Positions 1 to 64,000 of a DNA stretch of 64,000 nt are shown here, in pieces. The notes below the pieces were generated by a model. That model had not been told where the DNA came from, did not search any database, and saw only the letters and a program-made list of their open reading frames with translations. Position 1 is the first letter of the stretch. The number at the start of each line of letters is the position of its first letter. This DNA comes from Tenggerimyces flavus (GTDB taxonomy: Bacteria; Actinomycetota; Actinomycetes; Propionibacteriales; Actinopolymorphaceae): contig NZ_JAFBCM010000001.1 of assembly GCF_016907715.1 (NCBI RefSeq), positions 4,898,001 through 4,962,000 on the forward strand, read 5' to 3'. The translations under genes were made by a program, and so were the position numbers.

Positions 1-1
1 C

Positions 2-486
2 ATCGCGCACGAGATCCTCGAGCGCAACAAAGGCCCGAAGGACGTCGTCCTGCTCGGCATTCCCACCCGCGGCGTCGACCTCGCCCGACGGATCGGCGAA
101 CGCATCGCCGCCGTCGAGTCCGCGGCCGCCCAGGGCGCCCTCGACGTCACGATGTACCGCGACGACCTGAGGATGCGCCCCACCAGGGCCCTCGAGCACA
201 CCGACATCCCCGACGGCGGCGTCGACGGCAAGATCGTCGTGCTGGTCGACGACGTCCTGTACTCCGGGCGTACGATCCGCGCCGCGCTCACCGCCCTCGA
301 CGACATCGGCAGGCCGCGAGCCGTCCAGCTCGCTGTCCTCGTCGACCGCGGCCACCGCGAACTGCCGATCCGGGCCGACTTCGTCGGCAAGAACCTCCCC
401 ACGGCCGCCGACGAACGCGTCACGGTTCACGTCAGAGAACGCGACGGCAAGGACCTCGTCGCGATCGTCAAGGAGGGGGAACCGAA

Positions 487-490
<4 letters not shown>
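2..490 (+). CDS. pyrR: PyrR bifunctional regulator / uracil phosphoribosyltransferase, 5'-truncated
   Basis: This is the C-terminal part of PyrR; the reading frame is open from base 2 and the start lies before the window. PyrR is the pyrimidine-responsive regulator of pyr operons and also has uracil phosphoribosyltransferase activity. The visible segment begins IAHEILERN, contains [13 protein letters not shown], and carries the type I PRTase PRPP-binding loop [18 protein letters not shown]. Its stop overlaps the GTG of pyrB (GTGA), so it heads the pyrimidine operon. The leader where any attenuator would sit is outside the window. Confidence 0.95.
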
Positions 491-1418
<928 letters not shown>

Positions 1419-1422
<4 letters not shown>

Positions 1423-2696
1423 GCTACCTGCTGAAGGGCGTACGTCCCCTCGGCGGCGACCCCGTCGACCTCGTGTTGAACGAAGGCGTCATCGCCGAGC
1501 TCGGCACCGGGCTGACTGCCGACGTCACCATCGACGCCGACGGCCTGATCGCGCTGCCCGGCCTCGTCGACCTCCACACCCACCTGCGGGAGCCCGGCCT
1601 GGAGAACGCCGAGACCGTCGAGTCCGGCACGCTCGCCGCCGCGCTCGGCGGGTTCACGGCCGTCTTCGCGATGCCCAACACCCAGCCCGCCGCCGACACC
1701 GCTGGTGTGGTCGAGCAGGTCTACCGGCTCGGCCGCGACGCCGGCTACTGCGACGTCCAGCCGATCGGCGCCGTCACCCAGGGCCGCGCGGGCAAGCAGC
1801 TCGCCGAGCTCGGCGCGATGGCCGAGTCCGCCGCCCGCGTCCGCGTCTTCTCCGACGACGGCGACTGCGTCTCCGACGCCGTGCTCATGCGCCGCGCGCT
1901 GGAGTACGTCAAGGCGTTCGACGGCGTGATCGCCCAGCACGCCCAGGAGCCCCGGCTGACCGAGGGCGCCCAGATGAACGAGGGCGTGCTCTCCGGCCAG
2001 CTCGGCCTGCGCGGCTGGCCCGCGGTCGCCGAGGAGGCGATCATCGCCCGCGACGTCCTGCTCGCCGCCCACGTCGGCAGCCGGGTCCACATCTGTCACG
2101 TCTCCACCGCCGGCTCGGTCGAGATCCTGCGGTGGGCCAAGAGCAAGGGGTACGCGGTCACCGCCGAGGTCACGCCGCACCACCTGCTGCTCACCGACGA
2201 GCTCGTCGCGAGCTACGACCCGGTCTACAAGGTCAACCCGCCCTTGCGCACCGCCGAGGATGTCACCGCCGTACGCGAAGCCCTTGCGGACGGGACGATC
2301 GACGTCGTCGCCACCGACCACGCACCCCACCCGGTCGAGGAGAAGGAGTGCGAGTGGCCGGCCGCCGCGATGGGCATGGTCGGCCTCGAGACCGCGCTCG
2401 CGGTCGTGCAGCAAGCCATGGTTGACACCGGCCTGCTGGACTGGGCCGGCGTCGCCGAACGGATGTCCGCCGCCCCTGCCCGGATCGGCCGTTTGCAGGG
2501 CCATGGCGGCACCCTGGAGCGCGGAGTGGCCGCGAACGTGACCCTGTACGACCCGAACGCCCCTTGGGCCGTGGAGCCGGCGAATCTGGCCAGCAAGTCG
2601 CGCAACACCCCGTTCGGCGGTCGCACGCTGCCCGGCCGGGTCGTCGCGACGTTCCTCCGCGGCCGCGCCACCGTGCTCGACGGGAAGCCCGCATGA
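1419..2696 (+). CDS. pyrC: dihydroorotase (type I)
   Basis: It is the amidohydrolase that cyclises N-carbamoyl-aspartate to dihydroorotate. Its 425 residues fit type I dihydroorotases. The metal-binding [10 protein letters not shown] motif is near residue 51, VTPHHL sits mid-protein, and the [11 protein letters not shown] motif carries the catalytic aspartate. The GTG start overlaps pyrB (GTGA) and the stop overlaps carA (ATGA). It lies third in a fully coupled pyr operon, so the pathway role is firm. Confidence 0.96.
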
Positions 2697-3813
2697 ACGC
2701 ACTGCTCGTCCTCGAAGACGGCCGCACCTTCCGCGGCGACGCCTACGGAGCCGACGGCGAAACCTTCGGCGAGGCCGTCTTCGCGACCGGCATGACCGGC
2801 TACCAGGAGACGCTCACCGACCCGTCGTACCACCGCCAGGTCGTCGTCCAGACCGCCCCGCACATCGGCAACACCGGCGTCAACGACGCCGACCCGGAGT
2901 CGCGCCGGATGTGGGTCGCCGGGTACGTCGTCCGCGACCCCGCCCGCGTCCCGTCCAACTGGCGCGCGCAAGCCAGCCTTGACACCGCGCTCAAGCGCGA
3001 CGGCATCGTCGGCATCAGCGGCATCGACACCCGCGCCCTCACCCGGCACCTGCGCGAGCGCGGCGCGATGCGGGTCGGCATCTCCACGGTCGAACGCGAT
3101 CCCGACGCGCTGCTCGAACGCGTCCTCGCCTCGCCGGAGATGGTCGGCGCCGCGCTGGCCGACGACGTGACGACGGAGCATCCGTACGTCACGGTCGCCA
3201 ACGTGCCGACCCGCTTCCGGGTGGCCGCGATCGACCTCGGCATCAAGGCGATGACGCCGCTCCGGATGGCCGAGCGGGGCATCGAGGTGCACGTGCTGCC
3301 CTCGACCTCCACGCTCGACGACGTGCTCGCGGTCGACCCGCACGGCGTGTTCGTGTCCAACGGTCCCGGTGATCCGGAGCCGCTCGAGCACGTCACCGAG
3401 CTGATCCGCGGGGTGCTGCGCGCGGACAAGCCGTTCTTCGGGATCTGCCTCGGCAACCAGCTGTTCGGCCGGGCGCTCGGCTTCGGCACGTACAAGCTCA
3501 AGTACGGCCACCGCGGCATCAACCAGCCCGTGCAGGACCGCTCGACCGGCAAGGTCGAGGTCACCGCGCACAACCACGGGTTCGCCGTGGACGCGCCGCT
3601 GCACGAGGCGACCGCCACCGAGTTCGGGAGCGCCGAGGTCAGCCACGTCAACCTCAACGACGACGTGGTCGAGGGCCTGCAGCTCAAGCGGGACGGCGAG
3701 GTCGTCGGCTTCTCGGTCCAGTACCACCCCGAGGCCGCGGCGGGACCACACGACGCCGCCTACCTGTTCGACCGCTTCGTCGACCTGATGGCGAAGCGTG
3801 GAGGGAAGGCCTG

Positions 3814-3814
<1 letters not shown>
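2693..3814 (+). CDS. carA: carbamoyl-phosphate synthase small (glutaminase) subunit
   Basis: The small subunit hydrolyses glutamine and passes ammonia to CarB. The ATG at 2693 was chosen because it gives the normal N-terminus ([19 protein letters not shown]) and an ATGA overlap with pyrC; the frame is open further upstream but without family similarity. The protein has 373 residues. The class I amidotransferase nucleophile is in [12 protein letters not shown]. The usual GHQ is GNQ here, a variant I associate with actinobacterial CarA. The catalytic His and Glu are in [11 protein letters not shown]. It is followed by carB with a 1-nt overlap (TGATG). Confidence 0.96.
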
Positions 3815-7112
<3,298 letters not shown>

Positions 7113-7116
<4 letters not shown>

Positions 7117-7970
7117 GCCCGACGCAGGTCCGCGGGAAGGTCGTCGCGACGCGCCGGGTCGGTGCGTACCACCACCTGACGATCGCGGCGCCGGGCATTC
7201 CGGAGCGCACCCGTCCCGGCAACTTCGTGGCGTTGGCGGTCGGTGGACCGCAGACGTCGATGCTGCTGCGGCGCGCGTTCTCGATCTACCGCGTCAGCGA
7301 GCAAGGGCCGACCGGTGGGACCGTCGAGATCGTCGTCGGCGTGCACGGCAAGGGCACCGAGTGGCTGGTGGGATGCCGGCCAGGTGATGTGGTGGATGTC
7401 GTGGGCCCGTTGGGCAAACCGTTCGCGCTGCCGCAGGAGCCGGTGTCGTGCGTACTGGTCGGCGGCGGGTACGGGAGTGCGCCGCTCTTCATGCTGGCCG
7501 AGGGGCTGCTCGCGCGCGGTTGTCGCGTGCAGTTCGTGCTCGGGGCGGCGACCGAGGCTCGGCTGTTCGGTGCCTTGGACGCGAAGCGGATGGGCTGCCC
7601 GGTCACGGTGACGACCGAGGACGGGTCGGCGGGGGTGCGCGGTCGGGTGACCGACGTGCTGCCCGAGCTGGTGCGGCGTACGTCGTCGGAGGTGCTGTAC
7701 GCGTGCGGGCCGATGGGCATGCTGCGCGCGGTCTCCGACGTGGCCACGGCCGAGGGCGCGCACAGCCAGTGCGCGGTCGAGGAGGCGATGGCCTGCGGGA
7801 TCGGCGTCTGCATGACGTGCGTCCTGCCGGTGATCGGTGCGGACGGGGTGACGCGGATGTCGCGTTCCTGCGTGGACGGTCCGGTGTTCCGCGGCACGCA
7901 GGTGCGGTGGTCGGAGGTCGGAACGGTGCCGGCGGACACGCTCGGGGCGCCGAAGGTGGGTGTGCGCTGA
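7113..7970 (+). CDS. pyrK: dihydroorotate dehydrogenase electron-transfer subunit (PyrK)
   Basis: This is the FAD and [2Fe-2S] subunit that passes electrons from class 1B PyrD to NAD+. The GTG at 7113, in a GTGA overlap with carB, gives 285 residues. A ferredoxin-reductase-like FAD region includes RRAFSIY near residues 52-58, and an NAD-binding stretch begins [13 protein letters not shown]. The C-terminal cluster motif is [17 protein letters not shown], with further cysteine downstream. Its place next to pyrD implies an NAD-linked rather than quinone-linked dihydroorotate dehydrogenase. Confidence 0.94.
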
Positions 7971-8920
7971 TGGTGACACTGGAGCCCGATCTTTCCACCC
8001 AGCTTGGTCATTGGGAGCTTCCCAACCCGGTGATGACCGCCTCGGGGTGTGCTGCCGCGGGGCGTGAGCTCGCCGACTTCTTCGACCTCACCGCGATCGG
8101 TGCGGTGGTGACGAAGTCGATCATGGCGGCGCCTCGCTCCGGCCGGGCGACGCCGCGGATGGCGGAGACGCCGTCGGGGATGCTCAACTCGATCGGTCTG
8201 CAGGGGCCCGGGATCGACGCGTTCCTCGCGAACGACCTTCCCTACTTGAAGAATCTAGGCGCCCGGGCGCTGGTGTCGATCGCCGGCGGATCGGTGGGGG
8301 AGTTCGCGTCGTTGGCCGCTCGACTCGCTCCCGAGTTTTGGGTGGCTGCGGTCGAGGTCAACATCTCGTGCCCGAACGTCGAGAACCGCGGGCTGGTGTT
8401 CGCCTGCGATCCCGGGGCGTCCTCCGAGGTGGTGTCCGCCGTACGTGCCGAGCTGCCGGCGCGGGTGCCGGTGTTCGCGAAGCTCTCGCCGGACGTCACC
8501 GACATCACCACGATCGCTCGTGCCTGCGTCGATGCCGGCGCCAATGGGCTGTCGGTCATCAACACCCTGCTGGGCATGGCGATCGACGTCGACACGATGC
8601 GTCCTGTGCTCGCCGGCATCACCGGCGGGCTGTCCGGTCCGGCGATCCGGCCGGTCGCCGTTCGCTGCGTGTGGCAGGTGCACAAGGCGTTGCCGGACGT
8701 ACCGATCATCGGGATCGGCGGCATCCGTACCGGGCTCGACGCCTTGGAGTTCGTGCTCGCGGGCGCGTCCGCGGTGCAGGTGGGAACGGCGACGTTCGGC
8801 GACCCGTCTGCGCCGGTCCGCGTACTCGGTGAACTGCGGGAAGCCTTGGCAGCAAGGGGAATCAAGCGTCTCGCGGACGTCGTGGGCGCCGCGCATCGAC
8901 CAGTGGAGGATGCTCGATGA
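7970..8920 (+). CDS. pyrD: dihydroorotate dehydrogenase catalytic subunit, class 1B
   Basis: It oxidises dihydroorotate to orotate using FMN. The ATG at 7970 overlaps the pyrK stop by one base (TGATG) and gives 316 residues; the frame is open upstream only as antisense-like sequence inside pyrK. Motifs include LPNPVMTASG at the N-terminus, NSIGLQGPG, the catalytic-cysteine motif VNISCPNVE of class 1 enzymes, and IIGIGGIRTGLDALEFVLAGA for phosphate binding of FMN. Pairing with pyrK supports class 1B. The stop overlaps pyrF (ATGA). Confidence 0.95.
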   Translation: MVTLEPDLSTQLGHWELPNPVMTASGCAAAGRELADFFDLTAIGAVVTKSIMAAPRSGRATPRMAETPSGMLNSIGLQGPGIDAFLANDLPYLKNLGARALVSIAGGSVGEFASLAARLAPEFWVAAVEVNISCPNVENRGLVFACDPGASSEVVSAVRAELPARVPVFAKLSPDVTDITTIARACVDAGANGLSVINTLLGMAIDVDTMRPVLAGITGGLSGPAIRPVAVRCVWQVHKALPDVPIIGIGGIRTGLDALEFVLAGASAVQVGTATFGDPSAPVRVLGELREALAARGIKRLADVVGAAHRPVEDAR

Positions 8921-9750
8921 TCGATCCGTTCGGCGCTCGCCTACGCAAGAACCTGGACCGCCTCGGACCACTCTGCGCCGGGCTCGACCCGCACGCGGCC
9001 TTGCTCGAGGCGTGGGAGCTGCCCGACACCGTGGACGGGCTGGAGCGATTCGCGATGACCGTCGTGGAGGCGGTGGCCGGTCGGGTCGCGGTGGTGAAGC
9101 CGCAGTCCGCGTTCTTCGAACGGCACGGCTCTGCCGGGATCGCCGTGCTGGAGCGCGCGATCGGCGCGCTGCGGGCCGAGGGGACGCTGGTGCTGCTGGA
9201 CGTGAAGCGCGGCGACATCGGGACCACCATGCAGGGCTATGCGGACGCGTACCTGAACGAGAAGTCGTCGCTGTTCGTCGATGCGATCACCGTCTCGCCG
9301 TACCTCGGCTTCGGGTCGCTGCGGCCCACGATCGACACGGCTCTCGCCAACGGGGCTGGGGTGTTCGTGCTCGCGCTGACCTCCAATCCCGAGGCGCCGG
9401 AGGTGCAGCAGGCGCGCACGCCGGACGGGCGAACGGTGACGGGCGCGATGCTCGCGCACCTCGCCGCGGAGAACGCCGGCGTCTCACCGTTGGGTTCGGT
9501 GGGCGCGGTGGTCGGTGCGACGGTGGGCTCGACGGGGGAGGACTTCGCCGTCAACGGCCCGTTGCTCGCGCCGGGCATGGGCGCGCAGGGAGGCACCGCC
9601 GAGGGACTCCGCGAGATCTTCGGCACGGACGCGCTGCGCAACGTCCTGCCGTCCACGTCGCGGGAGCTGCTCTCGGCAGGCCCGTCGGTCGAGGCCCTGC
9701 GGTCCACCGCCGACAGCCTCAACGACTCCCTCGCCACCGTCCTCCGCTGA
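8917..9750 (+). CDS. pyrF: orotidine 5'-phosphate decarboxylase, type 2
   Basis: It decarboxylates OMP to UMP, the last step of the pathway. The protein has 277 residues, the longer type 2 form found in actinobacteria. The catalytic DVKRGDIGTTM motif (Asp-Lys-Asp charge network) lies near residues 92-102. It starts in an ATGA overlap with pyrD and is the last gene of the overlapping operon; the next gene begins 83 nt later. Confidence 0.95.
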   Translation: MIDPFGARLRKNLDRLGPLCAGLDPHAALLEAWELPDTVDGLERFAMTVVEAVAGRVAVVKPQSAFFERHGSAGIAVLERAIGALRAEGTLVLLDVKRGDIGTTMQGYADAYLNEKSSLFVDAITVSPYLGFGSLRPTIDTALANGAGVFVLALTSNPEAPEVQQARTPDGRTVTGAMLAHLAAENAGVSPLGSVGAVVGATVGSTGEDFAVNGPLLAPGMGAQGGTAEGLREIFGTDALRNVLPSTSRELLSAGPSVEALRSTADSLNDSLATVLR

Positions 9751-9788
9751 CCCGCACTTCACCCACCGAACCGGGGCTCCCGGCGATC

Positions 9789-9802
9789 GGCAATCGATTG
9801 CC
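9789..9802. promoter_or_regulatory. perfect 14-bp palindrome between pyrF and the Nudix gene
   Basis: The sequence GGCAATCGATTGCC is a perfect 14-bp palindrome lying 32 nt before the Nudix ATG. Its size and symmetry fit an operator for a dimeric repressor such as a LacI-type protein, but no such regulator is encoded nearby. It could also be chance. Confidence 0.35.
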
Positions 9803-9833
9803 AACCCCGGTTGGATGGGTAAAGTCGCACACC

Positions 9834-10631
9834 ATGGGGACAGAGGGGGTGGGCGTGCTCGACGTCGTGGTGATGATCGTCACCGATCGGCAGGGCCGGG
9901 TGGTCATGCAGCACCGGACGGACGACGCGCCGACGGGTGCCGGGCTGTGGTCGGTGCCGGGCGGCGGGGTCGAGCCGGGCGAGCTGCCGGCCGACGCCGC
10001 GCATCGGGAGCTGCTCGAGGAGACCGGGCTGAGCTGTGACGACCTCGCTCGCTCACACGTCTACGAGCGGCCGTCGAGCAACGGGCTCCATCAGCTGCGC
10101 GTCCACGTGTTCGTGGGAACGACCGACGCGAAGGACGACGAGCTCGTCTGTGGCGAGGGCCAGGCGATGGTGTTCCTCGGTCTCGAGGAAGCCTGGCAAC
10201 GCGACCTTACCCGCGTCGCACGGGAGAACCTCCCACAGAGCGGGATCTCCCGCGAGATCGCTGTCGCGCTGGTGACGGATCGGCTCGGGCGGGTGCTGAT
10301 GCAACACCGTACGGACGACGCGCCGATCAGCCCCGGGCTCTGGACGCCGCCGGGCGGCCACCTCGAGCCAGGTGAGGATGCGCTGACTGCCGCACATCGC
10401 GAGCTGCTCGAGGAGACCGGACTCCGCTGCCCCGACCTCGCGCTCGCCGACGTACGCGTGCTCGTCGGCGGCGACGGCCAGCTCGTCCGCTACCACCTTT
10501 TCGAGGCGACGACCGACGCGCGCGACGAGGACGTGGTCTGCGGCGAAGGGCAGGCGATGGTGTTTCTCACGGTCGACGAAGCCCAGCGGAAGTCCCTCAC
10601 CTCCATCGCCCGCGCCATCCTCGCCGCCTAG
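9834..10631 (+). CDS. tandem-duplicated Nudix hydrolase
   Basis: Nudix enzymes hydrolyse nucleoside diphosphates linked to another group. The ATG at 9834 yields 265 residues with two complete Nudix boxes, GGGVEPGE...RELLEETGL at about 43-66 and GGHLEPGE...RELLEETGL at about 174-197. The halves are clear repeats: both contain VTDR-GRV-MQHRTDDAP, LW-PPGG-type sequence and CGEGQAMVFL. Both boxes keep the metal-binding glutamates. The gene follows pyrF by 83 nt on the same strand, so it may be read from the pyr promoter, but a palindrome in the gap suggests separate control. The substrate is unknown. A hairpin repeat starts 2 nt after the stop. Confidence 0.88.
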   Translation: MGTEGVGVLDVVVMIVTDRQGRVVMQHRTDDAPTGAGLWSVPGGGVEPGELPADAAHRELLEETGLSCDDLARSHVYERPSSNGLHQLRVHVFVGTTDAKDDELVCGEGQAMVFLGLEEAWQRDLTRVARENLPQSGISREIAVALVTDRLGRVLMQHRTDDAPISPGLWTPPGGHLEPGEDALTAAHRELLEETGLRCPDLALADVRVLVGGDGQLVRYHLFEATTDARDEDVVCGEGQAMVFLTVDEAQRKSLTSIARAILAA

Positions 10632-10632
10632 T

Positions 10633-10685
10633 TGGGTCGGGGGCACCTTCGTCCCATAGGTTCGGACCAGGGTGCCCCCGACCCA
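10633..10685. repeat. hairpin repeat copy 1 (conserved ATAGGTTCG loop)
   Basis: A 53-nt inverted repeat has 15-bp perfect arms TGGGTCGGGGGCACC / GGTGCCCCCGACCCA and an inner GTCC/GGAC stem around CATAGGTTC. It differs at only two positions from the element at 60091-60143. It lies right behind the Nudix stop codon and could act as its terminator, though it has no U tract. Confidence 0.85.
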
Positions 10686-10768
10686 GTCGGTGGGCTGGCA
10701 CCGGCGGTCACCTTCGCGGTGCGGCGTTCGTCAGTGCGGTGACGGAGCTGGCGAAGAAAGGGATCACT

Positions 10769-11638
10769 GTGGAGCAGCAGAGCGAGCTGGCCGAGCGGTT
10801 CGAGGAGAGTCGCAGCCAGCTGCGGTCGGTCGCGTACCGCATGCTCGGCTCGCTCACCGAGGCCGACGACGCGGTGCAGGAGGCGTGGATCAGGCTCAGC
10901 CGCAGCGACACCTCCGACGTCGACAACCTCGGCGGCTGGCTGACGACGGTGGTAGCCCGCGTCTGCCTCGACATGCTGCGCTCGCGCAAGGCGCGCCGCG
11001 AGCAGCCGTACGAGACGTTCGTCCCCGACCCGATCGTCACTCTCGACGACCGCACCGACCCCGAGCAGCAGGCGCTGCTCGCCGACTCGGTCGGGCTCGC
11101 GCTGCTCGTCGTGCTCGAGACCCTGCCGCCGGCCGAGCGGCTCGCGTTCGTCCTGCACGACACGTTCGGACTGCCGTTCGACGAGATCGCGCCGATCGTC
11201 GACCGTACGCCGACCGCGGCGCGGCAGCTCGCCAGCCGCGCGCGGCGCCGCGTCCAGGGCGCGCACCTGCCCGACCCCGACCTTGCCAAGCAGCGCGAGG
11301 TCGTCGAGGCGTTCCTCGCCGCGGCCCGCGCCGGCGAGTTCGAGAAGCTGCTCGAGATCCTCGACCCCGACGTCGTCCTCCGCGCCGACTTCGGCGCCGC
11401 CCGCGTCTCGACGCTCGTGCGCGGTCCGCAGGATGTCATCGCCCAGGCGAGGCTGTACGCGGACAGCGCGCAGTACACCCGCCACGCCCTCATCAATGGC
11501 GCACCCGGCACGGTCGCGATCCGTAAGGGCCGCCTCACCGCCGTGTCGTCGATGACGATCGTGGACGGCAAGATCGTCCAGATCGACATCCTCGCCGACC
11601 CCGACCGCCTGCGGCAGGTCCAGCTCTCCGGTCTGTAG
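10769..11638 (+). CDS. ECF sigma factor with C-terminal SnoaL-like domain (ECF41/SigJ type)
   Basis: It is an extracytoplasmic-function sigma factor. Region 2 (LRSVAYRMLGSLTEADDAVQEAWIRL) and region 4 (TLPPAERLAFVLHDTFGLPFDEIAPIV) are followed by a roughly 110-residue SnoaL-like extension ending DGKIVQIDILADPDRLRQVQL. That layout is typical of ECF41 factors, where the extension acts as a built-in regulator instead of an anti-sigma factor. The GTG at 10769 was preferred because AAAGGGA precedes it; an in-frame GTG at 10739 would add ten residues. The carboxymuconolactone-decarboxylase or oxidoreductase partner usually next to ECF41 genes is not seen here. Confidence 0.88.
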   Translation: MEQQSELAERFEESRSQLRSVAYRMLGSLTEADDAVQEAWIRLSRSDTSDVDNLGGWLTTVVARVCLDMLRSRKARREQPYETFVPDPIVTLDDRTDPEQQALLADSVGLALLVVLETLPPAERLAFVLHDTFGLPFDEIAPIVDRTPTAARQLASRARRRVQGAHLPDPDLAKQREVVEAFLAAARAGEFEKLLEILDPDVVLRADFGAARVSTLVRGPQDVIAQARLYADSAQYTRHALINGAPGTVAIRKGRLTAVSSMTIVDGKIVQIDILADPDRLRQVQLSGL

Positions 11639-11746
11639 CCATCTCGCCGGAAATCTTTGGACGTTCGTTCCCTAGCGGCCCGGCGCACCCGTGCCCAATA
11701 CTGGTCCGGACCTGAATCCGCACGGGGTCGAGAAGGGACATGCTCG

Positions 11747-12202
11747 ATGGGCCTTGGGCGTCGAGGTATCGCGGTGTTCGTGGCGGCCGTCGCCGCGCTG
11801 GGGTTGGGCTCGGGGAGCGCCTCGGCGGCGAGCGTCCAGTGGGCCACCGATCCGTTCCCCGAGGTGTGTGCCAGTCCCGTCGACCCGGCGTGCGACGCCG
11901 GGGCGGGGGACGGCTACATCAAGTGGGGCAACCGGACGGCCGGGATCAAGGGGTACGTGTGGGACTTCGACGAAGACCCGGCCGACTACACGAAGGTCTA
12001 CTTCGACGCGTTCGCCGGGTCGACGAAGGTCGACTCGGACTTTCGTACGGCGAACGGCCAGTATCGGCCCTTCGGTGAGTTCCCCATCGGTGACCCGAAC
12101 CTCGTCGGCGGGATCGACCGCGTCCGGATCCAGGTGTGCTCGCACTTCCCGCTGTGGCCGTACAAGGAGTGCAGCGCACCGGTGAACGTGCTCCGCAACT
12201 AG
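11747..12202 (+). CDS. small secreted protein, paralogue of the next-but-one gene
   Basis: A 151-residue protein of unknown function. The ATG at 11747 has a GAAGGGA ribosome site and starts a signal peptide (RRG, then a hydrophobic stretch, then SASAAS), with cleavage expected near residue 29. The mature part contains IKWGNRTAGIKGYVWDF, VYFDAFAGSTKVDSDFRTANGQ and FPIGDPNLVGGIDRVRIQVC, all shared with the protein at 12427. Four cysteines suggest disulphides. I do not recognise the family; the pattern resembles a small beta-rich exported domain. Confidence 0.8.
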   Translation: MGLGRRGIAVFVAAVAALGLGSGSASAASVQWATDPFPEVCASPVDPACDAGAGDGYIKWGNRTAGIKGYVWDFDEDPADYTKVYFDAFAGSTKVDSDFRTANGQYRPFGEFPIGDPNLVGGIDRVRIQVCSHFPLWPYKECSAPVNVLRN

Positions 12203-12283
12203 GCCCTGTGACGAAAGTAGCTGGAGCGACGCAGCGGCGACGAGCAGGCTGCCCCGGAAGCTCCCGAGTGACTCCCCAGTGAT

Positions 12284-12315
12284 GGCAAATGATCATGTTT
12301 ACATGATCATTTGCC
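12284..12315. repeat. AT-rich palindrome copy 1 (ATGATCATG family)
   Basis: A 15-bp perfect inverted repeat, GGCAAATGATCATGT / ACATGATCATTTGCC, has only TT between the arms. It is followed by GCTCTACGTGGG and a second small hairpin (GCTCTACG...CGTAGAGC). The same design, including the trailing GCTTTACGTGGG, recurs at 35281-35316. It sits 81 nt behind the first secreted-protein gene, in the 224-nt gap before its paralogue. Confidence 0.85.
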
Positions 12316-12426
12316 GCTCTACGTGGGATACACCCCGCGTAGAGCACCCATTCGCCAGGTACCGCGGCACTACGAGACAGGTCCTCACCGTCACGGGGTC
12401 CGAGGGACCCAAGAAGGGAAAGTTCC

Positions 12427-12873
12427 ATGGGCATACAGCGTCGAGGTATCGCGATGTTCGCGGCGGCTGCCGCCATGGTCGGGGTCGGCTCGGGGACCGC
12501 TTCGGCGGCCGAGGTCGACCATTGGCCGATCGTGTGCAGCGCCAACACCGGCTGCCCGGACTGGGCGAAGGGTGGCGCCGTCGTCTGGGGCAACCGCACG
12601 GCCGAGGTCAGCGGGTCGGTGCGCGACTCCAGCAAGTCCCAGTACGAGTGGGTGACCGTCTACTTCGACGCGTTCGCCGGGTCGACCAAGATCGACTCGA
12701 CCTCACGGACGGCGAACAACGAGGAGCGGCCGTTCCGGTTCTTCATCGGCGACCCCAACCTCGTCGGCGGCATCGACCGGGTCCGGATCCAGGTCTGCGG
12801 GCACTTCCCGGCCACGTGGCCGTTCGAGGAGTGCGGCCCGCAGTACAACGTGTGGCGAGGTGAGTGGACCTAG
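12427..12873 (+). CDS. small secreted protein, paralogue of 11747-12202
   Basis: A 148-residue exported protein of unknown function. An AAGAAGGGAAA site precedes the ATG, and the signal peptide ends TASAAE near residue 28. It shares with its neighbour the blocks VVWGNRTAEVSGSV, VYFDAFAGSTKIDS-SRTANN and GDPNLVGGIDRVRIQVCGHFP, plus four cysteines. The promoter-proximal sequence is also similar (CACGGGGTC, GAAGGGA), so the duplication included the leader. A palindrome separates the copies, so each may have its own promoter. Confidence 0.8.
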   Translation: MGIQRRGIAMFAAAAAMVGVGSGTASAAEVDHWPIVCSANTGCPDWAKGGAVVWGNRTAEVSGSVRDSSKSQYEWVTVYFDAFAGSTKIDSTSRTANNEERPFRFFIGDPNLVGGIDRVRIQVCGHFPATWPFEECGPQYNVWRGEWT

Positions 12874-12879
12874 CAGGGA

Positions 12880-14901
12880 CTAGCGCCGCTCGACCTCCAG
12901 TTCGGCGAGCTGGAGCCGGTACGTCGTCGCCGGCTCCTGGACGGGGACGCCGAGCTTGGTCGCCGTCACGCGGACGTACCGCAGCGTGGTCAACGGCACG
13001 GGGAACGACTGCGGACCGCGCACTCGCTGCCCGCCGGCGTAGTTCGTCGCCGTGTGCAGGAACGTCCACGGCCCGGTCGGCCCGTTGGACGCCGCGAGCG
13101 TGAAGTCCACCGGGAAGCTCGCGCCCTCGGCGGCCTGGTCGTCGCGCGGCCACAGCCTGACGTGGTTGAACGAACGCGCGCTGCCGAGGTCGACCTGCAC
13201 CCACTCGAGGTGGTTCGGGTCGGTGTACCCAGTCGACGTGAAGCCCGCCGTCGGTCCCTCCGCGTTCGCGCTCGCCAGGCTGTGCCGCATCGTGTCCACG
13301 AGTCGAGCCCGGCCCCAGCCCTGCGCCGGCGACTCGTACGACGAGCTCGACGTCACCGTACGTCCCGCGGCCAGATCGTCCACCGGGGCAGGGAAAACGG
13401 GCGGTCCCTCAGCAACGGGCTGGAGCGTCAGCAACGTCACGGAGTTCGGCGGCAGGTTCACCGGACCGGCGAACGAGGACGTCGGCGCGATCACCTGGTT
13501 CTGCACCTGCACGGGGTACTCGTGCGGCCCCGGCCGCTGGCTGCGCACCCCGGCGGCCCAGTCCGCGTAGTAGTTCCCGTTCGCGGCGTCGACGACCGTC
13601 CGCACCGCGCGGAACGTCTGATTCGCAGCCAGGTAAGGAAGATTCGTCAGCGAGATGTCGATCCGTGACGCCGCCGCGGTGTGGTTCCACAGCACCACGG
13701 CCACCCGGTTGTGCGCGGGATCCCGCGTCGCGACGCCGTAGAGACTCCGATCGGCGAGCCCGCCGGTCGTCGTGAGCCGCTCCGGCCCGAGCTTGCCGTA
13801 CATCTCGAACACGTTCGCCACGGCCTTGCGGTGCCCGTTCGCCGTCAGCATGCCGAGGTCGCCGTAGAAGCCGGCCGTCGGCGTCCACCCCTCCATCGGG
13901 CTGAAGAAGTACGCGCCGCCGAGCGACGGGTTGTCCAGGGCGCGGCTCAACCGGCGGGCGGTGTACGCGGCGTTGACGTGGGTGTCCGGTGCGGCGCCGG
14001 GGCTGCCGGTCATGTTCGACGTGCTGTTCCACTCGTTGATCAGCAGCCGCTTCGCGGGGATGCCGCGCGCGCTGAGCAGGCCCTGCGCCGTCGTCACCGT
14101 CGCGAAGTCGTCCGACCCGTAGTGGTGCCAGGACAGGAAGTCCATCGGCACGTCGAGGTGGGTGCGGTACCAGTCCAGGAACGCCGCGGTCTGGGTGCTG
14201 CCGATGTTCGCGAAGCCCGCGCCGCCGACCTTCGCGGTCGAGTCGGCCTCCTTCACCGCGCGGGCGGACGCCTCGTACATCGCGTTGTACTGATCCATCG
14301 TCCCGGTCCAGAACCACTCCGGCTCGTTCCAGATCTCCCAGTCCAGCCCGGCGATCCCGAGGCCCTCGTAGTGGTCGACGACGGCGCGTACGGTGGCCGC
14401 CCACTCCGCCAGATCGGTCGCGGGCGCGTTCCACGCCGGTCCGAGCGCGCTGGGCATGTACGACAGGCACATGAACGGGCGGATCCCGTTCTCGACCAGT
14501 TCCAGCACGACCCGGTCGAGCCGGCTGAAGTCGTACTCGAGCACCCCGGCGGGGTTCCGCGAGACGGGCGTGTAGAAGCCGTCCTCGAGCAGGTGGTCGA
14601 TGCGGATCTCCTTCAGCCCCATCCGCGCGAGCTCCGGGATCTGCGACGTGAACCAGTTCAGGTTCTGCGCCGACAGGTAGCCGCCCTGCGAGCCCTTCAG
14701 GATCTTCGCCAGCGGAACGGGGCCAGCCGTCTGCGTGTAGCTGAACGACATGCTGGTCGTGGCTGCCTGCGCGGGCGCGACGGGGATCGCGAGCAGCGCG
14801 GCGACGAGGAGCACGCCCAGGACCGCGCTGAGCGGTGCGGGCAGTGCGGCCAGTGCGGACTGGGCCGACTGGGCGAGGCGGCGACCGGACATGGGCAACA
14901 T
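12880..14901 (-). CDS. secreted GH39-like glycoside hydrolase with C-terminal discoidin domain
   Basis: A 673-residue secreted glycosidase. The ATG at 14901 is preferred over a weak in-frame TTG at 14940; ATG 14892 is equally possible. A signal sequence ends APAQAA. The catalytic barrel has LDWEIWNEPEWFW near residue 193 (acid/base Glu) and LLINEWNS near residue 290 (nucleophile Glu), the pair expected in clan GH-A families such as GH39 beta-xylosidases. The C-terminal 150 residues (AAGRTVTSSSSYES to LAELEVERR) form an F5/8 type C (discoidin) carbohydrate-binding domain. The substrate is unknown. It is convergent with the secreted-protein pair and divergent from an esterase gene. Confidence 0.85.
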   Translation of the reverse strand: MLPMSGRRLAQSAQSALAALPAPLSAVLGVLLVAALLAIPVAPAQAATTSMSFSYTQTAGPVPLAKILKGSQGGYLSAQNLNWFTSQIPELARMGLKEIRIDHLLEDGFYTPVSRNPAGVLEYDFSRLDRVVLELVENGIRPFMCLSYMPSALGPAWNAPATDLAEWAATVRAVVDHYEGLGIAGLDWEIWNEPEWFWTGTMDQYNAMYEASARAVKEADSTAKVGGAGFANIGSTQTAAFLDWYRTHLDVPMDFLSWHHYGSDDFATVTTAQGLLSARGIPAKRLLINEWNSTSNMTGSPGAAPDTHVNAAYTARRLSRALDNPSLGGAYFFSPMEGWTPTAGFYGDLGMLTANGHRKAVANVFEMYGKLGPERLTTTGGLADRSLYGVATRDPAHNRVAVVLWNHTAAASRIDISLTNLPYLAANQTFRAVRTVVDAANGNYYADWAAGVRSQRPGPHEYPVQVQNQVIAPTSSFAGPVNLPPNSVTLLTLQPVAEGPPVFPAPVDDLAAGRTVTSSSSYESPAQGWGRARLVDTMRHSLASANAEGPTAGFTSTGYTDPNHLEWVQVDLGSARSFNHVRLWPRDDQAAEGASFPVDFTLAASNGPTGPWTFLHTATNYAGGQRVRGPQSFPVPLTTLRYVRVTATKLGVPVQEPATTYRLQLAELEVERR

Positions 14902-15186
14902 TGTGCGGACGCAGCGGCATCGGCGAAAAGTATTGACCAAGGATGTGAACCGCGCGGACAGCGGTTTCCCAGACGGTGCCCGATCGGGCCAAAGCGGACG
15001 CCGGGCATTGTCCGCTAGCGGCGGAATGCAGCATCTTCTGCATTTGGGTCATCTCTGTGTGTCGCGCGACTTAACATCGCGATAGGGGATCGCTTCGATG
15101 ACGAACTGTTGTCGAACGAATGCTTTCTGTACGAACAATTCGGGCGATTCGTGCGGACAGAGGTCTTTGGGACGAGGGGGTTTACC

Positions 15187-16425
15187 GTGAGTGCACCGAG
15201 GTCTTGGCGAGGTGTGTCCAGAAGAGGGCTCGCTGTCGTCGTTGCCGCTTTGGCTACGACGGTGGGGGTTGCGGCCCCGACCGTCCTCCAGCCCCGAGCC
15301 GAGCCCGCCGTGGCTCCCGCGAGCGCGTACCACCAGGTCGTCACCTGGGGTGCAGCACCGCAGAAGATGACGAACACGTTCAATACCCAGACGTTCCGGA
15401 TGATCGTGAAGACGAGCGTCGCCGGCAACAATGTGCAAATTCGACTTTCGAACGCATTTGGTACGCGAGCCATTACGTTCGGCAGTGCTTACCTCGGGCG
15501 ACAGGGGTCGGGCGCGACGGTGGCGTCGGGCTCCAACCGGCAGCTGCGGTTCGGCGGCTCGCGGTCGGTGGTCGTACCGCCCGGCTCGTCCGTGCTCAGT
15601 GACCCGTTGTCCGGAACGGTGGCGGCCAACACCAAGCTCGCCGTGAGCCTGCACGTCGTCGGCAACGCCGGCCAGGTGACGGGCCACGCGGTGGCGAGCC
15701 AGGTCTCGTACGTCAGCAGCGTCGGCGACTACGCCGCTCGCTCCGACGGCGCCCAGTTCACGCCGACCCCGAACTGGTTCTTCCTCGACGGGGTGGTCGT
15801 GACGACCTCGTCGACCATCGGCACCGTCGTCTGTCTCGGCGACTCGATCACCGACGGCACCAGGTCGAGCCAGAACCTGAACCGCCGCTACCCGGACTAC
15901 CTCGCCACGCGGCTCCAGCAGCAGCACTCCACCCGGTACGCCGGAGTGGCCAACGTCGGCATCTCCTCCAACCGCCTCACCGGCGACGGCACCGGCGTCA
16001 GCGGCCTGGCCCGGTTCGACCGCGACGTGCTCGCTCAGCCGGGCGTGGACACGCTCGTGTTCATGCAGGGCATCAACGACATCCGCCTCGACGTGGCGAC
16101 GCGGCCCGAGCAGCTGACCGCGGCGTACCGCCAGATCGTCGCGCGAGCGCACGCGCACGGGATCAAGGTGATCGGCGGGACGCTGATGCCGTTCTACGGC
16201 GACAAGTTCTACACCGAGGAGCGCGAACGGCTCCGCCAGCAGGTGAACCAGTGGATCCGTTCCAGCAACGCGTTCGACGCGGTGGTCGACTTCGACAAGG
16301 CCACCCGCGACCCGATCTTCCCGAAGCGGCTGCGGCCGTCGTACGACTCCGGCGACCGCATCCACCCGAGCGACGCCGGCTACCAAGTGATGGCCAACGC
16401 CATCGATCTGAGCCAGTTCAGGTAA
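15187..16425 (+). CDS. secreted SGNH/GDSL-family esterase
   Basis: A 412-residue exported SGNH hydrolase. The GTG at 15187, after GAGGGGG, starts a signal sequence (RRGLAVVVAALATTVGVAAPT). A beta-rich N-terminal part of about 200 residues precedes the catalytic domain. Block I is VVCLGDSITDG (nucleophile Ser), block III MQGINDIR, and block V DRIHPSDAGY (catalytic Asp and His). The order matches GDSL lipases that deacylate polysaccharides. The start region is shared with a divergent glycosidase gene, which fits joint use on plant or fungal polymers. Between the two starts (14902-15186) lies a small inverted repeat AATGCAG/CTGCATT at 15025-15044. Confidence 0.88.
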   Translation: MSAPRSWRGVSRRGLAVVVAALATTVGVAAPTVLQPRAEPAVAPASAYHQVVTWGAAPQKMTNTFNTQTFRMIVKTSVAGNNVQIRLSNAFGTRAITFGSAYLGRQGSGATVASGSNRQLRFGGSRSVVVPPGSSVLSDPLSGTVAANTKLAVSLHVVGNAGQVTGHAVASQVSYVSSVGDYAARSDGAQFTPTPNWFFLDGVVVTTSSTIGTVVCLGDSITDGTRSSQNLNRRYPDYLATRLQQQHSTRYAGVANVGISSNRLTGDGTGVSGLARFDRDVLAQPGVDTLVFMQGINDIRLDVATRPEQLTAAYRQIVARAHAHGIKVIGGTLMPFYGDKFYTEERERLRQQVNQWIRSSNAFDAVVDFDKATRDPIFPKRLRPSYDSGDRIHPSDAGYQVMANAIDLSQFR

Positions 16426-16437
16426 CGGCCGGGAGGA

Positions 16438-16463
16438 GGGTGCGGGGAGTGGGCCCCGCACCC
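16438..16463 (+). terminator. hairpin downstream of the SGNH esterase
   Basis: Arms GGGTGCGGGG and CCCCGCACCC (10 bp, perfect) surround an AGTGGG loop 12 nt after the esterase stop. There is no U tract, as is common in high-GC actinobacteria. Confidence 0.6.
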
Positions 16464-16498
16464 GCCTGGCGGCTGTCCGCCGTGAGAGTCTGGCCGGC

Positions 16499-17311
16499 AT
16501 GTCTCTCGCCAGCGCGGAGCTCGCGGCTTCGATCAGCACCCTCGCCGACGCCGCGGGCGCGGCGATCCTCGAGATCTACGCCCGTTCCGACCCCGGCACG
16601 CGCGAGAAGGCCGACCGTACGCCGGTCACCGAGGCCGACCTGGAGTCCGAGCGGCTGATCCTCGCGGGCCTGCGCGAGCTCACGCCCGACGTCCCGATCG
16701 TGGCCGAGGAGAGCGTCGCGGCTGGCGTCGTCCCGGAGACCGACGACGGCCCGTTCTGGCTCGTCGACCCGCTCGACGGCACCCGCGAGTTCCTGTCCGG
16801 CAACGGCGAGTTCACGGTGAACATCGCGCTGGTCGAGGCCGGCGTACCCGTCCTCGGCGTCGTCCACCTCCCGGTCCAGGACACGAGCTATCTCGGCGGC
16901 GCCGGCGCGGCGACCGTCGCGAAAGGACACGAGCGACGAAACCTTGGTGTCGTCCAGGCGAACGAGGCCGGGTTCCGCGTCCTCGTCAGCCGCAGCCATC
17001 TGGACGAGGAGACCGAACGCTGGCTCGCCGACGTCCCGGTCACCGAACGTATCTCGGCCGGTAGCTCGCTGAAGTTCTGCCGGATCGCGGAGGGTGCCGC
17101 GGACCTCTATCCGCGCTTCGGGCGGACCATGGAATGGGACACCGCCGCAGGTCAGGCCGTGTTGCTCGCCGCCGGAGGGGCGGTCACGACGCCGTCCGGA
17201 ACGCCGCTACGCTACGGCAAGCCCGGGTTCGCCAACCCGTCATTCCTCGCATTCGGGGCGACGGCGCCTCAGGCGCGCGGGGACGTTGAGACCGGGCATC
17301 GGGGAACCTGA
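16499..17311 (+). CDS. cysQ: 3'(2'),5'-bisphosphate nucleotidase / inositol monophosphatase family (CysQ)
   Basis: A lithium-sensitive phosphatase of the IMPase superfamily, expected to clear PAP made during sulfate assimilation. It has 270 residues. The metal-binding motifs are present: the early VTEADLESE, VAEESV, WLVDPLDGTREF near residues 82-93, and the second motif EWDTAAGQAVLLAAGG near residue 206. The TREF sequence after DPLDG favours CysQ over inositol phosphatases. No clear ribosome site precedes the ATG. The last 20 residues are low in similarity to known enzymes. Confidence 0.85.
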   Translation: MSLASAELAASISTLADAAGAAILEIYARSDPGTREKADRTPVTEADLESERLILAGLRELTPDVPIVAEESVAAGVVPETDDGPFWLVDPLDGTREFLSGNGEFTVNIALVEAGVPVLGVVHLPVQDTSYLGGAGAATVAKGHERRNLGVVQANEAGFRVLVSRSHLDEETERWLADVPVTERISAGSSLKFCRIAEGAADLYPRFGRTMEWDTAAGQAVLLAAGGAVTTPSGTPLRYGKPGFANPSFLAFGATAPQARGDVETGHRGT

Positions 17312-17370
17312 CCTCACGTACGGAACGTCCTAGTGCGCGCCGTACGACATCTCCAGAAAGGGCACAAACT

Positions 17371-17835
17371 GTGAAGCGACGCACGGGGGCACTGCTCCTC
17401 GCCGCTGGCCTGAGCCTGGCCGTCCTGACCGCTTGCGGGGGCAGTGGCGGGAGCACCACCACGGGCAGCGGGAGCTCCGGCAGTGGCAACAGCAACGCTG
17501 GCAGCGGTGACGTCAAGGCGTACTGCGCCGCGGTCCGCGACGCCGGCACCGAGCTGCTCAAGCCGGCTCCGGCCGGTGAGACGAAGGACCTCTCGTCGAC
17601 GTACCAGAAGATCGCCGACGTGGCTCCGGACGACATCAAGCCGTCCTGGCAGACGCTGGCCGACCAGATGAAGGTCCTCCAGGAGGGCCTCAAGATCGAC
17701 CCGCAGGCCATCGCCACGACGGACCCCGCCGACCTCGAGGCGCAGCAGAAGAAGACCGAAGAGGCCAGCACGAAGATGCAGGAGGCCATCACCAAGGTCT
17801 CCGAGGACACGACCAAGCGCTGCGTCAACGCGTGA
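17371..17835 (+). CDS. small lipoprotein, unknown function
   Basis: A 154-residue lipoprotein. The signal peptide MKRRTGALLLAAGLSLAVL runs into the lipobox LTACG with the acylated cysteine near residue 23, followed by a Gly/Ser-rich tether. The exported domain (DVKAYCAAVRDAGTELLKP to TKRCVN) looks alpha-helical and holds two cysteines that could pair. I do not recognise a named family; similar short helical lipoproteins are common in actinobacteria. GTG-free ATG start at 17371 after AGAAAGGGC. Confidence 0.75.
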   Translation: MKRRTGALLLAAGLSLAVLTACGGSGGSTTTGSGSSGSGNSNAGSGDVKAYCAAVRDAGTELLKPAPAGETKDLSSTYQKIADVAPDDIKPSWQTLADQMKVLQEGLKIDPQAIATTDPADLEAQQKKTEEASTKMQEAITKVSEDTTKRCVNA

Positions 17836-17870
17836 TGAGGTGGGCCGGGGATGACGGAGAGCGTCGGACA

Positions 17871-17889
17871 AGCGCGCGTAGCGCGCGCT
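17871..17889 (+). terminator. GC hairpin downstream of the lipoprotein gene
   Basis: Arms AGCGCGCG and CGCGCGCT with a TAG loop, 36 nt after the lipoprotein stop. A likely terminator. It opens a 427-nt stretch (17836-18262) with no credible gene. Confidence 0.5.
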
Positions 17890-18025
17890 GCGTTCGGCGC
17901 CCCGCGCCCGTATGGGCGTGGTGCAGGAGGAACTCATATTGGTTATATGGGTGACGATGTGCACCGCGGCCAGACGGGATGTGGGGTGTCGCACGCCCGG
18001 CGATATCCGTCAGACGCGGCCCAGA

Positions 18026-18065
18026 ATGTGTGGGGGCGTCCGGGTTGCGGACGCCCCCGTCACAT
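18026..18065. terminator. strong GC hairpin ahead of mihF
   Basis: An 11-bp perfect stem GGGGGCGTCCG/CGGACGCCCCC with GGTTG loop, extended by ATGTG/CACAT outside a small bulge. It lies in the gap before mihF and may insulate the housekeeping block from the upstream genes. The rest of the gap shows only a possible minus-10 (TAAGAT at 18128) and nothing else I can name. Confidence 0.55.
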
Positions 18066-18262
18066 GTGTCGGTCGGCTCTGCTTCGATGATGCCGGTCAG
18101 CCGAGTAGCCTCACCTGCGAGGCTGGCTAAGATCGCACAGCCTCGTGCGACACGCTCGAGACAGCTGCCGACACGAAAACGCGACAACTGCACACAGGCC
18201 GACGCCAGAAGCGTAAGAATCTCCCTTGCCCTGCCCGTCCCCACGCCCCGAGGTGACCGTCC

Positions 18263-18583
18263 GTGCCGCTTCCTCCCCTGACTCCCGAAGCTCGTCAAGC
18301 TGCCCTCGAGAAGGCGGCGCAGGCCCGGCGGGAGCGAGCCGAGGTGAAGAACCGCCTGAAGCACTCCGGCGCATCCCTTGGCGAGGTCGTCAGCCAGGGC
18401 CGCAACTCCAACGAGATCATCGGCAAGATGAAGGTCCTCGACCTGCTCTGCGCGATGCCGGGAGTCGGCAAGGTCCGCGCCAGGCAGATCATGGAGCGGA
18501 TCGGCATCTCCGAGAGCCGCCGGGTCCGCGGACTCGGCGAGAACCAGGTCGCCGCGCTCAAGCGCGAGTTCGGCGAGTCCTGA
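18263..18583 (+). CDS. mihF: actinobacterial integration host factor (mIHF)
   Basis: A nucleoid-associated DNA-binding protein essential in mycobacteria, unrelated in fold to enteric IHF. It has 106 residues from a GTG. The basic N-terminal helix ([25 protein letters not shown]) precedes the H2TH/helix-hairpin-helix region ([25 protein letters not shown]), ending [17 protein letters not shown] as in the family. It opens the conserved mihF-gmk-rpoZ-coaBC block, in which pyrF normally lies close upstream. Confidence 0.95.
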
Positions 18584-18629
18584 GCCGCTAGCCACCACAG
18601 AACCTGAGCACGAGGCGGTACGTACGGCG

Positions 18630-19232
18630 ATGACCGGATCAGCGTTCTTCGAAACGGCGGGTGCCTCCCGCCTCACCGTGCTGGCCGGGCCGACCGCGGT
18701 CGGCAAGGGCACCGTCGCCGCCGCGATCCGCGCGCACTATCCGGAGGTCTGGATCTCCGTCTCGGCGACGACTCGACCGCCGCGACCGGGTGAGGTGCTC
18801 GGCACCCACTACTGGTTCGTCGACGACGCCGAGTTCGACCACATGGTCGAGACCGGCGAGCTGCTCGAGTGGGCGGTGGTGCACGGCGTTCACCGGTACG
18901 GAACGCCGCGGCGCGCCGTCCTGGAGGCGCTCGAGGCGGGCCGGCCCGCGCTGTTGGAGATCGATCTGCAGGGCGCGCGCCAGGTGCGGGACACGATGCC
19001 GGAGGCGATGTTCGTGTTCCTCGCGCCGCCGCACTGGGACGAGCTCGTTCGCCGGCTGGTCGGTCGGGGAACCGAGTCGGCCGAGGAACAGGCCCGCCGG
19101 CTGGACACCGCCAGGCGTGAGCTGGCGGCCGAGCGGGAGTTCGATGTGACCATTGTCAACACCGATGTCCCGACCGCTGCCGCGGAGTTGGTATCCTTGA
19201 TGTACTCCCACACGACAGCACCGGAGGCCTGA
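18630..19232 (+). CDS. gmk: guanylate kinase
   Basis: It phosphorylates GMP to GDP. The protein is 200 residues, normal length. The P-loop is [12 protein letters not shown] (residues 18-29), the GMP-binding [11 protein letters not shown] follows, and the lid region contains [16 protein letters not shown]. It lies 46 nt after mihF and 2 nt before rpoZ, as in other actinobacteria. Confidence 0.96.
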
Positions 19233-19234
19233 GC

Positions 19235-19525
19235 TTGTCCGGCACCCCGACCACGGCCGAGGGCATCACGTACCCGCCCATCGACGACCTACTGACCAAG
19301 GCTGACTCGAAGTACAAGCTCGTCTTGTTCTCCGCCAAGCGCGCCCGCCAGATCAACGCCTACTACGCCCAGCTGGGCGAGGGCCTGCTCGAGTACGTCG
19401 GCCCGCTCGTGGACACCCATGTCCAGGAGAAGCCGCTCTCGATCGCGCTGCGTGAGATCAACGAGGGTCTGCTGACGGTCGAGGACATCGAGCCGACCGA
19501 GACCAACCCGCCCGCGGCCTCCTAA
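19235..19525 (+). CDS. rpoZ: RNA polymerase omega subunit
   Basis: Omega helps assembly of the RNA polymerase core. The 96-residue protein has the family core [28 protein letters not shown] and ends with the usual variable tail. The start is a TTG at 19235, supported by GGAGG 8 nt upstream inside the end of gmk; no ATG or GTG gives the conserved N-terminus. Confidence 0.94.
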
Positions 19526-19557
19526 GCCACGGCTCGCGCGACAACCGAAGACGAACG

Positions 19558-20787
19558 ATGCCCGCCACCACCCGAGCAGCTCGGGTGGTGCTTGGCGTTT
19601 CCGGCGGGATCGCGGCGTACAAGGCGGCGAGCCTGCTCCGGCTGCTGGTCGAGGCGGGGCACTCGGTGCGCGTCGTCCCGACTGCTTCGGCTTTGAAGTT
19701 CGTGGGCGAGGCGACCTGGGCGGCGCTGTCGCACGAGCCGGTCCATACGTCGGTGTGGTCGGACGTGCACGAGGTGCCGCACGTACGGCTGGGGCAGACC
19801 GCAGACCTCGTCGTGGTCGCGCCCGCTACGGCTGACCTGCTGGCTCAGGCGGCGCACGGCTCGGCGTCGGACCTGTTGACTTCGACGCTGCTCACCGCCC
19901 GGTGCCCGGTCGTACTGGCGCCCGCGATGCACACCGAGATGTGGGAGCACGCGGCGACGCGCGCGAACGTCGCGTTGCTGCGGTCGCGGGGTGTGCTGGT
20001 GGTGGAGCCGGCAGAGGGCCGGCTGACCGGTGCTGACACGGGGAAGGGGCGGTTGCCGGAGCCAGACGCTCTCTTCGATGTGTGCGCACTGGTTTTGGCA
20101 CGGGGCGCTGCCGGGTTGTCGCAGGACCTTTCCGGGCGCCGGGTCGTCGTGTCGGCTGGTGGGACGCGGGAGTTTTTGGATCCCGTTCGGTATCTGGGGA
20201 ACCGTTCGTCGGGGCGGCAGGGCTACGCGCTGGCCCGGGCCGCTGTCGTTCGGGGCGCCTCGGTGACCTTGGTGTCCGCGTCGGCGCTGCCGGAGCCAGC
20301 GGGGGTGAAGGTCGTCCCGGTGGTGTCGACGCGGGACATGCGCGAAGCGGTGCTGTCCGCTGCCGCGTCCGCTGATGCGGTGGTGATGGCGGCCGCGCCG
20401 GCAGACTTCCGGCCGGCGGAGTATGTCGAGCACAAGATCAAGAAGGTCGACGACGTCTCGGCACCTTCTGTCGTGCTGGTGCAGAACCCGGACATCTTGG
20501 CCGAGCTCGCGCACAACCGGCCGTCTCCCGGGCTGGTGGTGGTGGGCTTCGCGGCCGAGACCGGCGACGCGTCCGGCTCGGTCCTGGACCACGGCCGGGC
20601 CAAGCTCGCCCGCAAGGGCGCCGACCTGCTGGTGGTCAACGAGGTCGGCGCCACCAAGGGTTTCGAGTCGACCGAGAACGAGGCCGTCATCCTCGGCGCG
20701 GACGGCTCGGAGACCCCCGTCCCGCTGGGCTCGAAGGACCTCCTCGCCCACCACATCTGGGACCTCGTCGCCACCCGCCTGTCCTAG
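19558..20787 (+). CDS. coaBC: bifunctional phosphopantothenoylcysteine decarboxylase / phosphopantothenate-cysteine ligase
   Basis: It carries out two steps of coenzyme A synthesis. The 409 residues comprise an N-terminal FMN-dependent CoaC (VLGVSGGIAAYKAASLLRLL; PAMHTEMW, where the usual PAMNxxMW has His, a variant I associate with actinobacteria) and a C-terminal CoaB domain (VVSAGGTREFLDPVR, NRSSGRQGYALA, EHKIKK with the conserved lysine). It ends the housekeeping block; metK, usually close by in this order, is displaced 18 kb downstream. Confidence 0.95.
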   Translation: MPATTRAARVVLGVSGGIAAYKAASLLRLLVEAGHSVRVVPTASALKFVGEATWAALSHEPVHTSVWSDVHEVPHVRLGQTADLVVVAPATADLLAQAAHGSASDLLTSTLLTARCPVVLAPAMHTEMWEHAATRANVALLRSRGVLVVEPAEGRLTGADTGKGRLPEPDALFDVCALVLARGAAGLSQDLSGRRVVVSAGGTREFLDPVRYLGNRSSGRQGYALARAAVVRGASVTLVSASALPEPAGVKVVPVVSTRDMREAVLSAAASADAVVMAAAPADFRPAEYVEHKIKKVDDVSAPSVVLVQNPDILAELAHNRPSPGLVVVGFAAETGDASGSVLDHGRAKLARKGADLLVVNEVGATKGFESTENEAVILGADGSETPVPLGSKDLLAHHIWDLVATRLS

Positions 20788-20797
20788 CCCTCTGAGG

Positions 20798-21991
20798 ATG
20801 GCTGAGTCCCCAACGCTGCGTCGCTGGCGGCCGCTCTGGTTCTCCTACGCGGTCAGTGCGAGCGGTACGTCGGTCGCCAGCGGGATCCTGCCGATCATCG
20901 CGATCCTCCACCTGCACGCCTCGGCTGCTCAGGTCTCCGCCCTGGCCGCGATCTCCGCGGTCGCAGGCGGCGTCGGCGGAACGCTCAGCGCCCGGCTGTT
21001 CGATCGGGCGCCGAGGCTCGCCGTGCTCCGGTGGATCCAGCTGTTCCAGTGCGCGTCCCTGGCCGTCCTGCTGATCGTCGCTGCCGTTGGCTGGCTGACG
21101 TTCACTCACCTCGTCGTGGTCGCGGCCATCCAGGCTGCCGGCTTCATCGCCTACGCGGCGGGCTTCAACCTGCACCTGAAGCAGTCGCTCGAGGACGACG
21201 ACCTGATCGTCGCGACCTCGCGCATCGAGGCGACGACCTGGACGACCCAGTCGATCGGCCCGATGCTCGGCGGCGTACTCACCAGTGCCGTCGGTCCGTT
21301 CCTCGCGGTGGCGATCGACGCGCTCAGCTTCGTCGCCTCCGCTCTCGGACTCGCCAAGGCCAAGGACGACAGGCAACCTCGACGCGGGCCGAACGAACGC
21401 CTCGGCGGCGGGCTGCCGTACATCTGGCGCAACGACATCCTTCGCCCGCTCTACCTCAACGCGATGACCCTTGGCGGCGGGCTGCTGATGGCGAGCCCGC
21501 TCGTCGCCCTGCTGATGCTCAGGGACCTCGGCCTCCCCGCCTGGCAGTACGGCCTCGCGGTCGGGCTGCCAGCGGTGGCAGGACTGGCCGGGGCGTTCTG
21601 CGCGCCGCGGCTCCATCGCGCCCTTGGACAACGCAGGACGCTCCTCTTCTTCGGAGCGCTGCGCGGTCCCTGCCTCGTCCCGCTCGCGCTCGCGCCCTCC
21701 GGCCCGGCCGCCCTCTGGGTCATCCTCGGCAGCCAGGCCCTGCTGCTGTTCGCCGCCGGGGTGTTCAACCCGACCTTCGCGACCACCCGACTCCAGGCGT
21801 CCTCCGTCGACATGATCGCCCGCGTGTCTGCGGCGTGGTCCGGCTCGGCCAAGGTGGTTCAGCCCGCGTGCATCGCTCTCGGCGGGCTCATCGCGGCGGC
21901 GACCAGCGTCAGGGTCGCGCTCGGTGCAGCGGCCGCACTGGGCGTCGCGAGCGTCGTCGCTCTTCCGTGGCGTCGATCGAGCCCGGACTGA
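20798..21991 (+). CDS. MFS transporter, 12-TM
   Basis: A 397-residue major facilitator protein. The ATG at 20798 after TCTGAGG gives MAESPTLRRWRPLWFSYAVSA and the first membrane helix; about 12 hydrophobic helices follow, with a polar central loop near residue 190 (AKAKDDRQPRRGPNER). The lack of strong sugar-porter motifs and the presence of an SARLFDR-type loop 2-3 point to the drug-efflux-like actinobacterial MFS group. The substrate is unknown. It starts 10 nt after coaBC, so it may be cotranscribed. Confidence 0.82.
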   Translation: MAESPTLRRWRPLWFSYAVSASGTSVASGILPIIAILHLHASAAQVSALAAISAVAGGVGGTLSARLFDRAPRLAVLRWIQLFQCASLAVLLIVAAVGWLTFTHLVVVAAIQAAGFIAYAAGFNLHLKQSLEDDDLIVATSRIEATTWTTQSIGPMLGGVLTSAVGPFLAVAIDALSFVASALGLAKAKDDRQPRRGPNERLGGGLPYIWRNDILRPLYLNAMTLGGGLLMASPLVALLMLRDLGLPAWQYGLAVGLPAVAGLAGAFCAPRLHRALGQRRTLLFFGALRGPCLVPLALAPSGPAALWVILGSQALLLFAAGVFNPTFATTRLQASSVDMIARVSAAWSGSAKVVQPACIALGGLIAAATSVRVALGAAAALGVASVVALPWRRSSPD

Positions 21992-22003
21992 TGGCTATAG
22001 CGC

Positions 22004-22027
22004 GTGCCATACTGGATGCTATGGCAC
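22004..22027 (+). promoter_or_regulatory. inverted repeat over the toxin-antitoxin promoter and start
   Basis: GTGCCATA and TATGGCAC form a perfect 8-bp inverted repeat with an 8-nt spacer; the second arm includes the antitoxin ATG. A minus-10-like CATACT (22008-22013) lies 7 nt before the ATG, as expected for a leaderless transcript. Binding here would allow the usual autorepression by an antitoxin or its complex. Confidence 0.55.
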
Positions 22028-22290
22028 CGACCTCGATGCAGATCGACTCCCGTCTGCGTGACGACCTGGCGACCATCGCTCAGCGAGACTTCGATGGCGT
22101 GACGCTTGGCGAGGCGGTCCGGCGGCTGGTCAAGGAACATCAGCTCCATCGCATCGTCCAGCGCTACGAGGAACTGCGCGCCGACCCGGAGGAGTGGGCG
22201 AGCTACCAGGCCGAGGCGAGGCTGACCGACAACGCGGCCGGCGACGGACTGCCAGGGGCGGCCGAGGAGTACCCGGAGTACAACCGGTGA
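22021..22290 (+). CDS. MazE-like antitoxin
   Basis: An 89-residue antitoxin candidate. The N-terminal part (SMQIDSRLRDDLATIAQRDFDGVTLGEAVRRLV) fits a ribbon-helix-helix DNA-binding fold, and the acidic tail (EEYPEYNR) resembles MazE-type toxin-neutralising tails. The stop overlaps the toxin GTG (GTGA), the classic TA arrangement. An in-frame ATG at 21991 would add ten residues, but a minus-10-like box lies between the two. The operator-like repeat spans its start. Confidence 0.82.
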   Translation: MAPTSMQIDSRLRDDLATIAQRDFDGVTLGEAVRRLVKEHQLHRIVQRYEELRADPEEWASYQAEARLTDNAAGDGLPGAAEEYPEYNR

Positions 22291-22646
22291 CCCGACCGCC
22301 GAGACTCGAGCCTTGGCAGGTGTGGCTCGTGGACTTCGGCGAACCGGTTGGACACGAGCAGGGCGGAGTCAGGCCTGCCGTCGTTGTCGGCTCCCAGATC
22401 CATTGCCGGTTCCCCATCGGTAGGGCGATGGTGGTGCCGTTGACCTCACGTGATCGCGGCCTGGACCACCATGTGCGCATCGACCCTGCCGGCTCCGGGC
22501 TGAACCGCCCGAGCTGGGCGCGCACCGAGGATCTGACAGCGGTGTCGACCCAGAGGTTCGTTCGGTCCGAGCCGCTCGGTACGGCCTCCGCCACCGAGAT
22601 CGCCGACCTGAGCGAGTGGTTGCGCGACCTGGTCGCCTTCTGTTGA
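22287..22646 (+). CDS. MazF-family endoribonuclease toxin
   Basis: A 119-residue toxin from a GTG in a 4-nt overlap with the antitoxin. MazF/PemK features are visible: EPWQVWLVDFGEPVG at the N-terminus, RPAVVVGSQ (beta-strand with the conserved Arg-Pro), VVPLTSRDRG, and the SWARTEDLTAVSTQRFV segment that carries the conserved Thr/Ser region. It should cut mRNA when freed from its antitoxin. Lengths of both genes are normal, so the pair looks intact. Confidence 0.88.
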   Translation: MTRPPRLEPWQVWLVDFGEPVGHEQGGVRPAVVVGSQIHCRFPIGRAMVVPLTSRDRGLDHHVRIDPAGSGLNRPSWARTEDLTAVSTQRFVRSEPLGTASATEIADLSEWLRDLVAFC

Positions 22647-22653
22647 CGCATGG

Positions 22654-23712
22654 CTAGGCCGCGCGCGCCGCGCGGTCGGCTTCGCGGATGGGGGCGCCGG
22701 AGTGGTGGAGGTGGCGCAAGGCGATGGCGTACGACTCGGCCAGGCTGGTCTGCTCGTACGGCACCCCGAGCTCCTCGCAGTAGCCCTGCACGATCGGCTG
22801 CGCGCGGCGCAGGTTCGGGGTCGGCATGTTCGGGAACAGATGGTGCTCGATCTGGTAGTTCAGCCCACCCAGCGCCACGTCGACGAAGCGGCCGCCGCGG
22901 ACGTTGCGGGAGGTCAGCACCTGCTTGCGCAGATAGTCCAGCTCGGACGGGCCAGTCAGCGTCGGCATGCCCTTGTGGTTCGGCGCGAACGTGCAGCCGA
23001 GATACACGCCGAAGACCGCCTGGTGCACCAGCATGAAGACGACGGCCTTGCCCGGCGACAGCACCGTGAACAACACCGAGACGTACAGCACCAGATGCAG
23101 CACGAGCAAGAAGGCCTCGATGCGGCGGTTCCTCAACGACGGCCGGAACAGCGCGCGGATGCTCGAGACGTGCATGTTGAAGCCCTCGAGCGTCAGCAGC
23201 GGGAAGAACAGGAACGCCTGCCAGCGGCCGATGAACCGCGCGACCCCGCGCGCGGACCGCGCCTGGTCCTGCGACCACACGAGGATGTCGGGGGAGACGT
23301 CCGGGTCGAGGTCCTCGTGGTTCGGGTTCGCGTGGTGGCGGGTGTGCTTGTCCATCCACCAGCCGTAGCTCATCCCGATGCCGAGGTTGCCGGCGATGAT
23401 CCCGGCCCGTTCGGACGGTCGCCGCGTACGGAACACCTGCCGGTGCGCGAGGTCGTGCGCCACCAGCGCGACCTGGGCGAACACCACGCCGAGGACGACG
23501 GCGAGCAGCAGGTTCCACCACGTGTCGCCGAGCGCGACGAACGCGGCCCAGGCCGCGAGGTACGCGCCGGCCACCAGGCTCAGGCGGAGAACGTAGTAGC
23601 CAGGACGGCGGTCGAGGAGGCCCGCGGACTGGATTCGCCTGGTCAACTGGGCGAAGTCGCTGCCGCCAGTCGCGGGCTGAGTGGGCTGGGTATCGATGTC
23701 GGTAGCGGTCAC
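22654..23712 (-). CDS. membrane fatty acid desaturase
   Basis: A 352-residue di-iron acyl desaturase of the linoleoyl-CoA (delta-6-like) group, resembling mycobacterial DesA3. All three histidine boxes are present: HDLAH (86-90), HTRHH (123-127) and QIEHH near residue 290. Four or so membrane helices lie between them. The start is a GTG at 23712 after AGGATTAGG. It is convergent with the toxin gene. No reductase or cytochrome b5 domain is fused, so electron partners are elsewhere. Confidence 0.9.
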   Translation of the reverse strand: MTATDIDTQPTQPATGGSDFAQLTRRIQSAGLLDRRPGYYVLRLSLVAGAYLAAWAAFVALGDTWWNLLLAVVLGVVFAQVALVAHDLAHRQVFRTRRPSERAGIIAGNLGIGMSYGWWMDKHTRHHANPNHEDLDPDVSPDILVWSQDQARSARGVARFIGRWQAFLFFPLLTLEGFNMHVSSIRALFRPSLRNRRIEAFLLVLHLVLYVSVLFTVLSPGKAVVFMLVHQAVFGVYLGCTFAPNHKGMPTLTGPSELDYLRKQVLTSRNVRGGRFVDVALGGLNYQIEHHLFPNMPTPNLRRAQPIVQGYCEELGVPYEQTSLAESYAIALRHLHHSGAPIREADRAARAA

Positions 23713-23773
23713 GACACCTAATCCTGGACGCCAGGTAGACCACGCAGAATGCCGCCTACTACCCGGTCGATAC

Positions 23774-23880
23774 GGGGGCTAGCCCCCCTGTTTTCCGGGG
23801 TCCCCGCGAAATCGTGGCACGACGCTCGGCGGCCACATGCCGGTGACGGAGCGATTTCGTGGGGTGGAGGGTTTGCCCTG
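23774..23880. other. structured intergenic stretch upstream of the small membrane protein
   Basis: The 250-nt gap between divergent genes holds a perfect palindrome GGGGGCTAGCCCCC (23774-23787), followed by CCCGCGAAATCG and a matching CGATTTCGTGGGG about 50 nt later (one mismatch), which would form a long stem. I cannot assign it to a known RNA class. Confidence 0.4.
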
Positions 23881-23962
23881 ATAGGGACATTGGCCGAGGT
23901 CGGAAATCCGGGTGTACGGGACGAATCCGCCGACTAGCATCGGCCCCCGGGTGGAGGTGCGC

Positions 23963-24190
23963 ATGAACGTGGGGGCCGACTCGGCAATCCTGGTGGTGAT
24001 CGCGATCATCGTCGCGCTCATCGTCGGTAGCCGTTGGCGCATCCTGACCCGTGCCCGCGCCGACCTCGCCGGCGCGAAGACCGGCATCGGCAAGGCCCGC
24101 ACCGCCCGCAACACCGCGTTCAAGAGCGTCATCCTGCCCGTCGCCATCATCGGGCTCTTCGTCTACGTCGTCCTAGCGAACATTCGCTAG
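23963..24190 (+). CDS. small membrane protein, unknown function
   Basis: A 75-residue protein with two membrane helices, about residues 6-25 (AILVVIAIIVALIVGS) and 55-73 (VILPVAIIGLFVYVVL), joined by a basic, helical loop rich in Arg/Lys/Ala. GGAGGTG precedes the ATG at 23963. Its 3' end overlaps the convergent ABC ATPase gene by 18 nt. No known family is recognised. Confidence 0.7.
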   Translation: MNVGADSAILVVIAIIVALIVGSRWRILTRARADLAGAKTGIGKARTARNTAFKSVILPVAIIGLFVYVVLANIR

Positions 24191-25810
24191 CCGCCGCTCG
24201 GTTCGTCGCTGCCGCGCCAGCGTGGGATCCAGAACGGGAACGGCGTTCAGCAGCTCCCGCGTGTACGCGTCCGCGGGAGCCGAGTAGACCGCGTCGGAAG
24301 GCCCCAGCTCGACGACGACGCCGCGCTGCATGACCGCGATCCGGTCGCTCACCTGCCGCACCACCGCGAGGTCGTGCGAGACGAACACCACCGACAGCGA
24401 GAACTCCGCGCGCAGCTCCTCCAGCAGCTCCAACACCTGGGCCTGCGTCGTCACGTCCAACGAGGACACCGGCTCGTCGCACACCAGCACCGAAGGCGAC
24501 GCCGCCAACGCGCGCGCCAGCCCCACGCGCTGCCGCTGCCCACCGGAGAACTCGTGCGGATACGCCTCCGACCGCGTCGGATCCAACCCGACCCGATGCA
24601 GCAGCGACCGCACCTGCTCAGCAGCGGCACGCGCGGAGACCCCGGTCACCCGCAGCGGTTCGGCGATCGCGTCGCCCACCGTACGGCGCGGGTTCAGCGA
24701 CGACGCCGGATCCTGGAAGACCATCTGCACCGTCCGCCGCCGCGAGCGCAAGGCGGCGCCGGACAACGACGCCAAGTCCGTGCCGTCGAGCAGCACCTGA
24801 CCCGACGAAGGCCGCAGCAGCCCCACCAGCATCCGCGCCAACGTCGTCTTGCCCGACCCCGACTCGCCCACGACGCCGAGCGTCTCGCCGCGCCGTACGT
24901 CCAACGACACCCCGGCCACCGCACGCACCGGCGCCCCGCGACCGAGCAACCGCCGCGGCGACGGAAACGAGCGGTGAACGTCGACCGCCGACAGCACCGG
25001 CTCCCCACCCGAGGCAACCACAGCACGCGGCACGTCCACCCGAGGAACGGCAGCCAGCAACCGCCGCGTGTACGGCTCAACGGGTCGCGACAGGACGGAC
25101 GACACCGGCCCGCGCTCGACAGCGAGCCCCGAAGCCATCACCAACACCTCGTCGACCGATCCCGCCACCACGCCGAGGTCGTGCGTGACGAGCACCAACG
25201 CCATGCCCAGATCGGTACGCAATTCGTCAAGCAGGTCGAGGATCTGAGCCTGCACCGTCACATCTAACGCCGTCGTCGGCTCGTCCGCGACCAGCACCGA
25301 AGGGCCGCACGCCAACGCCATCGCGATCAGCGCGCGCTGCCGCATCCCACCGGACAGCTCGTGCGGGTACGCGTCGACCCGCCGCGCGGCGTCGGGGATC
25401 CGCACCCGGTCGAGCATCGCCACCGCACGTTCTCGCGCCGCCCGCCGCGACGCACCGGTGTGCAGCCGGAACACCTCGCCGATCTGGTTGCCCACGCTGA
25501 AGAACGGGTCGAACGCCGACAACGGGTCCTGGAAGATCATCGAGATCTTCGATCCCCGCAGCTTCCGTATGTCCTCGATCGGCGCCGACAGCACCGGAAC
25601 GTCCGCCACGTCGATCTCGCCCGAGACCGTCGCCGACGTGCCCCGGTGCAACCCGAGCAGTGCCAACGCCGTCGCGGTCTTGCCCGACCCCGACTCGCCG
25701 ACGATCCCCAACGCGGCACCAGGCTGGAGGTCGAACGACAACCGCTCCACGGCGACCACGCCCGGGAACTCCACGCGCAGGTCGCGGACCGAGACCACCG
25801 GAGAGCTCAT
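24173..25810 (-). CDS. fused oligopeptide ABC transporter ATPase (OppD-OppF)
   Basis: A single 545-residue chain carrying both ATPases of a peptide importer. The first has GIVGESGSGKTATA, LSGGMRQRALIAMAL and VADEPTTALD; the second has GVVGESGSGKTTLA, FSGGQRQRVGLARAL and VCDEPVSSLD. Each domain is followed by the short peptide-transporter C-terminal extension (EPYTRRLLAAVP; DAYTRELLNAVPVLDP). The ATG at 25810 overlaps the upstream permease by 4 nt. It is the last gene of the oppA-B-C-DF operon, read leftwards. Confidence 0.93.
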   Translation of the reverse strand: MSSPVVSVRDLRVEFPGVVAVERLSFDLQPGAALGIVGESGSGKTATALALLGLHRGTSATVSGEIDVADVPVLSAPIEDIRKLRGSKISMIFQDPLSAFDPFFSVGNQIGEVFRLHTGASRRAARERAVAMLDRVRIPDAARRVDAYPHELSGGMRQRALIAMALACGPSVLVADEPTTALDVTVQAQILDLLDELRTDLGMALVLVTHDLGVVAGSVDEVLVMASGLAVERGPVSSVLSRPVEPYTRRLLAAVPRVDVPRAVVASGGEPVLSAVDVHRSFPSPRRLLGRGAPVRAVAGVSLDVRRGETLGVVGESGSGKTTLARMLVGLLRPSSGQVLLDGTDLASLSGAALRSRRRTVQMVFQDPASSLNPRRTVGDAIAEPLRVTGVSARAAAEQVRSLLHRVGLDPTRSEAYPHEFSGGQRQRVGLARALAASPSVLVCDEPVSSLDVTTQAQVLELLEELRAEFSLSVVFVSHDLAVVRQVSDRIAVMQRGVVVELGPSDAVYSAPADAYTRELLNAVPVLDPTLARQRRTERRLANVR

Positions 25811-26796
25811 GTGAAGGTCACCCGCCGATCCACCAATGCATACAGGAGATCCGCGACCAGGTTCGCCACCACGATGAAGAAGCCCGCGAGCAATGTCACC
25901 CCGACGACGACCGGCAGGTCGATCTCCGCGACGGACGAGATCAGCAGATGCCCGAGGCCGGGAAGCCCGTAGACCTTCTCGGTGATCACCGCGCCGCCGA
26001 GCAGCCCACCGAGGTCGAGCGCGACCAGCGTGACCAGGGGAGTGAGCGCGCTGCGCAGCCCGTGCCGGCCGATCACCCGAGCCTCGGACAGCCCGCACGC
26101 GCGAGCCGTGCGGATGTGGTCCTCGGCGAGCGTCTCGAGGATCGCGGTCCGCGTGATGCGCGTGTAGACAGCGGCCTGCGAGACCGCGATCGTGACCCAC
26201 GGCAGCAGCAGATTGCTGAACCACAGCGCGGGATCGGTCGTGAACGGCACGTACGTCGGGAACGGCAGCCACTGCAGGTACGCGCAGACCAGCATCATCA
26301 GCAGCAACCCGAGCAGGAACACCGGCGTCGCCATCCCGGCGAGCGTGGCACCCATGATCGCGCGGTCGAGAGCCCGACCACGACGTAGCGCCGACAGCAC
26401 GCCACCGCCCACGCCGACCGCGAGCCAGAGCACCAGCGACCCGATGGTGATCGACAAGGTCACCGGCAACCGGTCGAGCAGCAGCGACACCACCGGCTCG
26501 TCGGTCTGGAACGAGAAGCCGAGGCACGGTGCTGGGCAGTGGTCGACCGTCGGGCCGGAGCTGAAGTCGCGGCCGACGAAGATGCCGCCGAGGAACTCGC
26601 CGTACTGCACGTACGCCGGCCGGTCCAGGCCCATCTGCTGCGCGATCACCGCGACCTGCTCGGGTCGGCAACCCTTGCCACATGCCAGCTGCGCGGGGTC
26701 GCCGGGGGACAGGAAGAACAGCCCGAACACCACCGCCGACAGCACGAACAAGACAACGACAGCGCCGAGCAGCCGACGAAGAAGGAAGCCCAGCAC
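25807..26796 (-). CDS. peptide ABC transporter permease (OppB/DppB type)
   Basis: A 329-residue BPD-type permease. The N-terminus LGFLLRRLLGAVVVLFVLSAVVF is typical of OppB, with an exported segment and about six helices. The cytoplasmic coupling loop with EAA-like sequence (TARACGLSEARVIGRHGLRSALTPLVT) contacts the ATPase. It starts with GTG and overlaps oppC by one base. Confidence 0.93.
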   Translation of the reverse strand: MLGFLLRRLLGAVVVLFVLSAVVFGLFFLSPGDPAQLACGKGCRPEQVAVIAQQMGLDRPAYVQYGEFLGGIFVGRDFSSGPTVDHCPAPCLGFSFQTDEPVVSLLLDRLPVTLSITIGSLVLWLAVGVGGGVLSALRRGRALDRAIMGATLAGMATPVFLLGLLLMMLVCAYLQWLPFPTYVPFTTDPALWFSNLLLPWVTIAVSQAAVYTRITRTAILETLAEDHIRTARACGLSEARVIGRHGLRSALTPLVTLVALDLGGLLGGAVITEKVYGLPGLGHLLISSVAEIDLPVVVGVTLLAGFFIVVANLVADLLYALVDRRVTFT

Positions 26797-27749
26797 TACG
26801 CCCGCCCCCTCACGCGCGCGGCGGCGCGCGGGTCGAGCGCGGTACGCAGGCCGTCGCCGGCGATCGTGCAGACGAGCACCGTCACGAACAACAGCCCACC
26901 CGGGATCAGGACGTACATCGGGTCACCCCGGAACCACGTGGTCGCGGTCGACAGCATCTGCCCCCACGACGACGTCGGCGGGCGTACGCCGATGCCGAGG
27001 AACGACAGCGCCGCCTCCGCGACGATGTTGCCCGGAACGAGCAGCGCCGCGTACGTGAGCACCGGCGCCATCAGCCCGGGCACGATCTCCCGCCGCGCCA
27101 CCCGCGCCGGATGCGCCCCGGCCAGCTGCGCCGCCGCAACGTAGTCAGCAGAACGCAACGTCAGCGTCTGGCCGCGGACGACGCGCGCGATCCCGCCCCA
27201 CCCGAGCACACCGAGAACGAGCACGAGCAGCACCGGTCGCGGGAACGAACTCGGCACGATCGCGAGCAGCGCGATCGCGAACACCAGCGAGGGAAACGCG
27301 AGGATCAGGTCGATGAACCGTCCGCTCACCGCGTCCAGGAACCGCCCGCCGAGCCCGGAGATCAGCCCGATGACAGTGCCGATGAGAACCTGCAGAACGG
27401 TCGCCGCGGCGGCGACGCCGAGCGACACCTGCGCGCCGTACACGACGCGCGCGAACAGGTCGCGTCCCGTCGTCGGCTCGACGCCCAGCCAGTGCTCGGC
27501 GCTGATCCCACCCCACGGCCCGATCGGCACGCCGCCGCGGGCGGAGTCGATCAGCTCGTTGTGGAACGTCGTCGGGTCCTGCCCTTCCAGCGCGGTGAGC
27601 AGGGGAGCGGCGAGCGCGACGAGCACGAGCAGCCCGACGACGACAGTCGCGACGACCGCGCCGCGGTTGCCGGCGAACCGGCGGAGGACAGACCCGATCC
27701 GGGGTGCTGCCTCCGCCGGTGTCTCCGGCGCCTGGACGGTCTCGCTCAC
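26796..27749 (-). CDS. peptide ABC transporter permease (OppC/DppC type)
   Basis: A 317-residue partner permease. It has the OppC-type N-terminal cytoplasmic arm before the first helix (GSVLRRFAGNRGAVVATVVVGLLV), a large extracytoplasmic loop containing HWLGVEPTTGRDLFARVVYG, and the coupling-loop sequence AAQLAGAHPARVARREIVPG. The GTG start overlaps the stop of oppA (GTGA). Confidence 0.93.
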   Translation of the reverse strand: MSETVQAPETPAEAAPRIGSVLRRFAGNRGAVVATVVVGLLVLVALAAPLLTALEGQDPTTFHNELIDSARGGVPIGPWGGISAEHWLGVEPTTGRDLFARVVYGAQVSLGVAAAATVLQVLIGTVIGLISGLGGRFLDAVSGRFIDLILAFPSLVFAIALLAIVPSSFPRPVLLVLVLGVLGWGGIARVVRGQTLTLRSADYVAAAQLAGAHPARVARREIVPGLMAPVLTYAALLVPGNIVAEAALSFLGIGVRPPTSSWGQMLSTATTWFRGDPMYVLIPGGLLFVTVLVCTIAGDGLRTALDPRAAARVRGRA

Positions 27750-29470
27750 TTCACCGACAGTCCGGCGAGGTCGTACTTGCCGGTCCAGTCGCTGACGAAC
27801 GTGTTCTTCACGTTCGTGCCGAACAGCGCGAGGTCCTTGCCGTGGTAGAGCGGCACGGTGAGCGCCAGCTCGCCGATCTTCTCGTCGAGGTCGCCGTACC
27901 GCGAGGCCGCGGCGGACAGGTCGGTGAGCTTGGCGATGTCGTCGAACTCCTGGTTGACCTCAGGGTCGTTGTACTGGGCGATGTTGTAGTTGCCCTGCGC
28001 GAGGATCTGCCGTCCGTCGAAGATCGGCTGCAGGAACGGGAAGCCCGACGGCCAGTCCGCGCCCCAGCCGAACAACGCCGCGCCAGGCGACTTCGCCGGC
28101 ACCTCGACGGTGCCGTTGAACGCCTCGTCCTCCAACCCGTTGAGCTGGACCGTGATACCGGCCTGCTTCAACGCGTCCTGGATCGCGGCCGCGACCTCGG
28201 GCCCGTTCCCCGCGCCCTTGTCCGTCGTGTGCGTGAGCGGGATCGTCAGCCCGTTCGGGAAGCCGGCCTCGGCGAGGACCTCCTTCGCCTTGGTCGGGTT
28301 GCCGGTCTCGCCCGCGGGGAAGTGGTCGTAGTCCTTGTGCCCCATCGACTTCTGCGTCGGCAGGTACGTGGTCGCCGGGTCGGCCAGCGCGGTGCCGCCG
28401 ACGGCGTTGATCACCGACTGCCGGTTGACCGCGTACGAGATCGCCTCGCGCACCTTCGGGTTGTCGAACGGCTTCACCTTCGGGTTGAACGCGATGTAGT
28501 AGACGTACGGGAAGTGCCCCTTCGCCACGCGCTTGGCGAGGTTCGGGTCGGAGTCCACGCGGGCGAGCTCGGACGGGCCGAGCTCAGTGTCGGTCGTCAC
28601 CGCGTTCGCGTCGTCGCCGCCGCTGGTCGAGAGGCGCTGGTTGATGACCGCCGCGTCGAGGCCGGAGGTGATCTCGATCTTGTCCGGGCAGGCGAGCCGC
28701 TCGGGGTCGACGTCGCGGGACCAGTGCTCGTTGCGGGTCAGCACGAGCAGCTTGTTCTTCTCGTAGCTCTCGACCTTGTACGGGCCGCTGGAGACCGGCT
28801 TGTTCTCGTACTTCGTGCCTGTGTCCTTGGCCTTCGGCACCGGGGCGAACTGTGTCGCGGTCGCGAGGTACGGGAAGTCGCCCTCGGGCTTGCGCAGCTT
28901 GAACACGATCGTCTTGTCGTCCGGCGTCTCGATCGCCTTGATGCCCTCAGGCTGCTTGTAGGGGCCCTGGTACTTCGCGGCGTTCTCGAGCCAGTCGCGC
29001 AGGTACGGTGCACCGCCGGGCAGTTCCGGTGCGAACGAGCGCTCGATGCCGTACTTCACGTCCTTGGACGTGATCGGCGTACCGTCGTCGAACTTCAGGT
29101 TGTCCCGCAGCGTGAACGTCCACGTCTTCGCGTCCGCGCTCGGCTTGCCGGTGTCGGTCGCGAGGTCGGGCACGACCTTCGTCCCCTCGGCGCCGCCTTC
29201 GCGGTTGCGGGTGGTGAGCGTGCGGAACAGCAGCGATGGGATGTTGCCGCCGCCGGAGGTGTAGAGGCGGGCGGGGTCCAGGTGGGTGATGTCGCGCTGG
29301 TTCAGGACCTGGAGCGTGCCGCCCTGGCAGTCGTTGGGGTCGAACGCGGCGTCGTTCGTGGTGCCGCCGGAGCCGTTGCCGCCGTTGCCGCCGCAGGCCG
29401 CGGCGACGAGGGCGAGTAGGGCCACGACCACGGGGAGAGCAAACCGTCGCCGACGGGTTGTTTCGCGCAT
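27746..29470 (-). CDS. peptide ABC transporter substrate-binding lipoprotein (OppA/DppA type)
   Basis: A 574-residue extracellular solute-binding protein (family 5). The ATG at 29470, after AAGGATC, gives a lipoprotein signal with lipobox VAAACGG near residue 22. Family features include DITHLDPARLYTSGGG, a DNLKFDDGTPITSKDVKYGIERSF segment typical of SBP5, and FNPKVKPFDNPKVREAISYAVNR. First gene of the importer operon. Upstream is a minus-10-like TATAAG near 29510. Ligand likely a peptide, but nickel or opine binders share the fold. Confidence 0.92.
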   Translation of the reverse strand: MRETTRRRRFALPVVVALLALVAAACGGNGGNGSGGTTNDAAFDPNDCQGGTLQVLNQRDITHLDPARLYTSGGGNIPSLLFRTLTTRNREGGAEGTKVVPDLATDTGKPSADAKTWTFTLRDNLKFDDGTPITSKDVKYGIERSFAPELPGGAPYLRDWLENAAKYQGPYKQPEGIKAIETPDDKTIVFKLRKPEGDFPYLATATQFAPVPKAKDTGTKYENKPVSSGPYKVESYEKNKLLVLTRNEHWSRDVDPERLACPDKIEITSGLDAAVINQRLSTSGGDDANAVTTDTELGPSELARVDSDPNLAKRVAKGHFPYVYYIAFNPKVKPFDNPKVREAISYAVNRQSVINAVGGTALADPATTYLPTQKSMGHKDYDHFPAGETGNPTKAKEVLAEAGFPNGLTIPLTHTTDKGAGNGPEVAAAIQDALKQAGITVQLNGLEDEAFNGTVEVPAKSPGAALFGWGADWPSGFPFLQPIFDGRQILAQGNYNIAQYNDPEVNQEFDDIAKLTDLSAAASRYGDLDEKIGELALTVPLYHGKDLALFGTNVKNTFVSDWTGKYDLAGLSVK

Positions 29471-29698
29471 GGAGAGGATCCTTCGGGTCGATCCGGTGAC
29501 AACCGGACTTATACAGGGAGACGCACCCTCACGGGAAGTGCCTGGAGGAATGCGGAGCGAAGGCGTGTGACTAAGAACAGAGCACGTCGGCGACCGTGTG
29601 CGCATCCATCGCGAGCAGCACGAGGACGTGGCTCGTCGAGGGCACAGTCGATGCGGTCGGCACGACGGTGGACCCTACCTCGCGAATCCCAACCGTCC

Positions 29699-29758
29699 CA
29701 AACTGTGGGGTTCTGGTAGCGACACGCTGGCGTGTGGCTACCAGAACCCCACAGTTTG
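29699..29758. repeat. long 60-nt hairpin in the divergent gap
   Basis: A 22-bp perfect inverted repeat (29699-29720 with 29737-29758; arm core CTGTGGGGTTCTGGTAGC) surrounds a 16-nt loop that itself pairs (ACACGC/GCGTGT). The 411-nt gap between oppA and the sensor-domain gene holds this element, the direct repeats beside it and the oppA promoter. Confidence 0.85.
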
Positions 29759-29807
29759 TGGGGCCACGGTGATTTGTGGGGCCACGGTCAGTCGTGGGCC
29801 ACGGTCA
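29755..29807. repeat. three tandem 17-18 nt repeats
   Basis: TTTGTGGGGCCACGGTGA is followed by TTTGTGGGGCCACGGTCA and a third, one-base-shorter copy (GTCGTGGGCCACGGTCA). They begin inside the right arm of the long hairpin and end about 75 nt before the next ATG. They may be regulator half-sites or the decayed edge of an inserted element. Confidence 0.75.
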
Positions 29808-29881
29808 GCCTGGAGGGCTAGGTGGGATGTGGCTCCTCGGAGTGACGTCTCGGGTGCCACCTCCTTCGTACCTTCCGCGGC

Positions 29882-30424
29882 ATGGTCGGACTCCTGCGTA
29901 CCCCGTTCACTCCCTACGTCTGGCGCCGGTTCGCGTACGCGCTGCTCGCGCCGCTGGTCGGCCTGTTCGCCCTCGGGCTCGCGCTGTCGGGCCGGTACGG
30001 CGCAGCCGGGCACCTGCAACGAGCGCTCGTGCGGACGTTGCTGCAGGTGCCGCTCGACGAGCCGCAGCCGGCGGGCAACGGTGCCCATCCGCTCCTGCAC
30101 ACCGTGGTCGCCCTCCCGCTCAGCGTGGCGACGTTCTTCCTCACCACGTACGCGCTCACCGGGCTGGTGCTGAACGTCGCCTACCCGGTCCGCGTCGACG
30201 GCTTCCCGTTCGACCTGCCCGGACTGTTCACGCCCTCGCACGCGCTCGACGGTGCGTGGGGCGGGCCGACGCTCGCCGGCGCGTGGGCGTTCCACGGCGT
30301 CGTCGGCGGGCTGCTGTTCGTGTACGCCGGATCGGCGATCGTCTGTGGCCTGGTGATGTTGCAGTCACGACTCGCAGGCAAACTCCTTGCAACAAAGGAG
30401 GTCAGGACCAGAGTGTTTGTGTGA
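29882..30424 (+). CDS. multi-TM protein resembling the actinobacterial putative sensor domain
   Basis: A 180-residue membrane protein. It resembles the membrane 'putative sensor' domain that precedes histidine kinases in actinobacteria: a basic start (PYVWRRFAYALLAPLVGLFALGLAL), two further helices (VALPLSVATFFLTTYALTGLVLNV; GVVGGLLFVYAGSAIVCGLVM) and a HALDGAWGGPTLAGAWAFH loop. No kinase follows, so it would act alone or with an unlinked partner. The assignment is by pattern only. Confidence 0.65.
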   Translation: MVGLLRTPFTPYVWRRFAYALLAPLVGLFALGLALSGRYGAAGHLQRALVRTLLQVPLDEPQPAGNGAHPLLHTVVALPLSVATFFLTTYALTGLVLNVAYPVRVDGFPFDLPGLFTPSHALDGAWGGPTLAGAWAFHGVVGGLLFVYAGSAIVCGLVMLQSRLAGKLLATKEVRTRVFV

Positions 30425-30544
30425 TCGTTACCACATCCACGCCTGAGAACCGGAAATATCTCGTTGCACCGATGAGTTTCAGAGGGTTCGGTAGTCAGTT
30501 CTGGCGTAAGCCACAACACCGTAGCTTCGAGGGGGCTCATCACC

Positions 30545-32020
30545 ATGCCAGTTGACGTCGTGGAATCGACGGGCGACAGACCACTTGCCGCCGACGCCGG
30601 TGAGGCGACGCCGGAACGAATGAGTCCCCGCGATCGCACCGTGATCGCGGTCATGCTGGTCTCGACGTTCGTCGTGTTGCTGAACGAGACCATCATGAGC
30701 GTCGCGCTGCCGGTCCTGATGACCGAGCTGAACGTGACCCCGGCCACCGGCCAGTGGCTCACCGCCGGGTTCCTGCTCGCGATGGCCGTGATCATCCCGA
30801 TCACCGGCTTCCTGATCCGCCGCATCCCTACCAAGGTCCTGTACGGCACGGCGATGACGCTGTTCAGCATCGGCACGCTGCTCGCCGCGATCGCGCCGGG
30901 ATTCGGCGTCCTGCTCACCGCGCGCTTCATCCAGGCCAGCGGTACGGCGATCATGATGCCGCTGCTCATGACCACGGTCATGACGCTCGTCCCACCCGCA
31001 CGCCGCGGCGCGGTGATGGGCAACCTGTCGATCGTGATCTCGGTCGCGCCGGCGATCGGACCGACCGTGTCCGGCATCCTGCTCGACCTGCTGAGCTGGC
31101 GGTTCATGTTCTGGACCGTGCTGCCGATCGCGCTGATCGCGATGGTCATCGGCATCCCGAAGATCGTGAACATCGGCGAGGCGACGAACGACCGCATCGA
31201 CGTGCTGTCGGTCGTGCTCTCGGCGCTCGGCTTCGGTGGTCTGGTGTACGGGCTGAGCAGTGTCGGTGAGGCCGCGAACGCCGAGCCGTTCCTGCCGCTG
31301 TGGGTCCCGTTCGTCGTCGGTGGTCTCGGCCTCGTCGCGTTCGTGTGGCGCCAGCTGATCCTGCAGCGCGACGACCGTGCGCTGCTGGACCTGCGGACGT
31401 TCAAGTCGCGTGCGTTCGTCGTCTCGTCCGCGCTGATGGTCGTGATGATGATGACGCTGCTCGGCGCGGTCGTGATCCTGCCGATCTACCTGCAGAACGT
31501 GCTGCACCTGGAGCCGTTGAAGACCGGCCTGCTCCTGCTGCCGGGCGGTCTGATCATGGGTCTGCTCGGCCCGGTGGTCGGACGCCTGTACGACCGGCTC
31601 GGCGCGCGCACGCTGCTCGTGCCCGGCGCCGTGCTGACGAGCCTCGCGCTGTGGTCGACGCTGTTCTTCAGCGCGACGAGCTCGCTGTGGCTGGTGCTGG
31701 CGTTCCACCTGATGCTGAGCGTGGGCCTGGCGTTCGTGTTCACGCCGCTGTTCACCTCGGGCCTCGCGGCGGTCGAGCCGAAGCTGTACTCGTACGGCTC
31801 GGCGATCTTCGCCACGATCCAGCAGCTCGCCGGCGCCGCCGGCGTGGCGCTGCTGGTGACCGTGCTGAGCCTGGCCGCGGCCGGGCTGGCCCGGACGGGC
31901 TCGTCGGAGGTCGAGGCGACCGCGGGTGGCGTGCACTCGGCGTTCCTCGTAGCTGCGATCCTGTCGGTGTTCGCGATCGTCGGGGCCGCTTTGATCCCCA
32001 CGGCGAAGAAGGAGGGATAG
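30545..32020 (+). CDS. MFS multidrug efflux transporter, DHA2 (14-TM) family
   Basis: A 491-residue drug:proton antiporter of the EmrB/QacA type. TM1 carries VSTFVVLLNETIMSVALPVLMTEL, followed by the ATGQWLTAGFLLAMAVIIPITGFL signature, the loop 2-3 RRIPTKVLYG, and motif C VAPAIGPTVSGILL in TM5. About 14 helices are visible. A 120-nt leader without a gene precedes it, with GAGGGGG near the ATG. A DUF2277 gene follows 3 nt after the stop. Confidence 0.9.
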   Translation: MPVDVVESTGDRPLAADAGEATPERMSPRDRTVIAVMLVSTFVVLLNETIMSVALPVLMTELNVTPATGQWLTAGFLLAMAVIIPITGFLIRRIPTKVLYGTAMTLFSIGTLLAAIAPGFGVLLTARFIQASGTAIMMPLLMTTVMTLVPPARRGAVMGNLSIVISVAPAIGPTVSGILLDLLSWRFMFWTVLPIALIAMVIGIPKIVNIGEATNDRIDVLSVVLSALGFGGLVYGLSSVGEAANAEPFLPLWVPFVVGGLGLVAFVWRQLILQRDDRALLDLRTFKSRAFVVSSALMVVMMMTLLGAVVILPIYLQNVLHLEPLKTGLLLLPGGLIMGLLGPVVGRLYDRLGARTLLVPGAVLTSLALWSTLFFSATSSLWLVLAFHLMLSVGLAFVFTPLFTSGLAAVEPKLYSYGSAIFATIQQLAGAAGVALLVTVLSLAAAGLARTGSSEVEATAGGVHSAFLVAAILSVFAIVGAALIPTAKKEG

Positions 32021-32023
32021 CGC

Positions 32024-32308
32024 ATGTGCCGGAACATCACCGTGCTTCGTGGCCTCGAGCCGTCGGCGACGCCTCAGGAGGTCCAGGCCGCCGCGACGCA
32101 GTACGTGCGGAAGGTCAGCGGGGTGGCGACCGTGACCGACTCGACGCGTGAGGCGTTCGACGAGGCGGTCGCCGCGGTCACCGAGGCGACGACCAAGCTG
32201 CTCGCCTCGCTGCCTCCGCGCCGCAACCCGCCGACCACGGTGCCGCCGCTGCGCCGGCCCGAGGTCCAGGCCCGCATCGCCGCCCGTTCCGCCCTGCGCC
32301 GTCCCTAG
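32024..32308 (+). CDS. DUF2277 family protein
   Basis: A 94-residue cytosolic protein of unknown function. The opening MCRNITVLRGLEPSATPQEVQAAA and the central YVRKVSGV are the family hallmarks. A basic proline-rich tail (PPRRNPPTTVPPLRRPEVQ) is also characteristic. It lies directly behind the DHA2 transporter gene and probably shares its transcript; a strong hairpin follows. Confidence 0.88.
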   Translation: MCRNITVLRGLEPSATPQEVQAAATQYVRKVSGVATVTDSTREAFDEAVAAVTEATTKLLASLPPRRNPPTTVPPLRRPEVQARIAARSALRRP

Positions 32309-32314
32309 CGGGCT

Positions 32315-32360
32315 GTTGGTGCTGGCCGCCGTCGCGATCCGACTGGCGGCCAGCACCAAC
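32315..32360. terminator. bidirectional hairpin terminator between convergent genes
   Basis: Perfect 16-bp arms GTTGGTGCTGGCCGCC / GGCGGCCAGCACCAAC with a 14-nt loop lie between the DUF2277 stop and the end of the convergent ABC permease. Position and strength fit a terminator for both. Confidence 0.8.
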
Positions 32361-32371
32361 CACCGAGTGGG

Positions 32372-33127
32372 TCAGTTGCTCTTACGCATCGCCCGCATGC
32401 CGACCGCCAGGCCGAGCACCGCGATCGCGCCCGCCGCGAGTGCACCCGCACCGATCGTCGAGGCGTCGAACAAGCCGTTGAACAAGGCGCGTTCGGCGTT
32501 CACGACGTACGTCAACGGGTTGAACCTCGACATCGTCTGCAGCCAGCCCGGACCGTTGTCGATCGGCAGCATCATCCCCGCCAGCAGCAACAACGGGAAC
32601 AGCAGCGTCTGCTGCACGGCCCAGAACAGCCACTCCTGGTTCTTCGCCGCGAGCGCCAGCGTGTACGACAACGCGCCGAGGCCGACGCAGAACACCGCGA
32701 GCATGACCAGCCCGATCAGCACGCCGAACGGGTTAGCGCGGAACCCGAACGGCAGCGTCACGAGCACGATGATCAGTGCCTGCACGAACATCGGCACGAT
32801 CTCCTTGAGCGCCCGCCCGACGATCAGCGACGACCTGCGCAGTGGCGAGACGAGCATCCGTTCGTGCGCGCCGGTCATCATCTCGAAGAGCAGGTTGGAG
32901 CCGGTCGCGGACGTTCCGAACAGGCACGACATCACCACGATGCCGGGCACGAACCACTGCAGCGCGCTCGCCCCGGCGATCCCGTCCGGAAGCAGGGGAG
33001 TGAACAGGGCAAGGAAGAACAGCGGCTGCACCATCGTGAAGATGACCGAGAACGGGTCGCGCAGCACCGGCTTCAGCTCGCGGTTGAAGACGGTCGCGGT
33101 GTCGGTGACGAACGTCGTACTGCTCAT
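32372..33127 (-). CDS. ABC-2 type permease (DrrB-like)
   Basis: A 251-residue ABC exporter membrane subunit. It starts with a cytoplasmic arm (TVFNRELKPVLRDPFSVIFTMVQPLFFLALF), and carries about six helices and the ABC-2 motif region NPLTYVVNAERALF near the C-terminus. It overlaps the ATPase gene by 4 nt (ATGA). The pair matches DrrAB-type exporters of lipophilic compounds and drugs. Confidence 0.9.
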   Translation of the reverse strand: MSSTTFVTDTATVFNRELKPVLRDPFSVIFTMVQPLFFLALFTPLLPDGIAGASALQWFVPGIVVMSCLFGTSATGSNLLFEMMTGAHERMLVSPLRRSSLIVGRALKEIVPMFVQALIIVLVTLPFGFRANPFGVLIGLVMLAVFCVGLGALSYTLALAAKNQEWLFWAVQQTLLFPLLLLAGMMLPIDNGPGWLQTMSRFNPLTYVVNAERALFNGLFDASTIGAGALAAGAIAVLGLAVGMRAMRKSN

Positions 33128-34116
33128 GCCTTCTGCTCCTGTTCTTCGGTCGCCGCGGTGGTGTCTTCGCGCAGGCTTCGCCCCGTGAGGTTGAGGAAAA
33201 CGTCGTCGAGAGTGGGTCGCGCCACCTCGACGCTCGCGACCGGCAGGCCGCCCTCGTCGAGGGAACGCAGCAGCTTCGGCGCCAGCGCCGCACCGCCGTC
33301 GGCGACGACCGTGACCACGGCCTCGTTCTGGGTGACCTGCGCGCCGTCGATCCCGATCCGGCCGAGCGCGTGCCGCGCGTCCTCGGCGTGGTCGAACGTC
33401 AGGGTGATCTTGTCGCCGGCGAACTCCGACTTGAGCCGCGTCGGGGTGTTGTCCGCGATGACCTTGCCGTGGTCGATGACGATCACGCGCTCGGCCAGCT
33501 GGTCGGCTTCCTCGAGGTAGTGCGTGGTGAGCACGATCGTCGTCCCGTGCTCGGAGCGGAGCTTCTTGATGTGGTCCTGCAGGTTGGCCCTGTTCTGCGG
33601 ATCGAGGCCGGTCGACGGCTCGTCGAGGAACAGCAGCCCGGGGGTGTGGATGAGGCCCATCGCGATGTCGAGCCGCCGTCGTTGGCCGCCGGACAGCGAC
33701 GAGACCACGCGGTCGGCGACGTTCTCCAGGTCGAGCGAGGCGACCAGCTCGTTCGCCCGCGCCTTCGCGGCGGCACGGTTCATGCCGTACGCGCGGCCCT
33801 GCGAGTACAGCTCGTCTCGCCCGCGCTGGCTGTGGCCGGCACCGTTGCCCTGGCCGATGTACCCGATCCGGCTCCGGACGCCGCGCGGGTCCTGGGCGAC
33901 GTCGAGGCCGGCCACCTCGGCCGTTCCGGAGGTCGGCGGGATCAGCGTGGTGAGCATCCGAAGCGTGGTCGACTTGCCGGCGCCGTTCGGCCCGAGCAAG
34001 GCGACGAGCTCGCCGGTCTCCACGTGCAGGTCGAGGTCGCGAACGGCCTCGACCGTCTCCTTCTTGACGGTGAAGTGCCTGGTCAGGCCGACGGTGTGGA
34101 TCATCGTGGTGGTCAT
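33124..34116 (-). CDS. ABC transporter ATPase, DrrA-like
   Basis: A 330-residue ATPase of the daunorubicin-resistance type. Walker A is LLGPNGAGKSTTL near residue 44, signature LSGGQRRRLDIAMGL, and Walker B LLFLDEPSTGLDP. The long C-terminal domain ending PTLDDVFLNLTGRSLRED is typical of DrrA. The ATG at 34116 has AAGGAG 14 nt upstream, a long spacing. It is divergent from a WYL regulator, which is the likely controller. Confidence 0.92.
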   Translation of the reverse strand: MTTTMIHTVGLTRHFTVKKETVEAVRDLDLHVETGELVALLGPNGAGKSTTLRMLTTLIPPTSGTAEVAGLDVAQDPRGVRSRIGYIGQGNGAGHSQRGRDELYSQGRAYGMNRAAAKARANELVASLDLENVADRVVSSLSGGQRRRLDIAMGLIHTPGLLFLDEPSTGLDPQNRANLQDHIKKLRSEHGTTIVLTTHYLEEADQLAERVIVIDHGKVIADNTPTRLKSEFAGDKITLTFDHAEDARHALGRIGIDGAQVTQNEAVVTVVADGGAALAPKLLRSLDEGGLPVASVEVARPTLDDVFLNLTGRSLREDTTAATEEQEQKA

Positions 34117-34154
34117 GTGCCGATCAACTGCTCCTTCGGGCGGGGATCGTAGAT

Positions 34155-34177
34155 CGTACCGTACAACGTACGGTACG
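34155..34177. promoter_or_regulatory. inverted repeat in the ABC exporter / WYL regulator gap
   Basis: CGTACCGT and ACGGTACG form perfect 8-bp arms around ACAACGT. The site lies 38 nt upstream of the exporter ATG and 91 nt upstream of the regulator ATG, a likely operator for the divergent WYL protein. Confidence 0.5.
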
Positions 34178-34268
34178 CGGATTCTTATTCCGGCTTTCGC
34201 TGTTCTGAGATCGAGACTAGGTAGCATTCCGGTCAGAATTCGTCCTCAATCAGCACCAGGCTGGAGTC

Positions 34269-35231
34269 ATGGCGAACACGAGCTCCCGGATGCTGCAGCT
34301 CCTGTCCCTGCTGCAGAACCATCGGTTCTGGCCGGGCGGTGAGCTGGCGGGCAAGCTCGAGGTGAGCGAACGGACGTTGCGCCGCGACATCGACCGCTTG
34401 CGCGTGCTGGGGTACCCGGTGGACGCGAACCGCGGGGTGGCCGGCGGCTACCAGCTGCGCTCCGGTGCGGCGATGCCGCCGCTGCTGCTCGACGACGAGG
34501 AGGCCGTGGCGATCGCGGTGGGACTGCGTACGGCGGCCGGTGGGGCTGTCGAGGGGATCGAGGAGACGTCGGTACGCGCGCTGGCCAAGGTCGTGCAGGT
34601 GATGCCGCCTCGGCTGCGGCGCCGGGTGGACGCGCTGCAGACGTACACGACCGTTCCCGCCGGTGGGAGTCGCGGGCCGCGGGTCGACCCGACCGCGCTG
34701 ACGGTGATCGCGCAGGCCTGCCGGGACGACGAGCGGTTGCGGTTCTCGTACTCCGCGGCCGACGGTGTCGAGACCGAGCGGCTGGTGGAGCCACATCGGC
34801 TGGTGTCGCTCGGGCGGCGCTGGTACCTCGTGTGCTGGGACGTCGAGCGCGCGGACTGGCGGACGTTCCGGGTGGACCGACTGCGGGAGCCGCGGTCGAC
34901 GGGGACGCCGTTCCGGCAACGTCCGTTGCCCGGAGAGGACGCGGTCGCGTTCGTCCGGTCGCGGCTCGCGTCGGTGCCGATGCAGCACCGCGTCGAGGTC
35001 GTCTTCCATGTCCCGTACGCGGAGCTGGAGAACGCGTCGTCGGACGTGGGTGGGACGTTCTCGCCGATCGACGAGTCGTCGACGCGGATGGTGATGAACG
35101 TGGACGAGCTGGTGTGGCCGGCGATGGTGCTGACCGCGATGGGCCACGAGTTCTCGGTCGTCTCGCCGCCGGAGCTGGAGGAGCTCGTTCGGTCCACCGC
35201 CGCCCGCTTCGCGCGAGCCGGGGACCGCTAA
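34269..35231 (+). CDS. WYL-domain transcriptional regulator (DeoR-like HTH)
   Basis: A 320-residue regulator. The N-terminal winged helix (SRMLQLLSLLQNHRFWPGGELAGKLEVSERTLRRDIDRL) is followed by YPVDANRGVAGGYQLRSG, a central WYL domain (RRWYLVCWDVERADWRTFRVDRL) and a C-terminal WCX-like extension. Such proteins sense ligands including nucleotides or DNA ends and often control divergent genes. The divergent ABC exporter is the natural target. GGAGTC precedes the ATG. Confidence 0.92.
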   Translation: MANTSSRMLQLLSLLQNHRFWPGGELAGKLEVSERTLRRDIDRLRVLGYPVDANRGVAGGYQLRSGAAMPPLLLDDEEAVAIAVGLRTAAGGAVEGIEETSVRALAKVVQVMPPRLRRRVDALQTYTTVPAGGSRGPRVDPTALTVIAQACRDDERLRFSYSAADGVETERLVEPHRLVSLGRRWYLVCWDVERADWRTFRVDRLREPRSTGTPFRQRPLPGEDAVAFVRSRLASVPMQHRVEVVFHVPYAELENASSDVGGTFSPIDESSTRMVMNVDELVWPAMVLTAMGHEFSVVSPPELEELVRSTAARFARAGDR

Positions 35232-35280
35232 CCTCGATCTTTCGTCCAGCGGTGGGTTCGACCGGTCCGGGCCCCGCCCT

Positions 35281-35316
35281 GCGGCCAATGATCATGTTTA
35301 CATGATCATTGGCCGC
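35281..35316. repeat. AT-rich palindrome copy 2 (ATGATCATG family)
   Basis: Perfect 17-bp arms GCGGCCAATGATCATGT / ACATGATCATTGGCCGC surround TT, 49 nt behind the WYL gene. The trailing GCTTTACGTGGG matches copy 1 at 12316-12327 in 11 of 12 bases. Confidence 0.85.
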
Positions 35317-35451
35317 TTTACGTGGGGTGGACGCCAGGTAGTGGGGCAGCTGGCCGGGTAAGGCGACCACCGCGTCCCGGCGGCCTCTGCTGACTTCTGG
35401 GAGGTGTCGCGCGCCCGGCGATGTTTGAGAGACGTGCCCTATCCTTCCGGC

Positions 35452-36531
35452 GTGCGCTTGGGGACACCGGACGAGGTTGGCCTGCTCCGCGAGCCTCTCG
35501 TTCGGATGCGCTCCATCCTGGCGTCGCGGCTACCTCCGGGTGCGGTGTTGCTGGTCGCGCGCGACGGCGTGATCGTCGAGCACTCCGCAGTCGGCGTGGT
35601 GGCGACGCACGGGGTCGACGGCGCGTTGTTGCCGTCGCCGGTGCCAACGCGTACGGACACGATCTACGACCTCGCGTCGATCTCGAAGCTGTACGTCGCT
35701 GTCGTCGCCATGCAACTGGTCGAGTCGGGCTCGCTCGCTCTGGACGTGCCTGTCGCCGACTACCTTCCCTCGTTCGTCGTGGGTCGGCGCGCGACCGTTC
35801 GGCAGCTGCTCTCGCACTCGGCGGGACTGCCTTCGGGACACAAACTGCAGCCGTATCCCTCGGTGGAGTCGCGGCTCGCGACGATTTACGAGGTGCCCGC
35901 AGAGGCCGAGCCGGGTACCGCGTACAAGTACTCGGATCTGTCCGCGATCGTGGCGGCGAAGGTGGTCGAGGCAGTGTCGGGCTCGTCCCTGGATGCCCTT
36001 GTCCGCAAGGAGATCTGCGAGCCGTTCGGCTTGGTCGACACGCTGTACAACCCGCCCGCTTCGCTGCTGCCGCGGATCGCGCCGACGGAGTTCCAGCCGG
36101 ATCGCGGGCTGATCTGGGGGTCGGTGCATGACAGCACGGCGTGGCTCCTGGGAGGCGTGGCGGGCAGCGCGGGCGTGTTCGCGACGGCGTACGACCTGGC
36201 CGTGTTCACCCAGGCTTTGTTGTCAGGTGGGCCGCCCTTGCTGTCCGAGGCTTCTGTCAAGGAGATGTTGACGGACGCGAACGCCGGCATCGGACCACGC
36301 AGTCAGCGCGGGTTGGGGTTCGACCTGGAACGGGAGTCCTTCATGGGGGATATGGCCCGGCCGGGGGTGTGGGGACACACGGGCTTCACGGGGACGTCGG
36401 TGGTCGCGGACCCCGCGTCGCAGGCGTTCGTGATCGTGCTGTCGAACCGGGTACATCCCACGCGGGAGACGCCCCGTTCGAACCCGGTCCGCGCCGACGT
36501 CGCCTCGGAGTTGGCCCGCGCTCTGCGCTGA
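35452..36531 (+). CDS. serine hydrolase, beta-lactamase / penicillin-binding-protein-like family
   Basis: A roughly 359-residue class C-like serine hydrolase (DD-peptidase or esterase type). The SxxK motif is DLASISKLY near residue 80, YxN is YKYSD near residue 167, and the HTG-type motif is WGHTGFTG near residue 313. No signal peptide is apparent. The GTG at 35452 is preferred: a minus-10-like TATCCT lies 6 nt ahead, as in leaderless genes. GTG 35404 or 35434 would add up to 16 residues. Substrate unknown. Confidence 0.85.
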   Translation: MRLGTPDEVGLLREPLVRMRSILASRLPPGAVLLVARDGVIVEHSAVGVVATHGVDGALLPSPVPTRTDTIYDLASISKLYVAVVAMQLVESGSLALDVPVADYLPSFVVGRRATVRQLLSHSAGLPSGHKLQPYPSVESRLATIYEVPAEAEPGTAYKYSDLSAIVAAKVVEAVSGSSLDALVRKEICEPFGLVDTLYNPPASLLPRIAPTEFQPDRGLIWGSVHDSTAWLLGGVAGSAGVFATAYDLAVFTQALLSGGPPLLSEASVKEMLTDANAGIGPRSQRGLGFDLERESFMGDMARPGVWGHTGFTGTSVVADPASQAFVIVLSNRVHPTRETPRSNPVRADVASELARALR

Positions 36532-36538
36532 CTTGCGT

Positions 36539-36554
36539 TCGAACGCGTGTTCGA
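36539..36554 (+). promoter_or_regulatory. SOS (LexA) box inside the promoter of the radical SAM gene
   Basis: TCGAACGCGTGTTCGA matches the actinobacterial LexA consensus TCGAAC-N4-GTTCGA exactly. It fills the 16-bp spacer between a minus-35-like TTGCGT (36533-36538) and a minus-10-like TAAAGT (36555-36560), 12 nt before the ATG. Confidence 0.88.
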
Positions 36555-36566
36555 TAAAGTGGGCGC

Positions 36567-38030
36567 ATGCGATGGGACAACCTGCGACAGCCGGACCTGC
36601 CAGGGCAGGAGGCTCTGTTCGGCATGGACGGGTTCGTCACCCGCACGTTCGACACCCCGGAGTTTCGCGGGATGACGTTCTACGAGGTGCGCGCCAAGTC
36701 GGTCATCAACAAGGTGCCGGGGATGTCGCGGGTGCCGTTCTCGTGGACGATCAACCCGTACAGGGGGTGCAGCCACGCGTGTGTCTACTGCCTGTCCGGT
36801 GACACGCCGATCCTGATGTCCGACGGGCGGACCAAGCCGTTGGCGCAGGTCAGGACCGGCGACGTGGTGTACGGGACGCTGGACAACGGCAAGGACCGGC
36901 GGTTCGCGCTGACCGAGGTGCTGGCGCACTGGGCGACGACGAAGCAGGGGTATCTCGTTCGGCTCGACGACGGGACCGAGCTGATCGCGAGTGGCGACCA
37001 TCGGTTCCTCACGCCGAGCGGGTGGAAGTACGTCACCGACGACCCGGGTGTCTACGAGGGCCGCCCGTTCCTCCGGCCGGGGGAGCCGGTGAGCGGGATC
37101 GGGTTGGGGACCGACACGGCCGAGCTCGGGCTGGTCGGTGCCCGGGTCGCGGAGTCGTGCGGGCGACGCGTGCAGACAGTCGAGCCGGTGGGGGCCGAGC
37201 TGCGGATGTACGACCTCACCACCGGCACCGGCGACTTCGTGGCCAACGGGGTGGTGTCGCACAACTGCTTCGCGCGGCGCACGCATGAGTACCTCGATCT
37301 CGATGCCGGCGCCGACTTCGACAGCAAGGTGGTCGTGAAGATCAACGCGCCCGAGGTGCTGAGGCGCGAGCTGGCCGCGCCGAAGTGGACGGGCGAGCAC
37401 ATCGCGATGGGCACGAACGTCGACTGCTACCAGCGTGCCGAGGGCCGGTACAAGCTGATGCCGGAGATCCTCGGTGCCTTGCGAGACGCGCGGAATCCGT
37501 ACTCGATCCTCACCAAGGGCACGCTGCTGCTGCGGGATCTTCCCCTCCTGCAGGAGTCGGCGGAGGTGACGGACGTGTCGGTGGCGGTCTCGGTCGGGTC
37601 CACCGACGCGGACCTCTGGCGCACGGTCGAGCCAGGCACGCCGAGTCCGCGGGCACGGCTGGCGATGTGCTCGACGCTGACCTCGGCGGGACTGAAGTGC
37701 GCGGTGTTGATGGCGCCGATCCTGCCGTTCCTGTCCGACTCGCCGGCGCAGCTGGCGGAGACGGTGCGGGAGATCGCTTCGGCGGGCGCTTCGAGCATCA
37801 CGCCGATCGTGTTGCACCTGCGGCCGGGTGCGCGCGAGTGGTACTACGCGTGGCTCGCGCGGGAGCATCCGTCGCTGGTGCCGCGGTACGAGCGGCTGTA
37901 CGGCGGCGGGTCGTACGCGCCGAAGGCGTACTCGTCATCGATCTCGGGGCGAGTGCGGGAGCTGGCCAGGCGGTATCGGCTCGGTTCGCTGGAAGCTGGT
38001 GAGGCCCGTCGCGTTCCGGCTCCGCCGTAG
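36567..38030 (+). CDS. Rv2578c-family radical SAM protein interrupted by an intein
   Basis: A 487-residue precursor. Exteins (residues 1-74 and 234-487) join to a 328-residue radical SAM protein of the Rv2578c family, related to spore photoproduct lyase-like enzymes. The cluster motif CX3CX2C is CSHACVY plus C234 after splicing. Downstream features include GEHIAMGTNVDCYQRAE and the C-terminal SLVPRYERLYGGGSYAPK. The ATG follows a perfect SOS box, so the gene should be induced by DNA damage; I recall that mycobacterial Rv2578c belongs to the LexA regulon. Substrate unknown, with DNA repair plausible. Confidence 0.9.
   Translation: MRWDNLRQPDLPGQEALFGMDGFVTRTFDTPEFRGMTFYEVRAKSVINKVPGMSRVPFSWTINPYRGCSHACVYCLSGDTPILMSDGRTKPLAQVRTGDVVYGTLDNGKDRRFALTEVLAHWATTKQGYLVRLDDGTELIASGDHRFLTPSGWKYVTDDPGVYEGRPFLRPGEPVSGIGLGTDTAELGLVGARVAESCGRRVQTVEPVGAELRMYDLTTGTGDFVANGVVSHNCFARRTHEYLDLDAGADFDSKVVVKINAPEVLRRELAAPKWTGEHIAMGTNVDCYQRAEGRYKLMPEILGALRDARNPYSILTKGTLLLRDLPLLQESAEVTDVSVAVSVGSTDADLWRTVEPGTPSPRARLAMCSTLTSAGLKCAVLMAPILPFLSDSPAQLAETVREIASAGASSITPIVLHLRPGAREWYYAWLAREHPSLVPRYERLYGGGSYAPKAYSSSISGRVRELARRYRLGSLEAGEARRVPAPP
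36789..37265 (+). other. mini-intein within the radical SAM protein
   Basis: Residues 75-233 (159 aa) form an intein without an endonuclease domain. Block A is CLSGDTPILMSDGRTK with splice cysteine C75; the block B histidine is in ASGDHRFLTPSGW (H145); the C-terminal blocks run ELRMYDLTTGTGDFVANG and end VVSHN, with the penultimate His and terminal Asn of class 1 inteins. The +1 residue, C234, is also the third [4Fe-4S] ligand of the host protein. Confidence 0.93.
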
Positions 38031-38071
38031 ACTCGTCCGCGGTCTTGGGGTCTGACGGGGGAGTGACTGTG

Positions 38072-38905
38072 ATGGAACGCGTACGGCTTGGCGAGGTCGA
38101 GCTCGCGTACGAGGTGGTGGGCAGCGGAGAGCCGGTGGTGCTCGTCCACGGAGGGCTGATCGCGTCGTTCTTCGCGCCGCTGTTGGGGGAGCCGGCGCTG
38201 ACGGAGCGGTTCCAGCTGATCAACTACCACCGGATCGGGTACGGCGAGTCCAGCCGTGCGCCCGGTCCCGTTGACCTCGCCGACCAGGCCGAGCAGACCC
38301 GCGGCCTGCTCGCGCACCTGGGCATCGATCGGGCGCACGTGGTGGGCCACTCGTCGGGCGGCCTGATCGCGCTGCAGCTCGCGCTCCAAGCACCTTCGCT
38401 CGTCGCGTCGCTGGCGTTGCTCGAGCCGTCGCTGCCGGTGCCAAGCTCCGCGGTACTCGCCGAGCGGACGATCATGCCGATGTTCCAGCGGTACCAGAAC
38501 GGAGACAAGGCCGGAACGGTCGACGCGTTCCTCGCCGGAGTCTGCGGGCAGGACTACCGCGCGAGCATCGATCGTGGCTTGCCCGAGGGCGCGTTCGACC
38601 AGGCGGTGCAGGACGTCGACACGTTCATCACCGTCGAAGCGCCGTCGGTCGGCCCCTGGTCCTTCAGCCAAGCCGAAGCCACGCGCATCACCGCCCCGGT
38701 GCTGGCCATCGTGGGCGAACGCAGCGGTGAGGTGACGGCCGTCGCGGTGGAAGCGCACGCCCTGCTCAAAGAGTGGTTCCCCGAGGCCGAGTCATACGTC
38801 CTCCCGAGGGCGACCCACCTCCTCCAAGTGGAGAACCCGAGCGACCTGGCGATCACCCTCGCCGACTTCGCCGCTCGCCATGTGGACAAATCTCACTTTC
38901 TGTAA
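38072..38905 (+). CDS. alpha/beta hydrolase
   Basis: A 277-residue alpha/beta-fold hydrolase. The oxyanion strand is PVVLVHGG near residue 21, the nucleophile elbow [14 protein letters not shown] near residue 91, and the catalytic histidine lies in [12 protein letters not shown] near the end. The ATG at 38072 after GGGGGAG was chosen; a GTG nine bases earlier is possible. Substrate unknown. It lies 41 nt after the radical SAM gene and may be cotranscribed. Confidence 0.85.
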
Positions 38906-38999
38906 CCCGCACGCGGTCCAAGCTGCCGGGGCTCGCTACCCTGGAAGCGCGGTGCGCGCCACGCGCCCTCCTGAACCGCGCGCCCTGGAAAGGACGGCC

Positions 39000-40193
39000 G
39001 TGTCCCGTCGACTGTTCACCTCGGAGTCGGTCACCGAAGGCCATCCCGACAAGATCGCTGACCAGATCAGCGACTCCGTCCTCGACGCCCTGCTCAAGAA
39101 CGACCCGCTCAGCCGAGTCGCCGTCGAGACCCTCGTCACCACCGGCCTGGTCGTCGTCGCCGGTGAGGTCACCACCCAGACGTACATCGACATCCCCACG
39201 ATCGTGCGCGAACGCATCCTCGAGATCGGGTACGACTCGAGTCAGAAGGGCTTCGACGGCGGCTCCTGCGGCGTCACAGTCTCGATCGGCAGCCAGAGCC
39301 CCGACATCGCCCAGGGCGTCGACTCCGGCTGGGAGGAGCGCACCTCTGGCTCCGTCGACCCGATCGACCGCCAGGGCGCCGGCGACCAGGGGATGATGTT
39401 CGGCTTCGCCTGCGACGAGACGCCCGAGCTGATGCCGCTGCCGATCCACGCGGCGCACAAGCTGTCCAAGCGGCTCGCCGAGGTACGCAAGAGCGGCACG
39501 CTCCCGTACCTCCGCCCGGACGGCAAGACCCAGGTCACCATCGAGTACGAGGACGACCGCCCGGTCCGCGTCGACACGATCGTCGTCTCCAGCCAGCACG
39601 CCGCGAACATCGATCTCGACGCGATGCTCACCCCCGACATCCGCGAGCACGTCGTCGAGCCGGTCCTCGCCGAGCTCGACGTCGACCACACCGGCTACCG
39701 GCTGTTCGTCAACCCCACCGGCAGGTTCGAGATCGGCGGCCCGATGGGCGACGCCGGCCTCACCGGCCGCAAGATCATCATCGACACGTACGGCGGGTAC
39801 GCACGGCACGGCGGCGGGGCGTTCAGCGGCAAGGACCCGACAAAGGTCGACCGGTCCGCCGCGTACGCCATGCGCTGGATCGCCAAGAACATCGTCGCCG
39901 CCGGCCTCGCCAAGCGCTGCGAGTGCCAGGTCGCGTACGCGATCGGCAAGGCGCAGCCCGTCGGCTTCTACGTCGACTGCTCCGGCACCGAGGTCGTCCC
40001 GATCGAGACCATCGAGAAGGCCGTCCTCCAGGTGTTCGACCTGCGCCCCGCCGCGATCATCCGCGACCTGGACCTGCGCCGGCCGATCTACTCGCGCACC
40101 GCCGCGTACGGGCACTTCGGCCGCGACGAACCCGACTTCACCTGGGAGCGCACCGACCGCGCCGACACGCTGCGAACGGCCGCCGGCCTGTAG
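39000..40193 (+). CDS. metK: S-adenosylmethionine synthetase
   Basis: It makes SAM from methionine and ATP. The GTG at 39000, after GGAAAGGA, gives 397 residues beginning [31 protein letters not shown]. Signature motifs [12 protein letters not shown] and [19 protein letters not shown] are intact. The 94-nt leader is too short for a SAM riboswitch. It resumes the conserved housekeeping order (coaBC-metK-priA) after an 18-kb accessory stretch. Confidence 0.97.
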
Positions 40194-40227
40194 GCAACAC
40201 GTCGGAGGTACCGCCTAACCTCGGACC

Positions 40228-42255
40228 ATGATCGAGGATGACGGCGGGCAGCTCGCGCTGCTCAAGACCAAGGTGCGCAAGACGCGCCCGGTCGCGCCGT
40301 CGCGCCCCGCGCCGGAACGTCCGATCGCCAAGGTCGTCGTCGACACGCCGCTCGCGCACCTGGACCGGACGTTCGACTACGTCGTGCCCGAGAAGTTCCA
40401 CGACGACTGCCAACCCGGCACCCGCGTCCGCGTCCGGTTCGCCGGGCAGGACCTCGACGGCTTCGTCCTCGACCGCGTCGACGAGACCGACCACCAGGGC
40501 AAGCTACTGCCGATCAAACGGCTCGTCTCCGCGGAGCAGGTGCTCGCGCCCGAGATCGCCAAGCTCGCCCGCGCCGTCGCCGACCGGTACGCCGGCACAC
40601 TGCCCGACGTCCTGAGGCTCGCCGTCCCACCGCGCCACGCCCGCGTCGAGGCCGAGGAACGCCAAGAACGCCAAGAGCACCAGCAAGAACGACCAGCCCC
40701 CGGACCCTGGGCCGCGTACGAGACCGGCCCCCGCTACCTCGACGCGCTCGCACGAGGCGAGACCCCGAGAGCCGTCTGGACCGCGCTCCCCGGCGAGGAC
40801 TGGCCGCGCTGTCTCGCGAAGGCCGCCGCGGCGACGCTCGCCAAGGGACGCGGTGTGCTGCTCATCGTTCCCGACCACCGCGACGCCGCCCGCCTCGACG
40901 AAGCCTGCAAGGAAGAGCTCGGCGAAGGCCAGCACGTCCTGCTCAGCGCCGAGGTCGGCCCGGCGATGCGCTACCGAAGGTTCCTCGCCGTGCGGCGCGG
41001 CGACGTCCGCTGCGTCATCGGCACGAGGGCCGCCGCCTTCGCCCCGGTCCGCGACCTCGGCCTGGTCGGCGTCTGGGACGACGGCGACGACCTGCACGCC
41101 GAGCCGCGCGCCCCGTACCCGCACGTCCGCGAGGTCCTGCTGCTCCGCGCCCACCTGGAGAACACCGCCGCGATCATCGGCGGCTTCGCCGTCACCGCGG
41201 AGGGGGCGCAGCTCGTCGAGACCGGCTGGGCGAGGCCGCTCGCCGCCGCCCGCGACGTGGTCCGCCGACGAGTGCCGCGCGTCGTGGTCACCGACGACGC
41301 CGACCTCGCCCGCGACCCCGCGGCCAAGGCCGTACGCATCCCGCACCGCGCCTTCGAGATCGCCCGCGACGCCCTCACCAAAGGCCCGGTGCTGATCCAG
41401 GTGCCCAGAGCCGGCTACCTCCCCGCGCTCGCCTGCCAGGACTGCCGCCACCCAGCGCGCTGCACGCACTGCCACGGCCCGCTCCAGCGCGGCGCCCCCG
41501 GCAGCCCGCCGGCGTGCGGCTGGTGCGGCAGGGCGGCCGTCGGCTGGGAGTGCCCGAACTGCGGCGGCCGTACGCTGCGCGCTCCCGTCGTCGGCGCGCG
41601 GCGGACCGCCGAGGAGCTGGGCCGCGCGTTCCCGCGCTTCCCGGTGAAGACCTCCGGCGGCGACAAGGTCCTCATGAAGGTGTCGAACGAGCCCGCCCTC
41701 GTCGTCGCCACCCCCGGCGCCGAGCCAGTCGCGACCGACGGTGGGTATGCCGCCGCGCTGCTGCTCGACACCTGGCTGTTCCTCGCCCGCGCCGACCTGC
41801 GCGCCGGGGAGGAAGCGCTCCGACGCTGGTTCGCCGCAGCGGCTCTGGTCAGGCCGGGCGACCAGGGCGGCTCGGTCATCGTCGTCGGCGACCCCGCCGG
41901 CACCGCGCTCCAGGCGCTGGTCCGGTGGAGCCCCGACGGGTACGCCAGCCGCGAGCTCGGCGAGCGCCAGCACGCAGGCTTCCCGCCCGCCGTCCGGCTC
42001 GCGACCGTCGAGGGCCCGTCCGACGTCGTCCAGGACCTGGTCGACCTGGCCCAGCTCCCGCCGACCGCGAGCGTGCTCGGCCCGGTCCCGGTCGAGTCGG
42101 CCGACGACGAGGAGGTGTTCCGTACGGTCATCCGCGTCCCCCGCGCCCAGGGCGGCGCCCTGTCCGCCGCGCTCAAGGGCGCGCAGGGCGTCCGCAGCGC
42201 CCGCAAGTCACCCGGCAACGCCCGCGTCCGCATCGACCCGCTGGCCCTCGCCTAG
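40228..42255 (+). CDS. priA: primosomal protein N' (PriA), ATPase motifs lost
   Basis: A 675-residue PriA of the actinobacterial type, normally involved in replication restart. The N-terminal DNA 3'-end-binding region (VVVDTPLAHLDRTFDYVVPE) and the zinc-binding cysteines (CQDC...CTHCHG...CGWCG...CPNCGG) are kept. The Walker A site is replaced by LPGEDWPRCLA and the DEEH box by VWDDGDDLHAE, so helicase activity is not expected. I believe this is usual for actinobacterial PriA, not a defect of this copy. It begins 34 nt after metK. Confidence 0.93.
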   Translation: MIEDDGGQLALLKTKVRKTRPVAPSRPAPERPIAKVVVDTPLAHLDRTFDYVVPEKFHDDCQPGTRVRVRFAGQDLDGFVLDRVDETDHQGKLLPIKRLVSAEQVLAPEIAKLARAVADRYAGTLPDVLRLAVPPRHARVEAEERQERQEHQQERPAPGPWAAYETGPRYLDALARGETPRAVWTALPGEDWPRCLAKAAAATLAKGRGVLLIVPDHRDAARLDEACKEELGEGQHVLLSAEVGPAMRYRRFLAVRRGDVRCVIGTRAAAFAPVRDLGLVGVWDDGDDLHAEPRAPYPHVREVLLLRAHLENTAAIIGGFAVTAEGAQLVETGWARPLAAARDVVRRRVPRVVVTDDADLARDPAAKAVRIPHRAFEIARDALTKGPVLIQVPRAGYLPALACQDCRHPARCTHCHGPLQRGAPGSPPACGWCGRAAVGWECPNCGGRTLRAPVVGARRTAEELGRAFPRFPVKTSGGDKVLMKVSNEPALVVATPGAEPVATDGGYAAALLLDTWLFLARADLRAGEEALRRWFAAAALVRPGDQGGSVIVVGDPAGTALQALVRWSPDGYASRELGERQHAGFPPAVRLATVEGPSDVVQDLVDLAQLPPTASVLGPVPVESADDEEVFRTVIRVPRAQGGALSAALKGAQGVRSARKSPGNARVRIDPLALA

Positions 42256-42293
42256 AAGGCGATGATCGCCGCGCATCGGTAGGGTCAGATCAC

Positions 42294-42911
42294 GTGACCA
42301 CACCGATCAAGGCCGTCGTGTTCGACGTCGGCGGCGTCCTGCTCGACTGGAGTCCCTACTACCTCTACCGCAGCCTGCTGCCCGACGACGCGGCAATCGA
42401 GGCGTTCCTCGCCGAGGTGACCACGCACGAGTGGAACTACCAGCAGGACGCCGGCCGCCCCTGGCCCGAGGCCATCGCCGAGCTGATCGCCCAGCACCCG
42501 CAGCACGAGGCCTTGATCCGCGCGTACGACGAACGCTGGGCCGAGATGGTGTCGGGCACGATCGAGGACACCGTGGCGATCTTCCGGGAGCTCAAGGCCA
42601 AGGGCCTGCCGGTGTACGGGCTCACGAACTTCTCCGAGGCCAAGTGGCTGATCTCGGTGGCGGAGTGGCCGATCCTGCAGGAGTTCGACGGCGTCGTCGT
42701 GTCCGGCGTCGAACGCCTGGTCAAGCCCGCGCCGGAGATCTACGAGCTGCTGCTCGACCGCTTCGGGCTCGAGGCCAGCTCGACGTTCTACATCGACGAC
42801 GTGATGCACAACGTCGAGGGCGCCCGGGCCGTCGGCATGGAGTCAGAGCAGTTCGTCGGCGCGGCCACGCTCCGCGAGCAGCTCGTGGCCAGGGGGGTCC
42901 TCGGCAAGTAG
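42294..42911 (+). CDS. HAD-superfamily hydrolase (haloacid dehalogenase-like / YihX type)
   Basis: A 205-residue HAD phosphatase. Motif I is VVFDVGGVLLDW (the second Asp is replaced by Gly, as in the YihX/epoxide-hydrolase N-terminal subgroup), motif II is YGLTNFSE, and motifs III-IV are RLVKPAPEIYE and FYIDDVMHNVEGAR. The GTG at 42294 follows AGGGTCAG. It lies 38 nt after priA. Expected substrates are small sugar phosphates. Confidence 0.88.
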   Translation: MTTPIKAVVFDVGGVLLDWSPYYLYRSLLPDDAAIEAFLAEVTTHEWNYQQDAGRPWPEAIAELIAQHPQHEALIRAYDERWAEMVSGTIEDTVAIFRELKAKGLPVYGLTNFSEAKWLISVAEWPILQEFDGVVVSGVERLVKPAPEIYELLLDRFGLEASSTFYIDDVMHNVEGARAVGMESEQFVGAATLREQLVARGVLGK

Positions 42912-43069
42912 TCGAGCCGGCTCGTCGAAGAAACAGCCAGATTGCACATCGGTCATGCCGCTGACCGGGGCTTGCTCGCTTGTCCCGGCGCGAAACTGAG
43001 CGAGTCGGCTCGACCAATATGTCCAGCCGTACACTTGCTGGACCCCAGTCTTCAACGAGGAGCAAACGC

Positions 43070-43615
43070 GTGGCAGTGCAGCCCATCCGCCTGTTCGGCG
43101 ATCCCGTTCTCCGCACCAAGGCCGAGCCGGTGGCGTCGTACGACAAGGAGCTGCGCAGGCTCGTCCAGGACCTCACCGACACGATGCTCGCCGCGCCCGG
43201 CACCGGCCTCGCGGCTCCGCAGATCGGCGTCGGGCTCCGCGTCTTCACCTACAACGTCGAGGACGTCGTCGGCCACCTGATCAACCCGTCGCTCGAGCTG
43301 TCGGAGGAGGAGCAGCGCGGGCTCGAGGGCTGCCTGTCGATTCCGGGCATCAGCATCGACTGCGTCCGCGCGATGCGGGTGATCGCCAAGGGCTTCAACA
43401 TGTACGGCGATCCGGTGACGATCGAGGGCTCCGAGCTGCTCGCCCGCTGCCTGCAGCACGAGACCGACCACCTCGACGGCGTGCTGTTCCTCGACCGGCT
43501 CGACAAGGACACCCGCAAGGAAGCGATGCGCCTCATCCGCGAGGCCGAGTGGTCCGGGCTGGCCGCGCCGGACGTACGGGTGTCGCCGCACAGCACGTTC
43601 GGGAGAGCCCTCTAG
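43070..43615 (+). CDS. def: peptide deformylase
   Basis: It removes the formyl group from new proteins. The GTG at 43070, with GAGGAG 7 nt upstream, gives 181 residues starting [14 protein letters not shown]. All three motifs are intact: [18 protein letters not shown] and QHETDHLDG (HExxH zinc site). The upstream gap includes a minus-10-like TACACT. Its TAG overlaps the fmt GTG by one base. Confidence 0.96.
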
Positions 43616-44541
43616 TGCGGCTGCTGTTCGCCGGCACCCCCGAGGTCGCTCTCCCTGCGCTCGACGCCTTCCTCGCGAGCGAGCACGAGGTCGTCGCCGT
43701 CCTCACCCGACCCGACGCGCCGTCCGGCCGCGGCCGGCACCTGCACCCCTCGCCGGTCGCCGAACGCGCCGAGGCCGAGGGCATCGAGGTCCTCAAACCG
43801 CCGAAGCCGAGCGACGAGACGTTCAAGGCGCGGCTCCGCGAGCTCGCCCCGGACTGCTGCCCGGTCGTCGCGTACGGCGGGCTGCTTCCCCAATCAGTGT
43901 TGGACGTTCCGCCGCAGGGCTGGGTCAACCTGCACTTCTCGCTGCTGCCGGCGTGGCGGGGTGCGGCGCCCGTGCAGTACGCGATCCGCACGGGCGACGA
44001 CGTCACCGGCGCGTCCACGTTCCGCATCGTCAAGGAGCTCGACGCCGGCCCGGTGTTCGGCGTACTCACCGAGCCGATCCACCCGACCGACACCGCCGGT
44101 GAGCTCCTCGACCGGCTCGCGGTCTCCGGTGCCAAGCTGCTGCTCGACACCATCGACGGCATCGCCGCCGGCACGCTCGAGGCACGCCCGCAGCCGGTCG
44201 AGGGCATGACGTACGCGCCGAAGCTCACCGTCGAGGAGTCCCGCGTCGACTGGTCGCAGCCCGCCTTTGCGGTCGACCGGCTGATCCGTTCCTGCACGCC
44301 CGCGCCGGGCGCGTGGACGACGATCCACGGCGAACGCCTCAAGCTCGGGCCCGTGCTGGTCCAGCCCGACGAGCCCCAGCTCGCACCGGGGGAGCTGTCG
44401 GTGCAGAAGTCGCGCGTCCTCGTCGGCACCGGCACCACGCCCGTCCAGCTCGGCGACGTGCAGCCGCTCGGCAAGCGGTTGATGCCGGCGTCGGACTGGA
44501 CCCGCGGGCACCGGCTCGACCCCTCCGATCGCCTCGAGTGA
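43615..44541 (+). CDS. fmt: methionyl-tRNA formyltransferase
   Basis: It formylates initiator Met-tRNA. The GTG at 43615 (TAGTG overlap with def) gives 308 residues starting [18 protein letters not shown]. The formyltransferase signature is [20 protein letters not shown] near residue 103; the C-terminal OB-like domain follows ([16 protein letters not shown]). The stop overlaps rsmB by one base. Confidence 0.97.
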
Positions 44542-45914
44542 TGGCCCCACAGCAACGGCGCCGCGCACGCGTCGACAGCGCTCGGCAGACCGCGTACGAG
44601 GTCGTGCACGCGGTGTCCGTACGCGACGCGTACGCCAACCTCGCCCTCGCCGCGGCGCTCCGCGACCACCGGCTCGACCCGCGCGACGCCGCGTTCGCGA
44701 CCGAGCTCGCGCACGGCACGCTCCGGCATCGGGGTGGGTACGACGACGTGATCGGCCGCTGCGTCGATCGTGCGCTCACCAAGGTCGATCCGGCCGTGCT
44801 CGACGTGCTGCGGATCGGCACCCACCAACTGCTCGGCATGCGGGTGCCCGCGCACGCCGCGGTCGCGACGAGCGTCGACCTCGCACGTTCGGTCGCCGGG
44901 GTCGGGCCGTCGAAGTTCGTCAACGCGGTGCTGCGCAAGGTGGCGGCGCGCGACTCCGACGGCTGGCTCGCGGTCACCGCGCCGGCGTACGAGGACGACC
45001 CGGTCGGCAACCTCGCCGCCCGGCACGCGCATCCCCGATGGGTGGTCGAGGCGTTCCTCGCCGCTCTGCGCGGCTCGCTGGAGGAGACGGCGGCCGCCTT
45101 GGAGGCGGACAACGCGGCGCCTCGGGTGACGCTCGCGGCGTGGCCGGGGCGCTCGACGGTCGACGAGCTGGTCGCGGCGGGCGCGATCGCGAGCCGGTGG
45201 TCACCGCACGGCGCCGTGCTCGAAGGTGGCGACCCGGCGGCACTCGCGCCGATCGCCTCGCGTCGCGCCGGCGTGCAGGACGAGGGCAGCCAGCTCGTCG
45301 CGCTCGCCCTCGCCAACGCGCCGCTCGACGGCCCCGACCGGCGGTGGCTCGACCTGTGCGCGGGGCCAGGCGGCAAGGCCGCGCTGTTGGCCGGTCTCGC
45401 CGGCGAACGGTCGGCACAGCTCGTCGCCGTCGAACGCCAACCGCACCGCGCCCGCCTCGTCGCCGACGCGCTGCAGGGGAACGCCAGCCCCACCCTGACG
45501 GTCTGCGCGGACGGAACGGTGCCGGCCTGGCCGGCGGGCTCGTTCGACCGCGTTCTGGTCGACGCGCCGTGCACCGGTCTGGGCGCCTTGCGGCGCCGAC
45601 CGGAGGCGCGGTGGAGGCGGCAGCCGAAGGACGTTGCGGTGCTGCAGGACCTGCAGATTCGCTTACTGCACAGCGCATTGGCGTCCGTACGACCGGGTGG
45701 ACTGGTCGCGTACGTGACGTGCTCGCCGCACCCCGCGGAGACGCGCGAGGTGATCGCGAAGACGTTCGCCGGACGCGCCGACGTCGACCGGATCGACGCG
45801 CGTCCGCTGCTGCCCAGAGTGCCGGAGCTCGGGCCTGGACCGGACATACAGCTATGGCCTCACCGGCACGGAACAGACGCGATGTACCTTGCTCTCCTAC
45901 GAAGGCTTCAGTGA
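44541..45914 (+). CDS. rsmB: 16S rRNA (cytosine-967-C5)-methyltransferase RsmB/Sun
   Basis: A 457-residue RNA m5C methyltransferase. An N-terminal NusB-like domain (ARQTAYEVVHAVSVRDAYANLALAAAL; FATELAHGTLRHRGGYDDVI) precedes the catalytic domain with LDLCAGPGGKAALLAGL (SAM site), VDAPCTGLGALRRRPEARW (motif IV, PC) and AYVTCSPHPAET (motif VI catalytic Cys). The ATG at 44541 overlaps fmt (TGATG). def-fmt-rsmB is a coupled translation-initiation operon. Confidence 0.96.
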   Translation: MAPQQRRRARVDSARQTAYEVVHAVSVRDAYANLALAAALRDHRLDPRDAAFATELAHGTLRHRGGYDDVIGRCVDRALTKVDPAVLDVLRIGTHQLLGMRVPAHAAVATSVDLARSVAGVGPSKFVNAVLRKVAARDSDGWLAVTAPAYEDDPVGNLAARHAHPRWVVEAFLAALRGSLEETAAALEADNAAPRVTLAAWPGRSTVDELVAAGAIASRWSPHGAVLEGGDPAALAPIASRRAGVQDEGSQLVALALANAPLDGPDRRWLDLCAGPGGKAALLAGLAGERSAQLVAVERQPHRARLVADALQGNASPTLTVCADGTVPAWPAGSFDRVLVDAPCTGLGALRRRPEARWRRQPKDVAVLQDLQIRLLHSALASVRPGGLVAYVTCSPHPAETREVIAKTFAGRADVDRIDARPLLPRVPELGPGPDIQLWPHRHGTDAMYLALLRRLQ

Positions 45915-45940
45915 CGCTCGTGTGACGCTGGGTGGTGGGG

Positions 45941-46465
45941 ATGGCCGGTCGACACTCGTTCGCTCCTTCTCCCGCTGCTGCCGTCGAGTCGCCGCCTGCT
46001 GAGGCGCCCGGCCGGCCGGACACGCTGGCGGTCGGGGCCGCGTTCATCGTCTTCATCGGCGCCCTGATTATCGGTGCCGGCATCCCGCAGCCCGACGCGC
46101 GGATGGAGCTGCCGGGCGATCAGATCGCTGGCGTCTATGTGCCGCAGTACGTGTTCCCGGGGGATGGGTTCGGGAGCTCGGACCTGTTCTTCCCGGGTCT
46201 GCCGCTCGTGATCGGCGTGCTGTGCGGCGTCCTGGCGTTGGTCCTGAACCGACCGCTGCTCTCGATCGGCGCGGGGGCTCCGGGCCTGGTGCTGTTCACG
46301 GTGGGGGTGTGGCAGGGGATCCGCGCGGGAACCGACGAGCGCTACCTCTCCGGCCAGATCGGCATGGGCACGATCCTGCTGTTGGCCGGCTCGATCCTGA
46401 TGATCGCCGGCGCCGTTCTCGCCTTCGAACCCCGCCGCCCCGGAGGCCGCCGCGCCCGCTCTTGA
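45941..46465 (+). CDS. four-TM membrane protein, unknown function
   Basis: A 174-residue membrane protein. After a proline/alanine-rich N-terminus it has four helices: TLAVGAAFIVFIGALIIGAG, LPLVIGVLCGVLALVL, GAGAPGLVLFTVGVW and TILLLAGSILMIAGAVLAF, with a charged tail. The ATG at 45941 is used; GTG 45932 is in frame. It follows rsmB by 26 nt. No family recognised. Confidence 0.7.
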   Translation: MAGRHSFAPSPAAAVESPPAEAPGRPDTLAVGAAFIVFIGALIIGAGIPQPDARMELPGDQIAGVYVPQYVFPGDGFGSSDLFFPGLPLVIGVLCGVLALVLNRPLLSIGAGAPGLVLFTVGVWQGIRAGTDERYLSGQIGMGTILLLAGSILMIAGAVLAFEPRRPGGRRARS

Positions 46466-46484
46466 GCTACCTAGGTCGGCCTCG

Positions 46485-47555
46485 TCACTGGGGGAGCGCT
46501 GCGAGGACCTCCGTCAGGACCTTGCGGGTGAGGGCGATGATCTCGTCGTTCGAGGGATCCGGACGCGCCTCGGTCCCGCCGAAGTCCCTGGCCACGAGGC
46601 TGACCTCGACGGCGAACGCTCCCTTGGCACCTCTGCCGCGGCCCGACGTCGCTTCAGCCACGACCGAACCTCCGCCGAGTACGGAGTCGGGTGCGGCCCC
46701 GTACGCGTGGCTGAACTGGCGCGCCGAGTTGCTCGCCTCCTCCCAGCCGGAGTACTGCCCATCGGGGTAGGAATCGACATCGACCTCCAGGAGGCGGCCT
46801 ATCGGTGAACCGGGCGTAGTCCCGCCCTCGCGCGAAAGCTCCCACCCACAGGTGGCGAGGCTCTTGTCCGAACGCACGCGCTTGTCGACCCGGATGGCCT
46901 CCAGCGTGTCCGCCGAGACGAACTCGCACACGGCAGGGATCTCGGGCCCGGGGCCTCGTGAGGGGAGCCTGAAACTCGTGGCCGTGGCGCGCCTCGCCGA
47001 CTTCCATCGCTTGTCGACCTCTCGGCCCAGGCGCTTCAGGGTGTCCGTGTCCTCCGCCTTGGACGGCGAGATCTTCTTACCGGCTTGCCAGTCCAGTGCG
47101 GACCAGGTGATCGTCGCGAACCCGCCGGAACGGCAGAAGGTGAGCTCGACACCCTCGTCCGTCCAGTCGATCGCCGCCTTCGTACCGAGGTCCGAAACAG
47201 CCGTTCCCTGCGCCTTCACCTCCGCGCACGAGTCACCCTTGGTGCCCGTGGCCTCGAGAGTGAGGCGTCGTTCGAACGGGCGGCGGACGTTCTCGTCGCC
47301 GAACGTGATGACGTGAAAGGTCCAGCCGCACTCGCTGGACGTCCTGTCCGGCGACCCGACGCCGCCGTAGTCGATCGGAAGGCTAGGCCCGACAACGTCA
47401 GCAACCGTCGCGGCCGAGACCAGGTCGCAGGCGTCCGGCCCCTGAAGCGGAGCGGCGACCTCTTTAGGTGCCTCAGCAGGCTCGTCGGCGCCACCACACC
47501 CAGCGAGAACGAGCGCGGCGACGAGCAGTGCACTGAGGGCGCTCGCGGGGCTCAT
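46485..47555 (-). CDS. lipoprotein with two DUF3558-like halves
   Basis: A 356-residue lipoprotein. The ATG at 47555 is preferred (AAAGG 6 nt upstream); GTG 47561 and 47570 are in frame. The lipobox is LVLAGCGG. Two similar halves each start with a cysteine motif (PDACDLVSAATVADVVG with SSECGWTF; PAVCEFVSADTLEAIRV with LATCGWEL), the pattern of the mycobacterial DUF3558 lipoproteins, here in tandem. Function unknown. Confidence 0.75.
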   Translation of the reverse strand: MSPASALSALLVAALVLAGCGGADEPAEAPKEVAAPLQGPDACDLVSAATVADVVGPSLPIDYGGVGSPDRTSSECGWTFHVITFGDENVRRPFERRLTLEATGTKGDSCAEVKAQGTAVSDLGTKAAIDWTDEGVELTFCRSGGFATITWSALDWQAGKKISPSKAEDTDTLKRLGREVDKRWKSARRATATSFRLPSRGPGPEIPAVCEFVSADTLEAIRVDKRVRSDKSLATCGWELSREGGTTPGSPIGRLLEVDVDSYPDGQYSGWEEASNSARQFSHAYGAAPDSVLGGGSVVAEATSGRGRGAKGAFAVEVSLVARDFGGTEARPDPSNDEIIALTRKVLTEVLAALPQ

Positions 47556-47628
47556 AGTCACCTTTCTCACGTTTGTCCTGGAGCGCGGGCCAGACTAGTC
47601 CCAGAGCGAGCTCTTCGCGCCAACAGGG

Positions 47629-47685
47629 TTTGAATGAAGGGCACCTTCATACGAACCTATTGAATGAAGGTGCCCTTCATTCAAA
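47629..47685. repeat. hairpin repeat with CGAACCTAT loop (diverged family member)
   Basis: Perfect 22-bp arms (47629-47650 and 47664-47685; core ATGAAGGGCACCTTCAT) enclose ACGAACCTATTGA. The GGGCACC/GGTGCCC stem core and CGAACCTAT loop core match the reverse complements of the elements at 10633 and 60091, while the outer arms differ. It lies 74 nt upstream of the lipoprotein start in a 669-nt non-coding stretch. Confidence 0.8.
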
Positions 47686-47835
47686 ACGACGGGCAACGGA
47701 TCGCCCCGGCTTCATCGTCACCACAAGAGACCGGGGAAGCCCCACAAACAACGCGAGCACGGCAGCAATCCCCAGCAAGAAGGAACCTCCCCCGGGACAC
47801 CTGTTCCGGGGGCAGGGGCGGCGCGTGAAAAACAG

Positions 47836-47938
47836 GTGGCCGGGCCGGGGCGAGTCAAGGGCCGCTCCGCGGTCGCGAAGCGACGTCGCCCCTCTGCGAA
47901 GCCGCCGCGACGCCCTTGACGCGTCCCGGACCGGCCAC
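47836..47938. other. 103-nt long-stem element in non-coding DNA
   Basis: A 27-nt left arm (47836-47862, starting GTGGCCGGGCCGGGGCG) pairs with 47912-47938 at 24 of 27 positions. The 49-nt centre is rich in GCGAAGC-type sub-repeats. It sits in the gene-poor interval 47556-48224, which otherwise holds only the two other inverted repeats and no convincing reading frame. Confidence 0.65.
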
Positions 47939-48127
47939 CACAATCGACCGCCGCCACAGACCCCGAGAGCCCCAAACCCCGAAGAGATCTCAGTGAACAC
48001 CGCATCAAGACAGCACCAGACCCAGAAGAGCTTCGCCAAGAGGTCAAGGCACTCGGGCACCCAAGATGGAGGAAACCGCAGCACCGGCGCCAACCCCCGC
48101 TCCAACCCTGGCCACCGAGCCCTGCCC

Positions 48128-48202
48128 GTGATCATGAACGTGATCATGAAGGCAACCCGTCGTATACGACCAGTCCAGCTTCATGATCACGTACATGATC
48201 AC
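48128..48202. repeat. 24-bp imperfect inverted repeat downstream of the LuxR gene
   Basis: GTGATCATGAACGTGATCAT(GAAG) at 48128-48151 pairs with 48179-48202 with one mismatch around a 27-nt spacer containing GTCGTATACGAC. It lies 22 nt beyond the LuxR stop and reuses the GATCATG unit of the palindromes at 12284 and 35281. A likely terminator. Confidence 0.7.
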
Positions 48203-48224
48203 CGCGAACAGCGCGCGGAAGGGC

Positions 48225-51200
48225 TCAGGCGGGGACCTCGTCGTCGGTGTCGAACAGGTGCAGGCGGTGCGCGGCCGCCGCGGCCTCGCCGCGGCTGGCG
48301 ACGCCGAGCTTGGCCATGATGCGCGACACGTGGACGCTCGCCGTCTTGGCCGAGATGAACAGCTCAGCGGCGATCTGCGGGTTCGTCCGCCCCGACGTGA
48401 CCAGCCGCAGCACCTCGAGTTCGCGCGCGGTCAGGCCGAGCTTCTCCACCGCGCTCGCCGCGGGAGCGTCCGAGGCCGTGCTCACCTCGAGATGCGCACG
48501 AGCCGCCAGCCGGTCGACCGCGAGCCGCAACGGGCGGGCCTGCAGCTCGTCGGCGATCGCGCCGGCGCGTTCCAGTCGTTCGGCCGCCGCGGAACGGTCA
48601 CCCGCGAGCAGCGCCGCCTCGGCCGCTCGGGTCAAGGCCCAGCCCTCGTCGTGCGGCTGCGCGCCCGTCACCCACGCGGCCGCTACCTCGTCCCACGCGC
48701 GCTGGTCGTGCAGCCCCCGCGCCCAGCCCAGCTCGGCGAACACGGTCAGCTTGCGCGCCGTCTCCAGAACGCCGACCGACTTCAGCTTCGAGGCCCGCAG
48801 CTCGATCTTCGCCGCCGACTTCGCCGCCCGCTTGGCGGTCATGTCGTCCCGCAACGCGCGGGACCGCAACGTGCACACGGTGACGGTACGCGCGCCGATC
48901 TCCAGCAGCGGCCAGACATAGCGCCGCGAACGCAGGAACCGCTCCTCGTTGAGCGGCTCGTCCAGCGACGCGAAGACGTCGTCGAGCCGGCCCTGCGCCA
49001 GCGCGACCTTCGCCTCGAGCTGCACCATCGGCAGGTGGTCCTGCGAGTCGGTCACCCGGCCCTCGAACAGCGAACGCACAGCTTCGAGATCTCGCTCCCC
49101 ATCCTCGACATCCCCCCGGCCGACCCGGACCAGGCCGCGCAACGTCAACAGCAGTCCCATGTTGCGCAACGGCGGGTCGAGGTCGATCGCGTCGTCGAGG
49201 ATCGCCAGCGCTTTGTCCCACTGGCCAAGGGAAACGAGCGGCTCCGCGACGTTGATCGCGAGGAATGCCCCTTGCGTACGGGCGAATCCGAGCTCCTTCG
49301 CATAGGCCATCGCCTCGAGCGCGACGTCCGCGGCCTTCTGGTGTTCGCCGAGTCCCTCGTACATGTCCGACTCGTTGATCGCGAGCGGCAGCCACAGCTT
49401 CGGCAGCTCGGACTTGTCGAGGATCTCCCGCGCCTCCATGACGCGAGCGATCGCGGCGTCCCGGTCGCCGAAGTGGTCGTACGCGCAGGCGAGCGTGATC
49501 AGCGCGCCGAGCTCGCTCTCCACGTCGCCGACCGCGCGAGCCACGGCGAGCGACTCCTCGCCGTACGCGCGGGCGTCGTCGTCCAACGGGATCGCGACCT
49601 GCACCTTGGCGAGGTCGCCGAGCACTCTCGACAGCACCGGACCCGGCGGCAGCGCACGGGCGATCTGCTCGGCCCGCTTGAGATCCGCCTCGAAGCCGGG
49701 CTTCCCCAACGCACGAAGACCCTTGGCCCGCCGGGTGAGGAGCAGCGCGGTCAGCTCGGGTTCGGCAGCGGGCTGGACCTCGGCGATCGCGGCGTTGATC
49801 AACGACATGCCGCGCTCGTTGTCGCCGCTGTTCCAGGCAGCGGTGATCGCTCTGTCCAGCACGTGAACGTGGGACAGGCCGAGCTGCCCGGCGGCATCGT
49901 TCACCCGATCCCAGAGTTCGAGAACGCGTTCCAACAAGCCGAGACGTTCGGCGTGCGCGGTCGCCTGCTCGGCCTCGCCGGCCGCCACCCACGCGGCGTT
50001 GAACGCGCGCTCGACGTCCCACGCGGCGTACCAGTGCCGCGCCACGGCCGCCGCCCGGCCGCCCTTCGCGGAGCCGCTCGGCTCGGACAGCTTCGCGGCG
50101 TAGCGCGCGTGCAGTCGCGTCCGTTCACCCGGCAGCAGATCGCCGTAGACCGCCTCCTGGATCAGCGCGTGCCGGAACTGGTAGCCCTGATCGTCCGGTA
50201 CGAGGATGTGCCCCTCGACCGCTGGCCGCAGCGCTGCCTCGAGCTGGTCCTCGGTGTGCTCGGTGACCGCCGACAGCAGATCGTGCTCGACGCCGCGGCC
50301 GCCCACCGCGGCGACGCGCAGCAGGTCCTGGCTCTCCTCGGGAAGCCGTTCGACCCGCGACAGCAGCAGATCGCGCAGCGAGTCGGACAGTCGCGCCGCA
50401 CGGAACCTGGTCGCCTCGCCGCGGTTGCAGCAGACCAGCTCCTCGACGAACAGCGGGTTGCCGTCCGTACGGTCGTGAATCGCCCGGACCAGAGCGGAGT
50501 TCGGCTCCGCGTCGATGATCGCCGCGATCTGCTCGCGTACCTCGCCCCGCTCGAACCGGCCGAGCTCGATCCGGTCGACCGAACGCGAACGGTCCAGCTC
50601 GGCGAGCAGGGGACGCAACGGGTGAGTGCGGTGCAGCTCGTCGGAGCGGTAGCTGACCAACAGCAGAACGGGAACGACGCGCAGACTCCGGACCAGGAAC
50701 ACCAGCAGATCGCGCGTCGAGGCGCTGGCCCAGTGGGCGTCTTCGATGGTGAGGACCAACGGCCGTTCGCGGGCGAGATCCTCCACGAGCAGCAGCACGT
50801 GCTCGAACAGCTGGGCGCGCGCCGTCTCCGGATCGATCGCCGGCGCGGACGGATCGTCGAGATCCGGCAGCAGGCGAGCGAGGATCGGTGCGCCGCGGCC
50901 GGCGCGTTGGGCGATCGCGGGTGCGCCGAGCTCACGAGCGAGGTCGCGGAGGATGCCGGTGAACGGCGCGTACGCCACGGCCTCGCTGCTGAGCTCGAAA
51001 CACTCCCCGGTCAGAACGCGGGCGCCAGCCGAACGTGCCCGTACCGCGAACTCCTCGGTGAGGCGGGTCTTTCCCACTCCCGCCTCACCGCCGACGAAGA
51101 TCGCGGTCGGGCCGTTCTTCACACCTGCGAGAGCCGCTTCGAGATCGGCGAGCTCTCGTGTCCGGCCGATGAAGGCCGGGCTGGAGACCACGTCTGGCAC

Positions 51201-51248
51201 GAGGTCAAGGATGCCATCTGGAGTCGGCATGTTCGTCAGGTCAGCCAC
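48225..51248 (-). CDS. large ATP-binding LuxR-family regulator (LAL type)
   Basis: A 1007-residue regulator of the LAL/STAND group. An N-terminal AAA-like ATPase has Walker A IFVGGEAGVGKTRL (K60) and Walker B VLTIEDAHWAS near residue 168. The long middle is helical and TPR-like (residues 400-930), and a C-terminal LuxR HTH (LTARELEVLRLVTSGRTNPQIAAELFISAKTASVHVSRIMAKLG) ends the protein. GTG 51248 is used; ATG 51230 is in frame. It overlaps a small upstream gene by 8 nt. Regulon unknown. Confidence 0.93.
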   Translation of the reverse strand: MADLTNMPTPDGILDLVPDVVSSPAFIGRTRELADLEAALAGVKNGPTAIFVGGEAGVGKTRLTEEFAVRARSAGARVLTGECFELSSEAVAYAPFTGILRDLARELGAPAIAQRAGRGAPILARLLPDLDDPSAPAIDPETARAQLFEHVLLLVEDLARERPLVLTIEDAHWASASTRDLLVFLVRSLRVVPVLLLVSYRSDELHRTHPLRPLLAELDRSRSVDRIELGRFERGEVREQIAAIIDAEPNSALVRAIHDRTDGNPLFVEELVCCNRGEATRFRAARLSDSLRDLLLSRVERLPEESQDLLRVAAVGGRGVEHDLLSAVTEHTEDQLEAALRPAVEGHILVPDDQGYQFRHALIQEAVYGDLLPGERTRLHARYAAKLSEPSGSAKGGRAAAVARHWYAAWDVERAFNAAWVAAGEAEQATAHAERLGLLERVLELWDRVNDAAGQLGLSHVHVLDRAITAAWNSGDNERGMSLINAAIAEVQPAAEPELTALLLTRRAKGLRALGKPGFEADLKRAEQIARALPPGPVLSRVLGDLAKVQVAIPLDDDARAYGEESLAVARAVGDVESELGALITLACAYDHFGDRDAAIARVMEAREILDKSELPKLWLPLAINESDMYEGLGEHQKAADVALEAMAYAKELGFARTQGAFLAINVAEPLVSLGQWDKALAILDDAIDLDPPLRNMGLLLTLRGLVRVGRGDVEDGERDLEAVRSLFEGRVTDSQDHLPMVQLEAKVALAQGRLDDVFASLDEPLNEERFLRSRRYVWPLLEIGARTVTVCTLRSRALRDDMTAKRAAKSAAKIELRASKLKSVGVLETARKLTVFAELGWARGLHDQRAWDEVAAAWVTGAQPHDEGWALTRAAEAALLAGDRSAAAERLERAGAIADELQARPLRLAVDRLAARAHLEVSTASDAPAASAVEKLGLTARELEVLRLVTSGRTNPQIAAELFISAKTASVHVSRIMAKLGVASRGEAAAAAHRLHLFDTDDEVPA

Positions 51249-51462
51249 GGACTCGTCCGCCTCCGACGAACTCGGGCTGCTGGTTGCTCGACTGGGGACC
51301 GCGCTGGGCGGGAACCAGGGGGCGGTTCGTCACCCGTGTGATGAAATGCGTGGCCTTGGTGAAGGCCCGGCTGGCCAGCTTCGCCCGGTTGTGGGCGGCC
51401 GCCTCGGCGTGGCGCTGGGAGATGGTGGTGCGGGCCAGGTCGGTGATGATGAAGCTGTTCAT
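51241..51462 (-). CDS. small protein upstream of the LAL regulator
   Basis: A 73-residue basic protein, NSFIITDLARTTISQRHAEAAAHN at the start and a Pro/Gln/Arg-rich tail. An AAGGAG site lies 7 nt before the ATG at 51462, which is better than the upstream GTG options. The stop overlaps the start of the LuxR gene, suggesting translational coupling. It resembles short conserved actinobacterial proteins starting M-x-F/Y-ITDLAR. Function unknown. Confidence 0.65.
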   Translation of the reverse strand: MNSFIITDLARTTISQRHAEAAAHNRAKLASRAFTKATHFITRVTNRPLVPAQRGPQSSNQQPEFVGGGRVRG

Positions 51463-51532
51463 CTCGGTTCTCCTTGTCTGGGTCCGCGTTTTCGCGGTAG
51501 TTACAGATTCGTCGTAAGGCCCCTGGGCGCAC

Positions 51533-51550
51533 ATGAGGCAGCTGCCTCAT
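51533..51550. promoter_or_regulatory. 18-bp perfect palindrome, candidate MarR operator
   Basis: ATGAGGCAGCTGCCTCAT is a perfect 18-bp palindrome in the gap between the divergent small gene/LuxR pair and the tandem-MarR gene. A looser outer repeat GTAAGGCCCCTG / CAGGCCCCTTAC flanks it. Length and symmetry fit MarR sites. Confidence 0.65.
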
Positions 51551-51721
51551 CTTGCGGAGCAGGCCCCTTACCTGGCCGGCCTTATCGGCGCTGACCTGGG
51601 GAAAGAGCGGCGTAAGGCGGGTAAGGAGGCGGCACGCCGGGAGTGCGGATCGGGCACCGCGGGACGGTCCTGGACTACTGTGACCAGTTGGGGGGAACCC
51701 GAAGGATCGAGGTTCCTGGCA

Positions 51722-52663
51722 GTGGCGCACGTACCCCTCCCCGATTGGGACTGGACCGTGGGAAATCTCCTACGCGTCGCCCAACAAGTGCACGTACGAC
51801 TCTGGACGGACCTCGTCGGTCCAGATCTCACCTCGCCGCAGTACGCACTGCTGGTCGTGGTCTCGCACGAGCCGGGCATCGACCAGCGCTCGGCCGGCGA
51901 ACGGGCCTCGCTCGACAAGGCGACGATCGCGGACATGATCGCCCGCATGGTCAGGCACGGCTGGCTCCGGCGAGCGCGCGACCCCGACGACGCGCGGCGC
52001 AACCTGGTCTCGTTGACGCCGGCGGGCTGGCGGGTGTTGCGTGAGGCGACGCCGATCATCGACGAGGTCCAGCTGCGCCTGGCCACGCCGGTGCCGGCAG
52101 ACGACTTCGACGTCCTGCTGGATCTGCTGCGGACGATCACGCACGTCGAGCTGGCGGCGCGGACGAGTGGGCAGGTGGTCGAGATCGTGGCCGGGCATCA
52201 CCGGTTCGCGATTCCGGAGCTGCCGGCGGTGCTCGGGCATCTGATCCGGCGGGCACAGCAGGCGCACGAACGGCTGTGGAGCCACGAGATCGGTGGGCTC
52301 ACCTCGTCCCAGACCGCGTTGCTGTCGGCGACGGCCGAGGCACCGTTCAGCGACCAGCGGTCGCTGGGGGAGCGGGCGCACCTGGACAAGGCCACCGGCG
52401 CGGAGATGATCGCCCGGATGATGCGGCGTTCACTGGTGTCGCGTACGCGAGACGTCCACGACGCCCGGCGCAACCTGCTGACGCTGACGCCTGCCGGTGA
52501 GCAGGCGCTGCGTGAGGTCACGCCGGGCATCGTGCGGGTCGAGTCGCTGCTGACCGAGTCGTTGACCGCGAGGCAACAGGACAGGTTCCGGCACCTGCTC
52601 GGCGCGGTGGCACGGATGCCCGCGTCCGCGCAGCCCGCCCGGCTGGCGAGCGCCTCACACTGA
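51722..52663 (+). CDS. regulator with two fused MarR domains
   Basis: A 313-residue protein made of two MarR winged-helix domains in one chain. Each half holds the same set: LRVAQQVHVRLWTDLVGPDLTSPQYALL and IRRAQQAHERLWSHEIGGLTSSQTALL; ERASLDKATIADMIARMVRHG and ERAHLDKATGAEMIARMMRRS; then DDARRNLVSLTPAG and HDARRNLLTLTPAG (the wing). MarR proteins normally dimerise, so this may be a built-in dimer. The GTG at 51722, with GAGG ahead, is used; upstream GTGs (51680) are possible. A candidate operator lies 172 nt upstream. Confidence 0.88.
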   Translation: MAHVPLPDWDWTVGNLLRVAQQVHVRLWTDLVGPDLTSPQYALLVVVSHEPGIDQRSAGERASLDKATIADMIARMVRHGWLRRARDPDDARRNLVSLTPAGWRVLREATPIIDEVQLRLATPVPADDFDVLLDLLRTITHVELAARTSGQVVEIVAGHHRFAIPELPAVLGHLIRRAQQAHERLWSHEIGGLTSSQTALLSATAEAPFSDQRSLGERAHLDKATGAEMIARMMRRSLVSRTRDVHDARRNLLTLTPAGEQALREVTPGIVRVESLLTESLTARQQDRFRHLLGAVARMPASAQPARLASASH

Positions 52664-52676
52664 GCCGCCGCGACAA

Positions 52677-52691
52677 CCAACCCGGGGTTGG
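52677..52691 (+). terminator. small palindrome behind the MarR gene
   Basis: CCAACCC G GGGTTGG, 13 nt after the MarR stop. It may end MarR transcription; it also touches the minus-35 region of the next promoter. Confidence 0.45.
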
Positions 52692-52733
52692 CGTTCACAC
52701 CGATCCATGTCTATGATTCGAACACCCGTTCGT
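52688..52733 (+). promoter_or_regulatory. promoter with a SOS-like LexA box
   Basis: A minus-35-like TTGGCG (52688-52693), an 18-nt spacer and a minus-10 TATGAT (52712-52717) are followed at once by TCGAACACCCGTTCGT (52718-52733), which matches TCGAAC-N4-GTTCGA in 11 of 12 specified bases. Transcription would begin within the box, so LexA binding would block it. Confidence 0.7.
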
Positions 52734-52773
52734 ACGACCTGCCCAACGTCAGCGACTCGGACGAAGGACAGGC

Positions 52774-53673
52774 ATGACCGATCGGTTCGCAGTGAGAACG
52801 ACCGACCGCGGCTTCGGTGTGTGGGACGCGGCGGTCAACGGATGGCACGGCAAGCGGGACGTCCCCAGGGACGAGGCGGTCCAGCTCGCCGGCAAGATGA
52901 ACGCCTCGGTGGCCGCTCGACAGACGGCCACCGGCGCGGGCTCGCGGAAGGTGGCGCCACCACGGCAGGTGCTGGTCCAGGTGCGCGACACCTGGTGGCC
53001 AGGACAGCTCGACTGGTGGGTGCGCGAGAGCGACGGCTGGCACGGTCGCGTCCGGTTGGAGGCGAACGGGGCGACCAGCTGGTATCCGTCGGACGCGCTC
53101 CGGCAGGTCGGCGACGAGCCGGACGAGGGTGCGTCCGGTCGGGCGACGGGTGGCTCCGGATCGGGACCGTCGGCCGGTACGACGGGCCCGCCAGACCCGC
53201 GCGCCGGGACCTCCGACGGGCGCTCCCACGGGCCTGACAACAGGCCGGGCAACGGGCCTGGGAACGGCGTCGCGAACGGCTCTGGTCGCCGCACGCCCCC
53301 GGGCGCAGACCGGGGCCGCGGAGCGCCTGGCGGCCCTGCGGCGCACATCCGGCGAGTCGGTCGTCGGCGGTCTCCGGTGGACCTGTACCGTACCGGGGAT
53401 CATCGGTCGGCTGGTCGTGCAGGTGGGGGCCGCGATGGGGGAAACAGGCTCGACACAAGTGGCGTGTCGAGGCGTCGATTCCGGCTGCTGCCGGACCCGG
53501 CCAAGCCAATCCGAGAACACAACGAGGTTTGCTGCCCACAACGGGTGATCATGAGCGCCGATCCGTGCTATGAAACGAGTGTGCGCGTCCTCCGATCCCG
53601 GGCCAGGATCGACCGGCGTTCGCGTCCTCGTAGTACGGGTATGAAGGATGCGGGGAGGAACAGACCGAGATGA
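52774..53673 (+). CDS. unknown protein behind a SOS-like promoter
   Basis: The first 120 residues look like a real folded protein: MTDRFAVRTTDRGFGVWDAA, two GWHG motifs (VNGWHGKRDV, SDGWHGRVRLE), VQVRDTWWPGQLDWWVRES and ATSWYPSDALRQV. A low-complexity Gly/Pro/Arg stretch follows, and the last 110 residues are Arg-rich with poorer actinobacterial codon use, so the end may be frameshifted or simply disordered. ATG after GAAGGACAG. The stop overlaps the next gene (ATGA). I do not recognise the family. Confidence 0.6.
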   Translation: MTDRFAVRTTDRGFGVWDAAVNGWHGKRDVPRDEAVQLAGKMNASVAARQTATGAGSRKVAPPRQVLVQVRDTWWPGQLDWWVRESDGWHGRVRLEANGATSWYPSDALRQVGDEPDEGASGRATGGSGSGPSAGTTGPPDPRAGTSDGRSHGPDNRPGNGPGNGVANGSGRRTPPGADRGRGAPGGPAAHIRRVGRRRSPVDLYRTGDHRSAGRAGGGRDGGNRLDTSGVSRRRFRLLPDPAKPIREHNEVCCPQRVIMSADPCYETSVRVLRSRARIDRRSRPRSTGMKDAGRNRPR

Positions 53674-54584
53674 CAGTCCTGGTCGGCACCGAGGATGGTC
53701 TCTACCGCCTGGACGGAGGTTCGCTGGCCACGCTGTCCGGGCACCCAGTGACCGCACTGACGCACGACGACGGAACGACCCTGGCCCTGGTCGACCGGAG
53801 ACAGGTATGGCGGGTGGTGAACGCTGCCGCCGAGCTCGTGGTCGAGTCGCCCTCCGAGCTCCGATTGACCTGTCTCGCCACGACAGCCGAAGGCGTACTT
53901 GCCGGCTCCACCGAAGCCCGGCTCTTCCGCCTCAACAACGACGAGCTCGAAGCGATCGAATCGTTCGACGACGCTCCTGGCCGCAAGGCCTGGCACACGC
54001 CGTGGGGTGGACCACCGGACGTTCGGTCCATCACCGTTGACGATTCGGGCGCGTACTACGTGAACGTGCATGTCGGCGGAATCATGCGCTCGGACGACGC
54101 AGGGGAGACCTGGCAGCCGACGATCGACCTCAATGCCGACGTCCATCAGGTCACTTCTGTCCCAGCCACCACAGGCCGGGTGTTCGCCGCCACCGCGCGC
54201 GGGCTCGCCGAGACGCAGGACGCCGGTGAGACCTGGGAGTTCGGCGTGAAAGGTTTGCACGCCTCGTACTGCCGGGCCGTCGCGGTCAGCTCCGACAACG
54301 TGCTCGTCTCGAGTTCGGTCGGCCCGTCCGGCGGGTACGCGGCGCTCTACCGCCGTCCGCTCGCGGCCAGCGCGGACGAGGCGTTCCAACGGTGCAGCGC
54401 CGGACTGCCGACCTGGCAGCCGGGCAACATCGACACCGGTACGGTCGCGGCGGTCTCCACCACGGTCGCGTTCGGCACCGCACTCGGCGACGTCTACCTG
54501 TCGGAGGACTCCGGCACGTCGTGGAGCCGGGTCGCGAGCCACCTCGCTCCGGTGCGCGCGGTCCTCGTCGAAGCCGAGGACTGA
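53670..54584 (+). CDS. BNR/Asp-box repeat beta-propeller protein (sialidase-like fold)
   Basis: A 304-residue cytosolic-looking beta-propeller. Asp-box motifs S-x-D-x-G-x-x-W occur as RSDDAGETWQ, ETQDAGETWEF and SEDSGTSWSRV. Repeated blade sequences such as VLVGTEDGLYRL, VFAATARGLAE and VAFGTALGDVYL support a 6-7 blade fold. No signal peptide and no clear sialidase Arg triad are seen, so an enzyme role is not assured. It is convergent with the amino-sugar-like operon. Confidence 0.8.
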   Translation: MTVLVGTEDGLYRLDGGSLATLSGHPVTALTHDDGTTLALVDRRQVWRVVNAAAELVVESPSELRLTCLATTAEGVLAGSTEARLFRLNNDELEAIESFDDAPGRKAWHTPWGGPPDVRSITVDDSGAYYVNVHVGGIMRSDDAGETWQPTIDLNADVHQVTSVPATTGRVFAATARGLAETQDAGETWEFGVKGLHASYCRAVAVSSDNVLVSSSVGPSGGYAALYRRPLAASADEAFQRCSAGLPTWQPGNIDTGTVAAVSTTVAFGTALGDVYLSEDSGTSWSRVASHLAPVRAVLVEAED

Positions 54585-54605
54585 CGCCGCGGGCTCAGAG
54601 CGAGG

Positions 54606-55319
54606 CTAGGGGAGAACGTTCCCGAACGGGATCCGCCGGTCCAGCAGGCACGGGCGGAAGACCTCGGCGGCGTCCTGGGCGATCCGCGCGCCGGTCGCGC
54701 GGTCGCGCTCCTCCATCCGGTCGGCGAAGTCGCGGCCGCCGCGTTCTCGGATGACCTCGTTCTGGCTCACGTGCAGCCGGATCAGCCGCGACTTCTCCGC
54801 GACGATCTCCGGCGGCAGCGCGACGAAGTGCGTGCCGTCGAACCCGTACCCCTCGCCCGGCGTCAGGTGGAAGATCCCCGGCGCCCGCGCCAACGCCGCG
54901 CTCGAGGTGGGGATCGACGCGATCTCGGTCATCAGCGCCGCGTGGCAGGTGACCTGCGCGGTCGTCACGTGGTCCTGGTTGTACTCGGCCGGGTTGTGGG
55001 TGAAGATCAGCTCCGCCGACAGCGCGCGGAGCGTCTCGATCAGCCGCATCCGCACGTCGGTCGTGTCGAAGAGGAACTCGTCCGGCTCGCCGAGGCAGAC
55101 GTACGTTCCACCGAACGCGTCGGCGACCGACTGCATCTCGGCGGCCCGCACGGCGGCGGTCTCGGCCAGCGGGGCGTCGGGCGTCCAGGACGCGCCGCGG
55201 TCGCCGTTCGTCAACGCCACAAAGGAAATCCGGTCGCCGCGTTCGCGATGCAAACGCAGCAACGTGCCGAGACAGTTCATCTCGTCGTCCTGGTGCGCGG
55301 TCACGCAGACGATGTTCAT
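54606..55319 (-). CDS. PIG-L family deacetylase
   Basis: A 237-residue zinc-dependent de-N-acetylase (LmbE/PIG-L), a family acting on GlcNAc-containing molecules. The metal motif is VTAHQDDEMNCLGTL (H9, D12), with the second part THNPAEYNQDHVTTAQV. The ATG at 55319 overlaps the SDR stop (ATGA). It is last in a GH20-enolase-SDR-PIG-L operon, where deacetylation of a released N-acetylhexosamine or its oxidised product is a reasonable guess. Confidence 0.88.
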   Translation of the reverse strand: MNIVCVTAHQDDEMNCLGTLLRLHRERGDRISFVALTNGDRGASWTPDAPLAETAAVRAAEMQSVADAFGGTYVCLGEPDEFLFDTTDVRMRLIETLRALSAELIFTHNPAEYNQDHVTTAQVTCHAALMTEIASIPTSSAALARAPGIFHLTPGEGYGFDGTHFVALPPEIVAEKSRLIRLHVSQNEVIRERGGRDFADRMEERDRATGARIAQDAAEVFRPCLLDRRIPFGNVLP

Positions 55320-56074
55320 CCGTCTCCTCGAGGCAGTTCCGTCATCGCCAGCGACATGCCACCGTCGACGCGCAACGTGGCGCCGGTGACGTACGCGGCG
55401 CCGGGGGAGGCGAGGTACGCGACCGCGGCGGCGATGTCCTCGGGCAGACCGAGCCGGCCCCACGGATGACGTTCGCCCGCGAGCCGAAGCTCCTCGTCGA
55501 TGTAGAACTCACGTTCGCCCGGTGTGTCGATCCAGCCCGGCTCGACGAGGTTGACCGTGACGCGGTGCGGGATGAGATCGCGGGCGAACGTCAACGCCAT
55601 CGCGCGCAACGCGCCCTGCGCCGCGTTGTAGCCGGCCGCGCCGGTGAACGGCAGCGTGGCGTGCAACGACGAGACGACGACGATGCGCCCGCCCTGTCCA
55701 GCTTCGATCATCTGCTGGGCCGCGAGCTGCCAGTACGTCAACGCGCCCTTGACAGTGCCGGACAACGCGCGTTCGAGCTGCTCCGGCTGAAGCGACAACG
55801 TCGGCGCGTGCTCCTCGTGCGCGACCGCCGACACCGCCACCGACACCGGACCGAGCGCGGAACGGATCTCCGCCAACGCAACGGCGATCCCGGACGTCGC
55901 GTCGGCGACGATCCCCAACGCGGTATGACCATCCGACCGCAATGAAGTGACCACCCGTTCGACCGACTCGGCGGCGCGGTCCACCACCGCGACCGCGTGG
56001 CCAGCCTCGGCCAACGCGCGGGCACACGCGGAGCCGATGCCACCAGCCCCACCGGTGACGACAGCGACGGTCAT
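55316..56074 (-). CDS. short-chain dehydrogenase/reductase with altered active site
   Basis: A 252-residue SDR. The NAD(P) loop VTGGAGGIGSACARAL (residues 6-21) and the C-terminal PGWIDTPGER and GATLRVDGGMS are classical. The catalytic YxxxK is Y149-N-A-A-Q153, with Gln in place of Lys, and the NNAG motif is changed to SAVA. The protein may therefore be a poor oxidoreductase, an epimerase-like or binding protein, or have shifted chemistry. It overlaps both neighbours by 4 nt. Confidence 0.85.
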   Translation of the reverse strand: MTVAVVTGGAGGIGSACARALAEAGHAVAVVDRAAESVERVVTSLRSDGHTALGIVADATSGIAVALAEIRSALGPVSVAVSAVAHEEHAPTLSLQPEQLERALSGTVKGALTYWQLAAQQMIEAGQGGRIVVVSSLHATLPFTGAAGYNAAQGALRAMALTFARDLIPHRVTVNLVEPGWIDTPGEREFYIDEELRLAGERHPWGRLGLPEDIAAAVAYLASPGAAYVTGATLRVDGGMSLAMTELPRGDG

Positions 56075-57213
56075 GCGACCCGATACCTCTCCACGACGTC
56101 CTCGTCGACCTCCACACCGAGGCCGGGACCCGACGGCACCAGCACGTGCCCCTCCTCCATCGTCAGCCCCGTCACGAGCGAGGAAGCGACCGACGCCGAC
56201 GACACGTTGTACTCGACGAAGACCTCACCGGGCAGCCACGCGTTGACCTGCAGCGCGGCCGCGGTCAGCAGGTGCGAGGTCCACGCGTGCGGCACGACGC
56301 GTACGCCATGGTCCAACGCCAGGGGCACGATCCGCTGCAGAGCGGTGAACCCGCCGCACCGGGACAGGTCCGGTTGAACGACCGACACCCCGCCGTCACG
56401 CAGCAGCTCGGCGAACTCCGACACGCCACCGAGCTGCTCGCCCGTCGCGATCCGCACCGGCGCGTCCCGCCCCAGCTTGGCGAGGTCGCCCGGACGGTCC
56501 GCCGGCAGTGGTTCCTCCACCCAGGTGAGGTCGAGCTCCTCCAACGAGGCAACGAACCTCGTCACCTGCCCGAGGTCGCCCTCGATGTAGCCATCGACCA
56601 TCAGCCGGACGTCCGGCCCGACCTCCGCGCGGGCGGCCCCGATCCGTTCCCGATCCCGCCGGGGGTCGCGGCCGTACGGACCCCAGCCGAACTTGATCGC
56701 CCGGAACCCGCGGTCGACGTACCCGCGCGCGGCCTCGCGCATCTCTTCCGGTGTCTCGCCGAACAGCGTGCTCGCGTACGCCAGCACCCGGTCGCGCCGC
56801 TTCCCGCCGAGCAGGTCGTGCACGGGCCGTCCCGCCAGACGGCCCGCGATGTCCCACACGGCAAGGTCGATCCCGCTCATGGCGTGCAGCGCCGGGCCGC
56901 GCCGGCCGTGATACCAGCTGTGCTGGTACATCCGGTCCCACAACGCGGCCCGGTCCCACACGCTCTGCCCGACCACCGCGTCGCGCAGGCCGGCGCAGAA
57001 CGCGGGAATGTGCGGCCGGGCTTCGACGATCGCCTTCACTACCCACGGATGCGAGTCGACGTCGGCGTACGCGACGATCCCGGCGTCGGTGCTGACCCGG
57101 ATCAGGCAGCTGTGCCGCGGTCCGGACCACTCACCGTCCGGCAGCCTCGTGCCGTACTCCGCACCGCTGTCGAGGATCAGCACCTCGACGTCGGTGATCA
57201 CCGCATCCGTCAT
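56071..57213 (-). CDS. enolase-superfamily (mandelate racemase / muconate-lactonising) enzyme
   Basis: A 380-residue enzyme of the MR/MLE group, typically a sugar-acid dehydratase. Metal ligands are D207 (LMVDGYI), E233 (WVEEPL) and E259 (ATGEQ). The His-Asp general-base dyad is H309 (VVPHAW) with D282 (QPDLSRCGG), as in the mandelate racemase subgroup; K174 (AIKFGWG) is opposite. Substrate unknown; the operon suggests a hexosamine-derived sugar acid. Confidence 0.88.
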   Translation of the reverse strand: MTDAVITDVEVLILDSGAEYGTRLPDGEWSGPRHSCLIRVSTDAGIVAYADVDSHPWVVKAIVEARPHIPAFCAGLRDAVVGQSVWDRAALWDRMYQHSWYHGRRGPALHAMSGIDLAVWDIAGRLAGRPVHDLLGGKRRDRVLAYASTLFGETPEEMREAARGYVDRGFRAIKFGWGPYGRDPRRDRERIGAARAEVGPDVRLMVDGYIEGDLGQVTRFVASLEELDLTWVEEPLPADRPGDLAKLGRDAPVRIATGEQLGGVSEFAELLRDGGVSVVQPDLSRCGGFTALQRIVPLALDHGVRVVPHAWTSHLLTAAALQVNAWLPGEVFVEYNVSSASVASSLVTGLTMEEGHVLVPSGPGLGVEVDEDVVERYRVA

Positions 57214-57221
57214 GCTTCACC

Positions 57222-59939
57222 TTAACCGTGAGAGAAGACCACATCGGTGTAGTAGTTCCGGTTGTTGAACGTCGAGGTCGGGAAGTTCCCTTGCCCGACT
57301 GCGAAAACTCCTCCGTTCGCGGGTGCACGCAAGGAGCCGTTGACGCGCTCGGTGGCCAGTCCCTGCTCGGTGGCGGACCAGGCGCCGGTGGGGGAGCTGT
57401 AGGAGACGGTGATGGTCTGGCCCGCGACGATCTGGACCGGGTTCGCGAACCGCACCTCCTGCCAGCCGGACGCGGACTCGTTGGTGAACGTCGCCGACGC
57501 CAGGCGCTGACCCATGCCGTTCCACACCGAGCCGACGTGGGTCCCGGTGTTGTGCGTGCCCTTGAAGAACCGGACGCCGAGAACGCGCCCGTTGATGGAG
57601 GAGGAGAACTTCACGCCGATCTCCAACGACTGCGGGTCGGTGGCGCCGAGCGCGGGCGCGTCGCTTCGGTTCCACAGTCCGTACGTGTCCGGCATGAACA
57701 CGACGTCCGCCCAGTAGTTCGTGTTCTCGAACGACTCGTTGGGGAACAGGTTCAGCCCGTACTTGAAGACACCGTTGCCGCCGTCGGCGCCGGTCTGCAA
57801 CCCGTGTAACACTCCGTTGTCGATGCTCCCGGCGAACCCAGGCCGGTTGTAGCCGTAGATGCCGAGCCGCGTATTGTACGAGGCCACGTAAGTCGTGTCG
57901 GCCAGGATCCTTACCGGGCTGGCGAATCTGACCTCCTGCCAACCGCTCACCGACTCGTTCGTGAACGTGGCCCGCCCGAGGTTCGCCCCGGCGCGCGACC
58001 AGAGGTTGCCGAGGTGCAGACCCAGATCGCCGGCGGACTTGTAGAACTTGACGCCGAGCACCTGTCCGGGCACGTCAGTACGGAACTTCACGCCGAGCTC
58101 GAGCGGCCTGCCCTCCATGACGTACTCGTTGTGCGGCCCGTCCTCGTCGTTCCAGATCGACCGCGGGTAGGAATTGTTCGGCCGCCTTGCTGTGCGGAAG
58201 GACCACAGCGCCGGTGGGCTGATCACGTTGCCTGCCGCGTCTCGCGCGCCGAGGTTCAGCTGAACGTCGACGTTGTACGGCCAGGGGTTCGTCGGCGTGA
58301 ACGTCGCGAGCTTCGTCGCGGGGTCGTACGCGGCCGTGCCGGGATAGCTCGTACCTTCTGGGCTTCCGTTCGTGAGCAGCAGAGAGCTGGCCACGATCGG
58401 ATCCTGGAACTGGACCGTGACGACGCGGCGCGGCCACACGCTCCGTGCCTGGTTGACGGGGGCGACCTGCCGCCGGAGCACGGGGAATCCGGGTGCCCGG
58501 CCCAGCGCCGAGCTCAGCGCGGCGAACCCGGCGGCGTGCGTGGGGAACGGCTTGCGTGATCCCCACAGGAGTTGGGCGAACGAGCGGAACGCCGGCGCGA
58601 GCCGGTCCGACTGCAGGGCCTCGAACTCGGTGTCCAACGTCCACAGGTGGATCTTGGCGCCGAGCAGGCCGGGGCTGTCGTCGGAGACGGACTGGCCGCC
58701 CTGGAACAGTCCCACGCGCCAGTTGTCGTAGATGTTGGCGGCGCCTGGGTAGCGGCTGCCCGGGTCGTAGTAGAGGAAGTCCTGGTTGGAGTTGTGGAGT
58801 TTGTAGCCCTCGTTGAGCAAGCGCTGCGGGGTCTTCCGGTTGTCCCACTGGGTCCAGTGCTCGATGACGACGTTCTTGTCCACGGCGACGGTCGCGTTGT
58901 CGAAGATGCCGTCATTCCAGATGCGCATGGTCTTACCGGCGGCGCGGACGGTCTGGTTGAGGTCGTTGACGAAGCCGTAGTGCACGTCCGGCGCCACGGC
59001 GTTCGCGCCGAAGCGTTGCCTGGCGTACGCGAGCAGCTGGGGGTAGTTGTCGTAGCTCGAGCCGAGCAGGTACTCGTCGGAGCCCAGGTGCCAATGCGGG
59101 CTTGACGGGAAGTCGCCGAGGAGCGAGGACGTGAGCTGCCGTGCCCAGTCGTACGCGGCGGGCTTGCTGAGGTCGAGGCTGCCGGTGCGTCCTGACAGCT
59201 GGAGGTCGGGACGTTCGGCGAGCGGAAGGTACATGTGGTCGGGCATGTTGTGCTGCGGGATCACCTGCACGTTGTAGCGTGCGGCGAGGTCGCGGATCGC
59301 CCTGATGTCGGCGGCGTTGTCCAGGCCGTACCCGACGTAGATCCACAGCAGGTTCAGCTTGAGGTACGACAGCTCGCGGATCGTTCCTTCCCACCACTGC
59401 ATGGTGAACTTCTTCGCCGAGTTGGCGACGAGGAAGCCGCGTTCGGGATACTTCGGCCAGTCGCGCGCGAGGCCGGCGTTGACCGTACGGGTCTGCCGCA
59501 GCCATTGCACGATCGTGCGCGTGCCGTTGAACACGCCGCGCTTGGCTCCACGAACGCGCAGCGAGGCGGCGACGGTGAGCTCGTAGCCCTCGTCACTCGG
59601 CCCCGGCGTGGGCGCGGTCAGCGTGAGCAGGATGTCGCCGGGCTGTGGTGCCGGGGTCGCCTGCGTGACGACCTGCGGTGTGATGCCGGTGACGCGCCTG
59701 AGGTCGTCGGCGAGGACGTCGGCGGCGTTCCTCAGCTCGCTCGCCTGTCCGCTGGCGAGCAGGATGCGCGCGCCGGCGGCGAACGTGTACTGGCCGGCCG
59801 CCTCGGTCCACTCCTGCAGTGCCGGGATCGTCGCCGGCGGCCCGCCGGCCGCCCGCGCGACTCCCTGGTTCATCAGTACGGTGCCGGCGGCGACGCCGCC
59901 AGCGAGTGAGAACAGCCTCCTGCGTGGAAAGATCGTCAT
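57222..59939 (-). CDS. secreted GH20 beta-N-acetylhexosaminidase with two DUF4082 domains
   Basis: A 905-residue exported protein. A twin-arginine-like leader (TIFPRRRLFSLAGGVAAGTVLM) is followed by a GH20b-like domain and the GH20 barrel with WHLGSDEYL, the catalytic Asp-Glu pair near residues 288-289. Next come an Ig-like segment and two DUF4082 domains, each with GVKFYKS/GVRFFKG, the ATFTNES-SGWQEVRFA block and a NYWADVVF or NYYTDVVFSHG end. The ATG at 59939 is preferred to 59954. First gene of the leftward operon; 8 nt separate it from the enolase-family gene. Confidence 0.9.
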   Translation of the reverse strand: MTIFPRRRLFSLAGGVAAGTVLMNQGVARAAGGPPATIPALQEWTEAAGQYTFAAGARILLASGQASELRNAADVLADDLRRVTGITPQVVTQATPAPQPGDILLTLTAPTPGPSDEGYELTVAASLRVRGAKRGVFNGTRTIVQWLRQTRTVNAGLARDWPKYPERGFLVANSAKKFTMQWWEGTIRELSYLKLNLLWIYVGYGLDNAADIRAIRDLAARYNVQVIPQHNMPDHMYLPLAERPDLQLSGRTGSLDLSKPAAYDWARQLTSSLLGDFPSSPHWHLGSDEYLLGSSYDNYPQLLAYARQRFGANAVAPDVHYGFVNDLNQTVRAAGKTMRIWNDGIFDNATVAVDKNVVIEHWTQWDNRKTPQRLLNEGYKLHNSNQDFLYYDPGSRYPGAANIYDNWRVGLFQGGQSVSDDSPGLLGAKIHLWTLDTEFEALQSDRLAPAFRSFAQLLWGSRKPFPTHAAGFAALSSALGRAPGFPVLRRQVAPVNQARSVWPRRVVTVQFQDPIVASSLLLTNGSPEGTSYPGTAAYDPATKLATFTPTNPWPYNVDVQLNLGARDAAGNVISPPALWSFRTARRPNNSYPRSIWNDEDGPHNEYVMEGRPLELGVKFRTDVPGQVLGVKFYKSAGDLGLHLGNLWSRAGANLGRATFTNESVSGWQEVRFASPVRILADTTYVASYNTRLGIYGYNRPGFAGSIDNGVLHGLQTGADGGNGVFKYGLNLFPNESFENTNYWADVVFMPDTYGLWNRSDAPALGATDPQSLEIGVKFSSSINGRVLGVRFFKGTHNTGTHVGSVWNGMGQRLASATFTNESASGWQEVRFANPVQIVAGQTITVSYSSPTGAWSATEQGLATERVNGSLRAPANGGVFAVGQGNFPTSTFNNRNYYTDVVFSHG

Positions 59940-60090
59940 AGCCACCCACCCCATGAGTTATGTACGGCATTTCGAAGATCTATCTCTTATTGCGATCATA
60001 GGATGAGCAGTCAATTCGAAGCAACGGCACGTTGGTGCCAACTCTTAAGCAGTAGTGCGCAGTTTCGGGCAGTTTGCCGCGCGATCGGTC

Positions 60091-60143
60091 TGGGTCGGGG
60101 GCACCCTTGTCCCATAGGTTCGGACCAGGGTGCCCCCGACCCA
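60091..60143. repeat. hairpin repeat copy 2 (conserved ATAGGTTCG loop)
   Basis: Perfect 17-bp arms TGGGTCGGGGGCACCCT / AGGGTGCCCCCGACCCA with inner GTCC/GGAC around CATAGGTTC. It matches the 10633 element in 51 of 53 bases. It marks the point where hydrolase-like sequence stops. The rest of the 59940-60090 gap shows nothing I can name. Confidence 0.85.
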
Positions 60144-60479
60144 AGCGCAGACCTCGCTGCTGGCGTACGCGTCGGAGTCGTATGAGGGACGGCTCGACGC
60201 GCTGAGGCCGGGCTCACCCGATGAGGTCGATCGATTAGACGCGGAACACCGCGGCGAACGTCGGAATCTCTCGCGGATCCATCGCGCCGAGTTGCCGCCC
60301 GAGCCGTGCAGCACGACGACCGGCGGCGCGTCGACGGGACCGCTCGCGACCACGAACGTGTCGCCCTGCATGGTCGGCTGCACAAGGGTCTCGTGCGGCA
60401 CCGGCCAGAGCTCGAGCAGCTCGCGGTAGCGCTGCTCGAGGATCGCGGCTCCAGCAGGCGACTTGTAGATGCTGTTCAC
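60144..60479 (-). pseudogene. alpha/beta hydrolase remnant, frameshifted and truncated
   Basis: From GTG 60479 the frame reads NSIYKSPAGAAILEQRYREL and on to PPVVVLHGSGGNSARWIRE, a normal alpha/beta hydrolase start with oxyanion strand. An extra AG near 60269 shifts the frame (the continuation IPTFAAVFRV is in another frame), a TAA lies at 60235-60237, and an extra base near 60218 restores the original frame for GEPGLSASSRPSYDSDAYAS. The similarity ends at the hairpin repeat, so the nucleophile and histidine regions are missing. Confidence 0.8.
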
Positions 60480-60510
60480 AAGCTCGTCGGTAGACCACGA
60501 GACGTCCGGT

Positions 60511-61176
60511 TCAGACTGGTTGTGCCCGATCGCGCACGACCACCGGCAGCGCGAGGTCGTCGTTGTCCACGACCACCGTCGCGTGCTGGTCGGGGGAGGC
60601 CTCGGCGAGATAGAGGCGCTGGCCCTCGAGGTACCGCTGGTTCGCCGCATCGGCGGGGTCGGGCGGACTGCCGTCGCGGCCGGCCATCCGGCCGAACGAC
60701 GTACCGAAACCCACTCGGAGGAAGACCGAGAAATCCCAACAGGCACGCAGTTCTGGGCGATGCAGGAAGATCCCGTCGATGACGAGCACCGCGGACTCCG
60801 GCGCGGTCTCGGCCGGCACGGAAACCGTCGAGTCCGTACGCCAGTCGAAGACCTGCGTCCGGTACGTGCGGTCGCCGCCCGGACCGAGCGGATCGAGCAG
60901 CACCGAGCGCAGCTGGTCGTAGTCGTAGGAGTCGCGGTAGTAGCCCTCCGGCGACGTACGTCCGCGCACCCATCGATCGGCGCGCGGCCGATGGAAGCCG
61001 TCGACGCTCGACCGGATCACCGTTCGTCCCGCAGCCTCCAGGGCCGCGCCGAGCTCGTCGCCGAAGCAGGTCTTGCCCGCACCGTCGACCCCGTCGACCG
61101 CGACCCGGACGGGATGCGGCTGGACGAGACCGGCGATGCGAGCAGCGAGGTCCGCGAGGAGAAGTGAACGAGTCAG
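60511..61176 (-). CDS. uridine kinase-like P-loop kinase, no standard start codon
   Basis: About 221 residues of a uridine kinase/phosphoribulokinase-type protein. The P-loop is VAVDGVDGAGKT, followed by SVDGFHRPR, SPEGYYRDSYDYDQLRSVLLDPLGPGG, AVLVIDGIFLHRPEL and VVVDNDDLALP. The frame is open back to the end of the upstream gene, yet the only ATG/GTG/TTG in frame is GTG 61020, which would cut off the P-loop. CTG 61176, one base after the upstream stop, would restore the usual N-terminus (TRSLLLADLAARIAGL). Either CTG is used or the start is lost. Confidence 0.75.
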   Translation of the reverse strand: MTRSLLLADLAARIAGLVQPHPVRVAVDGVDGAGKTCFGDELGAALEAAGRTVIRSSVDGFHRPRADRWVRGRTSPEGYYRDSYDYDQLRSVLLDPLGPGGDRTYRTQVFDWRTDSTVSVPAETAPESAVLVIDGIFLHRPELRACWDFSVFLRVGFGTSFGRMAGRDGSPPDPADAANQRYLEGQRLYLAEASPDQHATVVVDNDDLALPVVVRDRAQPV

Positions 61177-61177
61177 G

Positions 61178-61561
61178 TCAGTCGTCCTTGTTCGAGCCGT
61201 CTGGCAACAGCACGCTCAGCAGGAAGCTCACGACGCCGACGACGATCGCGCCCCAAAAGGCGGGCCACCAGCCGTCGACCGTGAACGGCAGCTCGAGCTC
61301 GCCGGCGATCCAGCCGAGCAGCAGGAACAGCAGCGCGTTGACGACCAGCGAGATCAGGCCGAGCGTCAGAACGTAGAACGCGCAGCCGACGGTTTTGATC
61401 AGGGGCTTCAGGATCGCGTTGATCAGACCGAAGATGATCGCGATGACGACCAGCGTAAGGATCCGGTTGCCGGTGGACGAGCCACCGAGGTCGACGCCGG
61501 GCAGCAGCGTTGCCGCCCAGAGCGCGACCGCGTTGATCACGACGCGGATGAGAATGCTCAC
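61178..61561 (-). CDS. phage-holin-family four-TM membrane protein
   Basis: A 127-residue protein of the mycobacterial four-TMS holin superfamily (DUF360-like). The GTG at 61561 gives SILIRVVINAVALWAATLLPGV; then ILTLVVIAIIFGLINAILKPLI, YVLTLGLISLVVNALLFLLLGWIAG and FWGAIVVGVVSFLLSVLLPDG. The LxKPLIK and NALLF motifs are typical. Despite the name it is a common chromosomal gene, not a sign of a prophage. It precedes the kinase on the same strand. Confidence 0.85.
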   Translation of the reverse strand: MSILIRVVINAVALWAATLLPGVDLGGSSTGNRILTLVVIAIIFGLINAILKPLIKTVGCAFYVLTLGLISLVVNALLFLLLGWIAGELELPFTVDGWWPAFWGAIVVGVVSFLLSVLLPDGSNKDD

Positions 61562-61708
61562 GTACCTGATCTTGGCATGTTCCGGCCCCGAGACGCTTCC
61601 GGGCCATCCCTGGTGTTTGCGACTGTCCGCTGTGCGGCACACAGGACGAGTGACCGCCCTGGACAACCATGTGCCCCGCCGAGCGCAACGGGGGCCTCAG
61701 CGTCGAGA

Positions 61709-62668
61709 ATGTCGATCATGACCGTCGACGTCGTCGCGATGCTCGCTTCGATGCTGCGCATCCGCGCGTTCGAGGACCGCATCTTCGACCTGGTCAACGA
61801 CGGTCGGATCCACGGTCCGGTGCATCTCGGGCAGGGCCAGGAGGCTGTCTCCGTCGGGGTCTGCGGGGCGCTCCGCGAGGGCGACACGATGACCTCTTCG
61901 CACCGCGGACACGCCGCCGTCCTGGCGATGGGCGCGCCGGTGGACCGTACGTTCGGCGAGCTGCTCGGTCGCGCGCAGGGACTGTGCGGCGGCAAGGGCG
62001 GCTCGGCGCACCTCGCCGACGTGAGCGTCGGGGCGTACGGGTCGATCGCCACCGTCGGCGGCCAGCTGCCGATCGCGTGCGGGCAGGCCCTCGCCAGCCA
62101 GTACCTGCGCACCGACACGGTCGCGGTGACGTTCTGCGGCGACGGCGCGACGAACACCGGCACGTTCCACGAGAGCCTGAACCTCGCCGCGACCTGGCGA
62201 CTGCCCGTCGTGTTCGTCGTCGAGAACAACCACTACGGCGGCTACAGCCCGCTCACCTCGACCACGCCGATCGAGCGGCTCGCCGACCGGGCGGTGTCGT
62301 ACGGCATCCCCTCGGTCTGGGTCGACGGCAACGACGTCCTGTCCGTCCGCGACGTCGCCGACGAGGCCGTCGAACGAGCCCGCGGCGGCGCCGGCCCGAT
62401 GCTGATCGAGGCCGACACGTTCTTGCAGCGTGGGCATCTCGGCATCGAGGCGACCGACGTCCGGCCGGAGGGCGAGCTCGAGTTCTGGATGGCGCGTGAC
62501 CCGATCAACCGGCTGGCGCGTACGGTCGTCGGCGCCGGCCGCGCCAGTGTGGACCAACTCGCGAAGATTCGCGACCAGATGGTCGCCGAGGTCGACGCCG
62601 CATTGACGACTGCTTTGTCATGGCCCGAACCAGACGCAGAGGAGCGATTCGACAACGTATGGGCGTGA
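61709..62668 (+). CDS. thiamine-diphosphate 2-oxoacid dehydrogenase E1 alpha subunit
   Basis: A 319-residue E1 alpha of the pyruvate/acetoin/branched-chain type. The start region has MLRIRAFEDRIFDLVNDGRIHGPVHLGQGQEAV, then SSHRGHAAVLAMG, GKGGSAHL, and the ThDP motif GDGATNTGTFHESLNLAATWRLPVVFVVENN (GDG at 144, NN at 173). ATG 61709 or 61718 is possible. It overlaps the beta-subunit gene. No E2 or E3 gene is seen before the window ends. Confidence 0.92.
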   Translation: MSIMTVDVVAMLASMLRIRAFEDRIFDLVNDGRIHGPVHLGQGQEAVSVGVCGALREGDTMTSSHRGHAAVLAMGAPVDRTFGELLGRAQGLCGGKGGSAHLADVSVGAYGSIATVGGQLPIACGQALASQYLRTDTVAVTFCGDGATNTGTFHESLNLAATWRLPVVFVVENNHYGGYSPLTSTTPIERLADRAVSYGIPSVWVDGNDVLSVRDVADEAVERARGGAGPMLIEADTFLQRGHLGIEATDVRPEGELEFWMARDPINRLARTVVGAGRASVDQLAKIRDQMVAEVDAALTTALSWPEPDAEERFDNVWA

Positions 62669-63633
62669 CTGGAGCCGAGGCCGTCGCCCGGGCACTCGCC
62701 GACGAGCTCGCCGCCGACCCCACTGTGATGGTGTTCGGCGCCGACGTCGCGGCGGCAGGAGGCCGGGCTGGCACGACCGCTGGGCTGTTGGAGACGTTCG
62801 GGCCGGAACGGATCCGCGACACCTCGCTCTCGCCGAGCGTGGTCGTCGGTGCCGCTCTCGGCGCGGCGACGCTGGGGGTGCGACCGGTCGTCGACCTCAC
62901 GACGGCGGGTCTCGTTGGTCTGGGTTTCGACCAGATCGTCAACCAGCTGGGCAAATACCGGTATCAGACAGGGGGGCAGGTCTCGGTTCCCGTGACCCTC
63001 CGGATGACGACGGGGTCGGGGACCGGGGCCGGGCCGCAGCAGGCGCAGGCCGCGGAGAACTGGTTCCTGAACGTTCCCGGCCTGCGCATCGCCGTGCCCG
63101 GGACGGTCGCGGATCTCTACGGGCTGCTCCGCTCGGCGATTCGCGACGACAACCCGGTGCTCGTGTTCGAGCACCAGTCGCTGTACGAGCTCGCGGGCGA
63201 CCTCGATTCTGATGCGGCTGTCGTACCGCTGGGCGTTGCCGACGTCGCACGCCGCGGGTCGGACGTGACGATCGTCGCTTCGCAGGTCCTGCGGCACCGG
63301 TGCCTGGAGGCCGCGGACGTGCTGGCGGACGAGGACATCGAGGCGACCGTGATCGACCCGCGCACGCTGGTGCCGTTCGACGACCTCGCGGTGGCGCGCA
63401 GTCTGGAGTCGACGTCGCGGCTGGCCGTCGTTCAGGAGGCGCCGCCGAATGGGAGCTGGGGGAGCGCGCTGGTGGCGCGGATGCTGCAGTCCCACTTCTT
63501 CCTGTTCGACGCGCCGCCGTTGCTGATCGCGGCGGACGAGACGCCGGTGCCGGCAGCGCGTTCGTTGGAGTCGGCTTGGCTGCCGAGCGTCGAGCGGATC
63601 GTTGCGGAAGTCCGTTCCCAGGTGGAGAGCTGA
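62659..63633 (+). CDS. 2-oxoacid dehydrogenase E1 beta subunit
   Basis: The partner beta subunit, about 324 residues. Typical features: VMVFGADVAAAGG, FGPERIRDTSLSPSVVVGAALGAA, the glycine-rich QAAENWFLNVPGLRIAVPGTVADLYGLL, NPVLVFEHQSLY, DVTIVASQVLRHR and DPRTLVPFD. The first Glu-rich consensus usually reads D-T-P-I-S/E; here DTSLSP. Start at ATG 62659 (10-nt overlap) or GTG 62665 (GTGA overlap, the local habit). Confidence 0.91.
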   Translation: MGVTGAEAVARALADELAADPTVMVFGADVAAAGGRAGTTAGLLETFGPERIRDTSLSPSVVVGAALGAATLGVRPVVDLTTAGLVGLGFDQIVNQLGKYRYQTGGQVSVPVTLRMTTGSGTGAGPQQAQAAENWFLNVPGLRIAVPGTVADLYGLLRSAIRDDNPVLVFEHQSLYELAGDLDSDAAVVPLGVADVARRGSDVTIVASQVLRHRCLEAADVLADEDIEATVIDPRTLVPFDDLAVARSLESTSRLAVVQEAPPNGSWGSALVARMLQSHFFLFDAPPLLIAADETPVPAARSLESAWLPSVERIVAEVRSQVES

Positions 63634-63639
63634 GGTCTT

Positions 63640-64000
63640 GTGGACGACGCCGAGCTCGAAGCGCGGGTGAAGAACTCCCGCTATCCGCGGTCGTCCACGT
63701 ACCCGGCCCGCTGGGTGGTCGAGAACGCGATGGGCCCGAACCCGCTGTGGCAGGCCGAGGCGTTGAACGCCGTGCTGCCGCTCTCGGCGGGGATGCGGGT
63801 CCTCGACCTCGGGTGCGGGACTGCTCTGTCGTCGATCTTCCTGGCGAAGGAGTTCGGCGTCGAGGTCTGGGCGACCGACCTGTGGATCAAGCCCGACGAG
63901 AACCTGCGCCGGATCGACGACGCCGGACTGCGGGGCCAGGTCCACCCGATCTTCGCCGAGGCCCACGCGCTGCCGTTCGCGGAGGGCTTCTTCGACGCGA
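63640..64000 (+). CDS. SAM-dependent methyltransferase, 3'-truncated
   Basis: The first 120 residues of a class I methyltransferase; the frame runs off the window. Motif I is VLDLGCGTALSSIFLAKEF near residue 54, followed by VWATDLW (motif II acid) and HALPFAEGFFDA (motif IV region). The start YPRSSTYPARWVVENAMGPNPLWQAE resembles actinobacterial small-molecule methyltransferases. GTG 63640 lies 6 nt after the E1 beta stop, so it is probably cotranscribed. Confidence 0.82.
   Translation, partial: MDDAELEARVKNSRYPRSSTYPARWVVENAMGPNPLWQAEALNAVLPLSAGMRVLDLGCGTALSSIFLAKEFGVEVWATDLWIKPDENLRRIDDAGLRGQVHPIFAEAHALPFAEGFFDA

Follow-up and report, generated by a model that had tools for sequence, protein, structure and literature searches.

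A LexA-type operator precedes a small two-module protein of Tenggerimyces flavus, a probable undescribed component of the SOS response

Actinomycetes rely on DnaE2 and its partners for inducible mutagenesis, and to our knowledge the recruitment and restraint of the DnaE2 complex are not settled. For Streptomyces venezuelae, the published LexA consensus is tCGAAC-N4-GNNCGa, in which the outer bases are weak (PMC9380542). Translesion polymerases have SH3-like partners in UmuD′ and YolD, which serve as mutasome subunits, and the Mycobacterium tuberculosis DinX carries a Tudor-type domain (PMC6511836). The Tudor domains of PcrA/UvrD, Mfd, and CarD bind RNA polymerase, and that of PcrA resembles the PHF1 Tudor domain (PMC5397179). 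Here, we describe a gene in a 64,000-nucleotide stretch of the T. flavus genome, contig positions 4,898,001–4,962,000 (the window), that we regard as a probable, hitherto undescribed member of the SOS DNA-damage response, because its family nearly always stands behind a LexA box and, in relatives, often beside dnaE2. The locus is laid out as follows, in window positions:

52688–52717, forward strand: sigma-70-type promoter TTGGCG-N18-TATGAT, 9 of 12 consensus bases (TTGGCG at 52688–52693, the −10 element TATGAT at 52712–52717, 18-nt spacer)
52718–52733, forward strand: LexA-type operator (SOS box) TCGAACACCCGTTCGT, abutting the −10 element without a gap
52764–52768, forward strand: AAGGA, by its sequence a plausible ribosome-binding site, 5 nt ahead of the ATG
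52774–53118, forward strand: conserved coding part, residues 1–115, of the SOS-linked two-module protein, as delimited by orthologues and codon signal
52774–52929, forward strand: N-terminal β3-α module, residues 1–52, also encoded separately as a ~49-aa paralogue
52942–53109, forward strand: Tudor/SH3-like β-barrel, residues 57–112
53119–53673, forward strand: species-specific open extension, residues 116–299 plus stop, probably not functional coding sequence

Promoter, box, and gene all lie where the original prediction had placed them. The promoter is the sole promoter-like site between 52600 and 53800 (1 found vs 0.1 expected), and because the box directly follows the −10 element it covers the expected transcription start; 40 nt separate it from the ATG at 52774. 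As had been claimed, TCGAACACCCGTTCGT matches TCGAAC-N4-GTTCGA at 11 of the 12 specified bases. The accompanying suggestion that a mismatch at the end of the box is tolerated also holds, in that all nine recA boxes read (from this genome and eight relatives) likewise deviate at the last base, which is G, C, or T, and one of them, TCGAACGCGTGTTCGT, has the identical A-to-T change.

The operator fits the S. venezuelae consensus except at its weakly conserved last base, and this protein family does not appear among the selected Table 1 targets consulted in that account (PMC9380542). Searching the whole genome (8.52 Mb, a single contig) for CGAACN4GTTCG returned 40 sites, many of them within genes, vs 9 for a reversed control pattern. 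These include sites at lexA, recA, imuA′, dinB, ruvC, and dnaB, indicating that an ordinary actinobacterial regulon uses this motif here; the perfect lexA box is flanked by lexA and, divergently, a LysM-type gene, and dnaE2 is found some 2.5 kb downstream of the imuA′ box. Scored with a matrix built from seven of the genome's own boxes (lexA, recA, imuA′, dinB, ruvC, dnaB, and a radical SAM gene), TCGAACACCCGTTCGT reaches 21.9, above recA (21.4) and ruvC (21.1), with lexA at 23.8. It ranks second in the 64 kb behind a site at 36539 that is itself a member of the training set, and the third site scores 15.0. The gene thus resembles members of the actinobacterial LexA regulon in having a promoter-proximal operator that matches the genome's own LexA sites, in a genome with the same regulon core, but differs in that no homologue of its family was found in the sampled class and phylum genomes outside the order.

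Other boxes in this genome stand before genes of several kinds. The site at 36539, TCGAACGCGTGTTCGA, is a perfect LexA box 12 nt ahead of an intein-containing radical SAM gene of the Rv2578c family (36539–38030, forward strand; NF038136, 752 bits), and Rv2578c is a mycobacterial SOS gene. Perfect boxes also precede genes unusual for an SOS response, at G000:C1 1149427 (L008), 5589793 (L093), and 8266593 (L102), namely a ComF/phosphoribosyltransferase-like gene, an unidentified gene, and a gene for an amino-acid-binding protein.

The original prediction would have fallen had the orthologues lacked the box; instead, the box is strongly conserved at orthologues and also at paralogues. Full-length orthologues occur in 8/8 Actinopolymorphaceae genomes, this genome included, and all eight genes have the box, which is a perfect TCGAAC-N4-GTTCGA in each of the 7 others, 33–44 nt upstream of the start. 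Relatives are also found in a second family of Propionibacteriales with 8–9-Mb genomes, probably Kribbella and hereafter "Kribbella-like": 21 of 22 loci of its main group carry a box with at most one mismatch (TAGAAC-N4-GTTCGA or better) 19–21 nt upstream of the start; among 27 further copies, 17 have a box that is likewise off by one base at most. The loci compared are related, so that these counts are not independent, and they stand far above a chance level of 0.003 per 90-nt window (7 sites in 171,891 background positions). The surrounding sequence diverges between the two families; the box and its position near the start are retained. From this computed operator and its conservation, we infer LexA binding and damage induction, and LexA control of the gene is very likely.

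Five of five Kribbella-like genomes checked (L201–L205) also encode a second LexA paralogue, and the boxes of the family and of dnaE2 in Kribbella-like genomes carry the altered half-site TAGAAC. This half-site may belong to the paralogue; no LexA box, of the TAGAAC type or otherwise, was found upstream of the paralogue in these five genomes.

Orthologues are 111–120 aa long, with identities of 53–57% in Actinopolymorphaceae and 35–42% in Kribbella-like genomes. The open frame of 299 aa to which the original prediction referred is real, but both coding signal and conservation stop well short of its end: conservation ends near residue 112–115, third-position GC drops from 0.88 to 0.72 near residue 115 with codon likelihood turning negative beyond, and the extension is absent from all relatives compared. 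The 299-aa length is therefore misleading, since its final 185 residues have the appearance of non-coding sequence reached by read-through. This extension (53119–53673, forward strand) is Gly/Arg/Pro-rich, and loss of an ancestral stop is a possible origin. Within the conserved part, the paired GWHG motifs noticed earlier in the first 120 residues are found at residues 23–26 and 88–91, and the conserved barrel residues are W74, W82, W89, W103, G91, R92, and R110.

AlphaFold2, run on 19 family sequences, predicts a β3-α module (residues 5–52) followed by a five-stranded barrel (57–112), with a mean pLDDT of 80 and a pTM of 0.47; the N-terminal module modeled alone reaches a pLDDT of 88.5. The barrel aligns with the PHF1 Tudor domain at Z 8.0 (rmsd 1.4, 50 residues), a level also reached by unrelated small folds, and Tudor/SH3 barrels are common. 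Structural matches to the N-terminal module are weak, the best being lambda integrase arm-domain chains (Z 4.0 and 3.2). The protein has no recognizable enzyme motif.

Searches of Pfam, NCBIfam, PHROGs, PADLOC, and PDB sequences gave no usable match to the protein, and weak matches to GspH and Vsr were rejected as chance-level. No YolD Pfam match was obtained at E up to 1 for any of 19 members, the family searches gave no DUF3553 (PcrA/DinX Tudor) sequence match, and the ImuA′/ImuB models did not match the protein. Membership among phage or anti-phage defense proteins was not supported, given no PHROGs or PADLOC match and no match to the family in phage, plasmid, and viral-contig collections. 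Among named genomes, a single-sequence scan found no relative and an alignment scan found three Actinopolymorpha species. Profile searches covering 395 genomes of the class and 396 of the phylum matched only the genome of the window, so that within this partial sampling the family seems largely restricted to two families of the order; a further two-module match without a good box lies in a third family (G262), and single Tudor-only proteins of other families have no LexA boxes. Our literature search found no publication on the protein family. The family and its companion microprotein (described below) appear undescribed in the sources searched, the operator class being already known, and the earlier view of an unrecognized protein, predicted to be damage-inducible, agrees with the lack of library matches and the conserved box.

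The companion is encoded by a second gene in this genome (G000:C1:5804283-5804429, reverse strand; L002), whose ~49-aa product corresponds to the N-terminal module and aligns to the first 45–50 residues of the window protein with 40% identity. A perfect LexA box lies 34 nt upstream, and a ~49-aa gene with a perfect LexA box is present in 8/8 Actinopolymorphaceae genomes. As a microprotein that consists of the N-terminal module only and has a like box, it could compete for or modulate the contact made by that module.

In one of the two families the gene often neighbors dnaE2. At ten Kribbella-like loci, dnaE2 (error-prone polymerase; NCBIfam NF004225) starts 60–100 nt away on the opposite strand, and each of the three intergenic sequences read there holds a single LexA box between the two starts; at about fourteen more loci, dnaE2 is 1–4 kb off and likewise divergent, usually with an acetyltransferase-like gene in between. 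This linkage was observed only in the Kribbella-like family. In other Actinopolymorphaceae the gene is convergent with an IMPase-(GDPD)-uvrB cluster, and in the window's genome it is near neither dnaE2 nor uvrB. Genomes without the family still possess dnaE2, which suggests that the family gene is dispensable for dnaE2 and that its product would be an auxiliary rather than a core subunit.

The family shares its operator class with the imuA′-imuB-dnaE2 cassette and adjoins dnaE2 in Kribbella-like genomes, but it is a separate, divergent gene, has no ImuA′/ImuB match, and is missing from some dnaE2-bearing genomes. Like UmuD′ and YolD/YqjX (PMC6511836), it combines a length of ~110 aa, predicted SOS control, and a translesion-polymerase neighbor, the last in Kribbella-like genomes with their divergent dnaE2 and not in the window's genome. 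It differs from them in that the linked polymerase is DnaE2 and not one of the Y family, in its extra N-terminal module, and in having no Pfam match. A barrel that may be SH3-like, as in these subunits, is predicted as well; its best structural matches are Tudor domains, and YolD is not among the matches listed. With the Tudor domains of PcrA/UvrD, DinX (DUF3553), Mfd, and CarD it shares a predicted Tudor fold, PHF1-like as in PcrA, whereas the window protein is small, stands alone without fusion to a helicase or polymerase, and has no sequence match to them.

Taken with the computed two-module architecture and the dnaE2 linkage in relatives, we infer, with reasonable though far from full confidence, that the protein is a LexA-repressed accessory (adaptor) of damage tolerance that works by protein contact. 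Most of the members for which net charge was computed are acidic or close to neutral, with about −5 for the Kribbella-like protein and −4 and −6 for two mini paralogues, which favors protein over DNA contact. An SOS protein that binds damaged or branched nucleic acid, through an arm-type N-terminal module (lambda integrase N-terminal/AP2-like) and a PWWP/Tudor-like barrel, seems unlikely to us: such charges are unusual for DNA binders and the Z values are low, even though the best structural matches of the N-terminal module are integrase arm domains (a third matches at Z 2.5), PWWP–ssDNA entries occur among the matches of the barrel, and one basic family member (pI 10.7) leaves room for nucleic-acid binding.

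Under the adaptor reading, LexA dimers would, without damage, occupy the box just downstream of the −10 element and block transcription. Upon damage, active RecA would bring about LexA self-cleavage, and the ~115-residue protein would be made alongside those encoded by imuA′, dinB, ruvC, and recA, as well as DnaE2, whose gene lies downstream of imuA′. The Tudor/SH3-like barrel would then contact a protein partner, likeliest a component of the DnaE2 mutasome or RNA polymerase, in the known or presumed manner of the Tudor domains of DinX, PcrA/UvrD, Mfd, or CarD or of the SH3-like UmuD′ and YolD, and the N-terminal module would provide a second contact that the ~49-aa microprotein may share, compete for, or modulate. 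The fuller version, a new, lineage-restricted SOS accessory system that pairs a Tudor/SH3 adaptor of two modules, linked with the DnaE2 mutasome, and a separate SOS-induced ~49-aa microprotein, made of the N-terminal module only, as its competitor or tuner, is offered tentatively.

A different SOS role, that of a checkpoint protein delaying cell division or development like DivS/Rv2719c or species-specific SOS inhibitors, would suit a family that is small, LexA-controlled, and lineage-restricted, as SOS checkpoint genes are; the LysM-type gene divergent from lexA in this genome already resembles that class. We consider it distinctly unlikely, as the conserved sequences show no evident hydrophobic membrane segment, the Tudor/SH3 architecture is soluble, and the recurrent linkage is to dnaE2 and not to division genes.

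The window neighbors of the gene are a tandem-MarR regulator upstream and a BNR-repeat protein. The former is a fused regulator with two MarR domains per chain, just upstream (51533–52660, forward strand). The BNR-type ORF overlaps the stop of the 299-aa ORF, as originally noted (ATGA, 53670–53673), and from this overlap the two genes had been proposed to form one unit. That they are a single SOS operon acting together is improbable: the overlap depends on a tail without coding signal, which makes the operon suggestion weak, and neither the BNR nor the tandem-MarR gene had a match in the 1.5–3 kb flanks of any relative examined, so that the BNR gene is not a conserved neighbor and its membership of the unit goes unsupported. 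Finally, a chance box ahead of an unrelated gene without an SOS role is scarcely credible, for although the reversed control predicts about 9 chance sites among the 40 in the genome and many of the 40 lie inside genes, conservation at orthologues, paralogues, and the second family contradicts it, and on these sequence comparisons chance is excluded for practical purposes.

A conserved protein that matches no known family and has a LexA-type operator, which it shares with dnaE2 in relatives, is a direct candidate for a missing partner of DnaE2, and a microprotein under a like box would make a natural tuning device.
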